NCBI RefSeq assembly: GCF_007655485.1
Contig: NZ_VJXQ01000002.1
Location: 153,436-217,435 of the forward strand
Length of the DNA stretch: 64,000 bases
Reading direction: 5' to 3'
Source of the DNA: Halobellus captivus
GTDB lineage: Archaea; Halobacteriota; Halobacteria; Halobacteriales; Haloferacaceae
The notes beneath the pieces are model-generated. The model saw only the letters and a list, made by a program, of their open reading frames with translations. It searched no databases and had not been told where the DNA came from. The translations under genes were made by a program, and so were the position numbers. Of this stretch, positions 1 through 64,000 are shown one piece after another; position 1 is the first letter of the stretch; each line of letters starts with the position of its first letter.

Positions 1-88
1 CAGTTCGGTTCTCCGGATGGATTTGAATCCTACCAGTCGCTCGCAGCGAGCGAAAGCGACGCCCACGCCCAAGTACCGACGCCCACGC

Positions 89-904
89 TCAGATAATCAC
101 TTTCGCCGCGGGCAGGTACCGCCGTTTGGTTCGTTCGGCCTCCGTTCCCGCGGGCACCAGCGTCGCCTCCGTGACCGATTCCGAGAACCGACCCGGGTCG
201 GGCCGCACCGGTGCGAGCATCTCGGTGAACGTCGATTCGCGGCGACCGCCAGCGGAGACGACGCCGCCGTACTTCCGCTCTTCGAAGGGAACCTCATCGG
301 GGTGTGGGAACTGCTCACGGATGATCTGCGCCGTCTCGCGGAGGTAGTCGGCGGCCCGTTCCTGCTCGTACTGGCTCTCGTCGAAGTACTGCTGGGTGTG
401 CGGGGCGTCGTCGTCGATGTCGGCGTGTTGCGGCGACTCGAACGGCATCGACTCCGTCGTCGAGTGCGCGGCCGCGAATCGCAGGTTCATCGTGAAGCTG
501 TCCGGGTATCTGATGATCAGCGGGAAGAACAGCATCTCCGAGATCGTCGAGCGCTGCTGGATCCGCCACAGACCTTCGATGTAGTACGCGGTGAGCTCGC
601 CGAGACGGTCCTCGCGATCCCCGCGGAGATACGCGTAGGCGATCTCCTCGTAGTCGTCACCGGCGATGTGCCGGAGCCGCCGCCTGAAGCTCTCGGCGAC
701 GCGCTCGAATTCGGTTTCGTAGGCTTTGATCACCGAGACTGACGGGTCCGCCAGCAGCTCCGCTTTCCGCTCGCGACCTTCCGCGACCGCGGACATATTC
801 TCGTGAAAGAGGCGCTCGGCCCGGCGATCCGGTAGTGGCGTCCTGACGGCGTTCCCGAACAGCGCGTCCGAGCCGCCGTCCGAACGCACCGCGCTGTCTC
901 CCAT
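89..904 (-). CDS. Hypothetical haloarchaeal protein, 271 aa
   Basis: Soluble, acidic protein with no transmembrane segment, signal peptide or motif I recognise. The start is the ATG at 904 (MGDSAVRSDGG): an AT-rich TATA-like stretch at about 927-936 lies 27 nt upstream, which fits a leaderless haloarchaeal promoter. The longer in-frame extension upstream of 904 would run through that promoter and is not used. The middle of the protein (residues about 70-160) is rich in aromatic and charged residues (for example YYIEGLWRIQQR), which argues for a real folded protein. A small palindrome, ATAC-CAC-GTAT on the minus strand, touches the start codon and may be an operator. Function unknown. Confidence 0.75.
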   Translation of the reverse strand: MGDSAVRSDGGSDALFGNAVRTPLPDRRAERLFHENMSAVAEGRERKAELLADPSVSVIKAYETEFERVAESFRRRLRHIAGDDYEEIAYAYLRGDREDRLGELTAYYIEGLWRIQQRSTISEMLFFPLIIRYPDSFTMNLRFAAAHSTTESMPFESPQHADIDDDAPHTQQYFDESQYEQERAADYLRETAQIIREQFPHPDEVPFEERKYGGVVSAGGRRESTFTEMLAPVRPDPGRFSESVTEATLVPAGTEAERTKRRYLPAAKVII

Positions 905-1027
905 ACGTGGTATACTCCTCGGGGATGTTATAATTTCAGCGATCCAATGGGTGTGCGTTCGGCGGAGGCGTCGGCGTCCCGCGGATCCTCCGACAGGAGT
1001 AAAAACCACGGCGCGGTAGGAGGCACA

Positions 1028-2692
1028 ATGAGTCAGGAAGCGGCCGAAGCGGGTCGCGTCCGAGTCGTCGGCACCGCGCACGTCTCCGAGGAGAGCGTGC
1101 GAGAAGTCGAAGAGACGATCGAGGCCGAACGCCCCGACGTCGTCGCCGTCGAACTCGACGAGGGGCGGTACCGACAGTTGAAAGGGGGCGAACCGGACGA
1201 CCTCGAACCCGGGGATCTGCTCCGCGGCAACACCGTCTTTCAGTTCATCGCCTACTGGATGTTGTCGTACGTACAGGCCCGGCTTGGCGAGAAGTTCGAC
1301 GTGACGCCCGGGGCGGATATGCTCTCTGCGGTCGAGACCGCCGAGGAGTTGGGCATCGACGTCGCGCTCGTCGACCGCGACATCAACGAGACGATGCAGC
1401 GATTCTGGTCGCAGATGGGAATCGTCGAGAAGTTCCGAATGATCGGCGGCCTCGCGTTCGGCGTCGGCGACAGCCGCGGCGTCGGACTCGCGTTCGGGCT
1501 GTTCTTGGGCGTGGTACTCGGCCCGCTCGTTGCGATCTTCGGCGGGAGCGTGGGGCTGGGGCTGCCGGTGCTCTCGGCCATCGCCGGAAGCGCGGTGCTG
1601 GGCGTCGTCGCGGCCATCGCCGTCTGGGTGTTCGGCGCGTCGCTACTCTCCGGTGAGGATCGACTGATCGCGGCTCTCGGAATGGGCGTCGCAGTCGGCG
1701 GGATCGGCGGTGTCGGCCTGGGCTTCGCAGCCCCGGTCGTCGATCTACTGGGTGATTTCACCGCCCGCGTGATCGGCAGTATGGCGGTCGGTATCGGCGT
1801 CGGCGTGCTCGTTGGCGGCCTGGTCGGGCAGTTCGCGTCGACGCTCGGATACGGAGAGGTCGAAGACGTCGAGGAGTTCGATATGTCGCAGATGACCGAC
1901 GTGGACGTCGTCAGCGCGATGATGGAGGAGTTCCGTCAGTTCTCTCCGGGCGGCGCGGCGGCGCTCATCGACGAGCGCGACGCGTTCATCGCACACAAAC
2001 TGCTCGCACTCCGGCAGACGGGGGCGGACGTCGTCGCCGTCGTCGGCGCGGGACACCGCGAGGGGATCGAACGCTACCTCGAACACCCCGAGGAGCTCCC
2101 GCCGATGTCGTCCATCACCGGGACCTCCGGTGGAAGAATCCCGTGGGCGAAAATCGTCGGAACCGGGATCTCAGTCGTCGTGATCGGCTTCTTTATTCTT
2201 CTGGCGCTCTCGTCAGCCGGGGACGACACGCTGCTTCGGCTGTTCGGCGCGTGGTTCCTCATCAACGGCCTCTTCGCGGCCGGGTTGGCGAAGGCGGCGG
2301 GCGCGCGGTGGACCTCCTCGCTCGTCGGCGGCGCGGTGGCGTGGATGACGTCGATCAATCCCTTCCTCGCGCCCGGCTGGTTCACCGGGTACATCGAACT
2401 CCAGTACGATCCGGTCAACGTCTCCGACATCGGGACGCTCAACGAACTGCTCGCCGACGAAGAGAAACCGATCGGCGACCTCGTCAACGAACTGTTCGCG
2501 GTGCCGCTGTTCCGCCTCATCGTCGTCGTCGCCGCGACCAACATCGGGAGCGTCGTCGCGTCCGCGCTGTTCGTCGCGTACCTGCTCCCGCTGTTCGCGC
2601 TCGATCTGGGTGGCGCGGCGGGCGTGACGCGGTTGCTCTTCGAGGGTGCAGAGAACGGCTGGGAGATCCTCTGGGGGGCGATCGCCCCGTGA
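1028..2692 (+). CDS. TraB/PrgY family membrane protein
   Basis: 554-aa protein of the TraB/PrgY (Tiki-related) family. Visible hallmarks are an N-terminal GTAHVS motif (about residues 15-20), a conserved acidic stretch VAVELDEGRY (about 39-48) and a later GAGH motif (about 347-350). Hydrophobic Gly-rich blocks at about 140-290 and a cluster of C-terminal membrane helices show it is an integral membrane protein. Family members elsewhere are pheromone-shutdown proteins or metalloprotease-like; the archaeal role is unknown. The start is ATG 1028 (MSQEAAEAG); the upstream 27-codon extension lacks family similarity. Its stop codon overlaps the GTG start of the M50 peptidase gene (GTGA), so the two are probably translated together. 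Confidence 0.85.
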   Translation: MSQEAAEAGRVRVVGTAHVSEESVREVEETIEAERPDVVAVELDEGRYRQLKGGEPDDLEPGDLLRGNTVFQFIAYWMLSYVQARLGEKFDVTPGADMLSAVETAEELGIDVALVDRDINETMQRFWSQMGIVEKFRMIGGLAFGVGDSRGVGLAFGLFLGVVLGPLVAIFGGSVGLGLPVLSAIAGSAVLGVVAAIAVWVFGASLLSGEDRLIAALGMGVAVGGIGGVGLGFAAPVVDLLGDFTARVIGSMAVGIGVGVLVGGLVGQFASTLGYGEVEDVEEFDMSQMTDVDVVSAMMEEFRQFSPGGAAALIDERDAFIAHKLLALRQTGADVVAVVGAGHREGIERYLEHPEELPPMSSITGTSGGRIPWAKIVGTGISVVVIGFFILLALSSAGDDTLLRLFGAWFLINGLFAAGLAKAAGARWTSSLVGGAVAWMTSINPFLAPGWFTGYIELQYDPVNVSDIGTLNELLADEEKPIGDLVNELFAVPLFRLIVVVAATNIGSVVASALFVAYLLPLFALDLGGAAGVTRLLFEGAENGWEILWGAIAP

Positions 2693-3324
2693 GCGTCTCT
2701 CGGCTCTCCTTCAGCGCGAAGGAGATTCAGGACCTCGTCCTCGCCTGGGCCGCCCTCGGCGTCGCGTTCGCCATCTTCTTCGCGGGCGGCGGCCAGCGCG
2801 CCGTCGTCGGCATTCTCGAAGGCGGCGTCGTCGGCCCGGTCCTCCTGAGTCTCCTGACCGCGGGCGTCGGCTTCCTCCTGCACGAGGTGGCCCACAAAGT
2901 CGTCGCCGTCCGGTTCGGTCAAATTGCGGAGTTCCGCGCCGACTACGGGATGCTCTTTCTTGCGCTCGTGAGTTCGCTCGCCGGGTTCATCTTCGCGGCC
3001 CCGGGGGCGGTGTACCACCGCGGGCGACTCACGCCCCGCGAACACGGACTCATCGCGCTGGCGGGACCGGCCACGAACGTCGCACTCGCGGTCTTGTTTC
3101 TACCGCTGTTCTTCGTCGGCGTGCTCGTCGGCTCGGACTTCGTCGCGCTCACGGGGTCGCGCGGGCTGATGATCAATCTCTTTCTCGCGGCGTTCAATAT
3201 GCTGCCGTTCGGTCCGCTCGACGGGAAGACCGTCCTCGGGTGGAGCAAGGTGGTCTTCGTCGCGTTCTTCGTCCCCGCGTTGGCACTCACGGTCGGCGCG
3301 TTCCTCCTCGGATTCGGATTTTGA
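2689..3324 (+). CDS. M50-family (site-2 protease type) membrane metallopeptidase
   Basis: 211-aa integral membrane zinc protease. HEVAH at residues 65-69 is the zinc-binding HExxH inside a hydrophobic segment. NMLPFGPLDGK with Asp178 matches the conserved C-terminal metal-ligand motif of the M50/site-2 protease family. The protein is short and has no PDZ or CBS domain, like minimal archaeal S2P homologs. The start is GTG 2689, overlapping the traB-like stop by GTGA, which indicates translational coupling. The long in-frame extension upstream is the traB gene read in another frame. The overlap with a second putative membrane protease-family gene suggests a joint membrane proteolysis role (inference). 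Confidence 0.88.
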   Translation: MSVSRLSFSAKEIQDLVLAWAALGVAFAIFFAGGGQRAVVGILEGGVVGPVLLSLLTAGVGFLLHEVAHKVVAVRFGQIAEFRADYGMLFLALVSSLAGFIFAAPGAVYHRGRLTPREHGLIALAGPATNVALAVLFLPLFFVGVLVGSDFVALTGSRGLMINLFLAAFNMLPFGPLDGKTVLGWSKVVFVAFFVPALALTVGAFLLGFGF

Positions 3325-3368
3325 TCTCAGACTCGGCTTCTGCGCCGGTGTCCGTGGGGGGTTGAAAA

Positions 3369-3653
3369 TCAGGCCCGACGCGGTTCGGTCGACTCGGTCG
3401 GCTCGTATCCGTGGCCGCCGACGAACGCGAGCGCGTTAATAGCGATCAGCCCGGCGAAGAGGAGGGCTTCACCGCCGGTCAGTCCGCCGACGAGCAGCGG
3501 AACGTACGTGAAGGGGAGGACGATCGCCGTCCAGAAGCTCACGGCTTTCAAATTCCGAAGGCCGGTCCTGATAACGGCGCTCGCGACGCCGAAACCGCGA
3601 CGGAGGGAGTCGCGTTCGAGAGGGAGGTCGGGGGTGTGGGGGACGCTTGACAT
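3369..3653 (-). CDS. Small two-helix membrane protein, 94 aa
   Basis: Hypothetical protein with two hydrophobic helices (about residues 38-57 and 62-80), a charged N-terminus and a C-terminal tail GYEPTESTEPRRA. The chosen start is MSSVPHTPD at 3653; a 13-residue upstream extension (MWVPVVGGSKEIQ) is possible but less likely. It converges on the M50 peptidase gene. Function unknown. Confidence 0.6.
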   Translation of the reverse strand: MSSVPHTPDLPLERDSLRRGFGVASAVIRTGLRNLKAVSFWTAIVLPFTYVPLLVGGLTGGEALLFAGLIAINALAFVGGHGYEPTESTEPRRA

Positions 3654-3966
3654 CTGTATCTCCTTACTCCCTCCTACGACGGGGACCCACATATAACGGG
3701 ACGAGCGTTCAGTCGTTTCGCGACGATTTACCGGGCGGTGGTTACGTTTTAGTGATGTTTTATAAAGCGCTCAGAATCCAGTAGACCGTTCAAAACCAAA
3801 TCTACGGTCGTTTCAGGAGATGCCAACGGACGGGGTTGCAGATTCGACGGCAACGTGCAGGGGCAAAGTTCTTGGGTCAAAATCGGTGATCGATCAGAAC
3901 AACCGCGCGAGCGAGAGCGACGCCGAGACCGGACGTATTTTCTCCCCCCGAGACGGGGATTCCGAT

Positions 3967-5019
3967 ATGACTGGCGACGGCGACTCCGGTATGACTGACG
4001 ACGGTGGCCTATCGGAGCGGGACGGCTCCGAGAATCGAGCGGAAGACGGGAACCGAGCGGAAGACGAGTTGACCTACGCGGACGCGGGCGTCGACATCGA
4101 CGCGAGCGAGGCGGCGACGGCGGCGCTGATCGGGGCCGTCGGCGAGAGCGAAGGCGACTACGCGGGCCTGCTGGACATCGGCGACAGGTACCTGGCGCTC
4201 GCGACCGACGGCGTCGGGACGAAGCTCCTCGTCGCCGAGGCGCTCGCCGACTATTCGACGATCGGCATCGACTGCATCGCGATGAACGCGAACGACCTCG
4301 TGGCCGCGGGCGTCCGCCCGGTCGCCTTCGTCGACTACCTCGCGGTGGAGGCACCCGACGAGACCTTCGCCGAACAGGTCGGACGGGGACTCAGTGCGGG
4401 AGCCGAGGAGGCGGACCTCGAACTCGTCGGCGGCGAGACGGCCGTGATGCCCGAAGTGATCCACGGTCTCGACCTCGCGGGGACCTGCGCCGGACTCGCC
4501 GCGAAGGAGGCAATCTTCCCCGGTGAGGCCGAACCGGGCGACGCGCTGGTGGGCTTTCGCTCCTCCGGCATCCATTCCAACGGGCTGACGCTCGCGCGCG
4601 CCGCCGTCACTCGCGACCACGAGTACACCGATCCGTGCCCGTTCGGCGAGTACGACACGCTCGGCGAGGCACTGCTCGAACCGACGCGACTCTACACGCA
4701 CTTGCTCGATCCGATGCGCGAGCACGGCGTTCGGGCGGCCGCTCACGTGACGGGCGGCGGGTGGACGAACCTCGAACGGCTCGGCGACCACCGCTACGTC
4801 GTCGAGGACGCGTTCGACCCGCAACCCGTCTTCGAGTTTGTCCGAGCGGAGGGCAACGTCTCCGAGGAGGAGATGCACCGGACGTTCAATATGGGCACTG
4901 GATTCGTCTGCGCGCTCGCACCCGACGCCGCGGAAGCGCTCGCTGACGCGACCGACGGTCGCGTGATCGGCCGGGTCGAATCCGGCGACGGCGTGTCGGT
5001 CCGTGGACTCGAACTCTGA
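3967..5019 (+). CDS. purM: Phosphoribosylformylglycinamidine cyclo-ligase (AIR synthetase)
   Basis: Purine synthesis enzyme that closes FGAM to AIR using ATP. The core matches PurM: LTYADAGVDID near the N-terminus, the DGVGTKLLVAE glycine-rich segment, MNANDLVAAGVRPVAFVDYL, GGETAVMPE, GFRSSGIHSNGLTLAR, HVTGGGWTNLERL and FNMGTGFV. The family core begins at TYADAGV, and the preceding acidic stretch is variable. I place the start at ATG 3967 because a TATA-like TATTTTC lies 27-30 nt upstream; ATG 3991 (342 aa) is almost as likely. An in-frame extension to 3820 lacks PurM similarity, although a TATA box at 3758-3766 could give a longer mRNA. The next gene begins 12 nt after the stop. Confidence 0.93.
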   Translation: MTGDGDSGMTDDGGLSERDGSENRAEDGNRAEDELTYADAGVDIDASEAATAALIGAVGESEGDYAGLLDIGDRYLALATDGVGTKLLVAEALADYSTIGIDCIAMNANDLVAAGVRPVAFVDYLAVEAPDETFAEQVGRGLSAGAEEADLELVGGETAVMPEVIHGLDLAGTCAGLAAKEAIFPGEAEPGDALVGFRSSGIHSNGLTLARAAVTRDHEYTDPCPFGEYDTLGEALLEPTRLYTHLLDPMREHGVRAAAHVTGGGWTNLERLGDHRYVVEDAFDPQPVFEFVRAEGNVSEEEMHRTFNMGTGFVCALAPDAAEALADATDGRVIGRVESGDGVSVRGLEL

Positions 5020-5031
5020 GGGGGGACACGG

Positions 5032-6369
5032 ATGACAGACTCCCGCCCGTCGGCACCGAACGGGCTGCCGCTTCTGGGCAACGCCGTCTCGTTCGCTCGG
5101 GATCCGCTGACGTTTACCACCGACGCGGTCGCGGACGTCGGCGACGTGTTCCGGATCGAACTCCCCGTCGGTGATCGCTACGTGGTGGCTCACCCGACGC
5201 ACGCGACTCGCGTGCTCGTCTCCGAACGCGACGCCTTCGAGAAGACCGATGACTTCGCCCTCGCGTTCGGGACCAGCGTCGTCGCCGCCGATGGCGACGA
5301 CTGGCGCGAACAGCGGGAGTTCCTCAACCCGTTTTTCTTCGGCCCGCAGATCCGATCGATGCTCCCGACGATGCGTGAGCAGACGGTTGCGCGGGCGACC
5401 CCGTGGGACGACGGCGACACGATCGAGACGCTCTCGGAGATGCAGGCGCTCACCTTCGACGTGCTCGCGACGACGCTGCTGGATTTCGACCCCGAGTCGA
5501 ACCGCGAGGACCTCAGGCGCGCGGCGGACGATTTGAACGCCTACTTCGACCCCGTGACGTGGGCGCTCCCGAACTGGATCCCGACGCCGAGCCGTCGGCG
5601 GTTCGACGAGGCGAAGGCGACGCTCCGGAGGGAACTCCGCGCGTTGCTCGCGGACGCCGACGGAGACGCGAGACCCGACGACAGCCTCGTCTCAGCGCTG
5701 GCGACGATGATCCGGTCGGATCCCGGCGCTGACAGCGCGGGCGGCGCGGCGGATCAGTACGCGCCGGACGCGGACAGCGCGATCGATCAGCTCATCGGTC
5801 TCGTCTTCGCCGGGCACGAGACCACGGCGCTGGCGCTGACGTTCACGCTGCACTGCCTCGCGACGACCCCCGACGTGTACCGCGAGGTCGAATCCGAAAT
5901 CGACGACGTCGTCGGCGACGATCCGGTCGGCTGGGACCACCTCGACGACTTGGAAACGCTCGAACGCGCGATCGACGAGAGCCTGCGGCTGTATCCGCCA
6001 GTGCACGCGCTGCCGCGGGAAACGACCCGATCCGTCGAATTCGACGGCAGCGTGATTCCTGCCGGTTCGGAACTGCTCGTATCGGTCTTCGCGATGCACC
6101 GCGACGAGCGCTTCTGGGAGCACCCCGAGACGTTCGATCCAGCGCGGTGGCGCGAGCGGGACCGTTCTGACGACGCGTATCTCCCGTTCGGCGCGGGGCC
6201 GCGACGGTGTATCGGCGAGACGTTCGCGCGCGTGGAAGCGCGCGTCGCGCTCGCGGAACTCATTCGCAGGTACCGCTTCGAGCGGCCCGACGGCGCGGAG
6301 TTGACGCTCTCACCGGAGATGACGAACCAACCGGACGACGAGGTGCCGATGCGGATCCACCGACGGTAG
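5032..6369 (+). CDS. Cytochrome P450
   Basis: 445-aa soluble heme monooxygenase. The I-helix oxygen-binding motif appears as AGHETTALALTF, the K-helix ExxR as ESLRLYPP, and the heme-binding loop as FGAGPRRCIGE, with Cys393 the predicted axial thiolate. There is no N-terminal membrane anchor, as in prokaryotic P450s. It starts 12 nt after purM with a purine-rich GGGGGA before the ATG, so it is likely cotranscribed with purM. No redox partner or obvious biosynthetic cluster is adjacent, and the substrate is unknown. The carotenoid genes lie 44 kb away. Confidence 0.93.
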   Translation: MTDSRPSAPNGLPLLGNAVSFARDPLTFTTDAVADVGDVFRIELPVGDRYVVAHPTHATRVLVSERDAFEKTDDFALAFGTSVVAADGDDWREQREFLNPFFFGPQIRSMLPTMREQTVARATPWDDGDTIETLSEMQALTFDVLATTLLDFDPESNREDLRRAADDLNAYFDPVTWALPNWIPTPSRRRFDEAKATLRRELRALLADADGDARPDDSLVSALATMIRSDPGADSAGGAADQYAPDADSAIDQLIGLVFAGHETTALALTFTLHCLATTPDVYREVESEIDDVVGDDPVGWDHLDDLETLERAIDESLRLYPPVHALPRETTRSVEFDGSVIPAGSELLVSVFAMHRDERFWEHPETFDPARWRERDRSDDAYLPFGAGPRRCIGETFARVEARVALAELIRRYRFERPDGAELTLSPEMTNQPDDEVPMRIHRR

Positions 6370-6422
6370 CGGCCGGGACGAACGCGAGCGGGTCCGGAGC
6401 TGATCCGGAGCGGCTCAGCTGC

Positions 6423-6965
6423 CTACAGGTGCGCCGCGACGTCGGCTTCGGTCACGATGCCGGTCGTCTCGCCACTCTCGACGACGAGCACGGCCGAGTG
6501 GTGATCGAGCGCGGCATCGATCTCTTCGAGTGTCGCCGAGGGTTCGACCGTCGTGACCGACTCGCGCATCACGTCTGCGACCGGAAGCGTGCCGACGTCG
6601 TCCTCCTCCTGCGCGTGCCGGATGTCGCTGTTCGAGATGATGCCCACGGGGCGGCCGTCGCGGATCACCGGGAGCTGCGAGAAGCCCTCGTCCAACATCA
6701 CGTCGCGCGCGAAGCGGACGGAGTCGTCGGGAGCGACGCTCACGACGTGTTCGTTCATCAGATCGGACGCGCGGACGACGCTTCCCTCCGCCTCTTCGAG
6801 CGCGTTGACGATGCGTCGGAGCGTCGAAAGCCGCGGGTCGACGTCGCCGCCCTCGATGCGGGCGATGAGCGGCTGGGAGACGTCGGCCATCTCCGCGAGG
6901 GTGCTCTGGGTGAGATCCAACTCCGTGCGACGCTGGCGCAGGTCCTGCGGGGTCGGGAGTTCCAT
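6423..6965 (-). CDS. HTH (XRE-type) transcriptional regulator with two CBS domains
   Basis: 180-aa protein. Residues about 5-58 form a Cro/C1-type helix-turn-helix (LRQRRTELDLTQSTLAEMADVSQPLIARIEGGDVDPRLSTLRRI). Residues about 66-120 and 124-178 are tandem CBS domains (ASDLMNEHVVSVAPDDSV..., VADVMRESVTTVEPSATLEEI...). CBS pairs usually bind adenine nucleotides, so a nucleotide-responsive DNA-binding protein is the best inference. The start at 6965 sits next to AT-rich sequence (about 6968-6992) that can hold the promoter. It is convergent with the P450 gene. The regulated genes are unknown. Confidence 0.88.
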   Translation of the reverse strand: MELPTPQDLRQRRTELDLTQSTLAEMADVSQPLIARIEGGDVDPRLSTLRRIVNALEEAEGSVVRASDLMNEHVVSVAPDDSVRFARDVMLDEGFSQLPVIRDGRPVGIISNSDIRHAQEEDDVGTLPVADVMRESVTTVEPSATLEEIDAALDHHSAVLVVESGETTGIVTEADVAAHL

Positions 6966-7031
6966 ACCACTAATTACCGAAAGTTATACGAAAAGGTTTC
7001 GGGGGATGCGTCGGGACCGATCGACGACCGA

Positions 7032-7400
7032 TCAGTCGTCGCGCTCGTGGGCGTCCTCTTCGGTCTCGACGATGTCGATGACCGAGAGCGGAACGTCGCG
7101 GAGCGCGCCGCCGACTTCGCTCTTCGCGATTCGGGAGGCGTGTTCCTCGCCGTCGGCGTTGAACACGTTGATCTCGAGGAGGAGTCCCACGAGCGCGGTG
7201 TTCGCCGCGATGAACGCGGAGTCGAACGGCTCCCCGCAGGCGGGACACGGCGTCACGCCCACTTCGACCTCGACGTACTCTTTGTTCTGGTCGTTGAGTC
7301 GTTTCCCTGCTTCGCTGACGGCGACGCCTATCGCGTCGTCGATGTCCTCGACGTCGCGGACCAGCCACGCGGCCTCCATCGCGACGAGGTAGTTGCTCAT
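7032..7400 (-). CDS. DUF555 (UPF0212) family protein
   Basis: 122-aa archaeal conserved protein beginning MSNYLVAMEAAWLVRDVEDIDDAIGVAVSEAGKRLN, the typical UPF0212/DUF555 N-terminus. A single CPAC pair (in VTPCPACGEPFDSAF) could bind a metal across a dimer. The start at 7400 matches the family; the 17-residue upstream extension does not. Function is not known for the family. It lies downstream of a 310-nt AT-richer spacer. Confidence 0.87.
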   Translation of the reverse strand: MSNYLVAMEAAWLVRDVEDIDDAIGVAVSEAGKRLNDQNKEYVEVEVGVTPCPACGEPFDSAFIAANTALVGLLLEINVFNADGEEHASRIAKSEVGGALRDVPLSVIDIVETEEDAHERDD

Positions 7401-7710
7401 AGGCGAGACACGTCCCGTGGGGTTTCGTGTCTTGTGGTTCGCTGGCGTCAATGCGAGTCATTCACAGTGTATGCCGTCGAATATCGGTGATCGAGTCGAT
7501 CGGTGGTCGCGTACGCGACTTCAATACTCCGCATAAGTTATGCCGACGAACCTGACTGATGACGCCGTTCCTACGGCGTGAACGGCCCACCAGACAACTG
7601 TATTTGTTCCCACTGCAAATTTCATTGAATCGCAATACTGCGTCGAGATTGATGAACGTTCCTTACAGAGAAAGTTTATATACTCCCGTCGCTCCGGCTC
7701 ATTCAAGGCG
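7401..7710. other. 310-nt intergenic region
   Basis: AT-richer than its surroundings. It holds the divergent promoter region of the DUF555 gene, a short perfect hairpin (ACGCCG-TTCCTA-CGGCGT, 7562-7579), and a clear TATA box TTTATATA at 7675-7682 about 29 nt before the next plus-strand start. No convincing protein gene was found in it. Confidence 0.6.
7675..7682 (+). promoter_or_regulatory. TATA box for the 61-aa membrane protein gene
   Basis: TTTATATA lies in GC-rich DNA; its centre is about 32 nt before the ATG at 7711. The predicted transcript has a leader of only a few nucleotides. Confidence 0.65.
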
Positions 7711-7896
7711 ATGACAACAGACCTGCACCGGAGCGCGGCCTTCCTACTGTACCAGACGACGCTGCTCTTCGGAATCCTCGCAATGCCCTTCGCGCTCGTC
7801 GCGCGCCAGTTAGGACTCACCCTCCCCATCCGATCTCTCATCGAATCCGCCGAGCGAACGTACGAGCACGCGGACCGACGCCGACAACGGCGCTAA
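7711..7896 (+). CDS. Small membrane protein, 61 aa
   Basis: One hydrophobic helix (about residues 8-32, AAFLLYQTTLLFGILAMPFALVARQ) is followed by a basic tail ending RRRQRR. It is preceded by a strong TATA box at 7675-7682. The combination of a good promoter, a plausible single-span topology and a conventional ATG supports a real gene. Function unknown. Confidence 0.65.
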   Translation: MTTDLHRSAAFLLYQTTLLFGILAMPFALVARQLGLTLPIRSLIESAERTYEHADRRRQRR

Positions 7897-8016
7897 GCTG
7901 ATACCGACCGTTCCCACCGACTGTTTCTTGACGAAGCGTGTTGACAAGACGATTCGTCGATATCGATGGACGGATCTGTGGGTCGGTGTTCCGCTGTCAC
8001 GACTACACCCGCCACC

Positions 8017-8054
8017 CACTACTGCCACAGAACAACACTCACTACTGCCACAGA
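8017..8054. repeat. Two copies of a 15-bp direct repeat upstream of psmB
   Basis: CACTACTGCCACAGA occurs at 8017-8031 and again at 8040-8054, within the 257-nt spacer before psmB. Flanking sequence is also similar (CACTCAC motifs). It could be a remnant of slippage or a regulatory repeat. Confidence 0.6.
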
Positions 8055-8120
8055 CACGACACTCACGAATCACCTCGCCGCACGTCGTGACCAGTACGGG
8101 CAACAGCAGTGGGAAGGGTG

Positions 8121-8130
8121 GCATTTATCA
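8121..8130 (+). promoter_or_regulatory. psmB promoter (TATA-like)
   Basis: GCATTTATCA with TTTAT centred about 28 nt before the ATG at 8154, the spacing expected for a leaderless transcript. Confidence 0.6.
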
Positions 8131-8153
8131 GCGACGGGCGACTACTGCGGGTA

Positions 8154-8885
8154 ATGCGTACTCCTATGAGCGACGACGCTTCGGGGCGTCTCGATCCACT
8201 AAACGGCGAGCACTCCGGCGTGTTCTCTCCTGAACTCGGCGAGTTCTCGAACGCCGAACAGCGGGCCCAACAGGCGGGCGACAAAGAGACCAAGACGGGG
8301 ACGACCACCGTCGGTCTGAAGACGAGCGAGGGAGTCGTCCTCGCGACCGATATGCGAGCCAGCCTCGGTCACATGGTCTCCTCGAAGAACGTCCAGAAGG
8401 TCGAGGAGATCCACCCGACCGGCGCACTCACCATCGCGGGGTCGGTCTCCGCCGCGCAGTCGCTGATCAGTTCGATCCGCGCGGAAGTCCGTCTGTACGA
8501 GGCGCGACGAGGCGAGGATATGAGCATGCAAGCGCTCTCGACGCTCCTCGGCAACTTCCTCCGCTCGGGCGCGTTCTACATCGTCCAACCGATCCTCGGC
8601 GGCGTCGACGATGAAGGCCCGCACATCTACAGCATCGATCCGGCCGGATCGATCCTCGAAGAGGAGTACACTGTCACCGGTTCCGGCAGCCAGTACGCAC
8701 TCGGCGTCCTCGAACAGGAATACGACGACGAACTGACGATCGACGAGGCGAAAACGGTAGCCGCCCGCGCGATCGAGAGCGCGGTCGAACGCGACCTCGC
8801 GTCAGGAAACGGAATCAACGTCTGCGTCGTCACCGAGGACGGCGTCGACATCACCCAGCACAAGGACTTCGCCGACGTCCTGTAA
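8154..8885 (+). CDS. psmB: Proteasome beta subunit
   Basis: 243-aa precursor of the 20S proteasome catalytic subunit, an N-terminal threonine hydrolase that assembles with alpha rings and degrades proteins delivered by PAN or Cdc48-type ATPases. The propeptide is residues 1-49, ending ...KETKTG; cleavage before Thr50 exposes TTTVGL, the catalytic Thr. The conserved Lys/Asp framework is present (VVLATDMRASLG, SSKNVQKVEEIH). The ATG at 8154 fits the promoter spacing and gives a 49-residue propeptide like other haloarchaeal beta subunits. The upstream extension to 8109 would run through the TATA box. A Cdc48 gene lies at 32.2-34.4 kb. Confidence 0.96.
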   Translation: MRTPMSDDASGRLDPLNGEHSGVFSPELGEFSNAEQRAQQAGDKETKTGTTTVGLKTSEGVVLATDMRASLGHMVSSKNVQKVEEIHPTGALTIAGSVSAAQSLISSIRAEVRLYEARRGEDMSMQALSTLLGNFLRSGAFYIVQPILGGVDDEGPHIYSIDPAGSILEEEYTVTGSGSQYALGVLEQEYDDELTIDEAKTVAARAIESAVERDLASGNGINVCVVTEDGVDITQHKDFADVL

Positions 8886-8941
8886 GCGACCGTCGCACGG
8901 CACCTGATTTTCCCTACTCGGTTTCGGTAGTCGCGAGCGGC

Positions 8942-8991
8942 GCGTAATCGGAGAACTGCAAGCGCCGCGTAATCGGAGAACTGCAAGCGCC
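8942..8991. repeat. Perfect 25-bp tandem duplication downstream of psmB
   Basis: Two identical 25-bp units beginning GCGTAATCGGAGAACTGCAA occupy 8942-8966 and 8967-8991. They lie between the convergent psmB and GCS2-family genes. One of several short tandem duplications at gene ends in this window. Confidence 0.9.
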
Positions 8992-9021
8992 GATTCCCGC
9001 CGTTCGTTCCTCCGTGTCCGC

Positions 9022-10554
9022 CTACAGCCAGTCGGCAAACGAGCCGTCGAGGAGCGTCTCGCGCTGCTTCCGCACGTAGTCGCGCTGCATCTCCGAGACC
9101 GCGTCGGCGAAGCTGTCACCGTCGGCGAGGTACTCCCTGACGCGTTCGGTCTTCCAGTCGGCGGGCGTCTTCTCGTTTTTGACGCGGGCACGCAGCGGGC
9201 TCACGTACCGCTCGGCCTCCGATTCCGAACAGCCAGCAGCGGTGAGCCCGTCGACCGCGTGTGCGAAGATGTCCTCGTAGACGGTTTCGACGTCGATGGT
9301 CTCCGCGCCGTCGTTACAGATCCACCGCTGCCCGCCGTCGAGTCCCTCGCGCATCGCGCCGTAGAAGTTCTCGCGGGCGGTCGACCACGGTTGGTCGGTC
9401 GCGGGGTGTTGCCGCCGTGGGAGGCTCTCCATCAGCCCGGCGAACGTCGCCTGGAAGGCGATCGAGTCGCGAACGGTGGGCTGTGCGGCGATCGGTCGGA
9501 ACTCGATGCGGGCGTTCGCCGACGACCGAGACGCCCCGTCGAAGACCGGGCGAACCCAGCGCCAGTAGGTGCCGTGCTTGCGGCGGAGGGTCGCGAACTC
9601 GTCGTCGAAGCGGTTGCCCTCCGGTACGGGCATCGGAACCATCGTCGCGTCGTCGACGACGCGGTCGACCGCCTGTTCGACGTGTTCGAGGTCCTCGGGG
9701 AACGTGACCTTCTCGGTCTCGTCGGTGTTGAGCACCGACTCGAACACGAGGATTCGGTTCTCGGCGTAGCCGTCGGCGAGGATCTTCTGCGCGCCGACGT
9801 CGTCGTACAGGTCCGGCGGGAAAAACGGGGAGTTGACGCCGAGCGCGAGCAGCGGACCCGCGACGCGCAGCGCGTAGTTGAAGTAGGTCGGCAGGTCGGC
9901 GGCGTGTGCGACCTGATAGTGCGGCTGAATAGAGGTAATGAGCGATTCGGGCATCACGGTGTCGGCCGAGAGCGTGACGTTGGGCGCGTCGACGGCCATC
10001 TCCTCGGAGGCGGTCGGGCCGTTGGCCATCGCGTGATACCGGACCGAGTCGCTCATGTTCGTCGCGATGCGGATTCCGTCGGCCTCGACGCTGCCTGTGA
10101 GGTACTCTCGGGAGGTCTCTCCGGCCGGTGGAATCGTCCACAGGCCGTCGCTGACGAGGCGGATTCCCTCCGCGCCGGTGCAGTCGAGTGCGGCCCCGAG
10201 CCGCGCGCGGACTTCCGATTCCTGGGCGCGCAAACCGTCGGGGTTCAGCGGCTGCGGACTGGTCGTCATCTCCGCGTTGTGCAGGCCGAGTTCCTTCTCG
10301 AATCCGATGAGATCGAGGAGGCGGCGCGGCACGCGCATCAGGGCGTAGACGTCGGCATCGTCCGAGGCGGCCCACCGGCCGTCGGCGACGGCGTAAAACT
10401 CGTACTCCAGCCCGACGATCGACTGGTGGTTGTCGAACGTGCCCTCGCGGAGTTCGGCTTTCAGCACCTCGGCGTCGGCTCTCGCCTGTGACTCGAACTC
10501 CTCGACGTCGACCGCGAGCGCGTCGCGCACCGCGTCCGCCAGTTCATCGGTCAT
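9022..10554 (-). CDS. Glutamate-cysteine ligase family (GCS2-like) protein
   Basis: 510-aa cytosolic ATP-dependent carboxylate-amine ligase of the GCS2 type. Visible family features are QSIVGLEYEFYAV near residue 45 (acidic substrate and metal site), ELGLHNAEMTTSPQPL, the central block SVRYHAMANGPTASEEM, a SITSIQPHYQVAH-type region and the C-terminal ARIEFRPIAAQPT. It is longer than the roughly 360-aa haloarchaeal gamma-glutamylcysteine synthetase, so it may be a paralog with another amino-acid substrate. The start at 10554 is the conventional MTDELADAVRDAL. It is divergent from the structured RNA element and the ligase gene. Confidence 0.8.
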   Translation of the reverse strand: MTDELADAVRDALAVDVEEFESQARADAEVLKAELREGTFDNHQSIVGLEYEFYAVADGRWAASDDADVYALMRVPRRLLDLIGFEKELGLHNAEMTTSPQPLNPDGLRAQESEVRARLGAALDCTGAEGIRLVSDGLWTIPPAGETSREYLTGSVEADGIRIATNMSDSVRYHAMANGPTASEEMAVDAPNVTLSADTVMPESLITSIQPHYQVAHAADLPTYFNYALRVAGPLLALGVNSPFFPPDLYDDVGAQKILADGYAENRILVFESVLNTDETEKVTFPEDLEHVEQAVDRVVDDATMVPMPVPEGNRFDDEFATLRRKHGTYWRWVRPVFDGASRSSANARIEFRPIAAQPTVRDSIAFQATFAGLMESLPRRQHPATDQPWSTARENFYGAMREGLDGGQRWICNDGAETIDVETVYEDIFAHAVDGLTAAGCSESEAERYVSPLRARVKNEKTPADWKTERVREYLADGDSFADAVSEMQRDYVRKQRETLLDGSFADWL

Positions 10555-10624
10555 AGCCGTCCGTGAGAGACCCGGCGGCTTGAATCCCGTGCTTCGGCGG
10601 ATCCGGAGACTCTCGGCCGCGAGG

Positions 10625-10630
10625 GTTTAT
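10625..10630 (+). promoter_or_regulatory. TATA-like box of the upstream RNA element (copy 1)
   Basis: GTTTAT in GAGGGTTTATGACC lies about 28 nt before the conserved GTGACGTA at 10656. The second copy of the element has a TATA box at the same distance (62029-62035), so the promoter is part of the duplicated unit. Confidence 0.55.
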
Positions 10631-10655
10631 GACCGATCGAGCGGCCAGCACCCGC

Positions 10656-10762
10656 GTGACGTAGCAGCCATCCCGCGTTGTTCGCGATCGTTCGGCACGA
10701 CGACGCGGGAGTGGAGTCGACGGCGTCCGCGAGGGCGTGGTCGCGAGCGGTGTGCCGACTGT
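10656..10762 (+). ncRNA. Putative structured RNA element, copy 1 (upstream of DNA ligase)
   Basis: Non-coding element about three-quarters identical to 62059-62163. Hairpin P1 pairs 10671-10678 with 10703-10710 (TCCCGCGT/ACGCGGGA). It has a 6-nt bulge, then an inner stem 10685-10691/10697-10702 capped by TCGGC. P2 pairs 10718-10725 with 10736-10743 around a 10-nt loop containing CGCGAGG. TCGGCAC in and beside the P1 loop (10692-10698) is complementary to GTGCCGA at 10752-10758, a possible pseudoknot. A further hairpin (CCGACT/AGTCGG) may follow. The 345-nt spacer 10555-10899 holds no other gene I can support. It could be a free sRNA or the 5' leader of the ligase mRNA. Confidence 0.6.
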
Positions 10763-10899
10763 CAGCCCACAGTGCGATGGGAGTCGGTCGCGGGAGCCTC
10801 GACTCCGAGAGCTTCTGCACCGAACGTCGCATATCGGCCGCGAGGCGGTCCACCCCGGAGTCGGCGGACTCTTATCCGACCGTGCGATACTCCCTGCCG

Positions 10900-12738
10900 A
10901 TGGAGTTCGCCGAGTTCGCAGCGCGCGCCGAAGAGATGGCGGAGGAGTCCGGCGATCTGGCGACGACCGACCTCGTCAGCGACCTCCTCCGGGATGCGGT
11001 CGAGGACTTGCCGATCGTCGTGCGCTTCCTGCAGGGTCGAGTGTATCCGGCGTGGGACGCGATGACGTTGGACGTCGGACCCGCGCTCGTACACGAGTCG
11101 ATCGCCCGCGCGGCCGGACCGAACGTCGACGCCGACGACGTCGAGACCAAACTCGCGGACATCGGCGAGATCGGAGCGGTCGCGGGGAGTTACGACTTCG
11201 GCGGCCAGCGCGGTCTCGACGCGTTTACCGACGCCGACAGCGAGGCGCTGACCGTCGCCTCCGTCGACGAGCGCCTGCGGGAGATCGCGACGACGACAGG
11301 CGACGGGAGCGAGAAGCGACGGCTCGACACGCTGTTCGGACTGTTCAACAGCGCCTCGTCGTCGGAAGCGACGTTCCTCGCCCGCCTCGTCCTCGGCGAG
11401 ATGCGGATCGGCGTCGGCGAAGGAACCGTCCGAGACGCGATCGCCGCGGCGTTTCTGGAAGCACGTGACGGCGACGACGTGGATGGTGACCACGTGGATG
11501 GCGGCGACGCCACTGACGTTGACAGTGACGACGCCACAGACGAGGGTAGTGACGACGCCACCGAGGAGGGTAGTGACGACGCCACCGAGAACGAAAGTCC
11601 GGTTTATGCCGTCGAACGGGCGCTGCAGGTCTCGAACGACTACGGGATGGTCGCCCGCGTCGCCCGCGAGGAGGGACGCGCGGGACTCGAAGAGATCGGG
11701 CTGGAGGTCGGCCGTCCGGTACAGGCGATGCTCGCGCAGGCCGGGAGCGCCACCGAAGCGATCGACGAGTGGGGCGAAGCCGTCGTCGAGACGAAGTTCG
11801 ACGGCGCGCGGGTGCAGGTCCACGCCGACGGGGAGTCCGTCTCGCTCTTTTCGCGGAACATGGACGACGTCACCGATCCCCTCCCCGAGGTCGTCGAATT
11901 CGTCGAGCGCGCGGTCGACGTCCCGGTCGTCCTCGACGGGGAGGTCGTCGCCGTCGCCGACGACGGGTCGCCGCTCCCGTTCCAGGAGGTGCTCCGTCGA
12001 TTCCGCCGGAAGTACGACGTCGAGCGGATGCGCGACGAGGTGCGCGTCGAACTGCGAGCCTTCGACTGCCTGCACGTCGACGGCGAAGACCTGCTCGATG
12101 CACCGCTGCACGAGCGACACGAACGCCTCCGGCAACTGCTCGGCGGGACCGACGCGTTCGCCGAACCCGCCGTTTCGTCGGATCCCGACGAGATCGCGGC
12201 GCTCGAAGAAGAGGCGCTCGAGGCGGGCCACGAAGGTATTATGCTGAAAGAGCCGGAGTCGACGTACGCGCCCGGCAAGCGGGGTCGAAACTGGCTGAAG
12301 CGCAAGCCCAACGTGGAGACACTCGATCTCGTCGTCACCGGCGCGGAGTGGGGCGAGGGTCGCCGCGCGAACCTCCTGGGCACGTTCCTCCTGTCGGCGC
12401 GCGTCGACGGAGCGGGAGAGCACTCGACGAAAAACGGATCCGCCGCGGAGCGCGACGGCTACGCCACGCTCGGCAAGGTCGCGACCGGGATCACGGACGA
12501 AAAACTCGAATCGCTGAGCGAGCGGCTCGAACCGCACATCGAACACGAGTCCGGACAGACCGTCTCGATCGCGCCCGAGGTCGTCTTCGAGGTCGGCTAC
12601 GAGGAGATCCAGGGATCGCCGACGTACGAATCGGGGTACGCGCTCCGGTTTCCCAGATTCATCGGCGTCCGCGAGGACAAAACCGCGGCCGACGCCGACA
12701 GCCTCGACCGCGTAGCGCGGTTGGCCGACGCACAGTAA
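10900..12738 (+). CDS. lig: ATP-dependent DNA ligase
   Basis: 612-aa replicative and repair ligase that seals nicks through a Lys-AMP intermediate. The adenylation motif is VETKFDGARVQVH with Lys299 as nucleophile. Downstream motifs include SRNMDDVTDPLPEV, VVLDGEVVAV, EGIMLKEPESTYAPGKRGRNWLKRKP (motifs IV-V) and a C-terminal OB region. An N-terminal DNA-binding domain occupies about residues 1-230. Residues about 189-232 are an extremely acidic insert with three near-identical 8-residue repeats (SDDATDEG/SDDATEEG/SDDATENE). The start is ATG 10900 (MEFAEFAARAEEM), about 28 nt after a CTTATC TATA-like box; the upstream in-frame extension is the RNA element. Confidence 0.95.
   Translation: MEFAEFAARAEEMAEESGDLATTDLVSDLLRDAVEDLPIVVRFLQGRVYPAWDAMTLDVGPALVHESIARAAGPNVDADDVETKLADIGEIGAVAGSYDFGGQRGLDAFTDADSEALTVASVDERLREIATTTGDGSEKRRLDTLFGLFNSASSSEATFLARLVLGEMRIGVGEGTVRDAIAAAFLEARDGDDVDGDHVDGGDATDVDSDDATDEGSDDATEEGSDDATENESPVYAVERALQVSNDYGMVARVAREEGRAGLEEIGLEVGRPVQAMLAQAGSATEAIDEWGEAVVETKFDGARVQVHADGESVSLFSRNMDDVTDPLPEVVEFVERAVDVPVVLDGEVVAVADDGSPLPFQEVLRRFRRKYDVERMRDEVRVELRAFDCLHVDGEDLLDAPLHERHERLRQLLGGTDAFAEPAVSSDPDEIAALEEEALEAGHEGIMLKEPESTYAPGKRGRNWLKRKPNVETLDLVVTGAEWGEGRRANLLGTFLLSARVDGAGEHSTKNGSAAERDGYATLGKVATGITDEKLESLSERLEPHIEHESGQTVSIAPEVVFEVGYEEIQGSPTYESGYALRFPRFIGVREDKTAADADSLDRVARLADAQ
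11524..11595 (+). repeat. Three 24-bp tandem repeats inside the ligase gene
   Basis: Units at 11524-11547, 11548-11571 and 11572-11595 begin AGTGACGACGCCAC. In frame they encode SDDAT plus three residues. They lie in the acidic linker between the N-terminal DNA-binding domain and the adenylation domain, so copy number can vary without breaking the catalytic core. Confidence 0.9.
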
Positions 12739-12771
12739 CGAGACGGAGACCGTTCGATGTGAGCCCGGGAG

Positions 12772-13866
12772 TTAGATCACGCCCATCGCCGAGAGCCGCT
12801 CGGGGAGATACGTCTCCGTGACGAAGTCGAGACCGCGGGCGGCGAGCGCCTGCTGTTCGGCCTTCTTCTCGATGTCGAGTTGCAGTTCGATCTGTTCGGT
12901 CCAGTAGTCCGTCTCGAAGCGCGGATCCTCGAGTTCAGACTCCAAGGCGTTGATGTCCGAATCGGCCAGCGGGTCCGTCGGGAGATCGTACTCCACGATA
13001 TCCTTGGGCTGGATGCCGACGAACTGGGCCTCGGGCGTCGCCAGGTATTCCGAGAGGTGCGCGGACTTGATCGAACCGTAGGCGACCGAGCCGTAGATCC
13101 GGTAGGACCACGGGTCGCCGTCAGTGAAGACCACGACCGGGAGGTCGAGTTCGTCGTGCAGCCGTTTCGTGATTCGCCGGGTCGCACGGGCTGGCTGGCC
13201 CTTCAGGTGGACGACGAGGCAGTTGTACTCGGTGTCGAAGCCGTTTTCCACTAAGCGGTCGCGCATCCCACCGGTCTCGACGCAGAGGACGAAGTCGATG
13301 TCGTGATCGAGGAACTCGATCGTGTCCGGGTTGTTCGGGATTTGGTAGCCCCCTTCGCCGACGTCCTCCTGACAGTGGATGTCGCGCTCGCCGCGTCGAG
13401 TCTGTTCGCGGAGTTCGAGCGGCCCCATCAGCGTCGCGCCCGACTCCTCCGGCCGCATATGGAAGTCCTCGCGGGTGACCTTCGAGACGATCTCTAAGTC
13501 CTCGATCATCTGGTTCGATTCGTCCTGGCTCTGGAACTGCGCTTCCTCGTTGTCCCACGACTCCGAGAGGTAGTACAGCTCACGCAGGGTCGAAGACCGG
13601 TCCTCCTCAAGTTGGTTGACGAGGAACTCGATGGCGTAGGCGGATTTCAACAGCTTCCGCGCCCCGCGGACGCTGTTGGCCGACCGCGTCGATGTCCGGT
13701 CGCCGTACACCCACACCTTCGAGTCCTCGTCGAAGACGATGTTCGATTTCGTCCGCGTCGGGATGTTCATCCGCGGCACCTCTCCCGCCGCGAACTGGTC
13801 GTAGAACTCCGCGGCGAGATCGATGAGGCGCTCCTGTGCGAGTTCCTCGTCCTGTTTCGTGCTCAT
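12772..13866 (-). CDS. top6A: DNA topoisomerase VI subunit A
   Basis: 364-aa cleavage subunit of the type IIB topoisomerase (Spo11 family). The winged-helix catalytic motif [13 protein letters not shown] contains the tyrosine pair Y98/Y99, one of which attacks DNA. A Toprim fold follows, with [14 protein letters not shown] (Glu) and [22 protein letters not shown] (DxD). It works as an A2B2 heterotetramer with Top6B to relax and decatenate DNA using ATP. The stop codon of top6B is 6 nt upstream of this ATG, so the two form an operon. Gyrase genes are not adjacent in this window. Confidence 0.97.
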
Positions 13867-13872
13867 AGTTGG

Positions 13873-16281
13873 TTAGGCATCGATCGTCAGTTTCTCGGTG
13901 TCGACGCCGTCGACGTCGATCTCGAAGTCGGCGTCGTCGGCGACGGTGTACGTCAGTTTGACCGTCTCGCCCGCGCCCACGGACGGCTCCCACGTGATGA
14001 ACCACTCGCCGTCGAGGTCGACGACGCTCGCGGCGTCCGGGAGATCAGCGGGCTGGGACGAAACGATCTCGGTGATTTTCGGGGTCTCGGTCCGATCGGA
14101 GTGGTTTTCGACGACGAGCGTGACGCTGTCGCCGTCGACGTCGCGCTCGACGCTCACGTTGTTCATAATCCGCGCGAGCGCGCCGTCGATGTTGGGTCGC
14201 TTTCGACCCGTCACCTCCGAGAGCTTATCGGCCATTTCGGGTAGTATGCGTCCGAGGACGTCCTGTTTCTTCCGGCGCTTCTGCATCGAGCGGCGCTTGT
14301 TCAGGTAGGACTTGAGCTCGCGGGCGGCCTCCCGAACCGCGAGTTCGATCTCGTCTTCGATCGCCGGGATGTTCGCGATGGCGTCCTTCGACTCGCTCGT
14401 GAACGGCACGTTCGTCGAGGCGACGTGGATCATAATCACGGCGGGGCCGTTCGGCATCCCGGAACCGCCGGGCTGATCGAGCCCGTAGTTCCGCCAGCCG
14501 ATGCTCTTGACGACGTCCGTCGTCGCGCACGCCCCGCGCTGGTACACCAGGGGAACGCGGTTCGCGAATCGCAGGAGATCGACCGTTCCGTCCTCCAGTT
14601 CGCCGCCGTAGGCGATCCCGGCCTCGACGATGAACGGGTCCCCGCCGTGGACCTCCGCGTCGCGGGTCGCCGCAGCGTAGAAGTCCGCGTCGAACTCCTT
14701 TTTCAGTCCGGCCTCGACGAGTTCGGCCGTAATCGGTGAGAGGCAGTTCGTCGGCGGTGCAAGGATGTCCGCCTCGCGCATCCCTTCGAGTAACTGGGAG
14801 GCGATGTCGCGGTCGTCCGCGACTCGGCTCACCTTCGGAACGTCGTCGGGGACGGTCCGCATCGCCGCCCAGAGCGCGTCGACGACGTTCTCTCGGGCCG
14901 TGTCGCCGAAGGTGACGTCCTCGGAGACGATCCGATCGGCAGAGCGGTCGACGTATTCGACCACGGTAGCGTACGTCGCCCGGTTTCTGTGGTCGCCTTT
15001 GTCGAATTTATCGGCCAGCCGATCGGCCAGCCCCGAGACGGTCGCGTCGTCCTTCCGTGTGCTCGTGGCCTCGTCGACGAGTCCGTAGAGATCCGCGGTC
15101 AGTTCGGAGCGCAGAACCTCCCACGCGGCCTCGACGGCGTTCTCTCTGACGGTGTCGCCGAAGTTCGCGTCGTACTCCTCGGCGACGTCGTCGGCGACGG
15201 TATCGACGATTTCCGAGAGTTCCGAATGAGTAGTCCGCTCCCGCGAGGAGAGCGTGTTCGCGACCCGCTCGGCGAACGTCTCGGTGGCCGCCGCGCCCTT
15301 GTTGGCGACGGCGTCGGTGATCGCGGCTTCGAGGTCGACGTCGGAATCCCGCGGGACGGCCCAGCCCATCTCCCGCCCGAAGTGTCGGTCGCGGAAGTTG
15401 TTCAGGACCTTCTCGCTCGTCTTCGCGCCGACGCGAGTGAACTCCTCCTGGAGGAATCCCGAAACGGAGTACGACTCGGTCACCCCGAGCATCTTGATAA
15501 GCGTCCCGAGTTCGACGCCGTGGGGATGCGGGCGGATCTCCTCGGTTTCGGCGGGCAGGTCCGCGCCTTCGACGCGCTCGTAGTGGCGCGGTCCGTCGAG
15601 CGCGGGCTCCGAGAGGACGAGCCGCGCATGCGGGTTGACGACCGCGGTGTGTTTGACGTAGTCGTGAAGCTGCTGACGCGCCCGCATATTCGCCTCCATC
15701 TCCAGTTCGATCCGCGTGCCGTGCGTCGGCGAGAGGTCGGACTCGCCGGGTGCGCGCTCCTCTTCGACCTGGATCTCCGGCTCGTTCGTATCAGTGTCGA
15801 TGATGAGCTCGAAGTACTGCGCGCGTTCGGATCGCTGGGTTCGGGAGGTGATCTTCGCCGGTTTTCCCGAAGTGAGCTGGGAGTACAGCACAGCCGCCGA
15901 GATTCCGATCCCCTGCTGTCCGCGGCTCTGCTCGCGGGCGTGAAAGCGCGATCCGTAGAGCAGCTTTCCGAAGACCTTGGGGATCTGCTCGCGCGTGATG
16001 CCCGGGCCGTTGTCCTCGACGATGAGGGTGTAGTAGTCGCCGGACTCGCGGATCTCGATCGAGATGTCGGGCTTGATTCCGGCCTCCTCCGTGGCGTCGA
16101 GGGCGTTGTCGACCGCCTCCTTGACGGCGGTGACGAGCCCTCGGGCTCCGGAGTCGAAGCCGAGCATGTGTTTGTTCTTCTCGAAGAACTCGGCGATGGA
16201 GATCGCGCGCTGGCCTTCCGCCAGCTCCTCGGCGATCCCGCCTCCCTCCTCCTCGCCGAGCGTCGACTGGATCGAGGTCAT
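13873..16281 (-). CDS. top6B: DNA topoisomerase VI subunit B
   Basis: 802-aa GHKL ATPase subunit. The N-box is EAVDNALDA (55-63), G1 VEDNGPGI (88-95) and G2 [12 protein letters not shown] (119-130), followed by H2TH and transducer domains and a C-terminal Ig-like segment (about 705-802). It is much longer than crenarchaeal Top6B (about 530 aa). Part of the excess is an insert at about 310-480 that holds an internal duplication: residues 337-391 and 419-475 align, sharing FGDT(V/A)REN and the A(E/D)R(V/L)A start. The start at 16281 gives [15 protein letters not shown], with the helices leading into [13 protein letters not shown]. Confidence 0.96.
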
Positions 16282-16388
16282 TCTGTGCGCGCTCCTACCC
16301 GACCAACGGTTAAGAAGGGTTCGGGAGTGCGGCGAAAGTGAAACGAGGCGAGAGAACAGCTACCCGTCCGGATCGTCGCGAACGAGAC

Positions 16389-16928
16389 TTACTCGTCGAT
16401 GTCGATCGATTCGATTTCGATGTCCTTCAGCGGCGCGTCGTTGCGATCGGTCGGGACGTTGCCGACCTCCTCGACGACGTCCATCCCGTCGACGACGCGG
16501 CCGAACACGGCGTGCTTGCCGTCGAGATGCGGCTGGGCACCGAGCGTGATGAAGAACTGCGAGCCGTTTGTGTTGGGACCGCGGTTCGCCATCGACAGCA
16601 CGCCCGCGCCGTCGTGGTTCAGGTCCTCGTGGAACTCGTCGTCGAAGGTGTAGCCGGGACCGCCGCGACCGGTTCCCTCGGGGTCGCCGCCCTGGATCAT
16701 GAAGTCGTCGATGATCCGGTGGAAGATCGTCCCCTCGTAGAGGGAATCGGTGCGCGTCTCGCCCGTCTCGGGGTCGCTCCACTCCTTCTCGCCGGTCGCG
16801 AGACCGAGGAAGTTCTCGACCGTACGCGGCGCGCGCTGTTCGAACAGTTCGAGCGTGATGTCGCCCTTCGTGGTGTGCAGTGTCACGACGGGGTTCTCGG
16901 GGCTTTCGAGTTCGGAGTCATCGACCAT
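16389..16928 (-). CDS. Peptidyl-prolyl cis-trans isomerase, cyclophilin type
   Basis: 179-aa cytosolic cyclophilin-like PPIase. Recognisable blocks are [89 protein letters not shown] and [24 protein letters not shown] (Arg) and SQFFIT are active-site motifs. Start ATG 16928 ([12 protein letters not shown]); the longer upstream frame is not family-like. It precedes top6B on the same strand with about 100 nt between, so a separate transcript is likely. Confidence 0.95.
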
Positions 16929-16993
16929 AGAGGCGAGAGGAGCGACGGATACAAAACGGTGTCCACTCCGCGGCAACAGGTCGGCGTGGCTCG

Positions 16994-17380
16994 TCACTCG
17001 GGGACCGCGCTCACGTGCATACCCACGAATAGCCACGTTCCGCCGCGGCGCTCCAAGGTCCCGCTCCATCGGCTGTCGAAGTCGTACCCGTGGTCCGACA
17101 CGGCGTCGTCCCAGGCCATACGGACGTCGTCAGAGAACCACGCGTGCTCGCCACGCTCGACGACGCGGAGGTCGCTACTCTCGACGCGCCAGTTCTCGGT
17201 CGTCGCGCTTTGTTCGCGCAGGCCAGCTTCGATCGCCTCGTACCCGGTCAGTTTCTCCGTGATACCGTACTTCACTACCGACGGATCCTCGGCGAAGAAG
17301 GGAGCCAGCGGCTCGCCGCCACGAAGGGCGTCGTAGTACTCGCGGACGCGGTCGGTAGCCGTCTGCTCGGAGTCGGTCAT
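16994..17380 (-). CDS. NTF2/SnoaL-like domain protein
   Basis: 128-aa single-domain protein with the cone-shaped alpha+beta pattern of the SnoaL-like/NTF2 superfamily: an N-terminal helix ([33 protein letters not shown]), [13 protein letters not shown], then beta strands ending [17 protein letters not shown]. These domains bind small ligands or act as small enzymes; nothing shows the ligand here. It is on the same strand as the cyclophilin gene, 65 nt upstream of it. Confidence 0.8.
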
Positions 17381-17443
17381 ATCGACAACAGCGAGCGCGG
17401 AAAGAAACGCCTGTCGGCGAGCGGGGGATCGGACCGCGCCGCG

Positions 17444-18517
17444 CTAAAACGCGCGCAGATCGTCGAGGACTGCCTCGGCCGCGCCCGACTCGATGCTCTC
17501 GCGGGCCATCTCCAGACCGTCATCGATCGACTCGGCGTCCTCGCGGGCGTAGATCCGGAAGGCCGCGTTGAGCGCGACGGCGTCGGCGAAGTGGTCGTCG
17601 CGCTCGCCCGCCAGAATCTCCTCCGTCAACCGCGCGGAGTCGCCCGCGACGTCGTCGGGATCGACTTCGAGGTCCTCGTACTCGAAGTCCATCCCGTACT
17701 CGGGCGTCTCGATCTCGTAGTCCGTGAACTCCCCGTCGGTCCACTCGCCGACCTTCGTGTACCCCGGGCGGATGTCGTCGTAGCCCTCCATTCCCTGGAA
17801 CATCACGACGCGACGGGGACTCTGAGCCTCCATTGTCTCGAAGGTGTCGGTGATCTTCTTCGCGAAGGCGAGGTGGTAGAAGGAGCCGAGGTGGACGTCG
17901 GCCTTCGCGGGGTTGGCGATCGTCTCGATGGTGTTGACGAACGTCCGAACGCCCATCCGGTCGCGGCGGTCCCACAGCGCGTGGACGAGCGGCGCGAACT
18001 CAGGCTGATAATAGAAGCCGAAGCCCGTCTCGTCGACCATCTCCGCGCTCTCGATGGGGACGAGTTCCGTTCGGATACCCAGTTCGTCGAACACGTGCTT
18101 GTAGGCGTCCTGCTTCTGCGTCGGCACCCGATCGCCCGAGTGGACGACGACCGGCGTGCCCGCGCCAGCGGCGACGACGCCCGCCGCGGCACCCAAGATG
18201 GCGGTGTCACCCTTTCCGTCGTAGTTCGCCCCGCAGTCGACGGGGTCGGCCTCGGGTTCCGCGTAGACGACATCCTCTGCGATCACGTCGGCGTAGGCGG
18301 CCAGTTCTTCGGCATTGTTGTGCTTCCAGCGGTTCGCCAGCCAGAACGCGCCGAGCGTCGTAGGGTCCGGTTCGCCCGCGAGAATGCGCTTCATCGCGTC
18401 GGTCGCCTGTTCGCGCGTCATATCCTCCGCGGATTTGACGCCCGTCCCGACGACTTCGGTCATCAGTCGTTTCAGCGGCCACTCCCCGAATTCGGCGGTC
18501 TCCGGCGCTTGCGCCAT
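17444..18517 (-). CDS. Anthranilate phosphoribosyltransferase-like protein (TrpD paralog)
   Basis: 357-aa member of the glycosyltransferase family 3/TrpD fold. The PRPP-binding glycine-rich loop of TrpD is altered: VDCGANYDGKGDTAILGAAAG replaces the usual D-GTGGD segment, and the protein carries KQDAYKHVFDELGI and FQGMEGYDDIRPGYTK segments unlike catalytic TrpD. A canonical trpD is present at 41144, so this paralog probably has another role, as do TrpD2/YbiB-type proteins (inference). The start at 18517 (MAQAPETAEFGEWPLKRLM) follows the family. It is divergent from the siroheme decarboxylase gene with a 134-nt shared promoter region. Confidence 0.82.
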   Translation of the reverse strand: MAQAPETAEFGEWPLKRLMTEVVGTGVKSAEDMTREQATDAMKRILAGEPDPTTLGAFWLANRWKHNNAEELAAYADVIAEDVVYAEPEADPVDCGANYDGKGDTAILGAAAGVVAAGAGTPVVVHSGDRVPTQKQDAYKHVFDELGIRTELVPIESAEMVDETGFGFYYQPEFAPLVHALWDRRDRMGVRTFVNTIETIANPAKADVHLGSFYHLAFAKKITDTFETMEAQSPRRVVMFQGMEGYDDIRPGYTKVGEWTDGEFTDYEIETPEYGMDFEYEDLEVDPDDVAGDSARLTEEILAGERDDHFADAVALNAAFRIYAREDAESIDDGLEMARESIESGAAEAVLDDLRAF

Positions 18518-18651
18518 ATAGAAGCCGGTTGGGCTGCGATCGACAAAAGTGGTCCGTTCGGTTCTCTCGTCTCGGGATCGGACGCCACCTCCGCGACGAC
18601 GCGCGGGTCCAGGCCGAAATAGGTACGTTCGTCCGGTTCCTGTGGCCGATA

Positions 18652-19719
18652 ATGAGCGCACTGGAGGATGACTGGCGGACCGATCTCGACGAGGTCGACG
18701 CCGCGCTCGTCGACGAGTACCAGAGCGGCTTTCCCGTCGTCGAGCGACCGTTTCGCGTCGTCGGCGAGGACCTCGGCATCGGCGAGACGGAGGCACTCGA
18801 ACGCGTGCGTCGCCTCCGCGAGCGGGGTATCTTCCGGCGGTTCGGACCGGTGCTGAACCCACCCGTAATCGGAAGTTCGACGCTCGCGGCCGTATCGGCC
18901 TCCGAAGAGCGGTTCGACGAGGTGGCGGAGGTCATCAACGGCCACCGGCAGGTGAACCACAACTACCGCCGGGATCACGAGTGGAACATGTGGTTCGTCG
19001 TGACCGCGGCCTCGAAGGAGAAGCGCGATTCGATCCTCGCCGACATCGAGGAGCGGACGGGGTGTGACGTCCTCAACCTCCCGATGCTCACCGACTACTA
19101 CATCGACCTCGAGTTCCCCGTCGTCAACGACGACTCGTTCGCCCGCGAGAGCCTCGCCGCGACGGACGCGTCGGCGACGCGGATCTCCGAGGAGGCCGTC
19201 GGCGGCCTGCGTGACCTCGAGGCGGACCTCCTGATCGAGATCCAAGGCGGCTTCCCGCTCTCGGCGACGCCGTACCGGGACGTCGCTGCGGCCATCGACG
19301 CCGACACCGACAGCGTGATCGACGCCGTCGAGCGACTCCTCGACGACGGCTGTATCAAGCGCATCGGGTGCGTCGTCAACCACGTCGTCACCGGTTTCGA
19401 CGCGAACTGTATGGTCGTCTGGGACGTCCCCGACGACGAGCTTGACGTCCGCGGACAGCGGGTCGGCGAACTCCCATACGTCACGCTGTGCTATCACCGC
19501 CCGCGGCGACCCGACCAGTCGTGGCCGTACAACCTCTTCACGATGATCCACGGTCGCGAGGGCGACGCCGTCGACGCGAAGGTCGACGAGCTCGCCGCGG
19601 AGCATCTCCCGTTCGAGCACGAACGGCTCTACTCGACGCAGACGCTGAAACAGACCGGCGCTCGCTACGACGACCTGGTGAGCGCGGAGCGTGCCAAGCC
19701 GACAGACGGCGGGGAGTGA
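18652..19719 (+). CDS. ahbAB: Siroheme decarboxylase, fused AhbA-AhbB (Lrp/AsnC-like)
   Basis: 355-aa protein with two tandem Lrp/AsnC-like halves. Half one (about 10-170) has DLDEVDAALVDEYQSGFPVVERPFRVVG, a winged HTH and GIFRRFGPVLNP. Half two (about 178-345) has LRDLEADLLIEIQGGFPLSATPYRDVA and GCIKRIGCVVNH. The pattern (I/D)xxxQxGFP...PFxx(V/I) followed by RRFG/KRIG is that of NirDLGH/AhbAB, which decarboxylate siroheme to didecarboxysiroheme in the alternative heme pathway, rather than DNA-binding Lrp regulators. Archaea usually carry separate ahbA and ahbB, so the single fused chain is notable. Start ATG 18652. Confidence 0.88.
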   Translation: MSALEDDWRTDLDEVDAALVDEYQSGFPVVERPFRVVGEDLGIGETEALERVRRLRERGIFRRFGPVLNPPVIGSSTLAAVSASEERFDEVAEVINGHRQVNHNYRRDHEWNMWFVVTAASKEKRDSILADIEERTGCDVLNLPMLTDYYIDLEFPVVNDDSFARESLAATDASATRISEEAVGGLRDLEADLLIEIQGGFPLSATPYRDVAAAIDADTDSVIDAVERLLDDGCIKRIGCVVNHVVTGFDANCMVVWDVPDDELDVRGQRVGELPYVTLCYHRPRRPDQSWPYNLFTMIHGREGDAVDAKVDELAAEHLPFEHERLYSTQTLKQTGARYDDLVSAERAKPTDGGE

Positions 19720-19758
19720 GCGCGCCTCAACCGGTCGGTTATCGCCTCTTCCCGGCGA

Positions 19759-20109
19759 TCACGCGACGGCGTCGTCGTCGCCGAACCGATACCCGGAGTA
19801 CTTGAGGAGTTCCGCCGCGCGATCGGACTTCGCCAACAGCACGTCGCGCTCGGCGGGGAGGTCGTCGTCGGTGACGGACGCGGGGACCGCGAGCGTCCCC
19901 GAGGGCACGTCGTCGTCGCCGAGCACCGGAATGTGCCCGCTGTCGAGTTTCATCACGAGCGGCGCGTCGGTGCGGAAGAGTCCCTCGTCGCCGTAGAGGT
20001 GCGCGTTCACGCGCTCGTGATCCGCCCGCTGTATCGCGGGGACGTCCCGATCTGCCGGTTCGACGTAGAGCCGTCCCAGGTAGTAGCCCGTGGAGAACGT
20101 TTCGAACAT
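19759..20109 (-). CDS. DUF5802-like haloarchaeal protein
   Basis: 116-aa soluble protein beginning MFETFSTGYYLGRLYVEP and ending KYSGYRFGDDDAVA, which resembles the haloarchaea-specific DUF5802 family as I recall it. No catalytic motif is visible. A TATA-like GATTTATG lies at about 20140-20147 (minus strand), putting the transcript start about 8-10 nt before the ATG. A perfect inverted repeat (20112-20132) overlaps that point. Confidence 0.72.
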   Translation of the reverse strand: MFETFSTGYYLGRLYVEPADRDVPAIQRADHERVNAHLYGDEGLFRTDAPLVMKLDSGHIPVLGDDDVPSGTLAVPASVTDDDLPAERDVLLAKSDRAAELLKYSGYRFGDDDAVA

Positions 20110-20111
20110 CT

Positions 20112-20132
20112 ATGCGTGGTATTCTCACGCAT
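20112..20132. promoter_or_regulatory. Inverted repeat overlapping the DUF5802 transcription start
   Basis: ATGCGTG-N7-CACGCAT, perfect 7-bp arms, sits between the TATA-like box (about 20144) and the start codon at 20109. This is where a repressor would block initiation. It could instead be a leader hairpin. Confidence 0.5.
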
Positions 20133-20301
20133 TGCCGGGCATAAATCTTTCCGGCAAACTACAAGTCGAAGCGCAATCAATGGGATTGACTCACACCGCC
20201 AGCGCGTCGAGCGGCGGTAGCGTGCTCCCGAGACGCACCGACGGTCGCCCCGTCCGTCGAGATCCGGTAACGGTCACCAGTCCGTCGACGCGTGTCACCG
20301 G

Positions 20302-20601
20302 TCACTGCTCGCCGTTCGTCGCGGCCGTCATCGCCCAGACGGCGGTGAGACCGAGCGCCGCGGCGGGCAGGAGCGGCAGTACGAGCAGCGAGACGATGTA
20401 GGGGATGCCGAGGGCCGAGAGAATTCCGGGCCGGACGTAGATAACTCCCGGAATGACGAGTAGACACGCCACGAGCACGCCGACGAGCACCCATCCGCGC
20501 GCGCCGAATCCGTCGCTATCGGCGTCGGTCGGCGTCCGTTCGGCTTCCACCGAGTCGGCGTTACCCGGTCGGTGAACGTATCCGCCGTCGTCAGAGCTCA
20601 C
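20302..20601 (-). CDS. Two-helix membrane protein, 99 aa
   Basis: Acidic cytoplasmic N-terminus (about 35 residues) followed by two hydrophobic helices (GWVLVGVLVACLLVIPGVIYV and YIVSLLVLPLLPAAALGLTAVWAM). Its start overlaps the end of the upstream dehydrogenase gene by 11 nt, so it is translationally linked to it. The link to the dehydrogenase may be only positional. Function unknown. Confidence 0.68.
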   Translation of the reverse strand: MSSDDGGYVHRPGNADSVEAERTPTDADSDGFGARGWVLVGVLVACLLVIPGVIYVRPGILSALGIPYIVSLLVLPLLPAAALGLTAVWAMTAATNGEQ

Positions 20602-21634
20602 TGTCCGGTATTACGACCACTTTACCAAAGCCCTCACGATTCTCGATCATCCCGTGGGCGCGGGCGCTCTCGCTCATCGGCAGCGTCGCCCGGATCCGCG
20701 GCTCGAAGACCCCGTCCCAGACCAGTTCGAGGACCTCCTCGGCCTGCTCGGGCGTCGCCATCGTCGAACCGATGATCTCCAGTTGGTTGTAGAAGATGCG
20801 ATTCAGTGCCGCGTCGGGATTCGGTCCCGACGTCGTCCCGCAGGTGACGAAGCGGCCGCCCTTTCTGAGACACTTCAGCGACCCCTCGTAGGTGGCTTCG
20901 CCGATGTGGTCGACGACGACGTCGACGCCGCGGCCCTCTGTCAACTCGTATATCTCGTCGACGAAATCGGTCTCCGCGTAGTCGATCCCGTACGCAGCGC
21001 CGCAGTCGGCGGCGTACTCGAGCTTTTCTTCCGACGAGGCGGTCGCGTACACCTCACATCCCGCGTAGTCGGCGATCTGAACCGCCGCGTGGCCGACGCC
21101 GCCGGACGCGCCGTGGACCAACACGCGCTCGCCCGCCTGCACCTCCGCGCGGTGGATCAGCATCCGCCACGCCGTCTGGAAGACTAACGCGGTCGATCCG
21201 GCGACCTCCCACGGGACGTGGTCGGGTACCGGAATCAGATTCCTCGCTGGGACGGCGGCGTACTCCGCGTGGACGCCGCGGGAGTCCTCGCCGATGACGT
21301 AGAATCCCGACGAGAGCGTCGGATCGTCTCGGCGCGGGAATTCGGACTGCCCCTCGTCGACGGCCCCCGCGAGGAGGGCGACGCGGTCGCCGGGCGAAAC
21401 GCGCGTCACGTCCTCGCCCACGTCGGTGACGACGCCCGCCATATCGCTTCCGGGGACGTGAGGGAACGGCAGTTCGAGGCCCGGAAGCCCGCGACGCGTC
21501 CAGACGTCGAGGTGGTTCAGCGCTCCGGCCTTCACGTCGACGAGCGCCTCGTCGCGACCGACCTCCGGATCGGGGAAGTCGCCGTACTCGATGACGTCGC
21601 GGTCGCCGTGTTCGGTGAACTGGACGGCTTTCAT
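20591..21634 (-). CDS. Zinc-binding dehydrogenase / quinone oxidoreductase-like MDR protein
   Basis: 347-aa medium-chain dehydrogenase/reductase. The N-terminal GroES-like domain contains LNHLDVWTRRGLPGLELPFPHVPGSDMAGVVTDVGEDV. The NAD(P)H Rossmann motif is VLVHGASGGVGHAAVQIA, and the C-terminal part has GGRFVTCGTTSG. Catalytic zinc ligands (Cys and His-Glu) are not clearly conserved and the four-Cys structural zinc lobe is absent, so a zinc-independent quinone-reductase-like enzyme is most likely. Substrate not predictable. Promoter region is shared with dnaJ, which diverges from it. Confidence 0.85.
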   Translation of the reverse strand: MKAVQFTEHGDRDVIEYGDFPDPEVGRDEALVDVKAGALNHLDVWTRRGLPGLELPFPHVPGSDMAGVVTDVGEDVTRVSPGDRVALLAGAVDEGQSEFPRRDDPTLSSGFYVIGEDSRGVHAEYAAVPARNLIPVPDHVPWEVAGSTALVFQTAWRMLIHRAEVQAGERVLVHGASGGVGHAAVQIADYAGCEVYATASSEEKLEYAADCGAAYGIDYAETDFVDEIYELTEGRGVDVVVDHIGEATYEGSLKCLRKGGRFVTCGTTSGPNPDAALNRIFYNQLEIIGSTMATPEQAEEVLELVWDGVFEPRIRATLPMSESARAHGMIENREGFGKVVVIPDSEL

Positions 21635-21756
21635 ACACGCTCCTCATCCGGGGAGTACAAAAGCGCGAGGGCGGCGCGCGAGCCGTCAGCCTCGGGTGAC
21701 GCCGTCGACAACCCGTTCCGTTGAAGTAGTTCAACCGTTTACGACTCCGACAACGA

Positions 21757-22917
21757 ATGAGCGAGGACTTCTACGACGTCCTCGGCGTCTCCCGCGACGC
21801 CGACGAGGACGAGATCAAGAAGGCCTACCGAAAGAAGGCCGCAGAGTATCACCCGGACGTCTCCGAGGCGGCCGACGCCGAGGAGAAGTTCAAACAGATC
21901 AAGAAGGCCAAGGAGGTCCTCACCGACGACGAGAAGCGGCAGATGTACGACCAGCTGGGTCACGAGCGTTTCGAACAGGCCGAAAAGCGCGGCGGCGTCG
22001 GCGGCGGCGGTGGCGGTCGCGGACAGGGCAACCCCTTCGGCGGCATGGGCGGCGGCGGACAGGGAAATCCCTTCGAGGACATCTTCAGCCAGTTCTTCGG
22101 CGGCGGCGGGGGCGGCGGCAGACAGCGAAACCGCCCGCGTCAGGGACAGAACATCCGTACGCAGGTCACGCTCGACCTCGAAGAGGTGTTCGAGGGCGTC
22201 GAAAAGCAGTTCACGCTCACCCGCCCGGAGGAGTGTTCGGAGTGCGACGGCCGCGGTCACCCCGCTGAGGCCGACGTCAACACCTGTCCGGAGTGTAACG
22301 GCCAGGGGCAGACGACGACCGTCCGCGACACGCCGCTCGGCCGCGTCCAGCAGACGCAGACGTGTCGGCGTTGCGAAGGGACGGGAGAGACCTACAGCGA
22401 GACGTGCTCGGGCTGCGGCGGCGACGGCGTCACCCGCGAGGAGGCGACGCTCTCGGTCGACATCCCCGCGGGCATCCGTAACGGGCAGACGCTCCGGATG
22501 GAACGCGAGGGAGCGCCCGGCGAGAACGGCGGTCCGAAGGGCGACCTGCTCATCGACATCAACGTCCGTGACCACGACGACTTCGAGCGCGACGGCGACG
22601 ACCTCTATCACCGGCTCCCGATCTCGTTCCCGAAGGCCGTCTTCGGCGCGACCGTCGAGGTGCCCACGGTCGGCGGGACGACCGAACTGGAGATCCCCGC
22701 GGGGACCCAGAGCGGCGAGGAGTTCCGGATCCGCGACGAGGGGATGCCGCACCTCCGCGGGCGCGGCCACGGCGACCTCTACGTTCAGGTACAGATCGTC
22801 ACCCCCGAGAAACTCAACGAGGAACAGAAGGACGCGCTCGAAGCGTTCGCCGAGGCGGGTGGCGAGAGCGTCGAGATCAACGAGGGGTTCTTCGAGAAGA
22901 TCAAGAAATCGTTCTAG
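21757..22917 (+). CDS. dnaJ: Chaperone protein DnaJ (type I Hsp40)
   Basis: 386-aa co-chaperone that stimulates DnaK. The J domain is residues 1-70, with the HPD motif in AAEYHPDVSE. A Gly-rich region follows at about 78-130, then four zinc-finger repeats: CSECDGRG, CPECNGQG, CRRCEGTG and CSGCGGDG. The C-terminal substrate-binding domains are complete. dnaK and grpE are not adjacent here, although dnaJ commonly sits beside dnaK. ATG 21757 follows AT-rich sequence (TTGAAGTAGTTCAACCG). A T-run and a strong hairpin follow the stop. Confidence 0.97.
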   Translation: MSEDFYDVLGVSRDADEDEIKKAYRKKAAEYHPDVSEAADAEEKFKQIKKAKEVLTDDEKRQMYDQLGHERFEQAEKRGGVGGGGGGRGQGNPFGGMGGGGQGNPFEDIFSQFFGGGGGGGRQRNRPRQGQNIRTQVTLDLEEVFEGVEKQFTLTRPEECSECDGRGHPAEADVNTCPECNGQGQTTTVRDTPLGRVQQTQTCRRCEGTGETYSETCSGCGGDGVTREEATLSVDIPAGIRNGQTLRMEREGAPGENGGPKGDLLIDINVRDHDDFERDGDDLYHRLPISFPKAVFGATVEVPTVGGTTELEIPAGTQSGEEFRIRDEGMPHLRGRGHGDLYVQVQIVTPEKLNEEQKDALEAFAEAGGESVEINEGFFEKIKKSF

Positions 22918-22921
22918 ACAC

Positions 22922-22974
22922 CTCCTTTTTTACGGTGGGTTCCCTCGCCGCGCGAAGCGTGGTTGCGGGAACCC
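22922..22974 (+). terminator. T-run plus 8-bp hairpin after dnaJ
   Basis: CCTTTTTTAC follows the dnaJ stop, consistent with an archaeal oligo-T terminator. It is followed by the perfect inverted repeat GGGTTCCC (22937-22944) / GGGAACCC (22967-22974) with a GC-rich 22-nt loop. The rest of the 238-nt spacer up to 23155 shows no gene I can support. Confidence 0.5.
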
Positions 22975-23155
22975 GCCGCGCCATAACCGGGAGGGAAGAA
23001 TACCGATCGGCTCGCTGTGTTCGCCTCGCGGTACGGCGTCTGGGGCTTTTCGCGCCGCGTCCGCACCCCGAGTTCCGATTCCTGCTTCGAGGTCGACCCC
23101 GACTCGTCCACCGGATCCCATACTTTCACGTGTCTGTCGCCGTAATGTCGATTGA

Positions 23156-23473
23156 ATGTCCTACACGAAAGCGAACGTCGGCCAAGGCGACGAGAAGGCA
23201 CCCGGAATGTACTTCCTGCGCGAGGCGCTCGACTGCGAGAACCTCGGGTTCACGGTCATCGATGCCGAAGCGGGCTGGACCGGGATGGAACACGACCACG
23301 GCGACGGCGACCACGAGGAGGTGTACTACCTCGTCGAGGGCACGGCGACGATCGAGATCGAGGGAAGCGAGGTCTCGATGGACGCGGGCGACGCCGTCCG
23401 CGTCGCACCCGAGGCGAGCCGAACGCTCAGCGCGTCCGAATCCAGCACGTTCGTCGTCGTTGGCGCACCCTGA
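23156..23473 (+). CDS. Cupin-domain protein
   Basis: 105-aa small beta-barrel protein. The metal-binding cupin motifs are visible: MEHDHGDGDHEEVYYLVEGTATIEIEG (motif 1, with the His residues and Glu) and motif 2 around AGDAVRVAPEASRTL, in which the usual His is replaced by Ser/Arg. Single-domain cupins include sugar-modifying enzymes and sensors; nothing here fixes the substrate. Start ATG 23156. Confidence 0.85.
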   Translation: MSYTKANVGQGDEKAPGMYFLREALDCENLGFTVIDAEAGWTGMEHDHGDGDHEEVYYLVEGTATIEIEGSEVSMDAGDAVRVAPEASRTLSASESSTFVVVGAP

Positions 23474-23539
23474 ACGGACCGGCGCGAATCCGAACACCGC
23501 AGCCGACGCCGTTTTGCGCTCTGCACCCAACTGCGCGGT

Positions 23540-24229
23540 ATGACCACTGATCCGGACGGAGCACCCGACACTGCGTATCCGCCGCCGTGCCACGACCCGG
23601 CGGTCGTCGCCGACCTCCTCACTCGCGACCGTCGAACCTCGGGGACGGCCCTGCGCGTGGCAGGATCCGGTCGAACCGACAGCTATCGCGACTTCGTCAC
23701 GACCTCCTACAAGGCCGGGAACGTGCTCCGATACCTCGGCGTGCGCAGGGGAGACGAGGTGCTCGTCGTTCCCGAGCGTCGCCCCGAACCGGTGCTCGCG
23801 TTCTTCGGCGCGGCGCAGTTGGGGGCGGTGACGCGGTTCGCGGACGATATCGACGCAGCACCTCCGCGCGTCGTCGTCGCGCCAGTCGATCGCGAAGCCG
23901 AGTTCGACTTACCACCGGGGCACCGCCTCGTCGTCTACGGCGACCGCCCGGATGCGGTGACCACGACGCACTGGGAGACGGAGGTGTGGAGCGAAAACCC
24001 CGCTGTGCATCCCGTCGACGTCGACGGGTCCGATCCGCTTCTCGTCGATACCGAGCGCGAGATCACGCACGCCGGGGCGCTCTCGACGGCGGCGGGCATC
24101 CTCGCCGACGAAGACCTCGCTCCCGGGGTCGAGCGGGTCGTTCCCGGATCGATCGCTGATCTCGACGTGGCTGTTCCCGGGCTTCTCGCGCCGATTCTCG
24201 CGGGCGGCACGATCGTCTTTCCGGAGTGA
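23540..24229 (+). CDS. Truncated acyl-CoA synthetase-like (ANL N-terminal) protein
   Basis: 229-aa protein resembling only the N-terminal part of AMP-dependent acyl-CoA synthetases: SYRDFVTTSYKAGNVLRYLGVRRGDEVLVVPERRPEPVLAFFGAAQLGAVTRF. The Ser/Thr/Gly-rich ATP loop and the C-terminal catalytic domain are absent. The gene ends naturally at IVFPE, so it is probably a stable shortened protein rather than a recent break; catalysis is doubtful. The last codons and the stop are part of an 18-bp tandem repeat. Related short proteins may exist in other haloarchaea (not verifiable here). Confidence 0.72.
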   Translation: MTTDPDGAPDTAYPPPCHDPAVVADLLTRDRRTSGTALRVAGSGRTDSYRDFVTTSYKAGNVLRYLGVRRGDEVLVVPERRPEPVLAFFGAAQLGAVTRFADDIDAAPPRVVVAPVDREAEFDLPPGHRLVVYGDRPDAVTTTHWETEVWSENPAVHPVDVDGSDPLLVDTEREITHAGALSTAAGILADEDLAPGVERVVPGSIADLDVAVPGLLAPILAGGTIVFPE

Positions 24230-24268
24230 GAGGTCTTTCCGGAGTGAGGAGTCTTTTCGGAGCGATCG
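24215..24268. repeat. 18-bp tandem repeat copying a gene end and stop codon
   Basis: GTCTTTCCGGAGTGAGAG (24215-24232) is followed by a near-identical unit (24233-24250) and a degenerate third (from 24251). The first unit contains the stop codon TGA (24227-24229) of the upstream gene, so the coding end and stop are duplicated. Confidence 0.8.
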
Positions 24269-24324
24269 GCGATGTGCGGGAAGTGACAACAACAGCTAAT
24301 ATTCGACGCGGCGTACCGTCTCGT

Positions 24325-24522
24325 ATGTTCCTCAGAGCGATCGCGTTCGTGACCGGCGTCATCGAACTGCTCGCCCCCCGGAAGTTAGTCGACTTCTGGA
24401 TGGGTCTCGCGGCCGACGGGGACTACGAACTCAAGCCGTGGGTGTACACCGCCGCTCGTCTCGAAGGCGTCGTGCTCGTCCTCTGGGCGCTGAAGGGATG
24501 CTGTTCGCGTTCGAGCGAGTAG
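24325..24522 (+). CDS. Small membrane protein, 65 aa
   Basis: Hydrophobic segments MFLRAIAFVTGVIELLAPRKLVDFW and VYTAARLEGVVLVLWAL flank a short acidic loop. ATG 24325 lies about 26 nt after a TAATATT TATA-like box (about 24295-24301), consistent with a leaderless transcript. The 33-codon upstream extension would cross that box. Function unknown. Confidence 0.65.
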   Translation: MFLRAIAFVTGVIELLAPRKLVDFWMGLAADGDYELKPWVYTAARLEGVVLVLWALKGCCSRSSE

Positions 24523-24594
24523 GGGAACAATTGGGGAGAACCGGGCCGCGTTGAAACCACAAGAATCTCTCTTTGTAATTATATCTAATTAAGC

Positions 24595-24777
24595 GTGGTC
24601 GACACCCCACGTAATTCCCCGACGCGATACGATTACGTTCTCGGCGGAATGGGCGTCAGCTTGGCGTGCGGAGGCGTCGTCGGGGTCGTATCCGCAATCC
24701 CGCTCGCGTTCGCGGGAAGCGTCGCATCCGTCGTCGCCACGGCGGTGTTGCTTCTCGGAACCGTCGACGAATACTGA
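24595..24777 (+). CDS. Small membrane protein, 60 aa
   Basis: GTG-initiated ORF (MVDTPRNSPTRYDYVLGGMG) with one long hydrophobic, Gly/Ala-rich region (about 16-55) that could form two short helices, ending GTVDEY. The 70 nt before it are strikingly AT-rich (TTTGTAATTATATCTAATTAAG) and contain the likely promoter, but the spacing to GTG is shorter than usual. Existence is likely; the exact start is less sure. Confidence 0.55.
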   Translation: MVDTPRNSPTRYDYVLGGMGVSLACGGVVGVVSAIPLAFAGSVASVVATAVLLLGTVDEY

Positions 24778-24858
24778 GCCGTCGGGGGATCGGGCGGTTC
24801 CATCCGACGACGTGACCGAATCCGAGGGCTCTTGTGGGGAGCCGTTCCTGTGATCGGT

Positions 24859-25305
24859 ATGAGCCTGGAGGTCACCGTCGCCGTTCCGTTCAAACAGCAG
24901 GGGACGACGCGGCTCGGCGAGGGGGAGTTCGTCGTCGCGCTCTCGCTGGACCGGAGCTGGTTCTCGCCGGATCAGGCCAAGCGCCTCATCGACGTCGCGG
25001 CCGGTCGCGGACTCCTCGCCCGCGAGGAGGGCGACGTCGTCGCGCAGTTCGATCCGCCATCCGTCTCGGTCCCCGAGGAGTACGAACCCGATCAGTCGAT
25101 CCTCCGCGAGCAGTCCGCCTTCGAGCGCATCCTCGACGCGCTCGTCGCCGCAGGCTGTGACAAACAGGAGGCGGTCGCGGCGGTGAACGAACGCCAGCGA
25201 CGCCTCGAAATCTCCGTCGAAGCGGCCGCGGCGCTGTACGCCCGCGAGCGGGACGTCGACGTCGGCGACGCGGTGCAGAGCGCGAAGGCGACGTTCAAGC
25301 GCTGA
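24859..25305 (+). CDS. DUF2240 family protein
   Basis: 148-aa archaeal conserved soluble protein: MSLEVTVAVPFKQQGTTRLGEGEFVVALSLDRSWFSPDQAKRLIDVAAGRGLLAREEGDVVAQFDPPSV, then a helical C-terminus with FERILDALVAAGCDKQEAVAAVNERQ. The first half looks like a winged-helix fold. Start ATG 24859 matches the family; the 9-residue upstream extension does not. Function unknown; a nucleic-acid role is only a guess. Confidence 0.82.
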   Translation: MSLEVTVAVPFKQQGTTRLGEGEFVVALSLDRSWFSPDQAKRLIDVAAGRGLLAREEGDVVAQFDPPSVSVPEEYEPDQSILREQSAFERILDALVAAGCDKQEAVAAVNERQRRLEISVEAAAALYARERDVDVGDAVQSAKATFKR

Positions 25306-25384
25306 TCCGGCGCACGGTATCCAGTCCGTCCAGTTCGATCTCACGAACGGAGCGCTCTTTTCGTCGCGTCTCGAACCCGGAGCT

Positions 25385-25882
25385 ATGGTGGACGAACGGC
25401 TGACGGACGGGCGTCGGATCGCGCAGTTTCTCGCCTCGGAAGTGACTGGCCACGGTGACGACCTCGCCCCGCTTGTCGTGACGGATGCCGATCCCGACGT
25501 CGAGGTAGCCCCGGAGGGCGCGTTCGCCTACGCGATCGAACGGCGAGCGGGCGGTTCATCCATCGAGGAAACGAGCGATGCAGCTTTCGAGAAAACGAGC
25601 GACTCATCCAGCGAGACAGCGCGGGTCGCCTCCGTGTACGTCCAGCCGGATCGCGTTCGCATCGAGTTCGAGCGCGACGTGGACGTCGTCGCCGACGTCG
25701 CGGGGGAAGCGGGCCTCCGCGTGCGTCCGAAGGCCGTCGAACCGCCGCGGACGCTCGTGTTCGTCGAAGACGGCGCGCAGGTGAAATGGTTGCTCCCGGC
25801 GCTCGAAGCGGTCGCGAGTGGCTCGGAAAATCGCGAAGCGGTTGCGGGCGACTCAGAAGACCTCGAAGACGCCGACGCGTGA
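25385..25882 (+). CDS. Hypothetical haloarchaeal protein, 165 aa
   Basis: Soluble acidic protein starting MVDERLTDGRRIAQFLASEVTGHGDDLAPLVVTDADP. An internal Ser/Glu/Thr-rich linker (about 58-80, with two EKTSD-like repeats) separates two small alpha/beta parts. The second part (VYVQPDRVRIEFERDVDVVADVAGEAGLRVRPKAVEPPRTLVFVEDGAQVKWLLPALE) looks like a conserved core. No motif with known function. Confidence 0.72.
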   Translation: MVDERLTDGRRIAQFLASEVTGHGDDLAPLVVTDADPDVEVAPEGAFAYAIERRAGGSSIEETSDAAFEKTSDSSSETARVASVYVQPDRVRIEFERDVDVVADVAGEAGLRVRPKAVEPPRTLVFVEDGAQVKWLLPALEAVASGSENREAVAGDSEDLEDADA

Positions 25883-25899
25883 TCGACGCGCGGATTCGA

Positions 25900-26559
25900 T
25901 CAGAGGTCGTCCAGAACCGTCGGCAGGCGACTCACTAGTTCCTCTCGCGGGAGCTGTACCGCCGCGCGCGGCGACGGCCCCGGCCCGCTGTCGTAGAGCA
26001 CTTGGATCGGGACGAGGCCCGCGTCGGCCGCGCCCGCGATATCGGCGTCGACGTCGTCTCCGATATAGACCGTCTCGGACGCCTCGCTTCCGAGCGCGTC
26101 GAGCAGCGCGGCGAACGCCGCCGGGTCGGGTTTCCCCGCGTCGAGTTCGCCCGTCACGAGCGCCGCGTCGAACGCGTCGGTCCATCCGAGCGTCGTCAGC
26201 TTGTCGCGCTGGGCCACGCGCGGCCCGTTGGTGAGGAGGCCGACCCGGTATCGCTCGCGTAATCGTTCGAGGAACGGTTCGACGCCCGAGAGCGGAACGA
26301 GCGCGTCGGCGATTTCGTGGCGGTACGCGTTCGCGACGGATCTCGGGTCCGTATCGGAGTCGTGCTCGGCGAGGAGGTCGGCGAATATCGGCGTTCGCGT
26401 CTCGCGAGTGAGGTTCCGCGCGTGAGATTCCAGATACGCCTCGCGCGACAGCGGCGGCGCGTCCGCGCGCTCGGCCGCGTCAGCGAGGATCGTCGCGCGA
26501 TCCCGTTTCGGCACGGCGAGCGTCTCGTCGAGGTCGAAGCCGACCGCAGTGATCGTCAC
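25900..26559 (-). CDS. HAD-superfamily hydrolase
   Basis: 219-aa phosphatase-like protein. Motif I is FDLDETL (residues about 9-15), motif II LLTNGP, motif III Lys in GKPDPAAF, and motif IV YIGDDVDADI, with a small helical cap between motifs I and II. This is the REG-2/haloacid dehalogenase type I layout. The start is GTG 26559 (VTITAVGFDLDETL); a CATACG TATA-like box about 24 nt upstream fits a leaderless mRNA. The substrate is unknown. Confidence 0.9.
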   Translation of the reverse strand: MTITAVGFDLDETLAVPKRDRATILADAAERADAPPLSREAYLESHARNLTRETRTPIFADLLAEHDSDTDPRSVANAYRHEIADALVPLSGVEPFLERLRERYRVGLLTNGPRVAQRDKLTTLGWTDAFDAALVTGELDAGKPDPAAFAALLDALGSEASETVYIGDDVDADIAGAADAGLVPIQVLYDSGPGPSPRAAVQLPREELVSRLPTVLDDL

Positions 26560-26618
26560 GGGGGGACAGAGGGTCCCGGGACGTATGACTTTTCTCGTCG
26601 GGCCGCAACGGGGGGAAC

Positions 26619-27905
26619 GTGACACTGGATCCCGTCCACGTCGACAGCATCGCCGACCTGGCGGCCTACCTCGCTCAGCACGTGGACGACGCCGACCACG
26701 TCGACGTCGCGGCGCAGATCTGGGACGGATTTCTCGATCCGCTGTACGGCTCCAGCGGGCGCGTCGTCGTCGAACCCGTCGACGGGCAACGGCTCCGTGC
26801 GGTCGACGCCGAGGACGTCGCGCTCGCGGCCCCGCCGTTCGAGACGGTCCACGGGCTCGACTCGGGAACGATCAACCCCACGACGTTCAAGAACGGGCTC
26901 GTCCTCGACGTCGCGCAGGCCGCGATGGCCGCGGTACCGTCGGATCTCGACCTCCATCGCCACCGGAGCATCGTCGCGGCGGCGCACGTCACGGATCGAG
27001 CGGCCGCCATCGACGAACCGTGGCGAAAGGCCGACGAGGGCTACTGCCGGTGGCGCGTCCTGCAAGTGCCGCGCGTCAATCGCTACGCGGAGGGGATCGT
27101 CCACGCCCTCGCGCTCTACCTCGCGGAGAGCGCGCACGCGCTCGAACACGCCGAGACGGTCTCGGACCTGCTGGTACTCGACGGGCCGCTGTATCCCGTC
27201 GAACTGCTCAACTGGCGCGAGCGCGACGCGGAACTCCGCGAGCTCGCCGAGGAGCTGAAGCCTCGCTCGATCGTCGAGAACTACATTCGCCTCGTCGAGT
27301 CGTTCGTCGAGCGCGACGTTCCCCTGTGCGGGTTCGTCAAGAACCCCGCCTCGAAGCGGATCGTCGGCACCCTGCGCGATGGCGACACGGGCTTCGACGT
27401 TCCCTGGACCGACGACGCGGCGTTCTTCACCCGCCTGCTCGAACGTCGGGACCCGGCCGAAGCATCGGTCGAGTCCGGCGGCGTCCGCGGGCCGGAGGGG
27501 CGACGGACCGATCAGGTGACGTTCACGAACTGGTTCGTCTCCCGGGGTGGGGTCGATGCCACCGTCGCCGCCGACGGCGACGCGTACGGGATCGATCGAC
27601 GGCTAGAGTCCAAGTGCTACGAGAAGTGCTTTTTCGTCGTCTACGAACCGCGAACGGACGTGCTCTACCGCGTCGAGGCGCCGTACGCGTTCGCGCGCGA
27701 TCCGGAGATCCGCGATGCGCTCACCCGGCAGTTCGTCGGCGAGGTGGCCACGAACCGCGGACCTCCGGAGGCCGTCGCGAAGGCGGACGAACTCGCGCGC
27801 ATCGGCGCGAGAGAGAAATCCTCGCTCCGACGGAAGTTCGCGGACGCGCTCGAAACCGACGAGGTGAAGCGGTACGACGAAGTCCGGTGGGGCGACGTCG
27901 ACTGA
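26619..27905 (+). CDS. nurA: NurA-family nuclease (5'-end resection)
   Basis: 428-aa protein with the NurA fold: motif I region VHGLDSGTINPTTFKNGLVLDVAQAAMAA (catalytic Asp), LLVLDGPLYPVELLNWRERDAELRELAEEL (second acidic motif), CGFVKNPASKRIV, and the C-terminal VYEPRTDVLYRVEAPYAFARDPEIRDALTRQFVGEVATNRGPPEAVAKADELARI. NurA is a 5'-3' nuclease that works with the HerA translocase to resect double-strand breaks. herA is 0.5 kb downstream on the same strand, separated by an antisense small gene. The start is GTG 26619 behind a purine-rich GGGGGAA. Confidence 0.9.
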   Translation: MTLDPVHVDSIADLAAYLAQHVDDADHVDVAAQIWDGFLDPLYGSSGRVVVEPVDGQRLRAVDAEDVALAAPPFETVHGLDSGTINPTTFKNGLVLDVAQAAMAAVPSDLDLHRHRSIVAAAHVTDRAAAIDEPWRKADEGYCRWRVLQVPRVNRYAEGIVHALALYLAESAHALEHAETVSDLLVLDGPLYPVELLNWRERDAELRELAEELKPRSIVENYIRLVESFVERDVPLCGFVKNPASKRIVGTLRDGDTGFDVPWTDDAAFFTRLLERRDPAEASVESGGVRGPEGRRTDQVTFTNWFVSRGGVDATVAADGDAYGIDRRLESKCYEKCFFVVYEPRTDVLYRVEAPYAFARDPEIRDALTRQFVGEVATNRGPPEAVAKADELARIGAREKSSLRRKFADALETDEVKRYDEVRWGDVD

Positions 27906-27950
27906 CCCACCGGTACGCGTGCGTGAGGAGTCGTTCTGCGCCGGAGTACG

Positions 27951-28298
27951 CTAGGAGTGTTCTGCGCCCGGTTCATCTTTGATCACTTCGATCCGAACGT
28001 CGGCCTCGGCGACGCCGACGCGGGCGAACTGCGTTCGGACGTGTTCCCTCGCGGCCTCGACGGCCCGCTCGCGCGTCTCGAATCCCCGCGGCATCGGCGA
28101 CTCGAAGGCGACGCGGATCGTCTCGCCGTCGATCGTCGTCTCGGAGCCGCCGCTTTCCACCTCGTAGAACTCGTCGCAGACCCACACGTACGGCGCGTCC
28201 TCGTCCGGCGCGCCCTTGTAGGAGGGCGCGCGTTCCCCGCGCTCGAAGATCGTCCCCGTCAGCGTGGTCCCCCCGGCGTGGCCGCGCACTAAGAGCAT
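27951..28298 (-). CDS. Hypothetical protein between nurA and herA, 115 aa
   Basis: Small soluble protein encoded antisense to the flanking nurA and herA genes. It begins MLLVRGHAGGTTLTGTIFERGERAPSYKGAPDEDAPYVWVCDEFYEVESGG and ends in a helix plus strand (RAVEAAREHVRTQFARVGVAEADVRIEVIKDEPG). I think it belongs to a haloarchaeal DUF family (DUF7113-like) but cannot confirm that. No catalytic motif is visible. Its start is 120 nt from herA, so the two may share a divergent promoter region. Confidence 0.72.
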   Translation of the reverse strand: MLLVRGHAGGTTLTGTIFERGERAPSYKGAPDEDAPYVWVCDEFYEVESGGSETTIDGETIRVAFESPMPRGFETRERAVEAAREHVRTQFARVGVAEADVRIEVIKDEPGAEHS

Positions 28299-28418
28299 AC
28301 TGTCCCATTCGTGCGGGACGGGGAAAAGGCCGCGGCAGACGATCGGCAGACATAGCTCGTCGGAATCGAAGCACCTGGCGGAGTGTTTTAGTCGTCGCCG
28401 ACGCAGTGACGAGACAAG

Positions 28419-30314
28419 ATGGATCTCGGGGACTTCGAGCCCGGCGGCGACGATCGCTCTGGGCGTAACTCGTCTGAGCGACCGAACGACGAACAGACAG
28501 CGGGAGACGGCGGCTCACCGACGAGCGATTCCTCCGATACCGACGTCGGAACGGCGTCCAAGACCGGTGGTGCCGCCTTCGAGCGCTATGACGTCGATCC
28601 CGCGGGCGACGATCGCGGCCTCGGCGCGATCGCGGTCTCGCAGGGCCTCCGGGTCGCCGAAGACGGCGACGACACGACGCTGCGCGCGTACGTGACGAGC
28701 GACAACCGCGACGCCGTGCGCCTGGGGAAGTATCTGCTCGTCCCCTACCCGGACGACGAACTGCTCTTCTCGCGGATCACCGCCCTCGAATACGCCCAGG
28801 AGTTCCAGACCGACGACGCGACCGAGATCCACGCCCGTCGGGCGATGCGTCGCGACGGCTTCGAAGAGCGCGATTACAAGTTCGTCGCGTCGCTCGCGCC
28901 GCTCGCCGTGCTCTTCGAGGACGAAACCGAAGCGGGTCCTGATGAGGTAGTGGATCCGGACGAAGCACTGAAACGCCGGATGGTCGACCGCGTTCCCAAG
29001 CCCGGCGCGGTCGTCGCCGAGGCGACCGACCCCGAGCAGATCAAGACCGGTCTCGCGATCCCCTCCGACGGCGTCTTCCTCGGGCACCTCTCGGTCGGCG
29101 GCGAGAAGGTCCGAACCGCAGCGACGCCACCGACGATCGACTACCGGCTCCGAGACGACTACGACGACGGCGATCCGCTGGTGTTCCGACACACGCTCGT
29201 CGCTGGCGGGACCGGATCGGGAAAGACCCACGCGACGAAGAACGTGCTGCGGCAGTTGCTCGCCGAAGATCGTACCTACGAGATGGACGACGGCCGGTCC
29301 GCACGGCTCGCGGTCGTCCAGTTCGATCCGCAGGACGAGTACGCCCAGATGCACGACGACAACCCCTCGATGGACGGCGCGACCGCGCGGCGGTACGAGC
29401 GCGAGGGAATCGTCCACGGCGGCCACGACGACACCGTCGCCCTCGTTCCCAAGGAGGACGGCGTCCCCTACGGCGGCGACAACCACCGCGCCGAGCAGTT
29501 GGAGTTCACGATCCCGTTCTCGATGGCGCGGGACCGCCCGTGGCTCGTCGCGGGCAGCAGCCTCAACGAGAATCAGTACCCCGCGCTCGTCCAGTTACTT
29601 AACCGCTTTTTCCGCGAGTACGGGGACAGCGGGACCTATTCGGAGTTCCGCTCGTTCCTCGACAACCCGGCGCTGAAGGAGGAACTCGACGAATCGGGGC
29701 GCGTTCACGAAGCCACGTTCGACGCCGTCAAGCGCCGCGTACACGGGGTTCCGGACGGCGTCTTCGATCAGTCGGCGCGGCCGATCACGGAACTGGATCA
29801 CCAGCTCGTCCGCCCAGGCGGGCTGACGGTGATCCCGACGTATCACCTCTCGACCAGCCGCGCGAAGGAGACCTTCGTCCTCGCGGTGTCGAGCCTGCTG
29901 ATCGACGATAAGCTCTCGAACGCGCCTGACTCCGAGCGGATCAAGGAGACGCCCCTGCTCTTGGGGATGGACGAAGCGCACAACTTCCTCGCGGACGCCG
30001 ACAACGTGCAGGCGCGGAAGGTCATCTCGAAGTTCACCGAGGCGGCCAAGCAGGGACGGAAGGAGCGACTGGGGTTGTTCTTGGTCACGCAGGACCCCCA
30101 GGACGTCGCCGAATCGGTGTTCAAGCAGATCAACACCCGGCTGGTGCTCAACCTCGGCGACGAGGACGCGATCAAGAGCGTCAACATCCCGCCGGAGTTG
30201 GAGGACAAGGTGCCGTACATGGAGAAGGGCCAGCTCGTCGTCTACTCGCCAGACAACTCCGAGCCGGTCGAACTCGTCGGGCTGCCGGTCTGTCTCACGC
30301 GCCACGGCGAGTAG
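28419..30314 (+). CDS. herA: HerA ATPase (DNA translocase, end resection)
   Basis: 631-aa HerA/FtsK-superfamily hexameric translocase. The acidic N-terminal extension (about 1-60) precedes the HAS-barrel-like domain. Walker A is GGTGSGKT (263-270) and Walker B LLLGMDEAHNF with D518/E519. The C-terminal segment GLFLVTQDPQDVAESVFKQINTRLVLNL carries the sensor and Arg-finger region. With NurA it generates 3' overhangs for RadA-mediated repair. ATG 28419 follows a TTTTAG TATA-like element. Confidence 0.93.
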   Translation: MDLGDFEPGGDDRSGRNSSERPNDEQTAGDGGSPTSDSSDTDVGTASKTGGAAFERYDVDPAGDDRGLGAIAVSQGLRVAEDGDDTTLRAYVTSDNRDAVRLGKYLLVPYPDDELLFSRITALEYAQEFQTDDATEIHARRAMRRDGFEERDYKFVASLAPLAVLFEDETEAGPDEVVDPDEALKRRMVDRVPKPGAVVAEATDPEQIKTGLAIPSDGVFLGHLSVGGEKVRTAATPPTIDYRLRDDYDDGDPLVFRHTLVAGGTGSGKTHATKNVLRQLLAEDRTYEMDDGRSARLAVVQFDPQDEYAQMHDDNPSMDGATARRYEREGIVHGGHDDTVALVPKEDGVPYGGDNHRAEQLEFTIPFSMARDRPWLVAGSSLNENQYPALVQLLNRFFREYGDSGTYSEFRSFLDNPALKEELDESGRVHEATFDAVKRRVHGVPDGVFDQSARPITELDHQLVRPGGLTVIPTYHLSTSRAKETFVLAVSSLLIDDKLSNAPDSERIKETPLLLGMDEAHNFLADADNVQARKVISKFTEAAKQGRKERLGLFLVTQDPQDVAESVFKQINTRLVLNLGDEDAIKSVNIPPELEDKVPYMEKGQLVVYSPDNSEPVELVGLPVCLTRHGE

Positions 30315-30401
30315 CGGACGGCGCGCCGTCACATAGGACCGTCGGCCTCGGCGTCGACGCTCTGTCCCCGTTTTTTGTACCCCGACGTCGTATCCCATTC
30401 T

Positions 30402-30824
30402 ATGCCGAGTCACGTGCTCGTTCCCGTCGATGGCTCGCCGCAGTCGTTGCAGGCGCTCCGGTTCGTCTCCTCAGAATGGGGCGACGTTCACGTGACGCTG
30501 CTGCACGTGATCAATCCCGTCAAGCGGGGCTACCGGGCGAGCGTCCTCCCGAGCGGCTCCGAGGACTGGTACCAGGAGGCGAAAGCCGAGGCCGAGGAGG
30601 TTCTCGAAGAGGCCCGCGACGAACTCGATATCGACGGCGCGGTGACGACGAAGACGGATGTGGGTCGACCGGCGGCCACGATCGTCGAGGCGGCACGCGA
30701 TGCGGATATCGACCACGTCGTCATCGGGAGCCACGGCCGCCGCGGCGTCTCGCGGTTAGTGCTCGGGAGCGTGGCGGAACACGTCGCGCGGCGCTCGCCG
30801 GTTCCGGTGACGATTGTCAGGTGA
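30402..30824 (+). CDS. Universal stress protein (UspA family)
   Basis: 140-aa single Usp domain: MPSHVLVPVDGSPQSLQALRFV and the C-terminal nucleotide-binding signature IGSHGRRGVSRLVLGSVAEHVARRSPVPVTIVR (G-2x-G-9x-G-S/T type), which predicts ATP binding. Start ATG 30402 is about 27 nt after TTTTTT-GTA, usable as a TATA-like box, so leaderless. The 9-codon upstream extension is not conserved in the family. A second, more divergent Usp-like gene lies at 57931. Confidence 0.9.
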   Translation: MPSHVLVPVDGSPQSLQALRFVSSEWGDVHVTLLHVINPVKRGYRASVLPSGSEDWYQEAKAEAEEVLEEARDELDIDGAVTTKTDVGRPAATIVEAARDADIDHVVIGSHGRRGVSRLVLGSVAEHVARRSPVPVTIVR

Positions 30825-30902
30825 GAACGCGTTGGTGGGAGGTCTGCGCTCCGGTGGCGGACCCGCGCTCCGTGACGAGTCCGCTTTCCGGTAGCTGGCC
30901 GA

Positions 30903-31559
30903 TCAGTAGCCGAACTGATCGCGGATGAGCACGACCGTGGTGCGTCCCGCTTCGGTCTCTCGACGGAAGATGAGCTGCTTCGCGATCGCGGATTCGACGC
31001 CGTAGGCTTCCTGAGCGCGCTCGTTCTCCAGCGGATACGCGACCGATTCGAGGCGGTCGAGCGCGTCGTCGAGCGTCGGCACGATCTTGTTGACGCCGCT
31101 GACGATGACGACGTTGCTCGCCGCGAACGGGTACGCGCCGATCCGGCTGCCGGAGAGGTCCGCGGCGACGAGTTCGCCCGTCTGGGAGATCGCGTTGATG
31201 CCGCCGAGGAAGTACTCCGCGGTCTGGGACTGGCGGCGGGCGGCCTGTCGCTCGGCGTCGTCGTCAATGCTCCAGATCTCGTCCGGGAGGCTCTCCCAGT
31301 CGTGGTCGCCCTCCGAGAGGTACTCCATAAAGCCGATCTCTTCGAGCGTCGTCGAGTGGCCGTTCATCACGGACGCGCCCGCCGGGATGTGTGACTGAAG
31401 TGCCTCGAGCGCCTCCTCGGCGGAGTCGACGACGACAACCTCGAAGCCGTTCGCTTCGAGATTCCCGACCGTCTCCTCGACGGTCTCGTCGTCTGCGAGT
31501 TCGTCCAGCGTCGCGTCGATTTCAGTGTCGTCTACGTAATCTGCTTTCTGCTGTGACAT
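30903..31559 (-). CDS. LUD-domain protein (LutC-like)
   Basis: 218-aa protein of the LUD (lactate utilisation) fold: NLEANGFEVVVVDSAEEALEALQSHIPAGASVMNGHSTTLEEIGFMEYL, then AISQTGELVAADLSGSRIGAYPFAASNVVIVSGVNKIVPTLDDALDRL. LutC and LUD proteins take part in lactate oxidation complexes, but no lutA or lutB neighbours are present, so it is a stand-alone LUD protein of unknown substrate. Start ATG 31559 (MSQQKADYVDD) follows a CATACAT TATA-like box at about 28 nt. Confidence 0.87.
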   Translation of the reverse strand: MSQQKADYVDDTEIDATLDELADDETVEETVGNLEANGFEVVVVDSAEEALEALQSHIPAGASVMNGHSTTLEEIGFMEYLSEGDHDWESLPDEIWSIDDDAERQAARRQSQTAEYFLGGINAISQTGELVAADLSGSRIGAYPFAASNVVIVSGVNKIVPTLDDALDRLESVAYPLENERAQEAYGVESAIAKQLIFRRETEAGRTTVVLIRDQFGY

Positions 31560-31788
31560 TGGTTGAGAGCGTCGTCGGTTTCGACAATGTATGCTACCCA
31601 CCGGCGACACTTAACCGCTCGCGGACACTCGTATCAGGTGGTGACCCGGGTGTTACCGGCCTGTGTGTGAGACGATACGTTCCCCGACGACGTGCCCCAA
31701 ACGGCGGGCGCGCTGGCAGTGCGGGTCAGGCGGCGCTCACCGTTCGTTCGATACCTGGCCCGTCACCCCCGGTCTCGCGACCGACGAG

Positions 31789-31944
31789 TCACTCCAGCGA
31801 TTTCCTCCTGTTTTGGAACTCGCCGCCGCACTCACACGTGGCCGGATGGGTGAACGACGTGACGAGCTTGCCGCACTGGAGACACTCATATGTCGACTTC
31901 GACTCAGGGCTGTTCGATGCCTCGATGTCTTGACCGTGGGGCAT
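31789..31944 (-). CDS. Small zinc-ribbon (rubrerythrin-like) protein, 51 aa
   Basis: MPHGQDIEASNSPESKSTYECLQCGKLVTSFTHPATCECGGEFQNRRKSLE. Two Cys pairs (CLQC and CECG) form a zinc ribbon similar to the rubredoxin-like domain of rubrerythrins; such solitary ribbons are common in haloarchaea. ATG 31944 is about 30 nt from a TAATATTT box (minus strand). The in-frame upstream extension would be hydrophobic and crosses the promoter. The 216 nt up to 32160 hold its AT-rich promoter region and nothing else recognised. Confidence 0.78.
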   Translation of the reverse strand: MPHGQDIEASNSPESKSTYECLQCGKLVTSFTHPATCECGGEFQNRRKSLE

Positions 31945-32160
31945 ACACCGTTTCGAACGGGTTCCGAGCACAAATATTACTCTTAATAGGACATATAAGG
32001 TCAACATAATGAATTGAATACCGAATGCCTGTCCGTCTACGTGCTTTCGGTGACCGCTGTTCTCAATTCCACTATCTGGTCGGTGGAGACGTCAGTCGTC
32101 GCTGAGGGGAACTGAAGTCTCAACACGACCGAAACGGGGAGACAGACCGACGCTAGCGAG

Positions 32161-34386
32161 TTATTGGAAGCCGATGCGGCCGTCCCGGCGTTCGCCGAGA
32201 CCCTCGCGGCCGCCGCCTTTGAACTGGTCCTGCATCTGCTCGTAGTAGTCCATCAGGTCGTCGGTGATCGTCGGACGGACGGACTCCATCGCCTTGCGGA
32301 AGTGCCGCATCTCGATCTCCTCGGCGTCGCCGTCCTCGCGCAGCGCCTCGATAGCGGCCTCGCGGGCGATCGTCTGGAGGTCGGAGCCGACGTACCCGTC
32401 GGTGATCTCGGCGATCTCGCGGAGGCTCACGTCGGGCGCGAGCGGCGAGTCCCGGGTGTGGATCTTGAGGATCTGCTCGCGACCCTCCTCGTCGGGCTGG
32501 CCGATGAGTACCAGCCGATCGAACCGCCCCGAGCGGATGAGCGCCGGATCGATCATATCCGGTCGGTTGGTCGCGGCGATCACCATCACGTTCCCGTTCT
32601 CTTCGAGCCCGTCGAGTTCGGTCAGGAGCTGGTTGACGACCCGCTCGGAGACGTTGTTTCCGGTCTCGGCCCCCCGGCTGGGCGCGAGGCTGTCCAACTC
32701 GTCAAAGAAGATGATCGTCGGACTGACCTGTCTGGCCTTCCGGAACGTCTGGCGGATCGCCTTCTCGGACTCGCCGACCCACTTCGAGAGCAGCTGCGGC
32801 CCGCGAACGGAGATGAAGTTCGCGTTCGTCTCGTTGGCGACGGCCTTCGCGATGAGCGTCTTGCCCGTCCCCGGCGGGCCGTACAGCAGCACGCCCTTCG
32901 GCGGGTCGATGCCCATCCGGTCGAATCGGTCCTGTGACGTCAGCGGCCACTCGACGCTCTCCTTGACGGTCTGCTTCGGGTCCTCGAGACCGCCGACGTC
33001 GTCCCACGACACCTTCGGGAGTTCGACGAGCACCTCGCGCATCGCCGAGGGCTCGACGTCCGCGAGCGCGCCCTGGAAGTCCTGGCGCTTGACGATCATC
33101 CGGTCGATGAGGCTCGGCGGGATGTCCTCCTCGTCGAGATCGATCTCGGGGAGGTAGCGCCGAAGCGCCTTCATCGCCGCCTCCTTCGTCAGCGACTCGA
33201 TGTCCGCGCCGACGAAGCCGTGCGTCTCGTCGGCCAGGTGATCGAGGGAGACGTCGTCCGACAGCGGCATCCCGCGCGTGTGGATCTGGAGAACCTCCTT
33301 CCGGCCCACCTCATCGGGCACGCCGATCTCGATCTCGCGGTCGAAACGACCGGGGCGCCGCAGCGCCGGATCGACGCTGTCGACGCGGTTCGTCGCGGCG
33401 ATGACGATGACCTGCCCGCGCGTTTCGAGGCCGTCCATCATCGTGAGCAGTTGGGCGACGACGCGGCGCTCGACCTCGCCGGTGACGTCCTCGCGCTTCG
33501 GGGCGATCGAGTCGAGTTCGTCGATGAAGATGATCGACGGCGACTCCTCGGTCGCGTCCTCGAAGATCTCGCGCAACTGTTGTTCGGACTCGCCGTAGTA
33601 CTTGGAGATGATCTCCGGCCCCGCGATGGAGAAGAAGCTCGCGGAAGTCTCGTTGGCGACGGCCTTCGCCAGCAGCGTCTTCCCGGTCCCGGGCGGCCCG
33701 TGGAGCAGCACGCCCTGGGGCGGCTCGATCCCGAGCTTCTTGAAGATCTGCGGGTGCTTCATCGGGAGTTCGACCATCTCCCGCACGCGCTGGATCTCGC
33801 CCTGGAGGCCGCCGATGTCCTCGTAGGTGATTCCGCCGCCCGTCTTCTCGAAGCCCGAGATGGGCTCCTCGCGGAGTTCGACCTCGGTATCCTCGGTCAC
33901 GAGACAGACGCCGTCCGGCTCCGTCTCGACGGCGATAAGCGGGATCGCCTGCCCCGGCGACCGCATAAAGGGGTGGTTCGTCGACGACATCACGGGCACG
34001 ATGTCGCGCTCGACGACCGGGCGCTTGAGGATCTGCCGTTTGACCATTCCGGCGGCGTCGGAACCGAACTGCACGCTCGCCTCCTCCGGCGGCGCGAGCA
34101 CGAGTTTCTCGGCCTTCGTCTCCTCGGCCTTTCGGATCGTCACGCGCTCGCCGATGCTGACGTCGGCGTTCTGTCGCGTGAAGCCGTCGATGCGAACCGT
34201 GTCGGTGTTCCAGTCCTGTCGGTCCGCGCGCCACACCTTCGCCGCGGTGGTTTCTGCGCCCTCGATTTCGATGATGTCGCCCGGCGAGAGCTTCAGATGG
34301 AGCAACGTGTCCGGGTCGAGACGGGCGATTCCGCGGCCCGAGTCGTTCGGGTACGCCTTCGCCACTTCGAGTTGAACTTCATTCAT
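32161..34386 (-). CDS. cdc48: AAA+ ATPase, CDC48/VCP subfamily
   Basis: 741-aa double-AAA unfoldase. The N-terminal double-psi barrel (about 1-180, [25 protein letters not shown]) is followed by D1 (Walker [24 protein letters not shown], Walker [15 protein letters not shown], second region of homology [24 protein letters not shown]) and D2 (Walker [20 protein letters not shown], Walker [36 protein letters not shown]). Archaeal Cdc48 unfolds substrates and can feed the 20S proteasome (psmB is at 8.2 kb). The start at 34386 is the family N-terminus. It is divergent from larC. Confidence 0.96.
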
Positions 34387-34573
34387 GATTGAGTCGCGGG
34401 GATATCCCGCAGATGGGTCACGATCGGGGTTAAGTCCTTCCCTGAGCCGTCTCCGGCGCAGCTAAACGCCCGACTGTGACACGCTATACCAATGTTCGGC
34501 TGGGGCATACAAATCCTTACCGACCGCGGCATCGATGCGTGGACCTTTGCCCCCGCGCGGCGAGTGTAGGCGT

Positions 34574-36025
34574 ATGCGCACTCTCGCCTTCGACGGCCGG
34601 ATGGGTGCCAGCGGCGATATGCTGCTCGGCGCGCTCGTCGCGGCCGGTGCCGACCCCGAGGCGCTCGCTCCCGTCGAGCGCGCCCTCGACGTCCGCTACG
34701 ACGTCGGGACAGTGGATAAAAACGGGATTTCAGCCACGCGGGTCCGCGTGCTGCTGGACGGATCTACAGACGGATCTCGTGATTGCGACCGAGACGATCG
34801 CGACCGAGACGACACCCACAGCCGCGATAGCGGCTCAGCGGAGGCCGCCGAGCACGGGCACAAATATTTTTTCGGAGACAGTCACGGCCACGGTCATCCG
34901 CACACCCACGAGGGCGACCATTCTCACGGTCACGGACATACCGACGAGCGCGGTCATTCACACAACCACGATCATCCACACAACCACGAGCACCCTGACG
35001 ACGGGTCGGCCGCGACGCCCGCTGAGGGGCACGGTCCGCACCGGACGTACGCCGACGTCGTCGAGGTCGTCGAGTCGATGGGGCTTCCGGAGTCGGTCGA
35101 ATCGAACGCGTTGGCGATCTTCCGACGCCTCGGCGAGGCCGAGTCGACGGTGCACGATACTGATCTCGAATCGACGCACTTCCACGAGGTCGGGGCGGAC
35201 GACGCCATCGCGGACGTCGTCGGCGTCGCGCTCCTGCTGGACGATCTCGACGTCGAGCGCGCGGTCACGACGCCGCTTTCGACCGGCAGCGGCACCCGAA
35301 CGATGGCGCACGGCGAGTACCCGATTCCCGCGCCAGCGGTCGTCGAAATCGCGTCTGGTGCCGACTGGTCGCTGCGGGGCGGCCCCGTCGACGCGGAGTT
35401 GCTCACGCCGACCGGCGCGGCGATTCTCGCGCACGTCGCCGATGGCGTCGACGCGCTTCCGACGCTGCGGGTGGACAGCGCGGGCTACGGCGCGGGCGGC
35501 TACGACTTCCCGGAGCGGCCGAACGTGCTTCGCGCGATCGTCGGCGACGGCGGCGGGCGCTTGGTGCGCGACGAGATCACGGTGTTGGAAACGAACCTCG
35601 ACGACGCCGCCCCCGAGGTGCTTGGAAGCCTCCAGTCGACGCTCGCCGAGGCCGGGGCGCGCGACGTGAGCGTCGTCCCGGCGACGATGAAGAAGTCGCG
35701 CCCGGGCCACCTCGTGAAAGTCGTCGTCAAGCCCGAGGACGCCGAGCGCGTCGCTCACCGACTCGCGGTCGAGACGGGGACGCTCGGAGTCCGCGAGCAC
35801 GGCGCTAGCCACCGCTGGATCGCCGACAGGGAGTTCCGCACGGCGGATCTCGATATCGACGGCGAGCGCTACGAGGTCGCCGTCAAGGTCGCAAGCGACG
35901 CGAGCGACGAGATCTACGACTACAGCGCTGAGTACGACGACGCCGTCGACGTCGCGGACGCGACCGGCCTCCCGGTTCGCGAGGTGCTGCGCCGCGCGGA
36001 AGCGGCGGTTCGGGATGCGGAGTGA
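34574..36025 (+). CDS. larC: LarC-like nickel insertion protein (nickel-pincer cofactor biosynthesis)
   Basis: 483-aa LarC homolog, which inserts nickel into the pyridinium-bisthiocarboxylate mononucleotide to make the nickel-pincer nucleotide. The N-terminal family signature is MRTLAFDGRMGASGDMLLGALVAAGADPEAL. Residues about 95-140 are a very His-rich linker (HGHGHPHTHEGDHSHGHGH-type), a likely nickel store. Later motifs are THFHEVGADDAIADVVG, TPLSTGSGTRTMAHGEYPIPAPAV, LLTPTGAAIL and ETNLDDAAPEVLGSL. The protein is a single uninterrupted frame, whereas larC is split in some bacteria. larB and larE are not in this window. Start ATG 34574. Confidence 0.93.
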   Translation: MRTLAFDGRMGASGDMLLGALVAAGADPEALAPVERALDVRYDVGTVDKNGISATRVRVLLDGSTDGSRDCDRDDRDRDDTHSRDSGSAEAAEHGHKYFFGDSHGHGHPHTHEGDHSHGHGHTDERGHSHNHDHPHNHEHPDDGSAATPAEGHGPHRTYADVVEVVESMGLPESVESNALAIFRRLGEAESTVHDTDLESTHFHEVGADDAIADVVGVALLLDDLDVERAVTTPLSTGSGTRTMAHGEYPIPAPAVVEIASGADWSLRGGPVDAELLTPTGAAILAHVADGVDALPTLRVDSAGYGAGGYDFPERPNVLRAIVGDGGGRLVRDEITVLETNLDDAAPEVLGSLQSTLAEAGARDVSVVPATMKKSRPGHLVKVVVKPEDAERVAHRLAVETGTLGVREHGASHRWIADREFRTADLDIDGERYEVAVKVASDASDEIYDYSAEYDDAVDVADATGLPVREVLRRAEAAVRDAE

Positions 36026-36155
36026 GGGTACGGGGCGCGGTGTGAGGGCTGGCGACGCGAAGTGATGACTCGCAGCGCGGAGTGGATCCGTCGCGACGTG
36101 AACGGTCGCCCGATCTGTCCCAGACCCCGCCCGATCTCTCCGACCCTCGCCCGAT

Positions 36156-36947
36156 CTATTCGTCCGCGTCGTCTGCAGGCTCTGCGTCGTTGTCGGCGTC
36201 ACGCTCTCTATGCGTTTCGAGCGCCTCGTCGACGGTGAGCTCTCCGGCGGCGACCCGGCGGGCCAGTCCCTCGTCGATCGTCCGACCGTCGTCGGACTCC
36301 CGCCGCGAGCGGTCTTTGATCCGCTGGAGCTCGCCCGCGGTCGGGTCGATCTGCCGCGAGTCGATCGCGTCGCCGGAGAGCCGCGCGATGTTGACCGCGG
36401 CGAGCACGTCGCCCATCCCGCGCGCGCCGGTTCCGAGATACGGCGTCGTCCCCGTCTCGTCGACGAGTTCGACCGTCACGTCGTCGAGGTCGTTGATCAG
36501 CTGCGAGCCCTGCAGCCGCGCGCCGTCTCCGATTCGGACGACCGGATCGGGGGCGTCGTCGATCTCCCGGTGGATCGTCTCGACCGCGTCCGCCAACGGC
36601 ACCTGAAACGCGGCGACGATCGTGTCACCGGCGAGGACGGCGATCCCCGGACGAATACCGGGATCGACGCCGACGACCGTCCGACCGCCGCCGCCTCGGA
36701 GGATCGAAACCGCCTCCTCGACAGATCTCCGGACCGCTTCGGCGGTGGCGACGACCGTTTCGACGCGCGGGGACCCCTCCGTAGGCGAGGTGGCGGTCGC
36801 CCCGTCCTCCGGCGAACGAATCACGACTCGGGTCCCGTCGGGGAGTTCGTCTCCCGGCTCCAGGGTCGTGAACGCTACGCCACGGTCTCGCAGTTCGTCG
36901 ACGACGTCGTGGTACAGCTCGAAGTCGTCAGTCGCAACGACGATCAC
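36156..36947 (-). CDS. Conserved protein with RNase H/RuvC-like domain, divergent from radB
   Basis: 263-aa protein. Residues about 1-50 form a small alpha/beta domain (VIVVATDDFELYHDVVDELRDRGVAFTTLEPGDELPDGTRVVI). Residues about 90-195 show an RNase-H-fold pattern: VVGVDPGIRPGIAVLAGDTIVAAFQV (first strand with catalytic-type Asp), VVRIGDGARLQGSQLI, VELVDETGTTPYLG and RGMGDVLAAVNIARL, reminiscent of RuvC/YqgF families. The C-terminal 65 residues are helical and charged. Start is GTG 36947 because a TATAAAA box (36971-36977) read on this strand lies 27 nt upstream. It is divergent from radB, which hints at a recombination role (inference). Confidence 0.75.
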   Translation of the reverse strand: MIVVATDDFELYHDVVDELRDRGVAFTTLEPGDELPDGTRVVIRSPEDGATATSPTEGSPRVETVVATAEAVRRSVEEAVSILRGGGGRTVVGVDPGIRPGIAVLAGDTIVAAFQVPLADAVETIHREIDDAPDPVVRIGDGARLQGSQLINDLDDVTVELVDETGTTPYLGTGARGMGDVLAAVNIARLSGDAIDSRQIDPTAGELQRIKDRSRRESDDGRTIDEGLARRVAAGELTVDEALETHRERDADNDAEPADDADE

Positions 36948-36970
36948 TGACCGGAGTTTCGTCGTCTCGG

Positions 36971-36977
36971 TATAAAA
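36971..36977 (-). promoter_or_regulatory. TATA box of the RNase H-like gene
   Basis: TTTTATA on the minus strand, centred 27 nt before GTG 36947, predicts a leaderless transcript. Its presence also argues against the longer radB frame that starts at 36979. Confidence 0.65.
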
Positions 36978-37092
36978 GATGTCGCGGAGTGATCCAACCG
37001 AGCGGTTCGGTATCCCAATCGAGCGGTTCGCGACGTCGAGAGCGGGGTCACGGACCGGGGGGTTTTTCGCCGATGGCGACCGAGAACCCCGC

Positions 37093-37785
37093 GTGTCCGA
37101 CGCACTCACCACGGGGTGTCGCTCGCTCGACGAGCTGCTGGGGGGCGGCTTCGAGCGCGGCACCGTCACGCAGCTCTACGGACCGCCAGCCGCCGGAAAG
37201 ACGAACCTCGCGCTCTCGGCGGCCGTGCAGGTTGCCGCCGACGGTGGGACGGCCGTCTACATCGACAGCGAGGGGCTCTCGATCGACCGGTTTCGACAGC
37301 TCGCGGAGGCCGCTGCCGACGGCGAGTCGATCGAGGAGGTCACCTCGCGGCTGGTCGTCTCGGAGGCGCACGACTTCGAAGAACAGGAGGAAGCCGTCCG
37401 CGACGCCGCCGAGTTCGCCGATCACGCGGAGCTGATCGTCCTCGACAGCGCGACGGGGTTCTACCGGCTCGAACGAACCGGCGACGGCGACGCCGGGGAG
37501 TCGCTCCGCCGAGTCGCGCGGCAGGTGACGCATCTGCTCTCGCTGGCTCGCAAACACGACCTCGCCGTGGTCATCACGAATCAAGTGTTCTCCGATCCCG
37601 ACAGTGACCGAACGCGGGCCCTCGGCGGCAACACGCTCGAACACTGGACGGGCGCTGTCGTCCGCTTGGACCGCTTCCGCGGCGGAAATCGGCGGGCGAC
37701 GCTGGAGAAGCACCGGTCGAAGCCTGTCGGCGAGTCGACGACGTTCGAGATCACGGGCGACGGGCTCGCCGACGTCGATATCTGA
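37093..37785 (+). CDS. radB: DNA repair and recombination protein RadB
   Basis: 230-aa RecA-superfamily recombination mediator that assists RadA. TTGCRSLDELLGGGFERGTVTQLYGPPAAGKTN carries Walker A GPPAAGKT (30-37), and HAELIVLDSATGFYRL is Walker B. ITNQVFSDPDSDRTRALGGNTLEHW is the loop region, followed by a short C-terminus. It lacks the N-terminal DNA-binding domain of RadA, as expected for RadB. I use GTG 37093 because it gives the usual family length and a TTTTT TATA-like box lies about 26 nt upstream. The extension to 36979 is not RadB-like. Confidence 0.9.
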   Translation: MSDALTTGCRSLDELLGGGFERGTVTQLYGPPAAGKTNLALSAAVQVAADGGTAVYIDSEGLSIDRFRQLAEAAADGESIEEVTSRLVVSEAHDFEEQEEAVRDAAEFADHAELIVLDSATGFYRLERTGDGDAGESLRRVARQVTHLLSLARKHDLAVVITNQVFSDPDSDRTRALGGNTLEHWTGAVVRLDRFRGGNRRATLEKHRSKPVGESTTFEITGDGLADVDI

Positions 37786-37819
37786 GCCCGGAAGGAGGAA
37801 TTGCCCCAAAGAAGAGCGA

Positions 37820-37865
37820 TAAATCCCGCTTACAGTTCGCCGTAAATCCCGCTTACAGCTCGCCG
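37820..37865. repeat. 23-bp tandem duplication copying a gene end and stop codon
   Basis: TAAATCCCGCTTACAGTTCG... (37820-37842) is repeated at 37843-37865 with one mismatch. The second unit contains the last codons and stop (37853-37855) of the minus-strand CBS gene, so a second GEL-stop lies just beyond the first. Confidence 0.88.
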
Positions 37866-38998
37866 AGTTTCCGGATGAGCTGGCCGCGGTACTTCTCGTC
37901 GGCGTTGAGCCCCTTCAGTTCGAGGACGTTGCGCTCGAGTTTATCGAGCGCGACGTGGAACGCGTGTTCGGAGCCGTAGCCCTCGCCGCTCCCGGCGATC
38001 TGGCCGTGGCTGGTTCGCAGACGGATCTGACACTGGATGAGCGGCGTGCCGCGGAGCTTCTCTTTGTGCTCGTGGAAGCGGACGTGCGCGTGGAGCACCT
38101 GCATCTGCTGGTACTTGTCGACGACCGAGGTGATCGATTCGACGACCTCCGCGCGGGTGAGCGTCTCTAGGAGACTGACGTTCGTGATCTGGACGTCCAT
38201 ACTCTCCTCCTCGGTGAACGTCAGCGCGCGGAGGACGTCCGTCTTCGTCATAATCCCCTGGACGAGTCCGTCGTTCTCGTCTGGGGTCACGACGAGTCCC
38301 GAGATGTCGTTTTCGAACATCCGCTCGACCGCCTCGTCGACGGGTTCGGAGGGCGTCGCCGTGACGACCGGCGAAGACATCAGATCGTAGACGGGGAGAT
38401 CCAGCATCCGATCGAGGTCGCCGCGGCGGTCGCCGCGTCCCTGTCGGCTGTCGTCGCGGACGATGAAGTCGACGAGATCGTGCGTCGTGACGATCCCCGT
38501 GAGCTTTCCGCTGTCGTCGTCGACGACCGGTAATCGGGAGATTCCGTGTTCGCGGAGTTTGTTGATCGCCCCCCCGACGTGCGATTTCTCGGCGACGCTG
38601 ATGATCTCCTCGGACTGAATGTCCTCGACGGAGATCGCATCGAGATTCTCCAGGACCGCTTCGAGAATCGCGTCGCTGTTGATGACGCCGTAGAGCTTCT
38701 CGCCCTCGAAAACGGGGGCGATTTTCACGTCGCCCTCGACGAGCATCCGCGCGACCTCGCGAACGTCCTCGTGGCGGTCGACCCGCGGTGCCGACTTCAT
38801 CACGACGGAGGCTTTCGTGTCGTCCTCCATCCGGGATCGGACGAGTTGCTTCTCGCCGATGATCCCGGCGTAGTCGCCCCCCTCGGTGACGACGATTCCA
38901 CGGGGGTTCTCGCGCTCGAAGATGGCGCGGATTTTCCCGAGGCGTTTGTCGACGTCGACTTCGACGAAATCAGGAGTGGCAATATCAGTAATATCCAT
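37853..38998 (-). CDS. Four CBS domains fused to a ribosome-hibernation-factor-like domain
   Basis: 381-aa protein. Four CBS modules span about 1-57, 68-117, 125-182 and 207-270 (for example DLMSSPVVTATPSEPVDEAVERMFENDISGLVV). The C-terminal 273-381 (VQITNVSLLETLTRAEVVESITSVVDKYQQMQVLHAHVRFHEHKEKLRGTPLIQCQIRLRTSHGQIAGSGEGYGSEHAFHVALDKLERNVLELKG) resembles the HPF/YfiA fold. CBS domains bind adenine nucleotides, so nucleotide-sensed control of a ribosome-binding module is the natural hypothesis. Start ATG 38998 (MDITDIATPDFVEV); the 67-codon upstream extension lacks similarity. Confidence 0.82.
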   Translation of the reverse strand: MDITDIATPDFVEVDVDKRLGKIRAIFERENPRGIVVTEGGDYAGIIGEKQLVRSRMEDDTKASVVMKSAPRVDRHEDVREVARMLVEGDVKIAPVFEGEKLYGVINSDAILEAVLENLDAISVEDIQSEEIISVAEKSHVGGAINKLREHGISRLPVVDDDSGKLTGIVTTHDLVDFIVRDDSRQGRGDRRGDLDRMLDLPVYDLMSSPVVTATPSEPVDEAVERMFENDISGLVVTPDENDGLVQGIMTKTDVLRALTFTEEESMDVQITNVSLLETLTRAEVVESITSVVDKYQQMQVLHAHVRFHEHKEKLRGTPLIQCQIRLRTSHGQIAGSGEGYGSEHAFHVALDKLERNVLELKGLNADEKYRGQLIRKLGEL

Positions 38999-39214
38999 AG
39001 TGGGAGTCGCCTCCAAACTGGGGATACGCTTGCTGCCGTCTTGAAACTTCGTCCCATTTTCGACTCGCTGGGTCCGTCGACACCGACTGGCTGTCATCTC
39101 CGACTGGAGGCCGCCGCGGCGGTAATCGGTTTCTCCCCCGACAGTTCCCGATCGACGGATACGTCGGAAGATTCCACGTACGGGTCGGGGATGGCGCACC
39201 TGTATATGAGTGGT

Positions 39215-39961
39215 TCAATCGTCCGCTCGCGCTCTCTCGAACTGCTCTGCGGGGAGCCGAAGCTCCGCCAACCCGGGGAGCTTCTCGATGTTGAACACGA
39301 CCTTCAGGTCGTCGGTGACGGGCGTTCCGATGCAGGAGAGCCTGACTCCCTGTTCTTTCATCTCGTCGGTCAGGATCGTGCTCACGGGCATCTCCACCTC
39401 ACCGTCGACGACCGCGACCGCGCAGTTCGCACACGCCCCGCCTCGGCAGGCGTAGGGCCACGAGAACCCGTATCGCTCGGCGGCTTCGAGCAGGCTCTCG
39501 CGTTCCTCGACGACCAGCAGTCCGTAGCTGTCGACGTCGAGGTCGGCGGCCTCGGCCTTCTCGAAGAGGTCCTCGTCGGTGAGTTGCCAGCCGTGCGTTT
39601 CGAGCACCTCGTAGTCGAGGTACTGAACGGTCGGGCCGAGGGAACCGCGGTTCTCGGTCCCCTCCGTCCCTTCAGACTGGCCGTTGCGGGCGCGTGATTC
39701 CCGAGCGCTGCGAGCGGAGCGTGAAGAATCGCTGCCTCCGCGCGTCGGGGAACGGCGAGAGCGGCGTCTCTCACTGGCCTCGAACGTCGATGGGTCGCGA
39801 CCGCTGGTGATGTGCTCGTATGCGCGGCGGACGCGCTCGAACTCTTCGAGCGATCCGTCGTGGTCGGGATGGGCGTCCTTCACCCGATGGCGGTACGCCC
39901 GAACGACCGCGTCTTCGTCGGCGTCGGCGTCGATCCCCAGTACGTCGTACGGCGACTCCAC
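39215..39961 (-). CDS. J-domain fused to halophilic 2Fe-2S ferredoxin
   Basis: 248-aa protein. Residues 1-60 are a J domain (MESPYDVLGIDADADEDAVVRAYRHRVKDAHPDHDG) with HPD at 31-33. Residues about 61-108 are a Ser/Arg-rich linker. Residues about 110-248 are a plant-type ferredoxin of the halophilic kind, with the acidic helical insert before the core and the cluster ligands CRGGACANC plus a distal Cys in RLSCIGTP. It is probably cytosolic. The J domain could recruit DnaK to cluster assembly or tie the electron carrier to a chaperone. Single continuous frame, no frameshift. Start at 39961. Confidence 0.9.
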   Translation of the reverse strand: MESPYDVLGIDADADEDAVVRAYRHRVKDAHPDHDGSLEEFERVRRAYEHITSGRDPSTFEASERRRSRRSPTRGGSDSSRSARSARESRARNGQSEGTEGTENRGSLGPTVQYLDYEVLETHGWQLTDEDLFEKAEAADLDVDSYGLLVVEERESLLEAAERYGFSWPYACRGGACANCAVAVVDGEVEMPVSTILTDEMKEQGVRLSCIGTPVTDDLKVVFNIEKLPGLAELRLPAEQFERARADD

Positions 39962-40052
39962 GCCCGGGCCTTAGGAGATGACGGGGTTAAGTCCTCTCCT
40001 CTGTGACCCTGTGTCAACCCACCTGCGATCCGGGCGTCGACTGGACGACCAC

Positions 40053-40685
40053 TTACGATCGACCGGGGAAGTCGACGTACGATGCGAGCGTCTCACTCGC
40101 GTTACGGGTGACGGAGGATCCGTGGAACACGAGCGCGGCGTCGAACTCGTAATCGAGCAGTTTGTCGAGGTTCATCTCCGCCTCGTGGACGTCTTCGGAG
40201 AACGCCGCTGGCGGCGGGACGAGATAGCCCGCCGGGAGGCCACGTCGGTCCGAGCCGAATACCGCGTCGCCCATCACTGCCACACCCGTCCGCTCGTTTA
40301 CCAGCGCGTGGTTGTCCGCTCTGTGGCCCGGAACGTGGACCGGAGCGAACTCGCCGATCGACGTGCCCTCGGTGTACCGATGGTCCGGATCGTTTTCGAA
40401 CTGGCTCGCGTCCGTCTGCTCCGGGACCCACGTCTCGACGCCGAGCGCGTCGACGAGAGCGTCGAATCCGTCGATGTGGTCGTGATCGCCGTGCGTGATG
40501 ACCAGTCGTTCCGGCCGAATGCCGATTTCCTCGACCGCGTCGACGACCCGATCGGTGGTCTCCTCGAATCCCGTGTCGATCAGCGTCGGCGTATCGCCGT
40601 CGAACAGATAGACGCGGAACCGACCGCCGGAGGGTCGGGTTTGAGTCGTGATGTCGTACACGCCGGGGACGATCTCTTCGAACAT
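40053..40685 (-). CDS. Metallo-beta-lactamase fold hydrolase
   Basis: 210-aa MBL-superfamily protein. VYLFDGDTPTLIDTGFEE precedes the metal motif THGDHDHIDG (HxHxDH form), VHVPGHRADNHALV supplies a further His and VMGDAVFG an Asp. The last ligand is probably in VFHGSSVTRNA. This is the glyoxalase II/lactonase-like branch; the substrate is unknown. Start ATG 40685. It is followed on the opposite side by the tRNA-Val gene. Confidence 0.9.
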   Translation of the reverse strand: MFEEIVPGVYDITTQTRPSGGRFRVYLFDGDTPTLIDTGFEETTDRVVDAVEEIGIRPERLVITHGDHDHIDGFDALVDALGVETWVPEQTDASQFENDPDHRYTEGTSIGEFAPVHVPGHRADNHALVNERTGVAVMGDAVFGSDRRGLPAGYLVPPPAAFSEDVHEAEMNLDKLLDYEFDAALVFHGSSVTRNASETLASYVDFPGRS

Positions 40686-40802
40686 ACCGTGAGTGCGGCC
40701 GCTCGCGGATTAGTGGTTTGGGTGGGAGCGCGCAAAAACCGCAGACAGGCCGCACCCCTCGAAGGTAGGCCGCACTCTCAGGGGGTAGTTCGTGTAGAAA
40801 GT

Positions 40803-40876
40803 GGGTTGGGGCAGATTTGAACTGCCGACCTCCTCCATGTCAAGGAGGTGTCATAACCAGCCTAGACCACCAACCC
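40803..40876 (-). tRNA. tRNA-Val (anticodon GAC)
   Basis: Cloverleaf on the minus strand, 74 nt. The acceptor stem pairs GGGTTGG with CCAACCC, the D arm lies in GTCTAGGCTGGTTATGAC, the anticodon stem is CCTCC/GGAGG with loop TTGACAT (anticodon GAC), and the T arm is GGCAG-TTCAAAT-CTGCC. It decodes GUC, a heavily used Val codon in this GC-rich genome. No intron and no encoded CCA. Confidence 0.95.
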
Positions 40877-41084
40877 GCTGGTCGCGTTCGGTCGCGCCCA
40901 TCTGGGCGCATTACTTCGTTTCCCGGGGACGTAATTGAAGGTTTCGTTTCGGAAACGGACGGGGCCGTCGTTCGATTTTCGAACGCGAACGAAGTAACAA
41001 CCAGTGCTGAGGGACCGGGGCAAGTGTCCGGCACCTCCAGATGCCGCCGCGACTGATACCACAGCCAACCCCACGCTCCGATAG

Positions 41085-41131
41085 CCTTATACTGATGAAC
41101 GGATTTGTACACTACAACACGAACGCGTACA
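41085..41131 (+). promoter_or_regulatory. trp operon promoter with TGTACA/CGTACA boxes
   Basis: A TATA-like CTTATAC at about 41084-41090 predicts initiation near 41112. The palindrome TGTACA (41106-41111) lies at that point, and CGTACA (41126-41131) follows at 20-nt spacing, 13 nt before the trpD ATG. TGTACA is the TRP-box core bound by TrpY in Methanothermobacter, so a tryptophan-responsive operator is plausible. Confidence 0.5.
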
Positions 41132-41143
41132 TCGGTGACCACT

Positions 41144-42166
41144 ATGACACTCCAAAACTACATCGAACGGACGACCGGCGGCGAGGACCTGACCAAAGCG
41201 GAGTCTCGCGAGGCCGCCACCCTCGTGTTCGAGGAGGCGACAGAGGCGCAGATCGGGGCGCTTCTGACCGCCCTGCGGGCGAAGGGAGAGACCGAGACGG
41301 AGATCGCGGGCTTCGCACAGGGGATGCGCGACGCCGCGAAGACGATCAATCCCGACCGCCGTCCGCTCGTCGATATCGTCGGGACCGGCGGCGACGACTA
41401 CAACACGATCAACGTCTCGACGACGAGCGCCATCGTCGCGGCGGGCGCGGGCGCGGCCGTCGCGAAGCACGGGAACTACTCGGTGTCCTCCTCGTCGGGG
41501 AGCGCAGACGTGCTGGAGGTCGCCGGTGCCGACATCGAAGCCGAACCGCCCGCCGTCGAGGAGGCGATCGAACGCGACGGAATCGGCTTTATGCTCGCGC
41601 CCGTGTTCCACCCGGCGATGAAGGCGGTCATCGGGCCGCGAAAGGAGCTCGGGATGCGCACGATTTTCAACGTGCTCGGCCCGCTGACGAACCCCGCGGG
41701 CGCGGACGCGCAGGTCGTCGGCGTCTACGACGAGGAGTTGGTCCCGGTGCTCGCCCGCGCGCTCTCGCACATGTCCGTCGAACGCGCGCTCGTCGTCCAC
41801 GGTTCCGGGATGGACGAGATCGCGCTGCACGACCGGACCGCGGTCGCCGAAGTCGACGGCGATGAGATCGAGGAGTACACGCTCACGCCCGAGGCGATCG
41901 GGCTCGATTCAGCACCGATCGACGCCGTGGCCGGGGGATCCCCCGAGGAAAACGCCGCCGATCTCCGCGGAATCGTGACCGGCGAGGTCATCGGCCCCAA
42001 GCGGGACATCATCCTCGCGAACGCCGGGGCGGCAATCTACGTCGTCGGGATGGCAGACAGCGTCGAGGACGGCGTGGAGACGGCCGCGAACGCGATCGAC
42101 GAGGGCGACGCCGCGTCCACGTTCGAGGCGCTCTGTGAGCCGCTCGACGCCGCGGTGGAGCGCTGA
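41144..42166 (+). CDS. trpD: Anthranilate phosphoribosyltransferase
   Basis: 340-aa second enzyme of tryptophan synthesis, joining anthranilate to PRPP. The canonical PRPP loop DIVGTGGDDYNTINVSTTSAIVAAGAGAAVAKHGNYSVSSSSGSADVLE is intact, followed by APVFHPAMKAVIGPRKELGMRTIFNVLGPLTNPA. The start is ATG 41144 (MTLQNYIERTTGGEDL). It is the first gene of trpDFEG, with trpF starting 2 nt after its stop. A more divergent paralog is at 17.4-18.5 kb. Confidence 0.96.
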   Translation: MTLQNYIERTTGGEDLTKAESREAATLVFEEATEAQIGALLTALRAKGETETEIAGFAQGMRDAAKTINPDRRPLVDIVGTGGDDYNTINVSTTSAIVAAGAGAAVAKHGNYSVSSSSGSADVLEVAGADIEAEPPAVEEAIERDGIGFMLAPVFHPAMKAVIGPRKELGMRTIFNVLGPLTNPAGADAQVVGVYDEELVPVLARALSHMSVERALVVHGSGMDEIALHDRTAVAEVDGDEIEEYTLTPEAIGLDSAPIDAVAGGSPEENAADLRGIVTGEVIGPKRDIILANAGAAIYVVGMADSVEDGVETAANAIDEGDAASTFEALCEPLDAAVER

Positions 42167-42167
42167 A

Positions 42168-42854
42168 ATGGTCCGGGTGAAGATCTGCGGCGTGACGAAC
42201 GAGGCCGACCTCCGAACGGTCGAAGCGGCCGGAGCCGACGCCGTGGGTGCCGTCGCCGACGTCTCGGTCGACACGCCGCGGGAGGTGTCGGTCGACGCGG
42301 CCGCGGACCTCTTCGACGCCGCGCCGCCGTTTCTCACGACGACACTCGTCACGATGCCCGAAACGGTCGACGATGCGGTTTCCGTGGCTGAGCGGGTCGC
42401 CCCCGACGTCCTCCAACTCCACGGCGGATTCACGGGAGAAGCGCTTCGGTCGATTCGCGAACGAGTCGCCGTGGACGTGGTCGCCGCCGTCGATGCCGAC
42501 GATCCGGAACGCGTCCGGTCGGTCGCCCCCGAGGTCGACGCCGTGCTCGTCGATTCGGTCGACGACGCGGGCGCGGGCGGGACCGGCGAGACGCACGACT
42601 GGGAGGCGACCGCCACGGTCGTCGCGACACTCGATGTGCCGGTGATCCTCGCGGGCGGGCTGACGCCCGAGAACGTCGTCGAGGCGGTCGAGACGGTCCA
42701 GCCGTTCGCGGTCGACGTCGCCAGCGGCGTCGAGCGAGCCGGAGGCCGAAAGGACCGCGAGGCCGTCGAAGCGTTCGTCGCGAACGCCGTCGGGGCGGGA
42801 ACTAAATCGAAGCGCGCTGATGGCGACGCGAGAATCGAGGGGGTATCGCCGTGA
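42168..42854 (+). CDS. trpF: N-(5'-phosphoribosyl)anthranilate isomerase
   Basis: 228-aa TIM-barrel isomerase, third step of tryptophan synthesis. MVRVKICGVTNEADLRTVEAAGADAVGAV carries the catalytic Cys in KICGV. VLQLHGGFTGEALRSI, VDAVLVDSVDDAGAGGTGETHDWE (Asp and the phosphate loop), VILAGGLTPENVVEAVE and AVDVASGVERAGGRKD are also conserved. The start is ATG 42168. Its stop overlaps the GTG start of trpE (GTGA). Confidence 0.96.
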   Translation: MVRVKICGVTNEADLRTVEAAGADAVGAVADVSVDTPREVSVDAAADLFDAAPPFLTTTLVTMPETVDDAVSVAERVAPDVLQLHGGFTGEALRSIRERVAVDVVAAVDADDPERVRSVAPEVDAVLVDSVDDAGAGGTGETHDWEATATVVATLDVPVILAGGLTPENVVEAVETVQPFAVDVASGVERAGGRKDREAVEAFVANAVGAGTKSKRADGDARIEGVSP

Positions 42855-44590
42855 GCGACGGCCCTGGAATGCTGTCGCAGTCGCGAGCGTCGTTCGTCGA
42901 TGACGTCACCGGCGCGGTCGCTGACGCCGACGGCCCGGTGGTCGCGCACGTGACGGCCACGCTGCCGAACGTGACGCCGCTTACGGCCTACGCCGCGCTG
43001 TCGGATCGCAGCGACTACGGATTCCTCTTAGAGAGCGCAGAGAAGACGGCCTCCAGCGATCCCGCGGGCGCGTTCGCGCCCGATCACGTGACGGCCGACC
43101 GCCACGCGCGGTTCTCCTTCGTCGGCTACGATCCCGACGCCGTCGTCACCGTCGGTCCCGAGGGCGTCGACGTCGAACGCCTCGGCGGACGCGCGGCCGA
43201 ATACGTCGAGGTCGACGAGGCAGTTTCTGCGGGCGGATCGAAGGCGGACGGATCGAACGCTGAGGACCGCCCCGACGTGCTCGACCGACTCCGCGCGGCG
43301 TTCCCCGAACTGCCGCGCGTCGGCTTCCCCGAGGAGGACCGCCAGCAGCTCCGCGGCGGGCTGGTCGGGTTCCTCGCCTACGAGGCCGTCTACGACCTGT
43401 GGCTCTCGGAGGTCGGGATCGAGCGCCCCGAGACGGAGACGCCGGACGCGCAGTTCGTCCTCACGACGAAGACACTCTCGTTCGATCACGCGCGCTCGTC
43501 GGCGTCGCTCGTCCTCACGCCGGTCGTCGGCCCCGACGACGATCCGGGCGAGATCTACGACGACCTCCGCGCGGAGGCCGACGCCGTCGCGTCGACGCTC
43601 GCGGACGCGACGCCCCCCGAAACGGGCGGCTTCGTCCGCAGCGGCGAATCGGCAGGCCCGAAAGACGAGTACGAGGTCGCGGTGCGAGAGACGAAAGCGC
43701 ACGTCCTCGACGGCGACATCTACCAGGGGGTCATCTCCCGCGTGCGCGAACTCCGCGGCGAGGTCGATCCGCTTGGCCTGTACGAGGCGCTACGGGAGGT
43801 CAACCCCTCGCCGTACATGTACGTCCTCCGGCACGACGACCGCCACATCGTCGGCGCGAGTCCCGAGACGCTCGTCTCCGTCCGCGGCGACCGCGTCGTC
43901 TCGAACCCCATCGCGGGGACGTGCCCGCGCGGGACGAGCCCCGTCGAGGACCGGCGGCTCGCCGGAGAGATGCTCGCCGACGGGAAGGAACGCGCCGAGC
44001 ACACGATGCTCGTCGACCTCGCGCGCAACGACGTCCGCCGGGTCTCTGACGCCGGGAGCGTCCGCGTCGAGGAGTTTATGAACGTCCTGAAGTACAGCCA
44101 CGTCCAGCACATCGAATCGACCGTGACGGGCACGCTCGCGGGGTCGGACAGTTCCAACGGCGAATATCCCGAAGGAGCCGACGCGTTCGACGCGACCCGC
44201 GCGACGTTCCCGGCCGGGACGCTGACGGGCGCGCCGAAGGTCCGCGCGATGGAGATCGTCGACGACCTCGAGGGGAGTCCGCGAGGCGTCTACGGCGGCG
44301 GCGTCGGCTACTACTCGTGGTCCGGCGACGCCGACTTCGCGATCGTGATCCGCACGGCGACGGTCGACTGCGGCGGCCCGGAGGACGTCATCTCCGTTCG
44401 CGCCGGTGCCGGGATCGTCGCGGACAGTGATCCGACCGCCGAGTACGAGGAGACCGAACAGAAGATGGACGGCGTCCTGACGGCGGTCGAGCGGATCGAG
44501 GAAGCGGGGGACCGAGGAACCGAGGAAATGGTGGATGATGTCGAGAAGAACACGGGCGAACAGCCCGTTTCCGGGGAGGTGTCGCGATGA
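42851..44590 (+). CDS. trpE: Anthranilate synthase component I
   Basis: 579-aa chorismate-binding subunit. The C-terminal catalytic region has DEYEVAVRETKAHVLDGDIYQGVISR, YMYVLRHDDRHIVGASPETLVSVRGDRVVSNPIAGTCPRG, LVDLARNDVRRVSDAGSVRVEEFMNVLKYSHVQHIESTVTG, FPAGTLTGAPKVRAMEIVDDLE and ISVRAGAGIVADSDPTAEYEET. The N-terminal region is longer and more acidic than bacterial TrpE. GTG start 42851 overlaps the trpF stop; its own stop overlaps the trpG ATG (ATGA). It works with TrpG. Confidence 0.96.
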   Translation: MSDGPGMLSQSRASFVDDVTGAVADADGPVVAHVTATLPNVTPLTAYAALSDRSDYGFLLESAEKTASSDPAGAFAPDHVTADRHARFSFVGYDPDAVVTVGPEGVDVERLGGRAAEYVEVDEAVSAGGSKADGSNAEDRPDVLDRLRAAFPELPRVGFPEEDRQQLRGGLVGFLAYEAVYDLWLSEVGIERPETETPDAQFVLTTKTLSFDHARSSASLVLTPVVGPDDDPGEIYDDLRAEADAVASTLADATPPETGGFVRSGESAGPKDEYEVAVRETKAHVLDGDIYQGVISRVRELRGEVDPLGLYEALREVNPSPYMYVLRHDDRHIVGASPETLVSVRGDRVVSNPIAGTCPRGTSPVEDRRLAGEMLADGKERAEHTMLVDLARNDVRRVSDAGSVRVEEFMNVLKYSHVQHIESTVTGTLAGSDSSNGEYPEGADAFDATRATFPAGTLTGAPKVRAMEIVDDLEGSPRGVYGGGVGYYSWSGDADFAIVIRTATVDCGGPEDVISVRAGAGIVADSDPTAEYEETEQKMDGVLTAVERIEEAGDRGTEEMVDDVEKNTGEQPVSGEVSR

Positions 44591-45267
44591 CCCTCCGACT
44601 GCTCGTCGTCGACAACTTCGACTCCTTCACGTACAACCTCGTGGAGTACTTCTCCGAACAGCGGGTCGACGGCGAACCCGTCGAGGTAGTCGTCAGAAAG
44701 AACACGGCAGAGATAGACGAACTCCGCGAGATCGCCCCCGACGCGATCGTCATCAGCCCGGGACCGGGCCACCCGAAGAACGAGCGCGACGTCGGCGTCA
44801 CCACCGAGGTTCTGACGTCGCTCTCGGAGACGACACCGACGCTGGGCGTCTGCCTCGGGCTCGAAGCCGCGGTGTACGCCTACGGCGGCGAGATCGGCCA
44901 CGCCCCGGAGCCGATCCACGGGAAGGCCTACCCCGTCGATCACGACGGCCGCGGCGTCTTTTCGGGGCTCGACCAGGGCTTTCAGGCCGGGCGGTACCAC
45001 TCGCTCATCGCGACCAGCGTCCCCGACTGCTTCGAGGTGTCGGCGACGACGGAGCACGCGCTGTCTGCGGAGGGTGGTTCTGAGTCGGTGGCGTCCGCGT
45101 CTGACTCGACCGACCTCGTGATGGGCGTTCGCCACCGGGAGTTCCCGATCGAGGCCGTGCAGTTCCACCCCGAATCCGTGCTGACGGGCGTCGGCCACGA
45201 CGTCGTCCGGAACTTCCTCGAAGAATGCGTCTTCGCTCGGCGGAAAACGAGCGCGACACAGACCTGA
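44587..45267 (+). CDS. trpG: Anthranilate synthase component II (glutamine amidotransferase)
   Basis: 226-aa class I glutaminase that delivers ammonia to TrpE. LLVVDNFDSFTYNLVEYF, the ISPGPGHPKNERD loop, the nucleophile in LGVCLGLEAAVYAYGG (Cys) and the catalytic His/Glu in VQFHPESVLT are all present. The gene overlaps trpE by 4 nt. A Ser-rich insert (about 160-175) is typical of halophilic acidic loops. It closes the trpDFEG cluster. Confidence 0.96.
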   Translation: MTLRLLVVDNFDSFTYNLVEYFSEQRVDGEPVEVVVRKNTAEIDELREIAPDAIVISPGPGHPKNERDVGVTTEVLTSLSETTPTLGVCLGLEAAVYAYGGEIGHAPEPIHGKAYPVDHDGRGVFSGLDQGFQAGRYHSLIATSVPDCFEVSATTEHALSAEGGSESVASASDSTDLVMGVRHREFPIEAVQFHPESVLTGVGHDVVRNFLEECVFARRKTSATQT

Positions 45268-45325
45268 CGCTGATTGGACGGAGCAGTCGTGTCCGTCCGT
45301 CGGGGCCGGAATCCAGCGTTCGAAG

Positions 45326-45550
45326 TTACAGCACGCTGATGCCGAAGAAAGAGAGGAGCAACAGCGCGCCGACGACGACGGCAGCGATCGTGACCAGGCG
45401 CCAGGCGATCTTGAGCGCGATCCGTCCGATGATGATCACCAGACCGATCGCAACGATCACGGCGAGGGCCTGTCCGAGGGGCTGCGACAGCAGCCCACCG
45501 AGTTGCATCGGGGCGAACGCCGTCACGGCCGAGGTGAGTAGGGACATCAT
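45326..45550 (-). CDS. Small membrane protein, 74 aa
   Basis: MMSLLTSAVTAFAPMQLGGLLSQPLGQALAVIVAIGLVIIIGRIALKIAWRLVTIAAVVVGALLLLSFFGISVL has two strongly hydrophobic helices separated by RIALKIAWR. ATG 45550 is about 27 nt after a CTTATT box on the minus strand, so leaderless. The upstream in-frame extension crosses that promoter. An ATAC-CACC-GTAT palindrome (45549-45560) touches the start codon. Function unknown; it is convergent with trpG. Confidence 0.7.
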   Translation of the reverse strand: MMSLLTSAVTAFAPMQLGGLLSQPLGQALAVIVAIGLVIIIGRIALKIAWRLVTIAAVVVGALLLLSFFGISVL

Positions 45551-45982
45551 ACCACCGTATCTTCCGAGGAGGGAATAAGTCTGTGGGAGCGTTTTCGAAC
45601 TAAAACCGAAAACCGCGGTACTGAGCGGTGTACTGCTGATACCATATAATATTTGGTATTTTTCTGCGTACGGTCCACGTACCGCTGAGATCACAGTCCC
45701 GCCACACCACTGCCAACGGTGAACTACCGGATATGGTTCCCGTACTAACCACCCTTGGGTTCACCTGGATAATCGGACGACAGCGTCGGTTTTAGGGAAC
45801 GGATATTCCACTTTCACTTCGGTCTGCGTAGCTTGATATCCGCCGTGTGAGTACGAACTGTCGCAACGGCAACACCGTGCCGACGGCGGTCGTGTATAAG
45901 GTGCTCGATGTGATATTTATATGGGGATACCCGGATACCGAAGCCTTAACCGACCGGCCGCACTCACAAGACATCGTTACAA
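45551..45982. other. 432-nt intergenic region upstream of the ribonucleotide reductase
   Basis: Long for this window, with AT-rich patches. It holds a TATA-like TTTATAT near 45914-45920 and CTTAACC near 45943-45949, a small hairpin CGGCA-N6-TGCCG near 45874-45889, and an imperfect inverted repeat pairing GGTTCCC (about 45732) with GGGAAC (about 45795). No protein gene is supported. A cobalamin-responsive element is possible because the downstream enzyme needs adenosylcobalamin, but I see no diagnostic B12-riboswitch core. Confidence 0.45.
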
Positions 45983-46054
45983 ATGACCGGAACTGAGCCA
46001 CGCAATCGATCCGAAAACGTCCGGTGTGACAGCACTGGACCGGAGGAACAGTAG
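45983..46054 (+). CDS. Possible leader peptide (uORF), 23 aa, in frame before nrdJ
   Basis: ATG 45983 opens MTGTEPRNRSENVRCDSTGPEEQ and ends in TAG at 46052-46054, immediately followed by the nrdJ ATG at 46055. It is in the same frame, and GGAGG sits in its last codons, ideally placed as the nrdJ ribosome binding site. Either a genuine leader ORF coupled to nrdJ, or a former N-terminus with a stop. No homology can be judged at this length. Confidence 0.4.
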   Translation: MTGTEPRNRSENVRCDSTGPEEQ

Positions 46055-49000
46055 ATGAGCACACCCAACGTGGGCGCAGGTGACCTCGAACTTCCCGTCA
46101 AGCGAACCGACGGGGACACCCTCGAAGAGCGACTCACCGCGAACGCCTACCACAACATCCTGCCCGCGCGGTACCTCCGCAAGGACGCCAACGGCCATCC
46201 CGCCGAGACGCAGGAGGAACTCTTCCCGCGCGTCGCCAAGAACGTCGCGCTCGCCGAGGCGGTCTACGAGGCCGAAAAGCGGGACATCGACGTGACCGTC
46301 ACGCCCGAGCAATTGAAGCCCGACCACCCGCGCCGCGACGAACTCGCCGAGGACGTGTTCGGGAAGGGCGTCACCCCAGAGGCGGACGCGGAGACGTCGC
46401 TGTCGGTGTACAACGTCAACAAGTTCGCCTACGACACCGTCGTTCCCGAACTCCCCAAGGAGATCCGCTCCGCGGTCGAAAACAAGCGACAGGAGTTCGA
46501 GGAGCTGATGGAGGACCTCTCCTTTATGCCGAACTCGCCGACGCTGATGAACGCGGGCGACGAACTCCAGCAGCTCTCGGCGTGTTTCGTCGATTCGCCG
46601 GACGACGACATCGACGACATCCACCAGACCGCGAAGGAGGCCGCACAGGTCTTCCAGAGCGGCGGCGGGATGGGGTACGCGTTCTGGCGACTCCGTCCCT
46701 ACGGCGACGCAGTCGGATCGACCGGCGGCATCGCCTCGGGCCCGATCACGTTTATGCGGACGTACGATCAGCTCTGTGAGACGATCGCACAGGGCGGCGC
46801 GCGGCGTGGCGCACAGATGGGCGTGATGCGCGTCAGCCACCCGGACGTCATCCAGTTCCTCCACGCGAAGAACAAGGACGTCTCGCTGGCGAACACGCTT
46901 CGGCTCAACGACCCCGACGACTTCACGCACAACTCCTTCGCGGACGCGCTCGAAGAGGCGCGCGAACTCATCGACGAGGAGGGACGCGTCCCCAAACACC
47001 TCCGGAACGCGGTCGAGGGGCACCTCTCGAACTTCAACATCTCCGTCGGCGTCACCGACGACTTTATGGAGGCGTTGTTCGCGGGCGAGGAGTTCACCTT
47101 CACGAACCCCCGCACGGAGGAACCACACGTCGCGACGCCCGAGACGAAGGAACTGTACGATATGTTCGGGCTCGGCGAGCACGTCGAGGTCGGCGAAGTG
47201 CTCTCGGTCCCGGCCGAGAAGCTCTGGGACCAGATCGTCGACGGCGCGCACGAGAACGGCGAACCGGGCGTCATCTACCTCGAACGCGTCAACAAACAGC
47301 ACTCCTTCGACGTCGAGGAGCACCCCGACCACCGGATCCTGGCGACGAACCCCTGCGGCGAGCAGCCGCTCGAAGAGTACGAGGCCTGCAACCTCGGACA
47401 CATCAACCTCTCGACGCTCGTCGACTTCGACGCTCCCGACTGGCGGCTCTGGTACGACGAGCACGGCGACGAGTTCGACGCGTTCGAAGACGCCGTCGAC
47501 GCGTTCCTCGCCGACGCCATCGACTGGGAGGAGTTCGACTACCGCATCGACCGAGGGACGCACTTCCTCGAGAACGTCGTCACGATGTCGGACTTCCCGG
47601 TGCCCGAAATCGAGCAGAAGGTCCGCGATATGCGGAAGATCGGGCTGGGCGTAATGGGGCTGGCGCAGCTGTACATCCAGCTCGGCATCCAGTACGGTAC
47701 CGAGGCGGGCAACGAGGTCGCCCGACAGCTGATGACGCACATCAACCACACCTCGAAGTGGACCAGTCACGAACTCGCCGACGAGCGCGGCGCGTTCAAC
47801 GACTGGGACGACTCGAAGTACGCGAACCCGACCGAATACCGAGAGTGGTTCGAGCACCACACCGGCCTCGACGCCGACGAGTGGGCCGAGGGCTTCCCGG
47901 TCCGGAATCACAACACGACCACCGTCGCGCCGACGGGCACGACCTCGATGGTCGGCAACACGACGGGCGGGATCGAGCCGATCTACAACGTCGCCTACTA
48001 CAAGAACGTCTCAGACGACGTCCAGGGCGACGAGATGCTCGTCGAGTTCGACGATTACTTCCTCCGAGTCCTGGAGGCCAACGACATCGACGTCGACGCC
48101 GTAAAGAAAGAGGCCCAAGAGCAGATGGCCGCGAACGAGTTCGACGGCGTCTCGTCGCTGTCGACCGTCCCGGACGCCATCTCGGAGCTGTTCGTCGTCA
48201 CCGGCGACCTCTCGGGCAAGCAGCACGCGGCGGTCCAGTGCGCCACCCAGGAGGGCGTCGACTCCGCCATCTCGAAGACCTGCAACTTCCCGAACTCCGC
48301 GTCGAAGGAGGATATGGACGAGGTGTACCGCTACATCTACCGTAACGGCGGCAAGGGCGTCACCGTCTACCGCGACGGCACGCGCTCGAAGCAGGTCCTC
48401 ACCACCCGCGCGAAGAACGCCGACTTCGCCGACGAGGGCGAGGCCGCGGAGACGCTGGTCGAACAGATCGAGGAGGTCTTCGGCGGCCTCGAGGGCTTCC
48501 TCGACAACGAGGCCGTACAGGCCGCGCTCGACGAGGAGGTCGACCGCCTCCTGTCGGCGGCCGACGGCGAGACCGATCTGGGCAAGAAACGGCCGCGGCC
48601 GGACGTGCTCCACGGCGTGACCCAGCGCATCGACACGGGCTACGGAAAGCTCTACGTCAACATCAACGAGGACGAGCACGGCCAGCCGTTCGAGCTGTTC
48701 GCGAACATCGGCAACTCCGGCGGCTTCACCGCCTCCTTCACCGAGGCGCTCGCGAAGACCATCTCGACTGCGCTCCGCTCCGGCGTCGATCCGAGCGAGA
48801 TCGCCAGCGAGCTACAGGGCATCCGCAGCCCGAAGGTCGCCTGGGACAAAGGCGAGCAGATCAACTCCATTCCGGACGCGATCGGCACGGCGATGCGGCG
48901 CTACCTCGACGGCGAGATCGACAAGGGCTACCCGCAGCAGCAGAACCTCACGGAACTGTCCGATGGGGCCGAAGCCGACCTCTCGGCGGGTCGCGAAACC

Positions 49001-49210
49001 GACGGCGGCGCGGCCGTCGACGTCGGCGACGCACCCGTGAACCCCGACGCGCAGACGGACGACGGAACGCCGATGGACGCCGCACCGGACGCGACCGACG
49101 ACCTGCTCGCGGCCGGAGAGAGCCCCGAATGCCCCGAGTGCGGCAGTATGTCGCTGTACTACTCCGAAGGCTGCAAGACCTGCGAGTCCTGCGGCTGGTC
49201 GGAGTGCTGA
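46055..49210 (+). CDS. nrdJ: Class II (adenosylcobalamin-dependent) ribonucleoside reductase
   Basis: 1051-aa ribonucleotide reductase. Core motifs are MPNSPTLMNAGDELQQLSACFVDSP, GGGMGYAFWRLRPYGDAVGSTGG, the active-site loop NPCGEQPLEEYEACNLGHINLS, MGLAQLYIQLG and VAPTGTTSMVGNTTGGIEPIYN. The C-terminus ends in a zinc-ribbon-like tail CPECGSMSLYYSEGCKTCESCGWSEC, a redox/zinc Cys tail seen in class II enzymes. A low-complexity acidic linker (about 960-1020) precedes the tail. ATG 46055 has GGAGG 8-12 nt upstream. A 23-codon ORF ends directly at this start. Confidence 0.95.
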   Translation: MSTPNVGAGDLELPVKRTDGDTLEERLTANAYHNILPARYLRKDANGHPAETQEELFPRVAKNVALAEAVYEAEKRDIDVTVTPEQLKPDHPRRDELAEDVFGKGVTPEADAETSLSVYNVNKFAYDTVVPELPKEIRSAVENKRQEFEELMEDLSFMPNSPTLMNAGDELQQLSACFVDSPDDDIDDIHQTAKEAAQVFQSGGGMGYAFWRLRPYGDAVGSTGGIASGPITFMRTYDQLCETIAQGGARRGAQMGVMRVSHPDVIQFLHAKNKDVSLANTLRLNDPDDFTHNSFADALEEARELIDEEGRVPKHLRNAVEGHLSNFNISVGVTDDFMEALFAGEEFTFTNPRTEEPHVATPETKELYDMFGLGEHVEVGEVLSVPAEKLWDQIVDGAHENGEPGVIYLERVNKQHSFDVEEHPDHRILATNPCGEQPLEEYEACNLGHINLSTLVDFDAPDWRLWYDEHGDEFDAFEDAVDAFLADAIDWEEFDYRIDRGTHFLENVVTMSDFPVPEIEQKVRDMRKIGLGVMGLAQLYIQLGIQYGTEAGNEVARQLMTHINHTSKWTSHELADERGAFNDWDDSKYANPTEYREWFEHHTGLDADEWAEGFPVRNHNTTTVAPTGTTSMVGNTTGGIEPIYNVAYYKNVSDDVQGDEMLVEFDDYFLRVLEANDIDVDAVKKEAQEQMAANEFDGVSSLSTVPDAISELFVVTGDLSGKQHAAVQCATQEGVDSAISKTCNFPNSASKEDMDEVYRYIYRNGGKGVTVYRDGTRSKQVLTTRAKNADFADEGEAAETLVEQIEEVFGGLEGFLDNEAVQAALDEEVDRLLSAADGETDLGKKRPRPDVLHGVTQRIDTGYGKLYVNINEDEHGQPFELFANIGNSGGFTASFTEALAKTISTALRSGVDPSEIASELQGIRSPKVAWDKGEQINSIPDAIGTAMRRYLDGEIDKGYPQQQNLTELSDGAEADLSAGRETDGGAAVDVGDAPVNPDAQTDDGTPMDAAPDATDDLLAAGESPECPECGSMSLYYSEGCKTCESCGWSEC

Positions 49211-49317
49211 GCGTCGGCTGAACGCGCTCGGTTTCGCCGGTTCGACTGTCGACGGGTCGGTTCCGACTCGCTTTTCAAACGCGAACCTTCTTATCGTCGG
49301 CGAGCGCCGGGTCCGAC

Positions 49318-49485
49318 GTGAGCGATCCGAGCGAGGCGAGTGACGCGGCCGACGTCGACGACGGCGTCGAGACGCTCCCCGGACGTCCGTGTCCGATCTG
49401 CGAGCGATCGATGGACCATCGCCACTGCAAGTACGTCTGCCCCGAGCACGGCGTGATCTACGACTGCAGCGACACGTTCTGGTGA
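49318..49485 (+). CDS. Small zinc-finger protein, 55 aa
   Basis: GTG-initiated: an acidic N-terminus (MSDPSEASDAADVDDGVETLPG) then RPCPICERSMDHRHCKYVCPEHGVIYDCSDTFW. Cysteines in CPIC, HCKYVC and DC, plus His residues, form one or two zinc sites. A CTTATC box centred about 27 nt upstream (about 49289-49294) predicts a leaderless mRNA, and the protein ends at a clean TGA. The dense CPxC/CxxxC pattern in a short frame makes chance unlikely. Very small zinc proteins of this kind are frequent in haloarchaea. Function unknown. Confidence 0.82.
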   Translation: MSDPSEASDAADVDDGVETLPGRPCPICERSMDHRHCKYVCPEHGVIYDCSDTFW

Positions 49486-49518
49486 TATGACAATATCCGG
49501 AGAGGTGCGAGAATCGTG

Positions 49519-49595
49519 GTATATGAGTCTACTGGCCGTTTCTTCCAGTTTCGCCTGATTTTCTTTCAGATCGGCACGAAGCGTTATATGAGTCC
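49519..49595 (+). promoter_or_regulatory. Two similar TATA-like sites upstream of crtB
   Basis: GGTATATGAGTC (about 49518-49529) and GTTATATGAGTC (about 49583-49594) are near-identical TATA-containing sites 65 bp apart. They lie in the 184-nt spacer between the zinc-protein gene and crtB. The second is about 80 nt before the crtB ATG, so an mRNA leader would follow. Confidence 0.4.
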
Positions 49596-49669
49596 GGTCC
49601 GTCCATTGGATGACAGATGAGTGGTCCGACGGTACCGCGACGAGACGCCCTGAACCGTGACACCTAACG

Positions 49670-50698
49670 ATGGTCAAAGCAGAACAGATCCGACAGAGCA
49701 AGGCGATTCAGCGCCGCACGGGAAAGACCTTCCACCTGGCGACTCGGGTCCTCCCCGAGCGCGTCCGGCACGCGACGTACGTGCTGTACGCGTTCTTCAG
49801 GATGGCCGACGAAGTCGTCGACGCGGCCGACACGGCTTCGCCAGCCGAACAGCGCCGCCAACTCGAAGAACTGCGCAGGCAGGTGCTCGGTCACGAGAAG
49901 AGCGACGATCCGGTGCTCGTCGCGTTCGTCGAGCTTCGCGAGCGGTACGACATCGCCGAGGCCGACATCGACGTGTTCGTCGATGCGATGCTCGCAGATA
50001 TCGAGAAGGACCGTTACGAGACCTACGAGGAGTTGGAGGCGTACATGGACGGGTCGGCCGCGGCCGTCGGCCGGATGATGACCCAGATTATGGAGACGCC
50101 GGAGGCCGAACGGGCGCTGCCGCACGCCACGGCCCTCGGTGAGGCGTTCCAACTCTCAAATTTCCTCCGTGACGTCCGCGAGGACGTCGTCGAACGCGAC
50201 CGGATCTACCTCCCGCGGGAGACGCTCGACGAGCACGGCGTCACCGAAGAACAGATCCTGAACTTCGAGTTCGACGGGGACTTTCGCGCGGCGATGGAGG
50301 CCGAACTCCGGCGGACCGAATCGCTCTACCGCGAGGGCGTCGAGGGGATTCCGCACCTACCCGAGGACTGCCAGTTCGCGGTGCTTCTGGCGGCCGTGCT
50401 CTACGCCGACCACCACCGCGAGATCCGGAAACTGGACTGCGACGTCCTCTCGACGACGCCGTCGCTGTCGACGTCACGAAAGCTGCTGTTACTCGTGAAG
50501 ACCCGGCTGTACTGGGCGGTCGAGCGCGATCCGGTCGCCGTCTTCCGACAAGTCAGCGTCGTTCCGTATCCCGAAGAAGACGAGGCGGCGACCGAATCGG
50601 GTCACTCGGGCCCGTCCACGAACCGGACGTGGTGGCCGCTCTCCTCGGGGTGTCTGGGCCGCCGGCTGTCCGGGTGGATCCGCGGGTTCACCGAATAA
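49670..50698 (+). CDS. crtB: Phytoene synthase
   Basis: 342-aa squalene/phytoene synthase family enzyme that joins two GGPP to make phytoene, the first committed step of carotenoid synthesis. The two Asp-rich motifs are FFRMADEVVDAAD (first) and SNFLRDVREDVVERDRIYLPRE (second). VLYAFFR and AVLLAAVLYADHHREIRKLDCDV are also typical. Start ATG 49670 (MVKAEQIRQSKAIQRRTGKTFHLATRVLPE). It is convergent with the cruF-lyeJ-crtD set, the later bacterioruberin steps. Confidence 0.95.
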   Translation: MVKAEQIRQSKAIQRRTGKTFHLATRVLPERVRHATYVLYAFFRMADEVVDAADTASPAEQRRQLEELRRQVLGHEKSDDPVLVAFVELRERYDIAEADIDVFVDAMLADIEKDRYETYEELEAYMDGSAAAVGRMMTQIMETPEAERALPHATALGEAFQLSNFLRDVREDVVERDRIYLPRETLDEHGVTEEQILNFEFDGDFRAAMEAELRRTESLYREGVEGIPHLPEDCQFAVLLAAVLYADHHREIRKLDCDVLSTTPSLSTSRKLLLLVKTRLYWAVERDPVAVFRQVSVVPYPEEDEAATESGHSGPSTNRTWWPLSSGCLGRRLSGWIRGFTE

Positions 50699-50778
50699 CT
50701 GACGGCCGCCGTCCGCGACGGCGCACGGTGTTCGTCGTCAACTGGCGGCTTTCGGTCGGTCGTCGCTCTTCCTGCCAA

Positions 50779-51765
50779 TCACCGCTTCCGATCTGTCGCT
50801 GACTCGTCCCGTCCGAGGTTGTTCCACGACCCCGCCGAAAGCGGCGCGTCGAACCGATCGGTCCGGAGTAGTCCGAGACCGAACAGCGCCGCGAACGCGA
50901 CGGGGATCCAGTTGCCGAACCACGCGTTGATACCGCCCCAGAGAATGACGAACGAGATCAGATCGTCCAGCAGAAACTCGCAGTCGTCGAGCCGCGCGAG
51001 GAGCGCGCGTCGGTCGTAACCCCAGTCGATGGCGACGACGGCGACCGCGGCAGAGAGCACCCACCCGGCGTAGTTCGACAGCGGGACGCCGTAGAACGCG
51101 CCGCCCTTCGGGTACACCCAGAAGCCGAGCGCGACCGCACCGGGGTCGAGGACGACGTCCATCGCCAGCACCGCCGCGATCACCGCGAGGAGACGGACGC
51201 CCGTCCGGGCGGCGCGATCACCCAAGAGCAGCAGACAGAGCAGATACGAGTTCATCACGAGCGGGATGAAAAAGACCGGCAGGCCGAGCGGAACCCCGCC
51301 GACGATCGGCCCGAGGTCGACGCCGTAGAAGAACTCGCCGTAGGGAACGCCGGTGTGAACGCCAAGGTACTCGATCCCGTAAGCGTACAGCGTCAATGCG
51401 CCGACGCCCGCGGCCGCGCGCCGGTCGGTGATCGGGAGAAGGCCGACGACGAGCGGCGAGCGCATCACGAGCGTCCCGAGCAGGATCAGCAGGCCGTTGA
51501 ACGCGAGCGGCTCGGGGAGCGCTCCCTCGGCGCTGGCGAGCAGGAGGACGATCCCGTTCAGCGGGAAGAACACCGAGATGGTAAAGCGGTTCTCCCTGAC
51601 CAGTTCCTCCAGTCGGGCCTCCCACTCCGCGCGGGTGCTCGGAAGTCGATCCGAGCGCGACTCGCTGGCCATCGAATCAGGCGTAGACGAGACTCCGGAA
51701 GAGTCAGATGTAGACGAATCTCCCGAAGAGTCAGGCATAGACGAGCCTCCGGAGGAGTCAGGCAT
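50779..51765 (-). CDS. cruF: Bisanhydrobacterioruberin hydratase
   Basis: 328-aa integral membrane enzyme of the CruF/carotenoid hydratase type that hydrates bisanhydrobacterioruberin to bacterioruberin. There are seven or so hydrophobic helices; conserved stretches are AYGIEYLGVHTGVPYGEFFY, VPLGLPVFFIPLVMNSYLL, AVLAMDVVLDPGAVALGFWVYPKGGAFYGVPLSNYAGW. Taking ATG 51765 the gene overlaps lyeJ by 8 nt; the first 31 residues are then a Ser/Asp-rich repeat (PDSSG-like) produced by the 27-bp duplication. ATG 51672 (MASESRSD) is the alternative start without it. Confidence 0.9.
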   Translation of the reverse strand: MPDSSGGSSMPDSSGDSSTSDSSGVSSTPDSMASESRSDRLPSTRAEWEARLEELVRENRFTISVFFPLNGIVLLLASAEGALPEPLAFNGLLILLGTLVMRSPLVVGLLPITDRRAAAGVGALTLYAYGIEYLGVHTGVPYGEFFYGVDLGPIVGGVPLGLPVFFIPLVMNSYLLCLLLLGDRAARTGVRLLAVIAAVLAMDVVLDPGAVALGFWVYPKGGAFYGVPLSNYAGWVLSAAVAVVAIDWGYDRRALLARLDDCEFLLDDLISFVILWGGINAWFGNWIPVAFAALFGLGLLRTDRFDAPLSAGSWNNLGRDESATDRKR

Positions 51766-51784
51766 AGACGAGCCTCCAGAGCCC
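51677..51784. repeat. Four 27-bp tandem units across the lyeJ/cruF junction
   Basis: Units start at 51677, 51704, 51731 and 51758. The last unit contains the lyeJ end and stop (51758-51760). In the lyeJ frame the TGA is repeated downstream, and in the cruF frame the copies add 9-residue repeats to its N-terminus. Confidence 0.88.
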
Positions 51785-52621
51785 GCCGAGCGTCAGGACC
51801 GTACCGACGGCCGTGTTCACGATCGGATACCACCAGTAGGCGCGCTCGACGTCGACGTTCGAGCGATAGATCACGAAGACGAGCGCCGGGTAGGCGACGA
51901 GCAACAGGCCGATCCTGACGTCGACCAGCGCGAAGGTGACCGCGGCGGCGAGCCAGCAGCCGAGACAGTACGCGAGCGTTCGCCGCTCGCCGAGGAACGT
52001 CGCGGTCGTGCGTATTCCGACCTCCGTGTCGGGTTCGATATCGGGGATGGCCGAGAACGTGTGCATCCCCATCGTCCAGAGCCACGCGCCCGCGAGAGCC
52101 GCGAGCGGCGGATGGGCCCCCGCGACCGCCGCGTAGGCGGCCGCGCCCGGGAGGATGTACAGCCCGTTCGAGACCGAATCCAGAACCGGCGTCGTCTTGA
52201 AGCGTAGCGGCGGCGCGGAGTACTGCAGTCCGAGGAAGAAGAAGCCGACGAGGTACGGCCACGCCACGAGCGGAGCGACCCCGAACACCGCCACGCCCAG
52301 CACCGCCGACGCAGCGATGAGAACCGCGATACTGGGATCGCCACGCCAGCGAGCCTCCCGCTCGGTTTTCTTGGGGTTGTCGGCGTCGACGTCGGCGTCG
52401 AAGACGTCGTTGACGCCGTAGAGAAAGACGTTCGCCGGGAGGAGAAAGTACGCGAACAGGACGAGCGTCACCGGCGCGAACAGGTCGGCCGTCGTCTCCG
52501 CGCCGAAGGTCGCACCGACCGCGACGGGTCCCGCAAGGTAGAGCCAAAAGCGCGGCCGCGATAGCGTCAAGAGATACCGAAGGCGTCCGGTGATTCCCCC
52601 GGTTCGAGCGTGCGTAGCCAT
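51758..52621 (-). CDS. lyeJ: Lycopene elongase/hydratase (UbiA prenyltransferase)
   Basis: 287-aa integral membrane UbiA-type prenyltransferase. The Asp-rich motif NDVFDADVDADN (71-82) binds the Mg-diphosphate of DMAPP; a second, DIEPDTEVG, lies near residue 190. It elongates lycopene by two C5 units on the way to C50 bacterioruberin. Start ATG 52621; the crtD stop is 4 nt upstream and the cruF start overlaps its end, so crtD-lyeJ-cruF form one operon, an arrangement known in haloarchaea. Confidence 0.93.
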   Translation of the reverse strand: MATHARTGGITGRLRYLLTLSRPRFWLYLAGPVAVGATFGAETTADLFAPVTLVLFAYFLLPANVFLYGVNDVFDADVDADNPKKTEREARWRGDPSIAVLIAASAVLGVAVFGVAPLVAWPYLVGFFFLGLQYSAPPLRFKTTPVLDSVSNGLYILPGAAAYAAVAGAHPPLAALAGAWLWTMGMHTFSAIPDIEPDTEVGIRTTATFLGERRTLAYCLGCWLAAAVTFALVDVRIGLLLVAYPALVFVIYRSNVDVERAYWWYPIVNTAVGTVLTLGGLWRLVYA

Positions 52622-52625
52622 TCGC

Positions 52626-54149
52626 TCAGCCCGCCCGTTCGATCATCGCCTCGGCGGTCAACTGGCCGCTGATGAGACACATCGGCACGCCGATGCCGGG
52701 CGTCGTGAACGACCCGGTGAAGTAGAGGCCGTCGACCGCTGAAGACCGGTGCGGCGGCCGGAACAGCGCGGTCTGTCTGAGCGTGTGCGCGAGACCGAGA
52801 GCGGTGCCGTTCGTGCTGTTGTACCGCTCGGAGAAGTCGTTCACGCAGAATGATTCCTCGACGACGATCCGATCGCGGAGGGCCACGCCGGTGTTCTCCT
52901 CGATGTCGTCCAGCACGAGGTCGCGGAACTCCGCCCGCAGTTCGGGCGTGTCCTCCAACCCCGCCGCGATCGGGACGAGCGCGAAGAGGTTCGAGTGGCC
53001 CTCGGGAGCGACGCTGTCGTCGGTTTCGGAGGGGACACAGAGGTAGTACGCCGGGTCCTCCGGCCACGCCGGATCGTCGAAGATCCGATCGAAGTGCTCG
53101 TCCCAGTCGGTCGGCAGCACGAGCGTGTGGTGTTCGAGCGGATCGACGTCGCCCTCGACGCCGAGATACAGGAGGAACGCGGAGGGCGCGTACGTTCTGG
53201 AATCCCAGTAGTCGGCGTCGTACTGGCGGTTTTCGGGGGGGAGCAACTCCATTTCGGTGTGTCGGTAGTCGGCGTCGCTGACGACGTAGTCGGGATAGAA
53301 CTCCTCGCCGCTCCCGGGTCGACCGTCGTTACGCTCGGTCCGAACGACGAACGCGCCCTGGTGACCTCGAATCTCGGTGACCGGCGCGTCGGTTCGGAAG
53401 TCGACGCCGAGTTCCTCGCCTAGGGAGACGATACCGTCGACGACACCACCGAGGCCGTTCTCGGGGTAGTAGACGCCCATATTGAAATCGACGTGGCTCA
53501 TCAGGTTGTACAGCGCGGGGGTGTTCGTCGGTGCCCCCCCGAGAAACACCAGCGTGTACTGCATTATCTGCTGAAGCTTCGGATGGTCGAAGTACTTCTC
53601 GACGTGGCGCTGCATCGACCCGATCAGGGAGAGTCCGCGGGCGTTCTTCGCGACGTCCCAATCGAGGAAGTCTCGGACCGACGTCCGGTCCTCGTAGACG
53701 AAGTGCTCCATCCCGACCTCGTAGTTCGTCTTCGACTTTTCGAGGTAGTCGTCGAAACGCTCGCCCGCGCCGGGTTCGTATGACTCGAAGACCCGTCGAT
53801 TCTGTTCGAGGTCCGGCACCATATCCACGCGGTCGCCGTCTTTGAAGAAGATCCGGTAGTGCGGGTCCAGTCGCGTGAGATCGTAGTAGTCGGCGGGCTC
53901 GTGATCGAAGTGGGCGAAGAAGCGCTCGAATACGTCGGGCATCAGATACCACGAGGGTCCCATATCGAAGCGGAACCCGTCGACTTCCAATCGGCTCGCT
54001 CGTCCGCCGAGTTGCCCGTTCTTCTCCAACAGCGTCACGTCCGCACCCGCACCGGAGAGATAACAGGCCGTCGAGAGGCCGCCGAAACCGCCACCGACGA
54101 CGACGACGTCCGCGCCGTCGAGCGAGCGGGAGTCCGAAATCGCGTCCAT
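52626..54149 (-). CDS. crtD: Carotenoid 3,4-desaturase (phytoene desaturase family)
   Basis: 507-aa FAD-dependent desaturase. The dinucleotide-binding motif is DVVVVGGGFGGLSTACYLSGAGADVTLLEKNGQLGGR (14-50), followed by FRFDMGPSWYLMPDVFERFF, and the C-terminal FAD segment GLYFTGSFTTPGIGVPMCLISGQLTAEAMI. In the haloarchaeal bacterioruberin pathway the desaturase located next to lyeJ and cruF is CrtD, so I prefer that over the phytoene desaturase CrtI, although sequence family alone does not separate them. First gene of the crtD-lyeJ-cruF operon. Confidence 0.88.
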   Translation of the reverse strand: MDAISDSRSLDGADVVVVGGGFGGLSTACYLSGAGADVTLLEKNGQLGGRASRLEVDGFRFDMGPSWYLMPDVFERFFAHFDHEPADYYDLTRLDPHYRIFFKDGDRVDMVPDLEQNRRVFESYEPGAGERFDDYLEKSKTNYEVGMEHFVYEDRTSVRDFLDWDVAKNARGLSLIGSMQRHVEKYFDHPKLQQIMQYTLVFLGGAPTNTPALYNLMSHVDFNMGVYYPENGLGGVVDGIVSLGEELGVDFRTDAPVTEIRGHQGAFVVRTERNDGRPGSGEEFYPDYVVSDADYRHTEMELLPPENRQYDADYWDSRTYAPSAFLLYLGVEGDVDPLEHHTLVLPTDWDEHFDRIFDDPAWPEDPAYYLCVPSETDDSVAPEGHSNLFALVPIAAGLEDTPELRAEFRDLVLDDIEENTGVALRDRIVVEESFCVNDFSERYNSTNGTALGLAHTLRQTALFRPPHRSSAVDGLYFTGSFTTPGIGVPMCLISGQLTAEAMIERAG

Positions 54150-54316
54150 AGCCCAACAGTGGAGCGTAGTGGGTATAAATCGGCTGGCCGGATCGCCTCA
54201 CGAAACGGGTAGGATGGTCACGGAGCGGTAAGTGGATCACGAAGCGGACGAACCGAAGCGGCGATTTCGTCCGCGAGAACGTGAGTGTTATTAATTTCGG
54301 GATCCGAGTTCATATC

Positions 54317-55147
54317 GTGACTCGAATCTCTCGTCTCGGCGTCGTCGCGACACTGGTACTCGCCGCGCTGTCGGTGTTCGCGATCGTCACCGGGACGACC
54401 GGGGCCGGAAAACTCGTCGGCATCTCGTGGGTCGCGTTCCTGGCGATGGCCGTGGCAGCCCCGCTGGGGGCGAAGACCGGCGGCGAAAGCGCCGGTGCGC
54501 TGGTGTGGGGATACGGCCTCGCAGCGGGGGCGATGGTGACGAGCGCGGCGGTCTTCCTGGTCCCGCAGGCGATCGGCCAGCACCCCCGGTGGGGCGGTTT
54601 CGGCGTCGCGTTCGGCCTGCTCGCGGGCTTCGCCTCGCACACGATCGGCCACCGGCTCGCCCATATGGATCTCCCGATGGACCGGACCGTCGCGGAGTTG
54701 ACCGCGCACGCCTTCTCGGCGGGAGCGATCATCGGGATCATCTACGGAAATATGCCGGAACTCGGGCCGCTGCTCGGCCTCGCGATCGTCTCGCACAAGG
54801 GCCCCGCCGGATACGCCGCGGCGCGCCGCCTCGCGAACACCGGGCGCGACCCGTCGGTGTTGCTACTCCCGGCGACCGGCGTCGGCGTCGCGGGCCTCCT
54901 CTCGTCGATGGTCGCCCTTCCGGCGGCCGGACCGGTACGCGGCCTCGTGTTCGGCTTCGCCGCCGGGGTCTTCCTCCACGTCGCGATGGACTTCCTGCCC
55001 CGCTGTGAGATCGGGAGCGAGATTCACGACCTGCTTTCGGTCTCCGGCGACGCCCACGCGCTTCTCGATCGACTGCGCATCCACGCGGTGGTCTCAACCT
55101 CGATCGGCGGGCTGGTCGTCTTACTCGCGTGGCTCCTCGTCGCCTGA
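54317..55147 (+). CDS. ZIP-family-like metal transporter
   Basis: 276-aa polytopic membrane protein with about eight hydrophobic helices. ASHTIGHRLAHMDLPMDRTVAELTAHAFSAGAIIGIIYG, LLGLAIVSHKGPAGYAAARRL and FLHVAMDFLPRCEIGSEIHD carry the His/Asp/Glu pattern of ZIP transmembrane metal sites (TM4/TM5 HxxPxG-like and E-H motifs). The start is GTG 54317 (VTRISRLGVVATLVL), 26 nt after TTATTAATT, a good TATA box; the extra 12 codons upstream would overlap it. Zn/Fe specificity unknown. Confidence 0.78.
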   Translation: MTRISRLGVVATLVLAALSVFAIVTGTTGAGKLVGISWVAFLAMAVAAPLGAKTGGESAGALVWGYGLAAGAMVTSAAVFLVPQAIGQHPRWGGFGVAFGLLAGFASHTIGHRLAHMDLPMDRTVAELTAHAFSAGAIIGIIYGNMPELGPLLGLAIVSHKGPAGYAAARRLANTGRDPSVLLLPATGVGVAGLLSSMVALPAAGPVRGLVFGFAAGVFLHVAMDFLPRCEIGSEIHDLLSVSGDAHALLDRLRIHAVVSTSIGGLVVLLAWLLVA

Positions 55148-55214
55148 GGGCTGTCAGCGTCGATAAAGTCGTCCTCGACACCCACGTACGCGGTGTTGAC
55201 GATACCGCGGGAAC

Positions 55215-55283
55215 TCCGAACAACGAGTCAGGGGGTGTCCAAACAACGAATCAGAAAGCGTCCAAACAACGAGTCAGCGAGCA
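55215..55283. repeat. Three degenerate 23-bp tandem units
   Basis: Units beginning TCC(G/A)AACAACGA at 55215, 55238 and 55261 have 23-bp spacing. They lie downstream of the ZIP-like gene and upstream of the TATA region (GCATATAC, about 55283-55290) of the next gene. Confidence 0.8.
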
Positions 55284-55316
55284 TATACTTTTCTCCGGAC
55301 GCGCCGTACTCGGTGT

Positions 55317-55673
55317 ATGAACGTTCGTGAGGTCGGATCGGCGGCGCTCGCGGGTCTCGCAGCGTCCGTAGCGGCGTTCGTCGCAGTCACGGAGATCCTG
55401 TCGTCGACTGTGGAATTCTCGGTGTTTCTCGGGCTTCCGGCGGGTGTCTTCGTCGGCGTCGTCGCGGCCGCGGTGGTCCTGCTCAGCTACCGGGGCCGAT
55501 CGCCGACGCTCGCGAGGGCGCTCGTCGGGTTCGCGGTCGCGTTCCTCGTCGGGTTCGCCGCACTCGTGCTCGGCACTGGATTCGGCGTCATCGCGGCACT
55601 CGTCGTCGGCGTCGTCGCTGGCGTGATCGGTGCGCTAGCCGTCTTCGTGCGAGCGTGGAGCGTATCGTCGTGA
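55317..55673 (+). CDS. Four-helix membrane protein, 118 aa
   Basis: Very hydrophobic Ala/Val/Gly-rich protein with four predicted membrane helices (for example AALAGLAASVAAFVAVTEIL and VGFAVAFLVGFAALVLGTGFGVIAALVVGVVAGVIGALAVFV). ATG 55317 is about 30 nt after CATATACTT, a TATA-like box. It is convergent with the DoxX gene. Function unknown. Confidence 0.7.
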   Translation: MNVREVGSAALAGLAASVAAFVAVTEILSSTVEFSVFLGLPAGVFVGVVAAAVVLLSYRGRSPTLARALVGFAVAFLVGFAALVLGTGFGVIAALVVGVVAGVIGALAVFVRAWSVSS

Positions 55674-55701
55674 AAAACAGTGAAAACCGAAAGGACGGCG
55701 A

Positions 55702-56256
55702 TTAGCCGAGGATGTAGCGCATCCACGGGTACCGCTCGATCAGCGGTTCGCCGCCGACGTCGTACTGCTCGATGTAGGCGTCGAGGCCCAGGATCCGCCC
55801 GGCACCGAAGGCGGCAACCGAGAGGAACACGAGCATATACGCGAAGTCGCCGTTGATGTAGCCGTGGGAGATGTCCCAGTTCCCCAGGTAGAACAGGAGC
55901 ATCATAAACGCGCCCCAGAACGCCGCGAGGCGTGAAAACGCCCCGACGATGAGTCCGAGGCCGATGAGGATCTCTCCCCACGGAACGGCCACGTTGACGA
56001 AGTCGACGAACCACGGCATCTGGCCCATCGCGGCGAACAGGTCCGCGGCCGGACTGCCGTTCGCCGCCGGGGCGTTCTGCAGATAGCCCGCGGCGCTGAA
56101 ACTTCCGGAGAGGACCTTATCGAATCCGCTCTGGAAGAACGCCAGTCCCATCATCAGCCTGAGTGCGAGAATGAACCAGACGCTTAACGTGTGAAGCTTC
56201 CCCTCCGCCGTGAATCCGGCGAGCGTGCTCTTGAGTGTGATTTCTTGAGTAGACAT
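55702..56256 (-). CDS. DoxX family membrane protein
   Basis: 184-aa DoxX/SURF4-like protein with about four helices. The conserved first-helix region is LRLMMGLAFFQSGFDKVLSG, then FVNVAVPWGEILIGLGLIVGAFSRLAAFWGAFMMLLFYLGNWD, and the last helix is AYMLVFLSVAAFGAGRILGLDAYI. DoxX relatives occur in thiosulfate:quinone oxidoreductase and redox stress complexes; the role here is open. Start ATG 56256. A strong TTTTTATAA box lies about 32 nt upstream (56285-56293), and an ACAC-CTAA-GTGT motif (56262-56273) sits at the predicted start site. The 215-nt spacer to 56471 holds no other gene I can support. Confidence 0.88.
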   Translation of the reverse strand: MSTQEITLKSTLAGFTAEGKLHTLSVWFILALRLMMGLAFFQSGFDKVLSGSFSAAGYLQNAPAANGSPAADLFAAMGQMPWFVDFVNVAVPWGEILIGLGLIVGAFSRLAAFWGAFMMLLFYLGNWDISHGYINGDFAYMLVFLSVAAFGAGRILGLDAYIEQYDVGGEPLIERYPWMRYILG

Positions 56257-56471
56257 AATGTACACCTAAGTGTCGAGTACGGGTTATAAAAAGTTGGGTG
56301 TGCGGTTACCAGTTGTTGACACTCATCGACGGTCGGGTGACGTTGACATCCGTCTGGACGTAATACGAACGCCGGGGTGACGGAGCCACTGACTCTTAGC
56401 TGCGGTCCTCGGGGAGTACTCGGCCGATCATACGTACGCTTCCGTGACTCAGGAATGAGCGGCCTCTACGC

Positions 56472-57782
56472 TTAGGGGCCGAGATACCCCCACGCCTGGA
56501 GTCTGTCGCCGTCGCCCGCGGTCCACCGTTCTCCGATATCGTCGCGGTAGTACATATTCGGGATCACGACGTCCTCGATGCGGGCGTAGCACCGCTCGCG
56601 GGCCTGCTGCATCGTCTCCCCCTTCCCGGTAACGACGAGCGGCATTCCGCTCTCGCCCGCCACGCGCCACTGTCCGTCGACGTTCTTCGTGTCTTCGAGG
56701 TGGATCCCTTCCCGACTGTCCGACTGAAACACGATAGCGGCGTTCCGGGAGTTCTCGTCGTACGTCTTCTCGTCGTCGAAGGGGAACGGCGGCAACACGA
56801 CGCGAACACCGACCTGAAAGCCCCGGTGGACTTCGAGGTCGGGATCTGCCCCGCGAGCGAGATCGGAGAAAAACCGCCCGGTCGAGGACTCGATCGATTC
56901 CTCCTGAAGGGCGATCGTCGGGTAGCCGAACCGCGGGGTGAACTCAAGCGGGTAAATCCCGGTTTCGTTCACGATACAATTGATGTCGATACTTCCGACG
57001 TAGCCCTCCCCCGCAAGCCATTCTTCGAGGGTTCCGAGCGTCTCCTCGAACAGCTCGTTGCGACCCGCCCAGAACATCGATGTCCCCATCTCGCCTGTCG
57101 ACGGCCCGATGTTTCCGGGAAACAGCTTCTTGTGCTCGAAGTTGAAATTCACCTGATCGATGAACCGCTCGCCGTTGAAGAACCCGCAGACGGCGATCTC
57201 GACGCCCTCGACCTTCCGCTGGAGTTGGAAGCCCTTCATACGGTGACCCCACGCCTTCTTGTAAGCGTTCAGCACGTCGACGACGTCGCTGCCGTCGTCC
57301 TCGTTACCGACGTACAGGAGGCGCTTGACGTTCTGCACCTCGCCGAGCGGTTTGATCACGTAGGGAGCGGGGTTCTCTCGGACGTGCTGGATTCCCGCGT
57401 CGAAGTCCCGGAACACGTGGTGCTCGATGGTATCGACGCCGTGCTCTTCGAGTACTTCCATCGCGTATCCGCGGTCCTCTTCGAGTCGATCGGTGTTCGG
57501 CGTGCCGCCGACGACCGCCTTCCCCCGCTCGCGGAGTTCCCGCGCGAGGGCGCCGGTGCCGACGTCCGAGCCCACCCAGACGTCGTCGAAGACGATGACG
57601 TCGGCCCATTCGACCTCCGACTCCCAGTCGTCGGTCTTCGGAACGAACCCGTCCCCGATCTCTCGGTCGCTCTCGGCCTCGATGTAGTACTTCACGTCGT
57701 GGCCCTCGCGGTGGATCTGCCACGCGAGATCGGTGACGAGGGCGGCGTCGGCGGAGACGAACAGGAACCGCTGTCGATCCAT
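56472..57782 (-). CDS. GARS-like ATP-grasp protein (PurD-related)
   Basis: 436-aa ATP-grasp protein resembling phosphoribosylamine-glycine ligase. The N-terminal domain (MDRQRFLFVSADAALVTDLAWQIHREGHDVKYYI) lacks the GxGGREHA motif of true PurD. The grasp region has NPAPYVIKPLGEVQNVKRLL, VEGVEIAVCGFFNGERFIDQVNFNFEHKKLFPGNIGPSTGEMGTSMFW, and YVGSIDINCIVNETGIYPLEFTPRFGYPT. The GPSTGEMG block is like the PurD substrate loop, so the reaction is probably ligation of a carboxylate to an amine, but the substrate is uncertain. Start ATG 57782. It diverges from the Usp-like gene. Confidence 0.75.
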   Translation of the reverse strand: MDRQRFLFVSADAALVTDLAWQIHREGHDVKYYIEAESDREIGDGFVPKTDDWESEVEWADVIVFDDVWVGSDVGTGALARELRERGKAVVGGTPNTDRLEEDRGYAMEVLEEHGVDTIEHHVFRDFDAGIQHVRENPAPYVIKPLGEVQNVKRLLYVGNEDDGSDVVDVLNAYKKAWGHRMKGFQLQRKVEGVEIAVCGFFNGERFIDQVNFNFEHKKLFPGNIGPSTGEMGTSMFWAGRNELFEETLGTLEEWLAGEGYVGSIDINCIVNETGIYPLEFTPRFGYPTIALQEESIESSTGRFFSDLARGADPDLEVHRGFQVGVRVVLPPFPFDDEKTYDENSRNAAIVFQSDSREGIHLEDTKNVDGQWRVAGESGMPLVVTGKGETMQQARERCYARIEDVVIPNMYYRDDIGERWTAGDGDRLQAWGYLGP

Positions 57783-57860
57783 ACGTTCGATTCGACCAGG
57801 AGTGACTTGAGTGTGCCAGTGGCTCGCGACTGAAGTCGAGGGCGTCCACCTCGCATAGCA

Positions 57861-57884
57861 CCGACACCCGTGGGTCGGTGTCGG
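57861..57884. promoter_or_regulatory. Inverted repeat upstream of the GARS-like gene
   Basis: CCGACACC (57861-57868) and GGTGTCGG (57877-57884), perfect 8-bp arms with an 8-nt spacer, in the 148-nt divergent promoter region. Confidence 0.5.
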
Positions 57885-57906
57885 GCTCGGGAGTGGTGGA
57901 TTTTTG

Positions 57907-57935
57907 GTCATACCACGCGGTAGCTATGGTATGAC
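57907..57935. promoter_or_regulatory. Perfect 9-bp inverted repeat spanning the Usp-like start codon
   Basis: GTCATACCA (57907-57915) and TGGTATGAC (57927-57935) with an 11-nt spacer. It lies between the T-rich TATA-like element (57901-57906) and the ATG at 57931, which is inside the right arm. This is a strong operator candidate for repression at a leaderless start. Confidence 0.6.
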
Positions 57936-58335
57936 TACGTACGTACTCGCGACGAACCACGTCGACACGAGCGCCCGACTCTGCGATTACCTCGTCGAAC
58001 GGATCTCCGGCAGCGACGAGATCCACGCGGTGAACTCCCACCGCGGCGGCGAGGAGACCGACGCGGTGGACGTCCGCGACGGCGAGGAGGCGCTCAACGT
58101 CGTCTCATCGCGACTGGGTGCGATCGCGACGGTGGAGACCCACCAGTACGTTCGCGGTAACGATCCGTACAAGGACGTCCTCGATCAGGCCGAGCGGGTC
58201 GACGCCGACGAGATCGCCCTCGGCATCCGAAAGCGGAACCCGACCGCGAAGGTCGTCTTTGGCAGCACCGCCCAGCGGATCCTCCTTCACTCGACGCGGC
58301 CGATGATCGTCGTTCCGCTCGAAGACGCCGAGTGA
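57931..58335 (+). CDS. Universal stress protein-like protein
   Basis: 134-aa protein with a degenerate Usp/adenine nucleotide alpha-hydrolase-like fold: MTTYVLATNHVDTSARLCDYLVERISG, DEIHAVNSHRGG, DEIALGIRKRNPTAKVVFGSTAQRILLHSTRPMIVVPL. The C-terminal G-S-x-A-x-R-I-L-x-H-S-x-R-P-M-I-V-V-P signature is Usp-like, although the nucleotide loop is atypical (IRKRNPTAKV). ATG 57931 lies inside a perfect inverted repeat. It is divergent from the GARS-like gene and followed by a 21-bp tandem repeat. Confidence 0.78.
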   Translation: MTTYVLATNHVDTSARLCDYLVERISGSDEIHAVNSHRGGEETDAVDVRDGEEALNVVSSRLGAIATVETHQYVRGNDPYKDVLDQAERVDADEIALGIRKRNPTAKVVFGSTAQRILLHSTRPMIVVPLEDAE

Positions 58336-58359
58336 CCAATTCGGTCGAGCGACGAGTTC

Positions 58360-58401
58360 GAGTGACCGGGTGAGCAAGCCGAGTGACCGGGTGAGCAAGC
58401 C
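58360..58401. repeat. 21-bp tandem duplication after the Usp-like stop codon
   Basis: GAGTGACCGGGTGAGCAAGCC is repeated exactly at 58360-58380 and 58381-58401. Its GAGTGACC core also occurs at the real gene end (GAG-TGA at 58330-58335), so the stop-codon context appears copied. Confidence 0.88.
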
Positions 58402-58428
58402 GAGTGAGCGAGGCGAGCGACCGCCGAC

Positions 58429-59724
58429 TTATGCCTCGGAATCGAGGATCGCGTCCGCGAGCAGCGGGACGAACGTGCCGACGTCGGTCACCATCCCGAT
58501 CGCCTGAGAGCTGCCGCGGTCGAGCAGTTGCGTCACGGTCGCGGGGTTGATGTCGACGCAGACGACCTTCGTCGTCGACGGGAGGCAGTTGCCGACGGCG
58601 ACGGAGTGAAGCAGCGACGAGAGCAGCAGGACCAGGTCGGCCTCGCGGGCCTGTTCTCGGATCGCGTTCTGCGCCTCGACGGCGTCGGTGATCGTGTCCG
58701 GGAGCGGTCCGTCGTCGCGGATCGAGCCCGCGAGCACGTACGGGACGTCGTTTTCGACGCACTCGTACATCACGCCCTCCGTGACGAGACCGTCTTCGAC
58801 CGCCGGTTCGATCCCGCCAGCCCGAATGATCTCGCTGATCGCGTAGATGTGGTGTTTGTGGCCCGTCCGTGGATGCTCCATCGTCTCCATATCCATCCCC
58901 AGCGACGTCCCGTAGAGCCCGCGTTCGATGTCGTGGGTGGCGAACCCGTTGCCCGCCGAGAGCATATCCACGTATCCCGCGCGGACCAGTCGCGCGAGGT
59001 CGTCGCCGCCGCCCGCGTGAATGACCGCCGGTCCGGCGACGACGAGCACCGATTCGTCCCGCTCTTCGGTCGCGACGACCGCGTCGGCGACCTCCCGGAT
59101 GAGCGACTCCGAGGGCCGCTCCGAGGAGACGCCCCCCTGCATAAACCCGAACGGACCGGACGCGTCGCGGGGGCGGTCCGGCGGCTTGACGCGGATCCCC
59201 GCCTCATCGGTGACGACGAGGTCACCCTCGCGGATCGCGTTCAGAACTTTCGTTCGAGCGCGAACGCCCCCGTCGGATTCGCCGTCGGTGTCGACGTCAG
59301 GTTCCCCGGCGTCGCCGTCGCTCGCCTTTGACCCACCCGCTTCGACGACGATCGCGCAGTCCATCTCGATGTGTTCGACGGGGATCCACTCGCCGTCGTA
59401 TCTGATCTCCGTCGGGTGGTTCGTCGTCGAGTAGAAGCCGTGCGGGACGACTTGGTCCGCCGGGGCGGGTTCGACCCGGGCGTCGACGGGATCCGCGAGG
59501 TTCGCCCCGTTCTGGTGGAGTTCGTGGAGGATCTCTCGGAGCGACTGCTCGTCGTCGGCGCTGACCTGCATCCGGCAGTACGAGGTCTCGTCTTTGCGCC
59601 GTCCGACGTCGAACGTCTCGATCTCGAAGGTGCCGCCGAAGTCCATCACGATCCCGAACGTGCGCTGCAACGTCCCGGAGTCGATGATGTGCCCGTCGAG
59701 TTCGACAGTCCGCGTGAGGCTCAT
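58429..59724 (-). CDS. Archaeal ornithine cyclodeaminase-type protein (LOR/SDH family)
   Basis: 431-aa protein of the LOR/SDH (TIGR00300) family, which includes archaeal ornithine cyclodeaminase converting ornithine to proline plus ammonia. The N-terminal part (MSLTRTVELDGHIIDSGTLQRTFGIVMDFGGTFEIETFDVG, YCRMQVSADD) is the LOR/SDH conserved region. The C-terminal part is a nucleotide-binding fold: VLVVAGPAVIHAGGGDDLARLVRAGYVDMLSAGNGFATHDIE, PYVLAGSIRDDGPLPD, TTKVVCVDINPATVTQLLDRGSSQAIGMVTDVGTFVPLLADAI. I recall this family being annotated as nickel-pincer-dependent, which would fit the larC gene at 34.6 kb. Start ATG 59724. Confidence 0.82.
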   Translation of the reverse strand: MSLTRTVELDGHIIDSGTLQRTFGIVMDFGGTFEIETFDVGRRKDETSYCRMQVSADDEQSLREILHELHQNGANLADPVDARVEPAPADQVVPHGFYSTTNHPTEIRYDGEWIPVEHIEMDCAIVVEAGGSKASDGDAGEPDVDTDGESDGGVRARTKVLNAIREGDLVVTDEAGIRVKPPDRPRDASGPFGFMQGGVSSERPSESLIREVADAVVATEERDESVLVVAGPAVIHAGGGDDLARLVRAGYVDMLSAGNGFATHDIERGLYGTSLGMDMETMEHPRTGHKHHIYAISEIIRAGGIEPAVEDGLVTEGVMYECVENDVPYVLAGSIRDDGPLPDTITDAVEAQNAIREQAREADLVLLLSSLLHSVAVGNCLPSTTKVVCVDINPATVTQLLDRGSSQAIGMVTDVGTFVPLLADAILDSEA

Positions 59725-59791
59725 TCGAGGAAGTGCGCTCGGGAGCTAAAAGACGGTTACGCCGACGGCGCAGTCACCGGATCCGACCGGA

Positions 59792-60778
59792 TCACTCCGA
59801 GACGGCCGCGTCGACGAAGGCGAGGCCGTGGCCGATCGCCTGCTCGAATCCCCTGCCGTCGTAGAGGTCGAAGTGCCCCGCGGGGAGGCGGACCAGCGTC
59901 GCGTTCGCAAGCGACTCGCTCGCGGCTTCGATCGATTCGATCGGGACGACGTCGTCGCGGGTGCCGCCGACGAACAGGACGGGACAGGCGAGTCGATCGC
60001 GGTCGTCGCCAGCGGTGTGGCGGGCCAGCGCGAGGAGCGACCGCGCCGGGGTTCGGTTCTCCCAGTCGTCGTCGACGAGGTCGCGGTACGCGCGATGCGC
60101 GCTTGGCGTGGAGACGAGCGCGGAACCGCCGGATTCGCCGCTCTCGTCGGCGATCGGGACCGTATGCGGCCCACGCAGTCGCGACTGGATGACGTCGCAG
60201 ACGCCCGAGAGAATCCCTTTCGCGAGGAATCCCGCGCCCCGCTGTCGGAGGAACGCGCGTCCGTCGAGGATCGGCGTCTGCGCGACGACGGCGCTGACCC
60301 GCGGATCGTCGGCGGCGACGTCGAGAACGGTCCCTCCGGCGAGGTCGATGCCCCAGAGGATCACGCGGTCGGTGGCGACGTCGCTGCGGCCGCGTAACCC
60401 CGCGAGCGCCGCCTCCCAATCGGCGCGTTGGCGCGTCGGAGAGAGGTGGTTTCGCGGCTCGCCGTCGCTGTCTCCCGTCGTTCGCTCGTCGAAGTGGAAC
60501 ACCGCGCACCCGGCCGCAGCGAGGCGCTCGGCGAACCGGTCGAGCCCCGCGCCCTCCGCTCCGATCGGTCCGCCGCCCAGGACGATCAGCGCCGGGTCGG
60601 CGGGTCGGTCCGGCCGGTAGAGCCGCCCGACGCAGCGCTCGCCGCCGCTTCGGAACGTGAGTGTAACCGTCGAGAAGTCGTCGCGGGAGGGACGCTTGCG
60701 ACGCGCTTCCGGCCGCGGTCCTCGTTCGACCGTGGACTGGTCGCTGCTGTCGTCGTGTTCGGGACGGCGGATCGTCAC
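59792..60778 (-). CDS. Alpha/beta hydrolase
   Basis: 328-aa alpha/beta-hydrolase fold protein: PALIVLGGGPIGAEGAGLDRFAERLAAAGCAVFHFDERTTGDS (oxyanion region and strand 4), DRVILWGIDLAGGTVLDVAADD, where the nucleophile-elbow G-x-D-x-A-G carries Asp instead of the usual Ser, LACPVLFVGGTRDDVVPIESIE (acid) and LPAGHFDLYDG (His). With Asp at the elbow the activity could differ from an esterase. GTG 60778 overlaps the stop of the upstream gene by 4 nt, so the pair is cotranscribed. Confidence 0.82.
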   Translation of the reverse strand: MTIRRPEHDDSSDQSTVERGPRPEARRKRPSRDDFSTVTLTFRSGGERCVGRLYRPDRPADPALIVLGGGPIGAEGAGLDRFAERLAAAGCAVFHFDERTTGDSDGEPRNHLSPTRQRADWEAALAGLRGRSDVATDRVILWGIDLAGGTVLDVAADDPRVSAVVAQTPILDGRAFLRQRGAGFLAKGILSGVCDVIQSRLRGPHTVPIADESGESGGSALVSTPSAHRAYRDLVDDDWENRTPARSLLALARHTAGDDRDRLACPVLFVGGTRDDVVPIESIEAASESLANATLVRLPAGHFDLYDGRGFEQAIGHGLAFVDAAVSE

Positions 60779-61125
60779 GGCCGACCCTCCGAGAGCGTCC
60801 CGATGACTCGCGCGGAGAACTCCTCGCCGCTGCTGTCGTAGTCGAGGTACTGGCGGAACCAGTCGGCCTCGGCGTGCCAGCTCCCCTGGACGTCGTCCTC
60901 GTGACGGAGGACCGTCGCCTCGACGCGCTTCGGCTCCCACTCGCCGTGTTCGGCAGCGTCGATGAACGTCCGGAGGGCGCGTCCCATCTCCTGGTGGTTC
61001 ACCGAGACGTCAGGGAACGCCGTGAGATAGGCCAAATCGACCGTCTCTCCGTTCGGATCGATCGACTCGACGCTGATCCCGTTCGATCGGAGGTCGCCTT
61101 CGAGCCCCGAGATAACGTCGTTCAT
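60775..61125 (-). CDS. Hypothetical haloarchaeal protein, 116 aa
   Basis: Soluble acidic protein MNDVISGLEGDLRSNGISVESIDPNGETVDLAYLTAFPDVSVNHQEMGRALRTFIDAAEHGEWEPKRVEATVLRHEDDVQGSWHAEADWFRQYLDY. Its stop overlaps the start of the hydrolase gene downstream (GTGA overlap). Start ATG 61125; the upstream 21-residue extension is less likely. No recognised domain. Confidence 0.7.
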   Translation of the reverse strand: MNDVISGLEGDLRSNGISVESIDPNGETVDLAYLTAFPDVSVNHQEMGRALRTFIDAAEHGEWEPKRVEATVLRHEDDVQGSWHAEADWFRQYLDYDSSGEEFSARVIGTLSEGRP

Positions 61126-61206
61126 ACCGACCCTTCTATCCGGAGTGAGTAAACAGTTGCCGCGAGAGGCGGGCGCGATTCGCGTCACCGTGCTCGAGCG
61201 GACTGA

Positions 61207-61956
61207 TCACTCGACCTCGACGCGGAGTCCGTCGCGGGCGAACCGAACGTCGCCGTCGTACCGGGACCGAATCGAGTCGAGCATCTCCTCGTGGCGATCC
61301 TCGGTGTGCGGATAGAGGTGCGTGAGGTAGACGCGCCCGATCTCGTGGCCCGCGAGGACCGAACCGAGCCGCGACGGCGTCGGGTGATTCGAGACGTCGA
61401 CGTCGTCCGGAAAGGAGCAGTCGTGTGCGAGCAGTGCGGCCCCGTCGGCGAAGTTCGCGAGGCTCGCCGCAGCCTCGCCGTCGCCGGAGTACACGACGTC
61501 TCCCGCCGAGCCCGCGTCGGAAAACCGGTAGGCTAGACAGTCCATCGAGTGGACCATCTCCGTCGCGGAGACGTCGAACCCGGCGATCTCGAACTCGGTC
61601 GGTCCGACCTCGCGGACGCTCAGATCGACGCGTCCGTCGAGGTAGTCGTGCACGTCGAGCAGGCCGTCGACGAGGGACTTGGTCCCCGCGGGTCCGACGA
61701 CTTCGAGGAACTCCTCTCCGGCCAGCCAACGCGCCTTCAGGAGCGGAAGCAGGTCCGCGACGTGATCGAGGTGGTGATGCGTCAGGAGGACGGAGGAGAC
61801 GCCCTCGTAGCCGACGTCGGTACCGGCGAGCCGATGGAGGACGCCGCTGCCGCAGTCGACGAGCAGGGACCGTTCCTCGCTCTCGAGGAGCAAGCCCGTC
61901 TGGACGCGGTCGGGAACGGGCATCGCGCTGCCGGTCCCGAGGAAGGTCAGGCGCAT
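61207..61956 (-). CDS. Ribonuclease Z-like metallo-beta-lactamase protein
   Basis: 249-aa MBL-fold hydrolase: MRLTFLGTGSAMPVPDRVQTGLLLESEERSLLVDCGSGVLHRL, VLLTHHHLDHVADLLPLL (HxHxDH), VVYSGDGEA, LLAHDCSFPDDVD and VYLTHLYPHTED. The fold and LGTGSA opening are those of tRNase Z/elaC-like enzymes, but it lacks the long flexible arm of canonical RNase Z, so the exact substrate is open. Start ATG 61956. It is divergent from the second RNA element (62059). Confidence 0.85.
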   Translation of the reverse strand: MRLTFLGTGSAMPVPDRVQTGLLLESEERSLLVDCGSGVLHRLAGTDVGYEGVSSVLLTHHHLDHVADLLPLLKARWLAGEEFLEVVGPAGTKSLVDGLLDVHDYLDGRVDLSVREVGPTEFEIAGFDVSATEMVHSMDCLAYRFSDAGSAGDVVYSGDGEAAASLANFADGAALLAHDCSFPDDVDVSNHPTPSRLGSVLAGHEIGRVYLTHLYPHTEDRHEEMLDSIRSRYDGDVRFARDGLRVEVE

Positions 61957-62028
61957 ACGACGGCGTACGGCGGGACGGCCGAAAGAGGTTCGGGACGGAC
62001 GCGAACGACCCCACCCCGCGGGCGAGCG

Positions 62029-62035
62029 TTTATAT
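62029..62035 (+). promoter_or_regulatory. TATA box of RNA element copy 2
   Basis: TTTATAT within GCGAGCGTTTATATCCGG, with purine-rich BRE-like bases upstream, 27 nt before GTGACGTA at 62059. Same spacing as the copy-1 promoter. Confidence 0.7.
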
Positions 62036-62058
62036 CCGGAGACGAGGCCAACGCACCC

Positions 62059-62163
62059 GTGACGTAACAGACACCCCGCGTCGTCTGCGGTTGTTCGGCA
62101 CACCGGCGTGGGATGAGATCGGCGGCGCTCGCGAGGACGTCGCCGGAAGCGGGTGCCGACTGT
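62059..62163 (+). ncRNA. Putative structured RNA element, copy 2 (upstream of Lhr helicase)
   Basis: Second copy of the element at 10656-10762. P1 pairs 62074-62081 with 62106-62113 (with G-U wobbles where copy 1 has G-C and A-U). It has the same 6-nt bulge and an inner stem capped by TCGGC. P2 pairs 62120-62127 with 62138-62145 around a 10-nt loop. Changes are partly compensatory: A-U in copy 1 P2 is G-C here, and an inner P1 C-G is U-A here. TCGGCAC (62095-62101) is complementary to GTGCCGA (62153-62159). A short hairpin CGTGCT-GAC-AGCACG follows at 62190-62204. The spacer to 62374 also holds a 26-bp repeat. Confidence 0.62.
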
Positions 62164-62235
62164 TCGCCAAATTCCCGGGGAGATCTCGGACGTGCTGACA
62201 GCACGGTCTCCCCAGCGACAGTACCGAATGGGGAA

Positions 62236-62347
62236 GAATCCACGTCTCCGTTCGTACGGCAGAACCCACGTCTCCGTTCGTACGGCAGAATCCACGTCTC
62301 CGTTCGTACGGCAGAACCCACGTCTCCGTTCGTACGGCAGAACCCAC
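62236..62347 (+). repeat. Four 26-bp tandem repeats upstream of the Lhr gene
   Basis: Units at 62236-62261, 62262-62287, 62288-62313 and 62314-62339, plus 8 nt of a fifth. Each reads GAAYCCACGTCTCCGTTCGT then ACGGCA. CCGT-TCGT-ACGG in every unit can fold into a 4-bp hairpin. The repeat ends at the TATA-like ACTTATCC element, about 28 nt before the ATG. Confidence 0.92.
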
Positions 62348-62374
62348 TTATCCGTCCGCACCAACCTACGCACG

Positions 62375-64000
62375 ATGCCGAAGAGCGGGCGCGAGTTGCT
62401 CCGACGGGTCGCCGCCGCAGGCGAAGAGACAGCCACAGGCGAGGAGGCAGCTAGCGCGCCCGCCGCCACCACTCCGGCGGCGAACGGCGAGGCAGCCGAT
62501 TCAGCGGGGAGCACGGAGAGCGACGCGTCGACACCGGCGTTCGAGTTCGATCCCGAATCCGTCGACATCGCCGACGAGGACGTGCTCGACCGGCTCGAAC
62601 CGTCGGTTCGCGAGTGGTGGATCGAGCGGTTCGGCCGCTACGTCGCGCAGAACGGCGGGTTCTTCACGCCGCCGCAGCGCGAGGCGATTCCGCTCGTCGA
62701 CGAGGGTGAGAACGCACTCGTGTGCGCCCCGACCGGCTCCGGCAAGACCCTCGCGAGCTTCACCGCGATCCTGAACGAGCTGTTTCGTCGCGGTCGCGAG
62801 CGCGAGGACGGTCTCGACAACAGGGTGTACTGCCTGTACATCTCGCCGCTGAAGTCGCTCGCGAACGACATCCACCGTAACCTCACTGTCCCGCTGGAGG
62901 GAATCCGTGCCCGGATGGACGACCGCGGCGAGGACGTCGACGTCCGGCACGCGATACGCCACGGCGACACCGACTCCGCGGAGCGGCAGCGGATGCTAGA
63001 GGAGACGCCCCACATCCTCAACACGACGCCGGAGACGCTCGCGATCTTACTCAACGCGCCGAAGTTCAAAGAGAAACTGCGAAGCGTCGAGTACGTCGTC
63101 GTCGACGAGATCCACAGTCTCGCGGCGAACAAGCGCGGAACGCACCTGTCGGTCTCCTTGGAGCGCCTCGATGCCCTCACGGACGCATCGCCGACCCGGA
63201 CCGGCTGCTCGGCGACCGTCGAGCCGCTCTCGGAGATGGCTGCGTTTCTCGTCGGCGGCGACGGAAACGGGGCGACTCGTGACTGCGAGATCGTCGACAC
63301 GCGGTTCGTCCGCGACTTCGACCTCCGATTAGAGTCTCCGACCGACGATCTGATCCACACCCCGCGATCGACGGTCCAAGCTGGGTTCTACGACCGGCTC
63401 CACGAACTCGTCGCGTCCCACGAGAACACGCTCGTCTTCACGAACACGCGCTCGGGCGCGGAGCGCGTGCTCGAAACGCTCCGAGAGCGCTTCGAGGACT
63501 ACGACGAGTCGAACTCGGGGTGTCACCACGGGAGCCTCTCCAAGGAGCGACGGCAGACTGTCGAAGAGGGACTGAAAGACGGCACTCTCGACGTCGTGAC
63601 CACCTCGACGAGCCTCGAACTCGGGATCGATATGCCGCATCTGGATCTGGTCGTGCAGGTCGGCTCGCCCAAGTCGGTGGCGTCGCTCCTGCAGCGCGTC
63701 GGCCGCGCCGGTCACAGCCTCGGACAGACCGTCGAAGGCCGCGTACTGGCGCTCGATCGAGACGAACTCGTCGAGTGCGCCGTGATGCTGCAGAAGGCCG
63801 AATCGGGCTTCGTTGACCGGGTCTTCATCCCGGAAAACGCCCACGACGTCGCCGCCCAACACGTCTACGGAATGGCGATCAACGACGTCCGCCGCGAGGG
63901 GGACGTGCTCGAAACGCTCCGCCGCGCGTATCCGTATCGGAACTACACCGACGACGACTGGGAGCGGCTGCTCCGGTATCTCACCGCCGATTACGACGGC
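62375..64000 (+). CDS. Lhr-type ATP-dependent DNA helicase (3' end outside the window)
   Basis: At least 542 aa of a superfamily 2 helicase, cut by the window edge. After a low-complexity Ala/Glu N-terminus (about 1-60) come the Q-like FFTPPQREAIPLV, Walker A APTGSGKT (118-125), ISPLKSLANDIHRNL (Ia), TTPETLAILL (Ib), DEIH (244-247), GCSATVEPL (III), LVFTNTRSGAERVLETL (IV), TTSTSLELGIDMPHLDLVVQVGSPKSVASLLQRVGRAGHS (V-VI). This is the Lhr family layout (repair helicase). Start ATG 62375, about 28 nt after an ACTTATCC TATA-like box, downstream of the 26-bp repeats and RNA element copy 2. Confidence 0.93.
   Translation, partial: MPKSGRELLRRVAAAGEETATGEEAASAPAATTPAANGEAADSAGSTESDASTPAFEFDPESVDIADEDVLDRLEPSVREWWIERFGRYVAQNGGFFTPPQREAIPLVDEGENALVCAPTGSGKTLASFTAILNELFRRGREREDGLDNRVYCLYISPLKSLANDIHRNLTVPLEGIRARMDDRGEDVDVRHAIRHGDTDSAERQRMLEETPHILNTTPETLAILLNAPKFKEKLRSVEYVVVDEIHSLAANKRGTHLSVSLERLDALTDASPTRTGCSATVEPLSEMAAFLVGGDGNGATRDCEIVDTRFVRDFDLRLESPTDDLIHTPRSTVQAGFYDRLHELVASHENTLVFTNTRSGAERVLETLRERFEDYDESNSGCHHGSLSKERRQTVEEGLKDGTLDVVTTSTSLELGIDMPHLDLVVQVGSPKSVASLLQRVGRAGHSLGQTVEGRVLALDRDELVECAVMLQKAESGFVDRVFIPENAHDVAAQHVYGMAINDVRREGDVLETLRRAYPYRNYTDDDWERLLRYLTADYDG

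Follow-up and report, generated by a model that had tools for sequence, protein, structure and literature searches.

A multicopy family of haloarchaeal small-RNA genes that joins a predicted leaderless start-stop frame to a pseudoknot and may load and hold a ribosome

What kind of element do two intergenic segments of Halobellus captivus share, one upstream of a DNA ligase gene and the other upstream of the gene for Lhr, and does it serve those genes? Both lie in the window, the 64,000-nucleotide stretch of contig NZ_VJXQ01000002.1 analyzed here. The first-pass annotation, made from the letters of the window alone, had proposed a structured RNA with its own promoter, present in two copies that agreed at about 82 of 107 aligned bases. 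The similarity holds: positions 10656 to 10762 and 62059 to 62163 are identical at 84 of 108 alignment columns, with an alignment score of 56 compared to at most 16.5 in 1000 shuffles. Both copies also carry the TTTAT box (30 nt upstream), P1, CGCGAGG and GTGCCGA. A second hairpin, P2, had been listed among the conserved features and is only optional, and the conserved part of the unit continues past its proposed ends, to 10767 and 62168. The parts of the two copies are as follows.

10626 to 10631, + strand: TATA box of copy 1 (TTTATG), first base 30 nt 5' of the start codon
10643 to 10647, + strand: family-specific promoter element GGCCA of copy 1, at -13
10656 to 10664, + strand: predicted leaderless minimal ORF of copy 1, GTG ACG TAG
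10665 to 10671, + strand: spacer from stop to pseudoknot in copy 1, 7 nt, unconstrained in sequence
10672 to 10680, + strand: 5' strand of S1 (P1) in copy 1, pairing with 10701 to 10709
10681 to 10691, + strand: loop L1 of copy 1, conserved GCGR..G
10692 to 10698, + strand: 5' strand of S2 in copy 1, TCGGCAC, pairing with 10752 to 10758
10701 to 10709, + strand: 3' strand of S1 in copy 1
10710 to 10751, + strand: loop L3 of copy 1, with the optional hairpin P2 (CGCGAGG loop)
10752 to 10758, + strand: 3' strand of S2 in copy 1, GTGCCGA
10759 to 10767, + strand: conserved 3' tail CTGYNNGCN of copy 1, here CTGTCAGCC
62029 to 62034, + strand: TATA box of copy 2 (TTTATA)
62046 to 62050, + strand: promoter element GGCCA of copy 2
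62059 to 62067, + strand: predicted leaderless minimal ORF of copy 2, GTG ACG TAA
62068 to 62074, + strand: spacer of copy 2
62075 to 62083, + strand: 5' strand of S1 in copy 2, pairing with 62104 to 62112
62095 to 62101, + strand: 5' strand of S2 in copy 2, pairing with 62153 to 62159
62104 to 62112, + strand: 3' strand of S1 in copy 2
62113 to 62152, + strand: loop L3 of copy 2, with the optional hairpin P2
62153 to 62168, + strand: 3' strand of S2 (62153 to 62159) and conserved tail (62160 to 62168) of copy 2

A DNA search of the window's own Halobellus genome with copy 1 as query led to 15 places. The alignment of 16 copies conserves the TATA box, GGCCA between it and the predicted start, GTG at the predicted start, P1, and the 3' GTGCCGACTGTTCGCC block. 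A first covariance model, limited to the RNA part of the element, found 38 copies in this genome at E < 0.001. A second model (R2), built only from other genomes and with the promoter included, found 44 where two had been described, and in a search of the window it detected both of those (E = 2.4e-17 and 6.5e-13). Twelve of 17 Halobellus genomes contain the family, with 18 to 59 copies each, and the R2 search detected no copy in the other five. Those five (G014, G313, G316, G419 and G421) also gave very few first-look candidates.

Across the order, R2 found the RNA in 76 of 146 sampled genomes and 30 of 56 genera, several genomes having at least 25 copies each. Named records with the RNA include Halobellus, Haloferax, Haloarcula, Halobacterium, Natronomonas, Halorubrum, Halorussus, Halogranum, Halegenticoccus, Haloarchaeobius, Haladaptatus and Halomarina, among others. 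A phylum-wide sample gave matches in 17 of 197 genomes, every one within the order and none in the other euryarchaea sampled. Since many haloarchaea, including five members of the genus itself, have no detectable copy, any function is not universal. At the gathering threshold, Rfam 15 yields only a tRNA in the whole window; the best sub-threshold match at the element (15.2 bits, against 46) is at chance level, and relaxed thresholds gave nothing. Neither Rfam nor the open-access literature that we searched, by sequence and by topic, describes the family, and an earlier mention in subscription journals or supplements is possible. The proposal of a previously unrecognised haloarchaeal RNA with its own promoter is thus borne out by the Rfam comparison and by homologs with strong covariation.

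We next consider whether the RNA serves the genes that it precedes, as a leader of ligase and Lhr and perhaps as a means of regulating them jointly, both of which had been suggested. A cis-regulatory leader (riboswitch or attenuator) of such downstream genes would suit the contexts in which a same-strand gene follows, and the ligase-upstream copy is kept in 6 of the 12 family-carrying Halobellus genomes. Placement relative to the following gene is not consistent, however: in 127 of 183 copies the gene that follows is convergent (p = 1.6e-7), at a median distance of 35 nt, and at the Lhr locus, where 10 Halobellus genomes have a copy, its orientation is opposite in 4. Ligase and Lhr each have TATA-like boxes just 5' of their ATG, and elsewhere copies flank unrelated genes of all kinds. 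A leader is therefore very improbable. None of the 186 scored copies overlaps a predicted gene, which together with the mostly convergent neighbors and the flips at the Lhr locus points to each copy being an autonomous gene, with predicted transcription, so that of the two roles first offered, sRNA or leader, only a gene of its own survives. The unrelated neighbors, the Lhr-locus inversion and the genes' own TATA-like boxes likewise leave shared repair-gene regulation unsupported, and the association of the two window copies with DNA repair is a coincidence.

In the four inverted cases (L384, L386, L388 and L390), the RNA gene has the same position upstream of Lhr as its window counterpart but is encoded on the other strand, which suggests flipping or replacement in place. 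Two repeats occur near the window copies: a head-to-tail repeat whose unit of about 27 nt (GGCAGAACCCACGTCTCCGTTCGTAC) recurs about four times in the DNA that separates copy 2 from Lhr (62229 to 62345), and a short acidic repeat (GDDATE-like) within the DNA ligase gene, between the matches to its N-terminal and catalytic domains (11490 to 11610).

With up to 59 intergenic copies in a genome, a number that depends on lineage, and with opposite orientations at the Lhr locus, the family could be a dispersed non-autonomous mobile or selfish repeat that chances to carry a promoter and a structured RNA. We regard this as quite improbable, given that 18 loci are syntenic across Halobellus species with compensatory changes in place, that copies inside one genome are only about 70-80% alike, that structural selection is strong, and that no inverted-repeat ends stood out in the copy alignments. 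A strict sequence pattern gave 0 matches in viral contigs. BLAST against plasmids returned mainly GC-rich chance matches; the one true copy among the results is on a plasmid of Halobellus limi, where it occupies an unannotated intergenic region flanked by msrA and a gene for dihydrofolate reductase.

The conserved fold is not the pair of hairpins first drawn, P1 and P2, but an H-type pseudoknot in which the P1 loop pairs with GTGCCGA. Its first helix, S1 (P1), has 9 bp, and an NCGGCAC-type segment of the S1 loop joins a downstream GTGCCGN to form the 7-bp S2. In an independent set of 100 loci, none of them used in model building, 97.4% of pseudoknot cells form a standard pair (98.4% in S1, 96.0% in S2). 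The two helices interleave and each covaries: compensatory changes occur at 16 of 16 pseudoknot pairs, including all 7 of S2, in line with the pairing-preserving differences originally noted between the two copies, and the covariation score is 0.598, compared to 0.18 for shuffled and at most 0.12 for slid partners. As the alignment was fitted to S1 and not to S2, the result for S2 is independent of a modelled helix, and the presence of wobble pairs points to RNA rather than DNA. Run by itself, RNAalifold did not recover the pseudoknot and proposed a spurious pairing to the promoter. A candidate helix that would pair GCGG of L1 with CUGY of the tail showed no covariation and was dropped.

Constraint within the element is strongest in S1, S2 and the tail. 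Loop L3 varies widely, and the whole element ranges from 77 to 129 nt among orthologs; P2 is an optional hairpin in this third loop of the long Halobellus form, gained or lost among orthologs. No terminator-like T-run was found 3' of the conserved tail. The spacer between the stop codon and S1 measures 5-8 nt in 221 of 226 copies, and its sequence is no more alike in orthologs (identity 0.387) than in random pairs (0.386), on which grounds we rejected a locus-specific antisense role for it.

The pseudoknot and a predicted leaderless start-X-stop frame are the two most telling features of the family, and neither appeared in the first description. The distance from the first TATA base to an RTG is 30-31 nt in 190 of 226 scored copies, the placement expected for leaderless mRNAs, so the predicted transcript should begin on the start codon. 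Of 186 copies, 146 have a GRCCA-like element at -14/-13, compared to 2 of 87 other TATA promoters, and this enrichment suggests that the copies are probably co-regulated through a family-specific promoter element.

Among the 100 independent loci, 99 have RTG (GTG 84, ATG 15, ATC 1) and 98 have a stop at codon 3 (TGA 90, TAA 8, TGG 1, TAC 1). Over the family as a whole about 86% of copies begin with GUG, and codon 2 varies freely (ACC, ACG, ATC, CGC, CGT and some 20 others). Codon 3 across 186 copies is TGA in 157, TAA in 15, TAG in 11 and TGG in only 1, though position 8 is G in 158 of the 186; positions 8 and 9 are interdependent as stop codons require (Fisher p = 5.6e-10, uncorrected for relatedness). 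At 18 orthologous Halobellus loci the start, codon 2 and the stop all change (TAG for TGA or ATG for GTG, for example) and the frame is kept, and three length variants (L104, L150 and L152), two with one extra codon and one with one fewer, retain an in-frame stop. Judged by these patterns of substitution, the peptide of the mini-ORF could not matter, and the frame would.

A few copies depart from the pattern. In L145 and L149 (Halobellus clavatus), L299 and L306, the codon-3 stop has become TGT, TGG or TAC, and these are possibly decaying copies or a variant. L123, L240 and L270 begin ATCACCTGA in place of RTGNNNTGA; here AUC may be a rare start, or the start may have been lost.

RTGNNNTRR could instead be a recognition motif (an initiator DNA element or a protein-binding RNA motif) rather than an ORF, with the RNA as a protein decoy or scaffold. 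The family-specific promoter element at -13, an invariant T7 and a nearly invariant A9 would fit such a motif, but the interchange of TAG, TAA and TGA with avoidance of TGG, the interchange of ATG and GTG at orthologous loci, and the whole-codon length variants with their in-frame stops make it improbable. We also rejected a Box C/D guide RNA, as RTGNNNTRR has no RUGAUGA consensus and the TAA and TAG variants break CUGA.

The existence of the family, the pseudoknot and the start-stop frame are strongly supported by sequence comparison. As to what they do together, we lean tentatively, with slightly less than even confidence, towards small-RNA genes whose leaderless start-stop frame and pseudoknot load and hold a ribosome. 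From the GRCCA and TATA promoter, the RNA would begin on AUG or GUG with the start-X-stop frame, followed after a spacer of 5-8 nt by the H-type pseudoknot and then by a CUGYNNGC tail. A 70S ribosome can bind an RNA that begins with AUG or GUG, and recoding pseudoknots sit at a comparable distance from the A-site codon. A 70S ribosome would thus bind the leaderless start codon directly, decode one codon, make at most a dipeptide and reach the stop; once the stop codon occupies the A site, the pseudoknot would abut the mRNA entry of the ribosome. At its 5' end the RNA would in this way load and hold a ribosome or a terminating complex, and its effect would be directed at ribosomes, by sequestering or sensing free ribosomes or termination capacity; the bound ribosome may also protect the RNA. 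The common anatomy, devoid of locus-specific segments, suggests that the copies share one general task rather than each silencing a different mRNA.

Most mRNAs of Haloferax volcanii lack a leader (PMC4983044), and many of its sRNAs are occupied by ribosomes without showing signs of coding (PMC12482152). In the reporter tests that PMC4983044 cites, translation from leaderless GUG starts was weak. The preference for GUG is the main argument against efficient translation of the mini-ORF, and it may reflect a need for slow or poised initiation.

That preference would also suit a trans-acting or protein-binding sRNA in which the pseudoknot is the active part and the start-stop merely neutralizes ribosomes drawn to the leaderless RTG, stopping them from translating through and unfolding the RNA. 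The unconserved peptide with its free codon 2 and the concentration of constraint in S1, S2 and the tail agree with this as well. It leaves unexplained, however, why RTG is retained in 99 of 100 loci when the RNA could simply begin otherwise, and why the stop-to-stem spacing is so narrow, and we consider it a serious but unlikely explanation.

Several known systems resemble the ribosome-holding RNA proposed here in part. Minigenes of the lambda bar type have just one codon between start and stop and are thought to act via the ribosome and not the peptide. A two-codon-type minigene has been described in the axe-txe toxin-antitoxin operon (PMC8708949). The likeness is the very short frame; such minigenes lie inside mRNAs, whereas the haloarchaeal frame is predicted to be leaderless, opens an RNA gene of its own and, in dozens of copies, is coupled to a pseudoknot that covaries. 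Retroviral readthrough or frameshift signals consist of a stop codon, a spacer and a pseudoknot, and share with the family an H-type pseudoknot 5-8 nt after the A-site codon. In contrast to these signals, the haloarchaeal RNA has no conserved downstream frame, and the length of loop 3 varies among orthologs, which argues that recoding is not the purpose of the pseudoknot; ortholog lengths do not keep frame, and we rejected a readthrough or frameshift element on these grounds.

The AUG-stop minimal uORF of plant NIP5;1 also acts on ribosomes and resembles the haloarchaeal RNA in its minimal start-stop frame, but it is a cis element in a eukaryotic 5' leader rather than an RNA gene. Another partial likeness is with the ribosome-associated sRNAs of H. 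volcanii, such as SHOxi and sRNA_61, the latter 111 nt long, very abundant and ribosome-occupied (PMC12482152). By their description they are alike in being small haloarchaeal RNAs with ribosome occupancy and no detected protein, but they are not presented as a single structured family that has a start-stop frame.

Minigenes, H-type pseudoknots and leaderless starts are each known singly; to our knowledge, their combination in one stand-alone, multicopy RNA gene is new. We put forward, with more reserve, the broader idea of a dedicated haloarchaeal RNA system, numbering up to about 60 genes in a genome, in which the start-stop frame loads a ribosome against the pseudoknot, and for which we know of no counterpart. 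Apart from mechanism, a family of structured RNAs present in tens of copies per genome has apparently been overlooked in a well-studied archaeal group, and its design is the simplest possible leaderless frame coupled to a covarying pseudoknot. If ribosome engagement is real, it would represent a new way of controlling translation and offer a handle on the regulation of leaderless 70S initiation, which some consider ancient.

Because the family occurs both in species with few copies (Haloferax) and in species with 20-60 (Halobellus), the idea is directly testable. The Haloferax copy (L116, L131 and L161) is located near rtcB, with a HAD-hydrolase gene on one side and a small zinc-finger-like gene on the other; this HAD-adjacent site is common to Haloferax and Halobellus and may be ancestral.

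Follow-up and report, generated by a model that had tools for sequence, protein, structure and literature searches.

A J domain–[2Fe-2S] ferredoxin fusion protein maintained in many haloarchaea and its possible role in bringing DnaK to redox or Fe-S partners

Here we show that one gene of Halobellus captivus encodes an N-terminal J domain joined by a variable linker to a haloarchaeal plant-type [2Fe-2S] ferredoxin, and that this fusion (J-Fer) is real, not a misassembly, and has been retained by selection across many related archaea. Our preferred model, which we hold tentatively and short of calling it probable, is that J-Fer acts as a type III J protein that would use its ferredoxin domain to bring the single DnaK to redox or Fe-S partners.

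Results

Architecture of the fusion protein

Within the window, that is, the whole 64,000-nucleotide stretch of H. captivus DNA analysed here, the open reading frame of J-Fer runs from the J domain to the ferredoxin without an intervening stop (Table 1), in agreement with the original prediction, which had been made from the DNA sequence. Both domains score above curated cut-offs, with residues 4-51 matching Pfam DnaJ (37.0 bits, cut-off 27.8), residues 151-211 matching Pfam Fer2 (53.3 bits, cut-off 21) and residues 111-234 matching the NCBIfam family NF041393, 'ferredoxin Fer' (174.3 bits, cut-off 150). The HPD motif that the prediction had called intact and the full set of cluster cysteines that it had listed are likewise in place, and the canonical DnaJ that it had put elsewhere, at 21.8 kb, is a separate gene with J, zinc-binding and C-terminal domains. 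Among solved chains, two haloarchaeal [2Fe-2S] ferredoxins, 1e0z (E 2.3e-39) and 1doi, are closest by sequence; their alignment spans residues 110-229 and includes the haloarchaeal N-terminal insertion. DnaJ and Fer2 are the only Pfam domains of J-Fer, the zinc finger and the DnaJ C-terminal domain being absent, and with its intact HPD the protein is, by domain content, of type III (class C).

An AlphaFold2 model built on a four-row alignment has helices at residues 4-8, 16-30, 38-52 and 57-68, with a 10-residue mean pLDDT of 67-89 over residues 1-60; from residue 69 pLDDT lies below 50 and the ferredoxin half has no confident fold, and the model is usable for the J domain only. Production of a free ferredoxin by internal initiation was considered and rejected for the H. 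captivus gene, in which there is no in-frame ATG, GTG or TTG between residues 80 and 115.

Table 1. Positions in the window of J-Fer, its parts and the separate DnaJ gene
Feature	Position	Strand	Basis or remark
J domain-linker-[2Fe-2S] ferredoxin fusion ORF (J-Fer)	39215..39961	-	248 aa, GTG start, stop included
J domain, residues 1-54	39800..39961	-	Pfam DnaJ and AlphaFold2 helices
HPD motif, residues 31-33	39863..39871	-	invariant in 79/79 intact genes
Variable linker, residues 55-109, Ser/Arg-rich in H. captivus J-Fer	39635..39799	-	pN/pS and alignment
Haloarchaeal plant-type [2Fe-2S] ferredoxin domain, residues 110-229, with N-terminal insertion	39275..39634	-	NF041393; 1e0z/1doi
Cluster ligand Cys172	39446..39448	-	invariant in 79/79
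Cluster ligand Cys177	39431..39433	-	invariant in 79/79
Cluster ligand Cys180	39422..39424	-	invariant in 79/79
Cluster ligand Cys210	39332..39334	-	invariant in 79/79
Conserved C-terminal tail, residues 230-248	39218..39274	-	lowest pN/pS of the four segments
Canonical DnaJ, separate gene	21757..22917	+	Pfam DnaJ, DnaJ_CXXCXGXG, DnaJ_C

Both domains are conserved and the linker is not

Across the 79 intact fusion genes, H. captivus included, HPD, the four cluster cysteines (pattern CX4CX2C...C), W168-P169 and the motif C-R-G-G-A-C are invariant, and the loss of HPD in homologs that the original prediction had named as one possible refutation was not seen. The basic residues of helix II of the J domain are kept in nearly all of these genes (R24 in 77, R26 in 78), and the tail residues L234, L236 and P237 are nearly invariant; in 22 of the 79 alignment rows, which start at an internal codon, residues 2-6 are gapped. 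Residue 35 (39857-39859, minus strand), beside the HPDH stretch, is Asp in H. captivus versus Gly in 77 of the 79.

In 15 genes of the genus, pN/pS, taken as a pooled pairwise Nei-Gojobori count in which synonymous sites are partly saturated, was 0.22 for the J domain, 0.78 for the linker, 0.19 for the ferredoxin and 0.15 for the tail. The J domain, the ferredoxin and the tail are under purifying selection within the genus and the linker is nearly free, and the low values in the two domains with a high value between them indicate that both domains are selected and that the linker serves as a tether. As aligned in the 79 genes, linkers are between 17 and 76 residues long. Its predicted Ser/Arg richness holds for the H. 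captivus gene (12 Ser and 13 Arg in 55 residues) but not for the family, in which only two of the 79 linkers, that of H. captivus being one, are more basic than acidic; as such, it is a local oddity without general meaning.

The fusion is widespread but patchy

A survey of the architecture across Halobacteria, which had been proposed together with the original prediction, found the fusion gene in 67 of the 97 sampled genomes of the class, bearing out the prediction that the J domain is not a misassembled neighbour and running counter to the other refutation named with it, absence of the fusion from all relatives combined with evidence of a sequencing join. Among the relatives it was present in 26 of 40 genomes (its own genome counted), and in the class and relatives samples combined in 80 of 120. 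One of the 67 class genomes, a draft (G044), carries a gene (L127) whose frame breaks just past HPD, between 3624 and 3626, which is either a sequencing error or a pseudogene. By family label, the fusion was found in 36/36 class genomes of f1, 13/17 of f4, 7/12 of f12, 3/23 of f7 and 8/9 of the others. Since it is missing from 30 of the 97, including 20 of the 23 genomes of f7, it is not needed by the whole class.

A failure of search sensitivity is unsupported as the cause of absence in the 40 fusion-negative genomes, as the best profile match per genome reached at most 188 bits among the matches listed, whereas the 16 J-Fer matches of the phylum search scored 252-353 bits. Among the matches listed, these best matches were ferredoxin-only, with the exceptions of G063, in which the match crosses a stop and extends upstream as far as model position 33, and G033, in which it was J-only; eight of the 40 genomes do not reach the quality standard applied (90% completeness, 5% contamination). 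In the phylum sample, 125 of 148 genomes gave no hit with an E-value of 1e-25 or lower, a threshold that distant fusions could escape, and kinship is given for 20 of these 125, namely G033 (same order) and 19 labelled 'same phylum'. A pattern-based scan of named genomes returned three Halobellus loci.

Fusion genes were hand-picked from matches reaching about query residue 240, plus controls, and 100 regions were compared (80 J-Fer, 5 HTH-Fer and 15 free Fer). Two genes (L128, L133) have LA in place of LS or LT before the fourth cysteine; they fall outside the motif pattern and were included via tblastn.

Origin of the fusion and its sister fusions

A phylogeny was computed for 102 ferredoxin domains, two outgroups included, under LG+G4 with 1000 ultrafast bootstraps. 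It separates the 80 J-Fer ferredoxins from every other sequence (UFBoot 93), and they do not group with the free-standing electron carrier. Together with the ferredoxins of five HTH-Fer proteins, they split from free Fer and the two outgroups (UFBoot 98). These supports are those of unrooted splits, and the value of 26 that the rooted printout shows on the 80 J-Fer is taken as a label shifted by re-rooting. J-Fer and HTH-Fer also have an ELRLP-like tail in common that is absent from free Fer, and C-R-G-G is found in 80/80 J-Fer versus C-R-A-G in 15/15 free Fer. The grouping of the ferredoxin halves (support 93) makes a single fusion event the most likely origin, and the simplest story would be one fusion onto a tailed duplicate of Fer, followed by loss or transfer.

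HTH-Fer, in which tandem HTH-like segments (Pfam matches below cut-off) replace the J domain, was found in five of the 97 class genomes (L136, L139, L144-L146; for example L139:3327-4124, plus strand) and is possibly a ferredoxin-based transcription regulator. Usp-Fer, with two universal-stress-protein domains and a ferredoxin (L171-L176; for example L171:1041-2249, minus strand), is full length in six of the 97, the search having returned 12 matches of which six cover the Usp part only; six genes were fetched, and both of the two scanned contain Pfam Usp and Fer2. The HTH-Fer model was built on its same five genes and the Usp-Fer model on five of its six, and the searches added one gene. Because its tails look like those of free Fer, Usp-Fer probably arose separately from J-Fer.

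Genome setting

The H. captivus genome contains five J-domain ORFs, namely the canonical DnaJ, L002 (J domain only in Pfam), the small L003 and L005, and J-Fer, whose J domain is nearer to that of L003 (59% identity, 49.4 bits) than to that of DnaJ (32%, 35.1 bits). One Hsp70 was found in the genome, which together with the kept basic residues of helix II makes recruitment of DnaK by J-Fer plausible. Apart from J-Fer, the genome has one standard Fer of the NF041393 family (222.8 bits) and two weaker 2Fe-2S proteins. The fused ferredoxin shares 51% identity with this free Fer over 123 residues. Because the genome has this standard Fer as well, the fused copy is unlikely to serve as the bulk carrier. 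The genome also encodes a 2Fe-2S protein with a hydrophobic N-terminal stretch that is perhaps membrane-anchored (L008, C18:29864-30088).

Neighbouring genes were compared by clustering ORFs of at least 90 aa in flanks of about 3.6 kb to either side of the 79 fusion genes, a procedure that smaller or fast-evolving neighbours would escape; ORFs overlapping the fusion were excluded, including clusters of 76, 45 and 30 loci recognised by position as such frames. No widely shared neighbour was found in these flanks, the widest family covering 5 of 31 genera and 6 of 79 loci, nor was there a cross-genus neighbour linking J-Fer to Fe-S assembly, and the commonest neighbour, a CBS gene, occurs at 13 of the 79 loci, all inside the genus. 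Thus, no operon backs any guess at the client, and operon context was set aside as a functional clue.

In H. captivus, the gene downstream of J-Fer (37853-39199, minus strand) has four CBS stretches by Pfam, and the C-terminal part of its product resembles a ribosome hibernation factor by eye, with phmmer matches to PDB 9l96 and 9sr9. A metallo-beta-lactamase-type neighbour stands beside J-Fer (40053-40685 in the window) and another beside L002, the latter an ORF with an HxHPDH-type stretch by eye. For hvo_1040, a DnaJ-domain gene of Haloferax volcanii that adjoins a metallo-beta-lactamase gene and that we do not equate with J-Fer, it has been proposed that higher expression leads to hypochlorite tolerance (PMC6267482; this and the other papers given by PMC number are cited for the parts available to us).

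Discussion

The combination of a J domain and a ferredoxin is known from plants and Thaumarchaeota, and the haloarchaeal fusion is, on domain evidence, a parallel solution built on a [2Fe-2S] domain of the plant type. A 2012 survey called the DnaJ-Fer association specific to Thaumarchaeota and Viridiplantae, marked its ferredoxin by CXXCXXC (CXXFXXC in two species) and gave an inter-domain region of 54-92 aa for the thaumarchaeal proteins (PMC3564930). Like J-Fer, the DnaJ-Fer proteins, including CDJ3-5 of Chlamydomonas and DJC76/77/82 of Arabidopsis, have an N-terminal J domain, a ferredoxin and a variable inter-domain region. However, their ferredoxin is of the bacterial CXXCXXC type, whereas that of J-Fer, with its CX4CX2C...C spacing and its Fer2 and NF041393 matches, is not. 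CDJ3 and CDJ4 of Chlamydomonas are reported to bind a [4Fe-4S] cluster and to interact with ATP-bound HSP70B (PMC6006212; see also PMC9407819), whereas the plant-type [2Fe-2S] domain of J-Fer belongs to the haloarchaeal Fer family. Because a different type of ferredoxin is used, haloarchaeal J-Fer would represent a separate invention that is convergent with DnaJ-Fer and not a member of it. Free haloarchaeal Fer (1e0z, 1doi) belongs to the same family as J-Fer over residues 111-234 and has the same four cysteines and N-terminal insertion, but differs in lacking the C-R-G-G-A-C motif, the C-terminal tail and the J domain.

Some haloarchaeal genome annotations, we presume, already name such proteins DnaJ/ferredoxin fusions, and the architecture is thus probably known to annotators. 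In the literature searched we found no description of a haloarchaeal J-[2Fe-2S] fusion and no experiments on J-Fer. The available parts of PMC3564930, PMC8928951, PMC11430716, PMC9407819, PMC6006212, PMC3720927, PMC5992828, PMC4284462 and PMC6267482 do not mention the haloarchaeal fusion, and the words 'ferredoxin' and 'DnaJ' are absent from the main text, as available, of a survey of composite genes in haloarchaea published in 2018 (PMC5992828).

In the model that we tentatively favour, the N-terminal J domain would dock DnaK and trigger ATP hydrolysis, and a flexible tether of unconstrained sequence would join it to a ferredoxin that presumably carries its [2Fe-2S] cluster. The ferredoxin domain and the conserved tail would together form a targeting arm that binds redox or Fe-S partner proteins, to which DnaK would be brought for repair, remodelling or cluster handling, and the cluster would be needed for partner recognition. 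CDJ3/CDJ4 and Fed7 may serve as the best analogies for this mechanism. Fed7 of Synechocystis interacts in a two-hybrid assay with the DnaJ-like protein Sll1384 (PMC4284462), so that a ferredoxin is paired with a J protein as in J-Fer, although the two are encoded by separate genes and the ferredoxin is Fed7-like. The change C53S lowered the two-hybrid signal from 1081 to 346 units and the triple change C53S C56S C59S gave 413 units, with a background of 74-82 (PMC4284462). The CXXCXXC spacing suggests that these three residues are the cluster cysteines, and as the mutants bind well above background, the cluster does not seem to be strictly required there. For CDJ3-5, a review suggests protection of photosystem II instead (PMC6006212).

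The ferredoxin might instead be a sensor and not a targeting arm, with the redox state of the [2Fe-2S] cluster, or its loss, altering J activity or partner binding, such that DnaK would be deployed under oxidative or metal stress. We regard this redox switch as possible but rather doubtful. It would agree with the invariance of the cluster ligands in 79/79 genes and with the attachment of the same ferredoxin module to tandem HTH-like segments (5/97 genomes) and tandem Usp domains (6/97), and the change from the C-R-A-G of the free carrier to C-R-G-G may alter the properties of the cluster; however, the linker lacks any conserved sequence by which such a switch could be relayed.

HscB/Hsc20, which like J-Fer is a J protein linked with Fe-S proteins, has a C-terminal scaffold-binding domain and no ferredoxin. 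A comparable function of J-Fer, passing clusters from an IscU/NifU scaffold together with DnaK, appears unlikely. Although one NifU_N/IscU-type protein is encoded in the genome and chloroplast J-ferredoxins have been discussed as Fe-S assembly co-chaperones (PMC9407819), the HscB C-terminal domain was not found in J-Fer (Pfam and NCBIfam, E up to 0.001), none of the 79 loci points to a widely shared neighbour, and the presence of the fusion is patchy.

It is more improbable still that the J domain brings DnaK only to assist the folding or loading of its own ferredoxin, with the latter working as an ordinary specialised electron carrier. The ferredoxin half is indeed complete and conserved, but free Fer is made without any fusion, as seen from a strong match in 29 of the 30 fusion-less class genomes (E 2e-49 or better), the thirtieth, G033, having only weak free-ferredoxin matches among the matches listed. 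Finally, an artefact, whether a sequencing join, a pseudogene or the chance retention of a J domain, for which the one frame-broken gene among 80 could be cited, can be ruled out with near certainty, given 79 of 80 genes intact across separate assemblies, the conservation of HPD, and a J segment about as constrained as the ferredoxin segment (0.22 versus 0.19).

The use of the ferredoxin module may extend beyond chaperones, as the HTH-Fer and Usp-Fer fusions suggest a wider regulatory role for it. Here we speculate, as a doubtful reading, that the haloarchaeal [2Fe-2S] ferredoxin might be a plug-in redox sensor on at least three output modules, namely the J domain for DnaK recruitment, the tandem HTH-like segments for possible DNA binding, and tandem Usp, with J-Fer as a [2Fe-2S]-gated recruiter of DnaK convergent with the [4Fe-4S] J-ferredoxins. 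If so, the coupling of Hsp70 to ferredoxin would have arisen at least twice. An independent fusion with another type of ferredoxin argues that selection favours such coupling. For the chloroplast and thaumarchaeal versions, the available parts of PMC3564930, PMC9407819 and PMC6006212 leave the function unsettled. J-Fer offers an archaeal example, open to experiment in haloarchaea with established genetics, for the question of why Hsp70 co-chaperones join ferredoxins.
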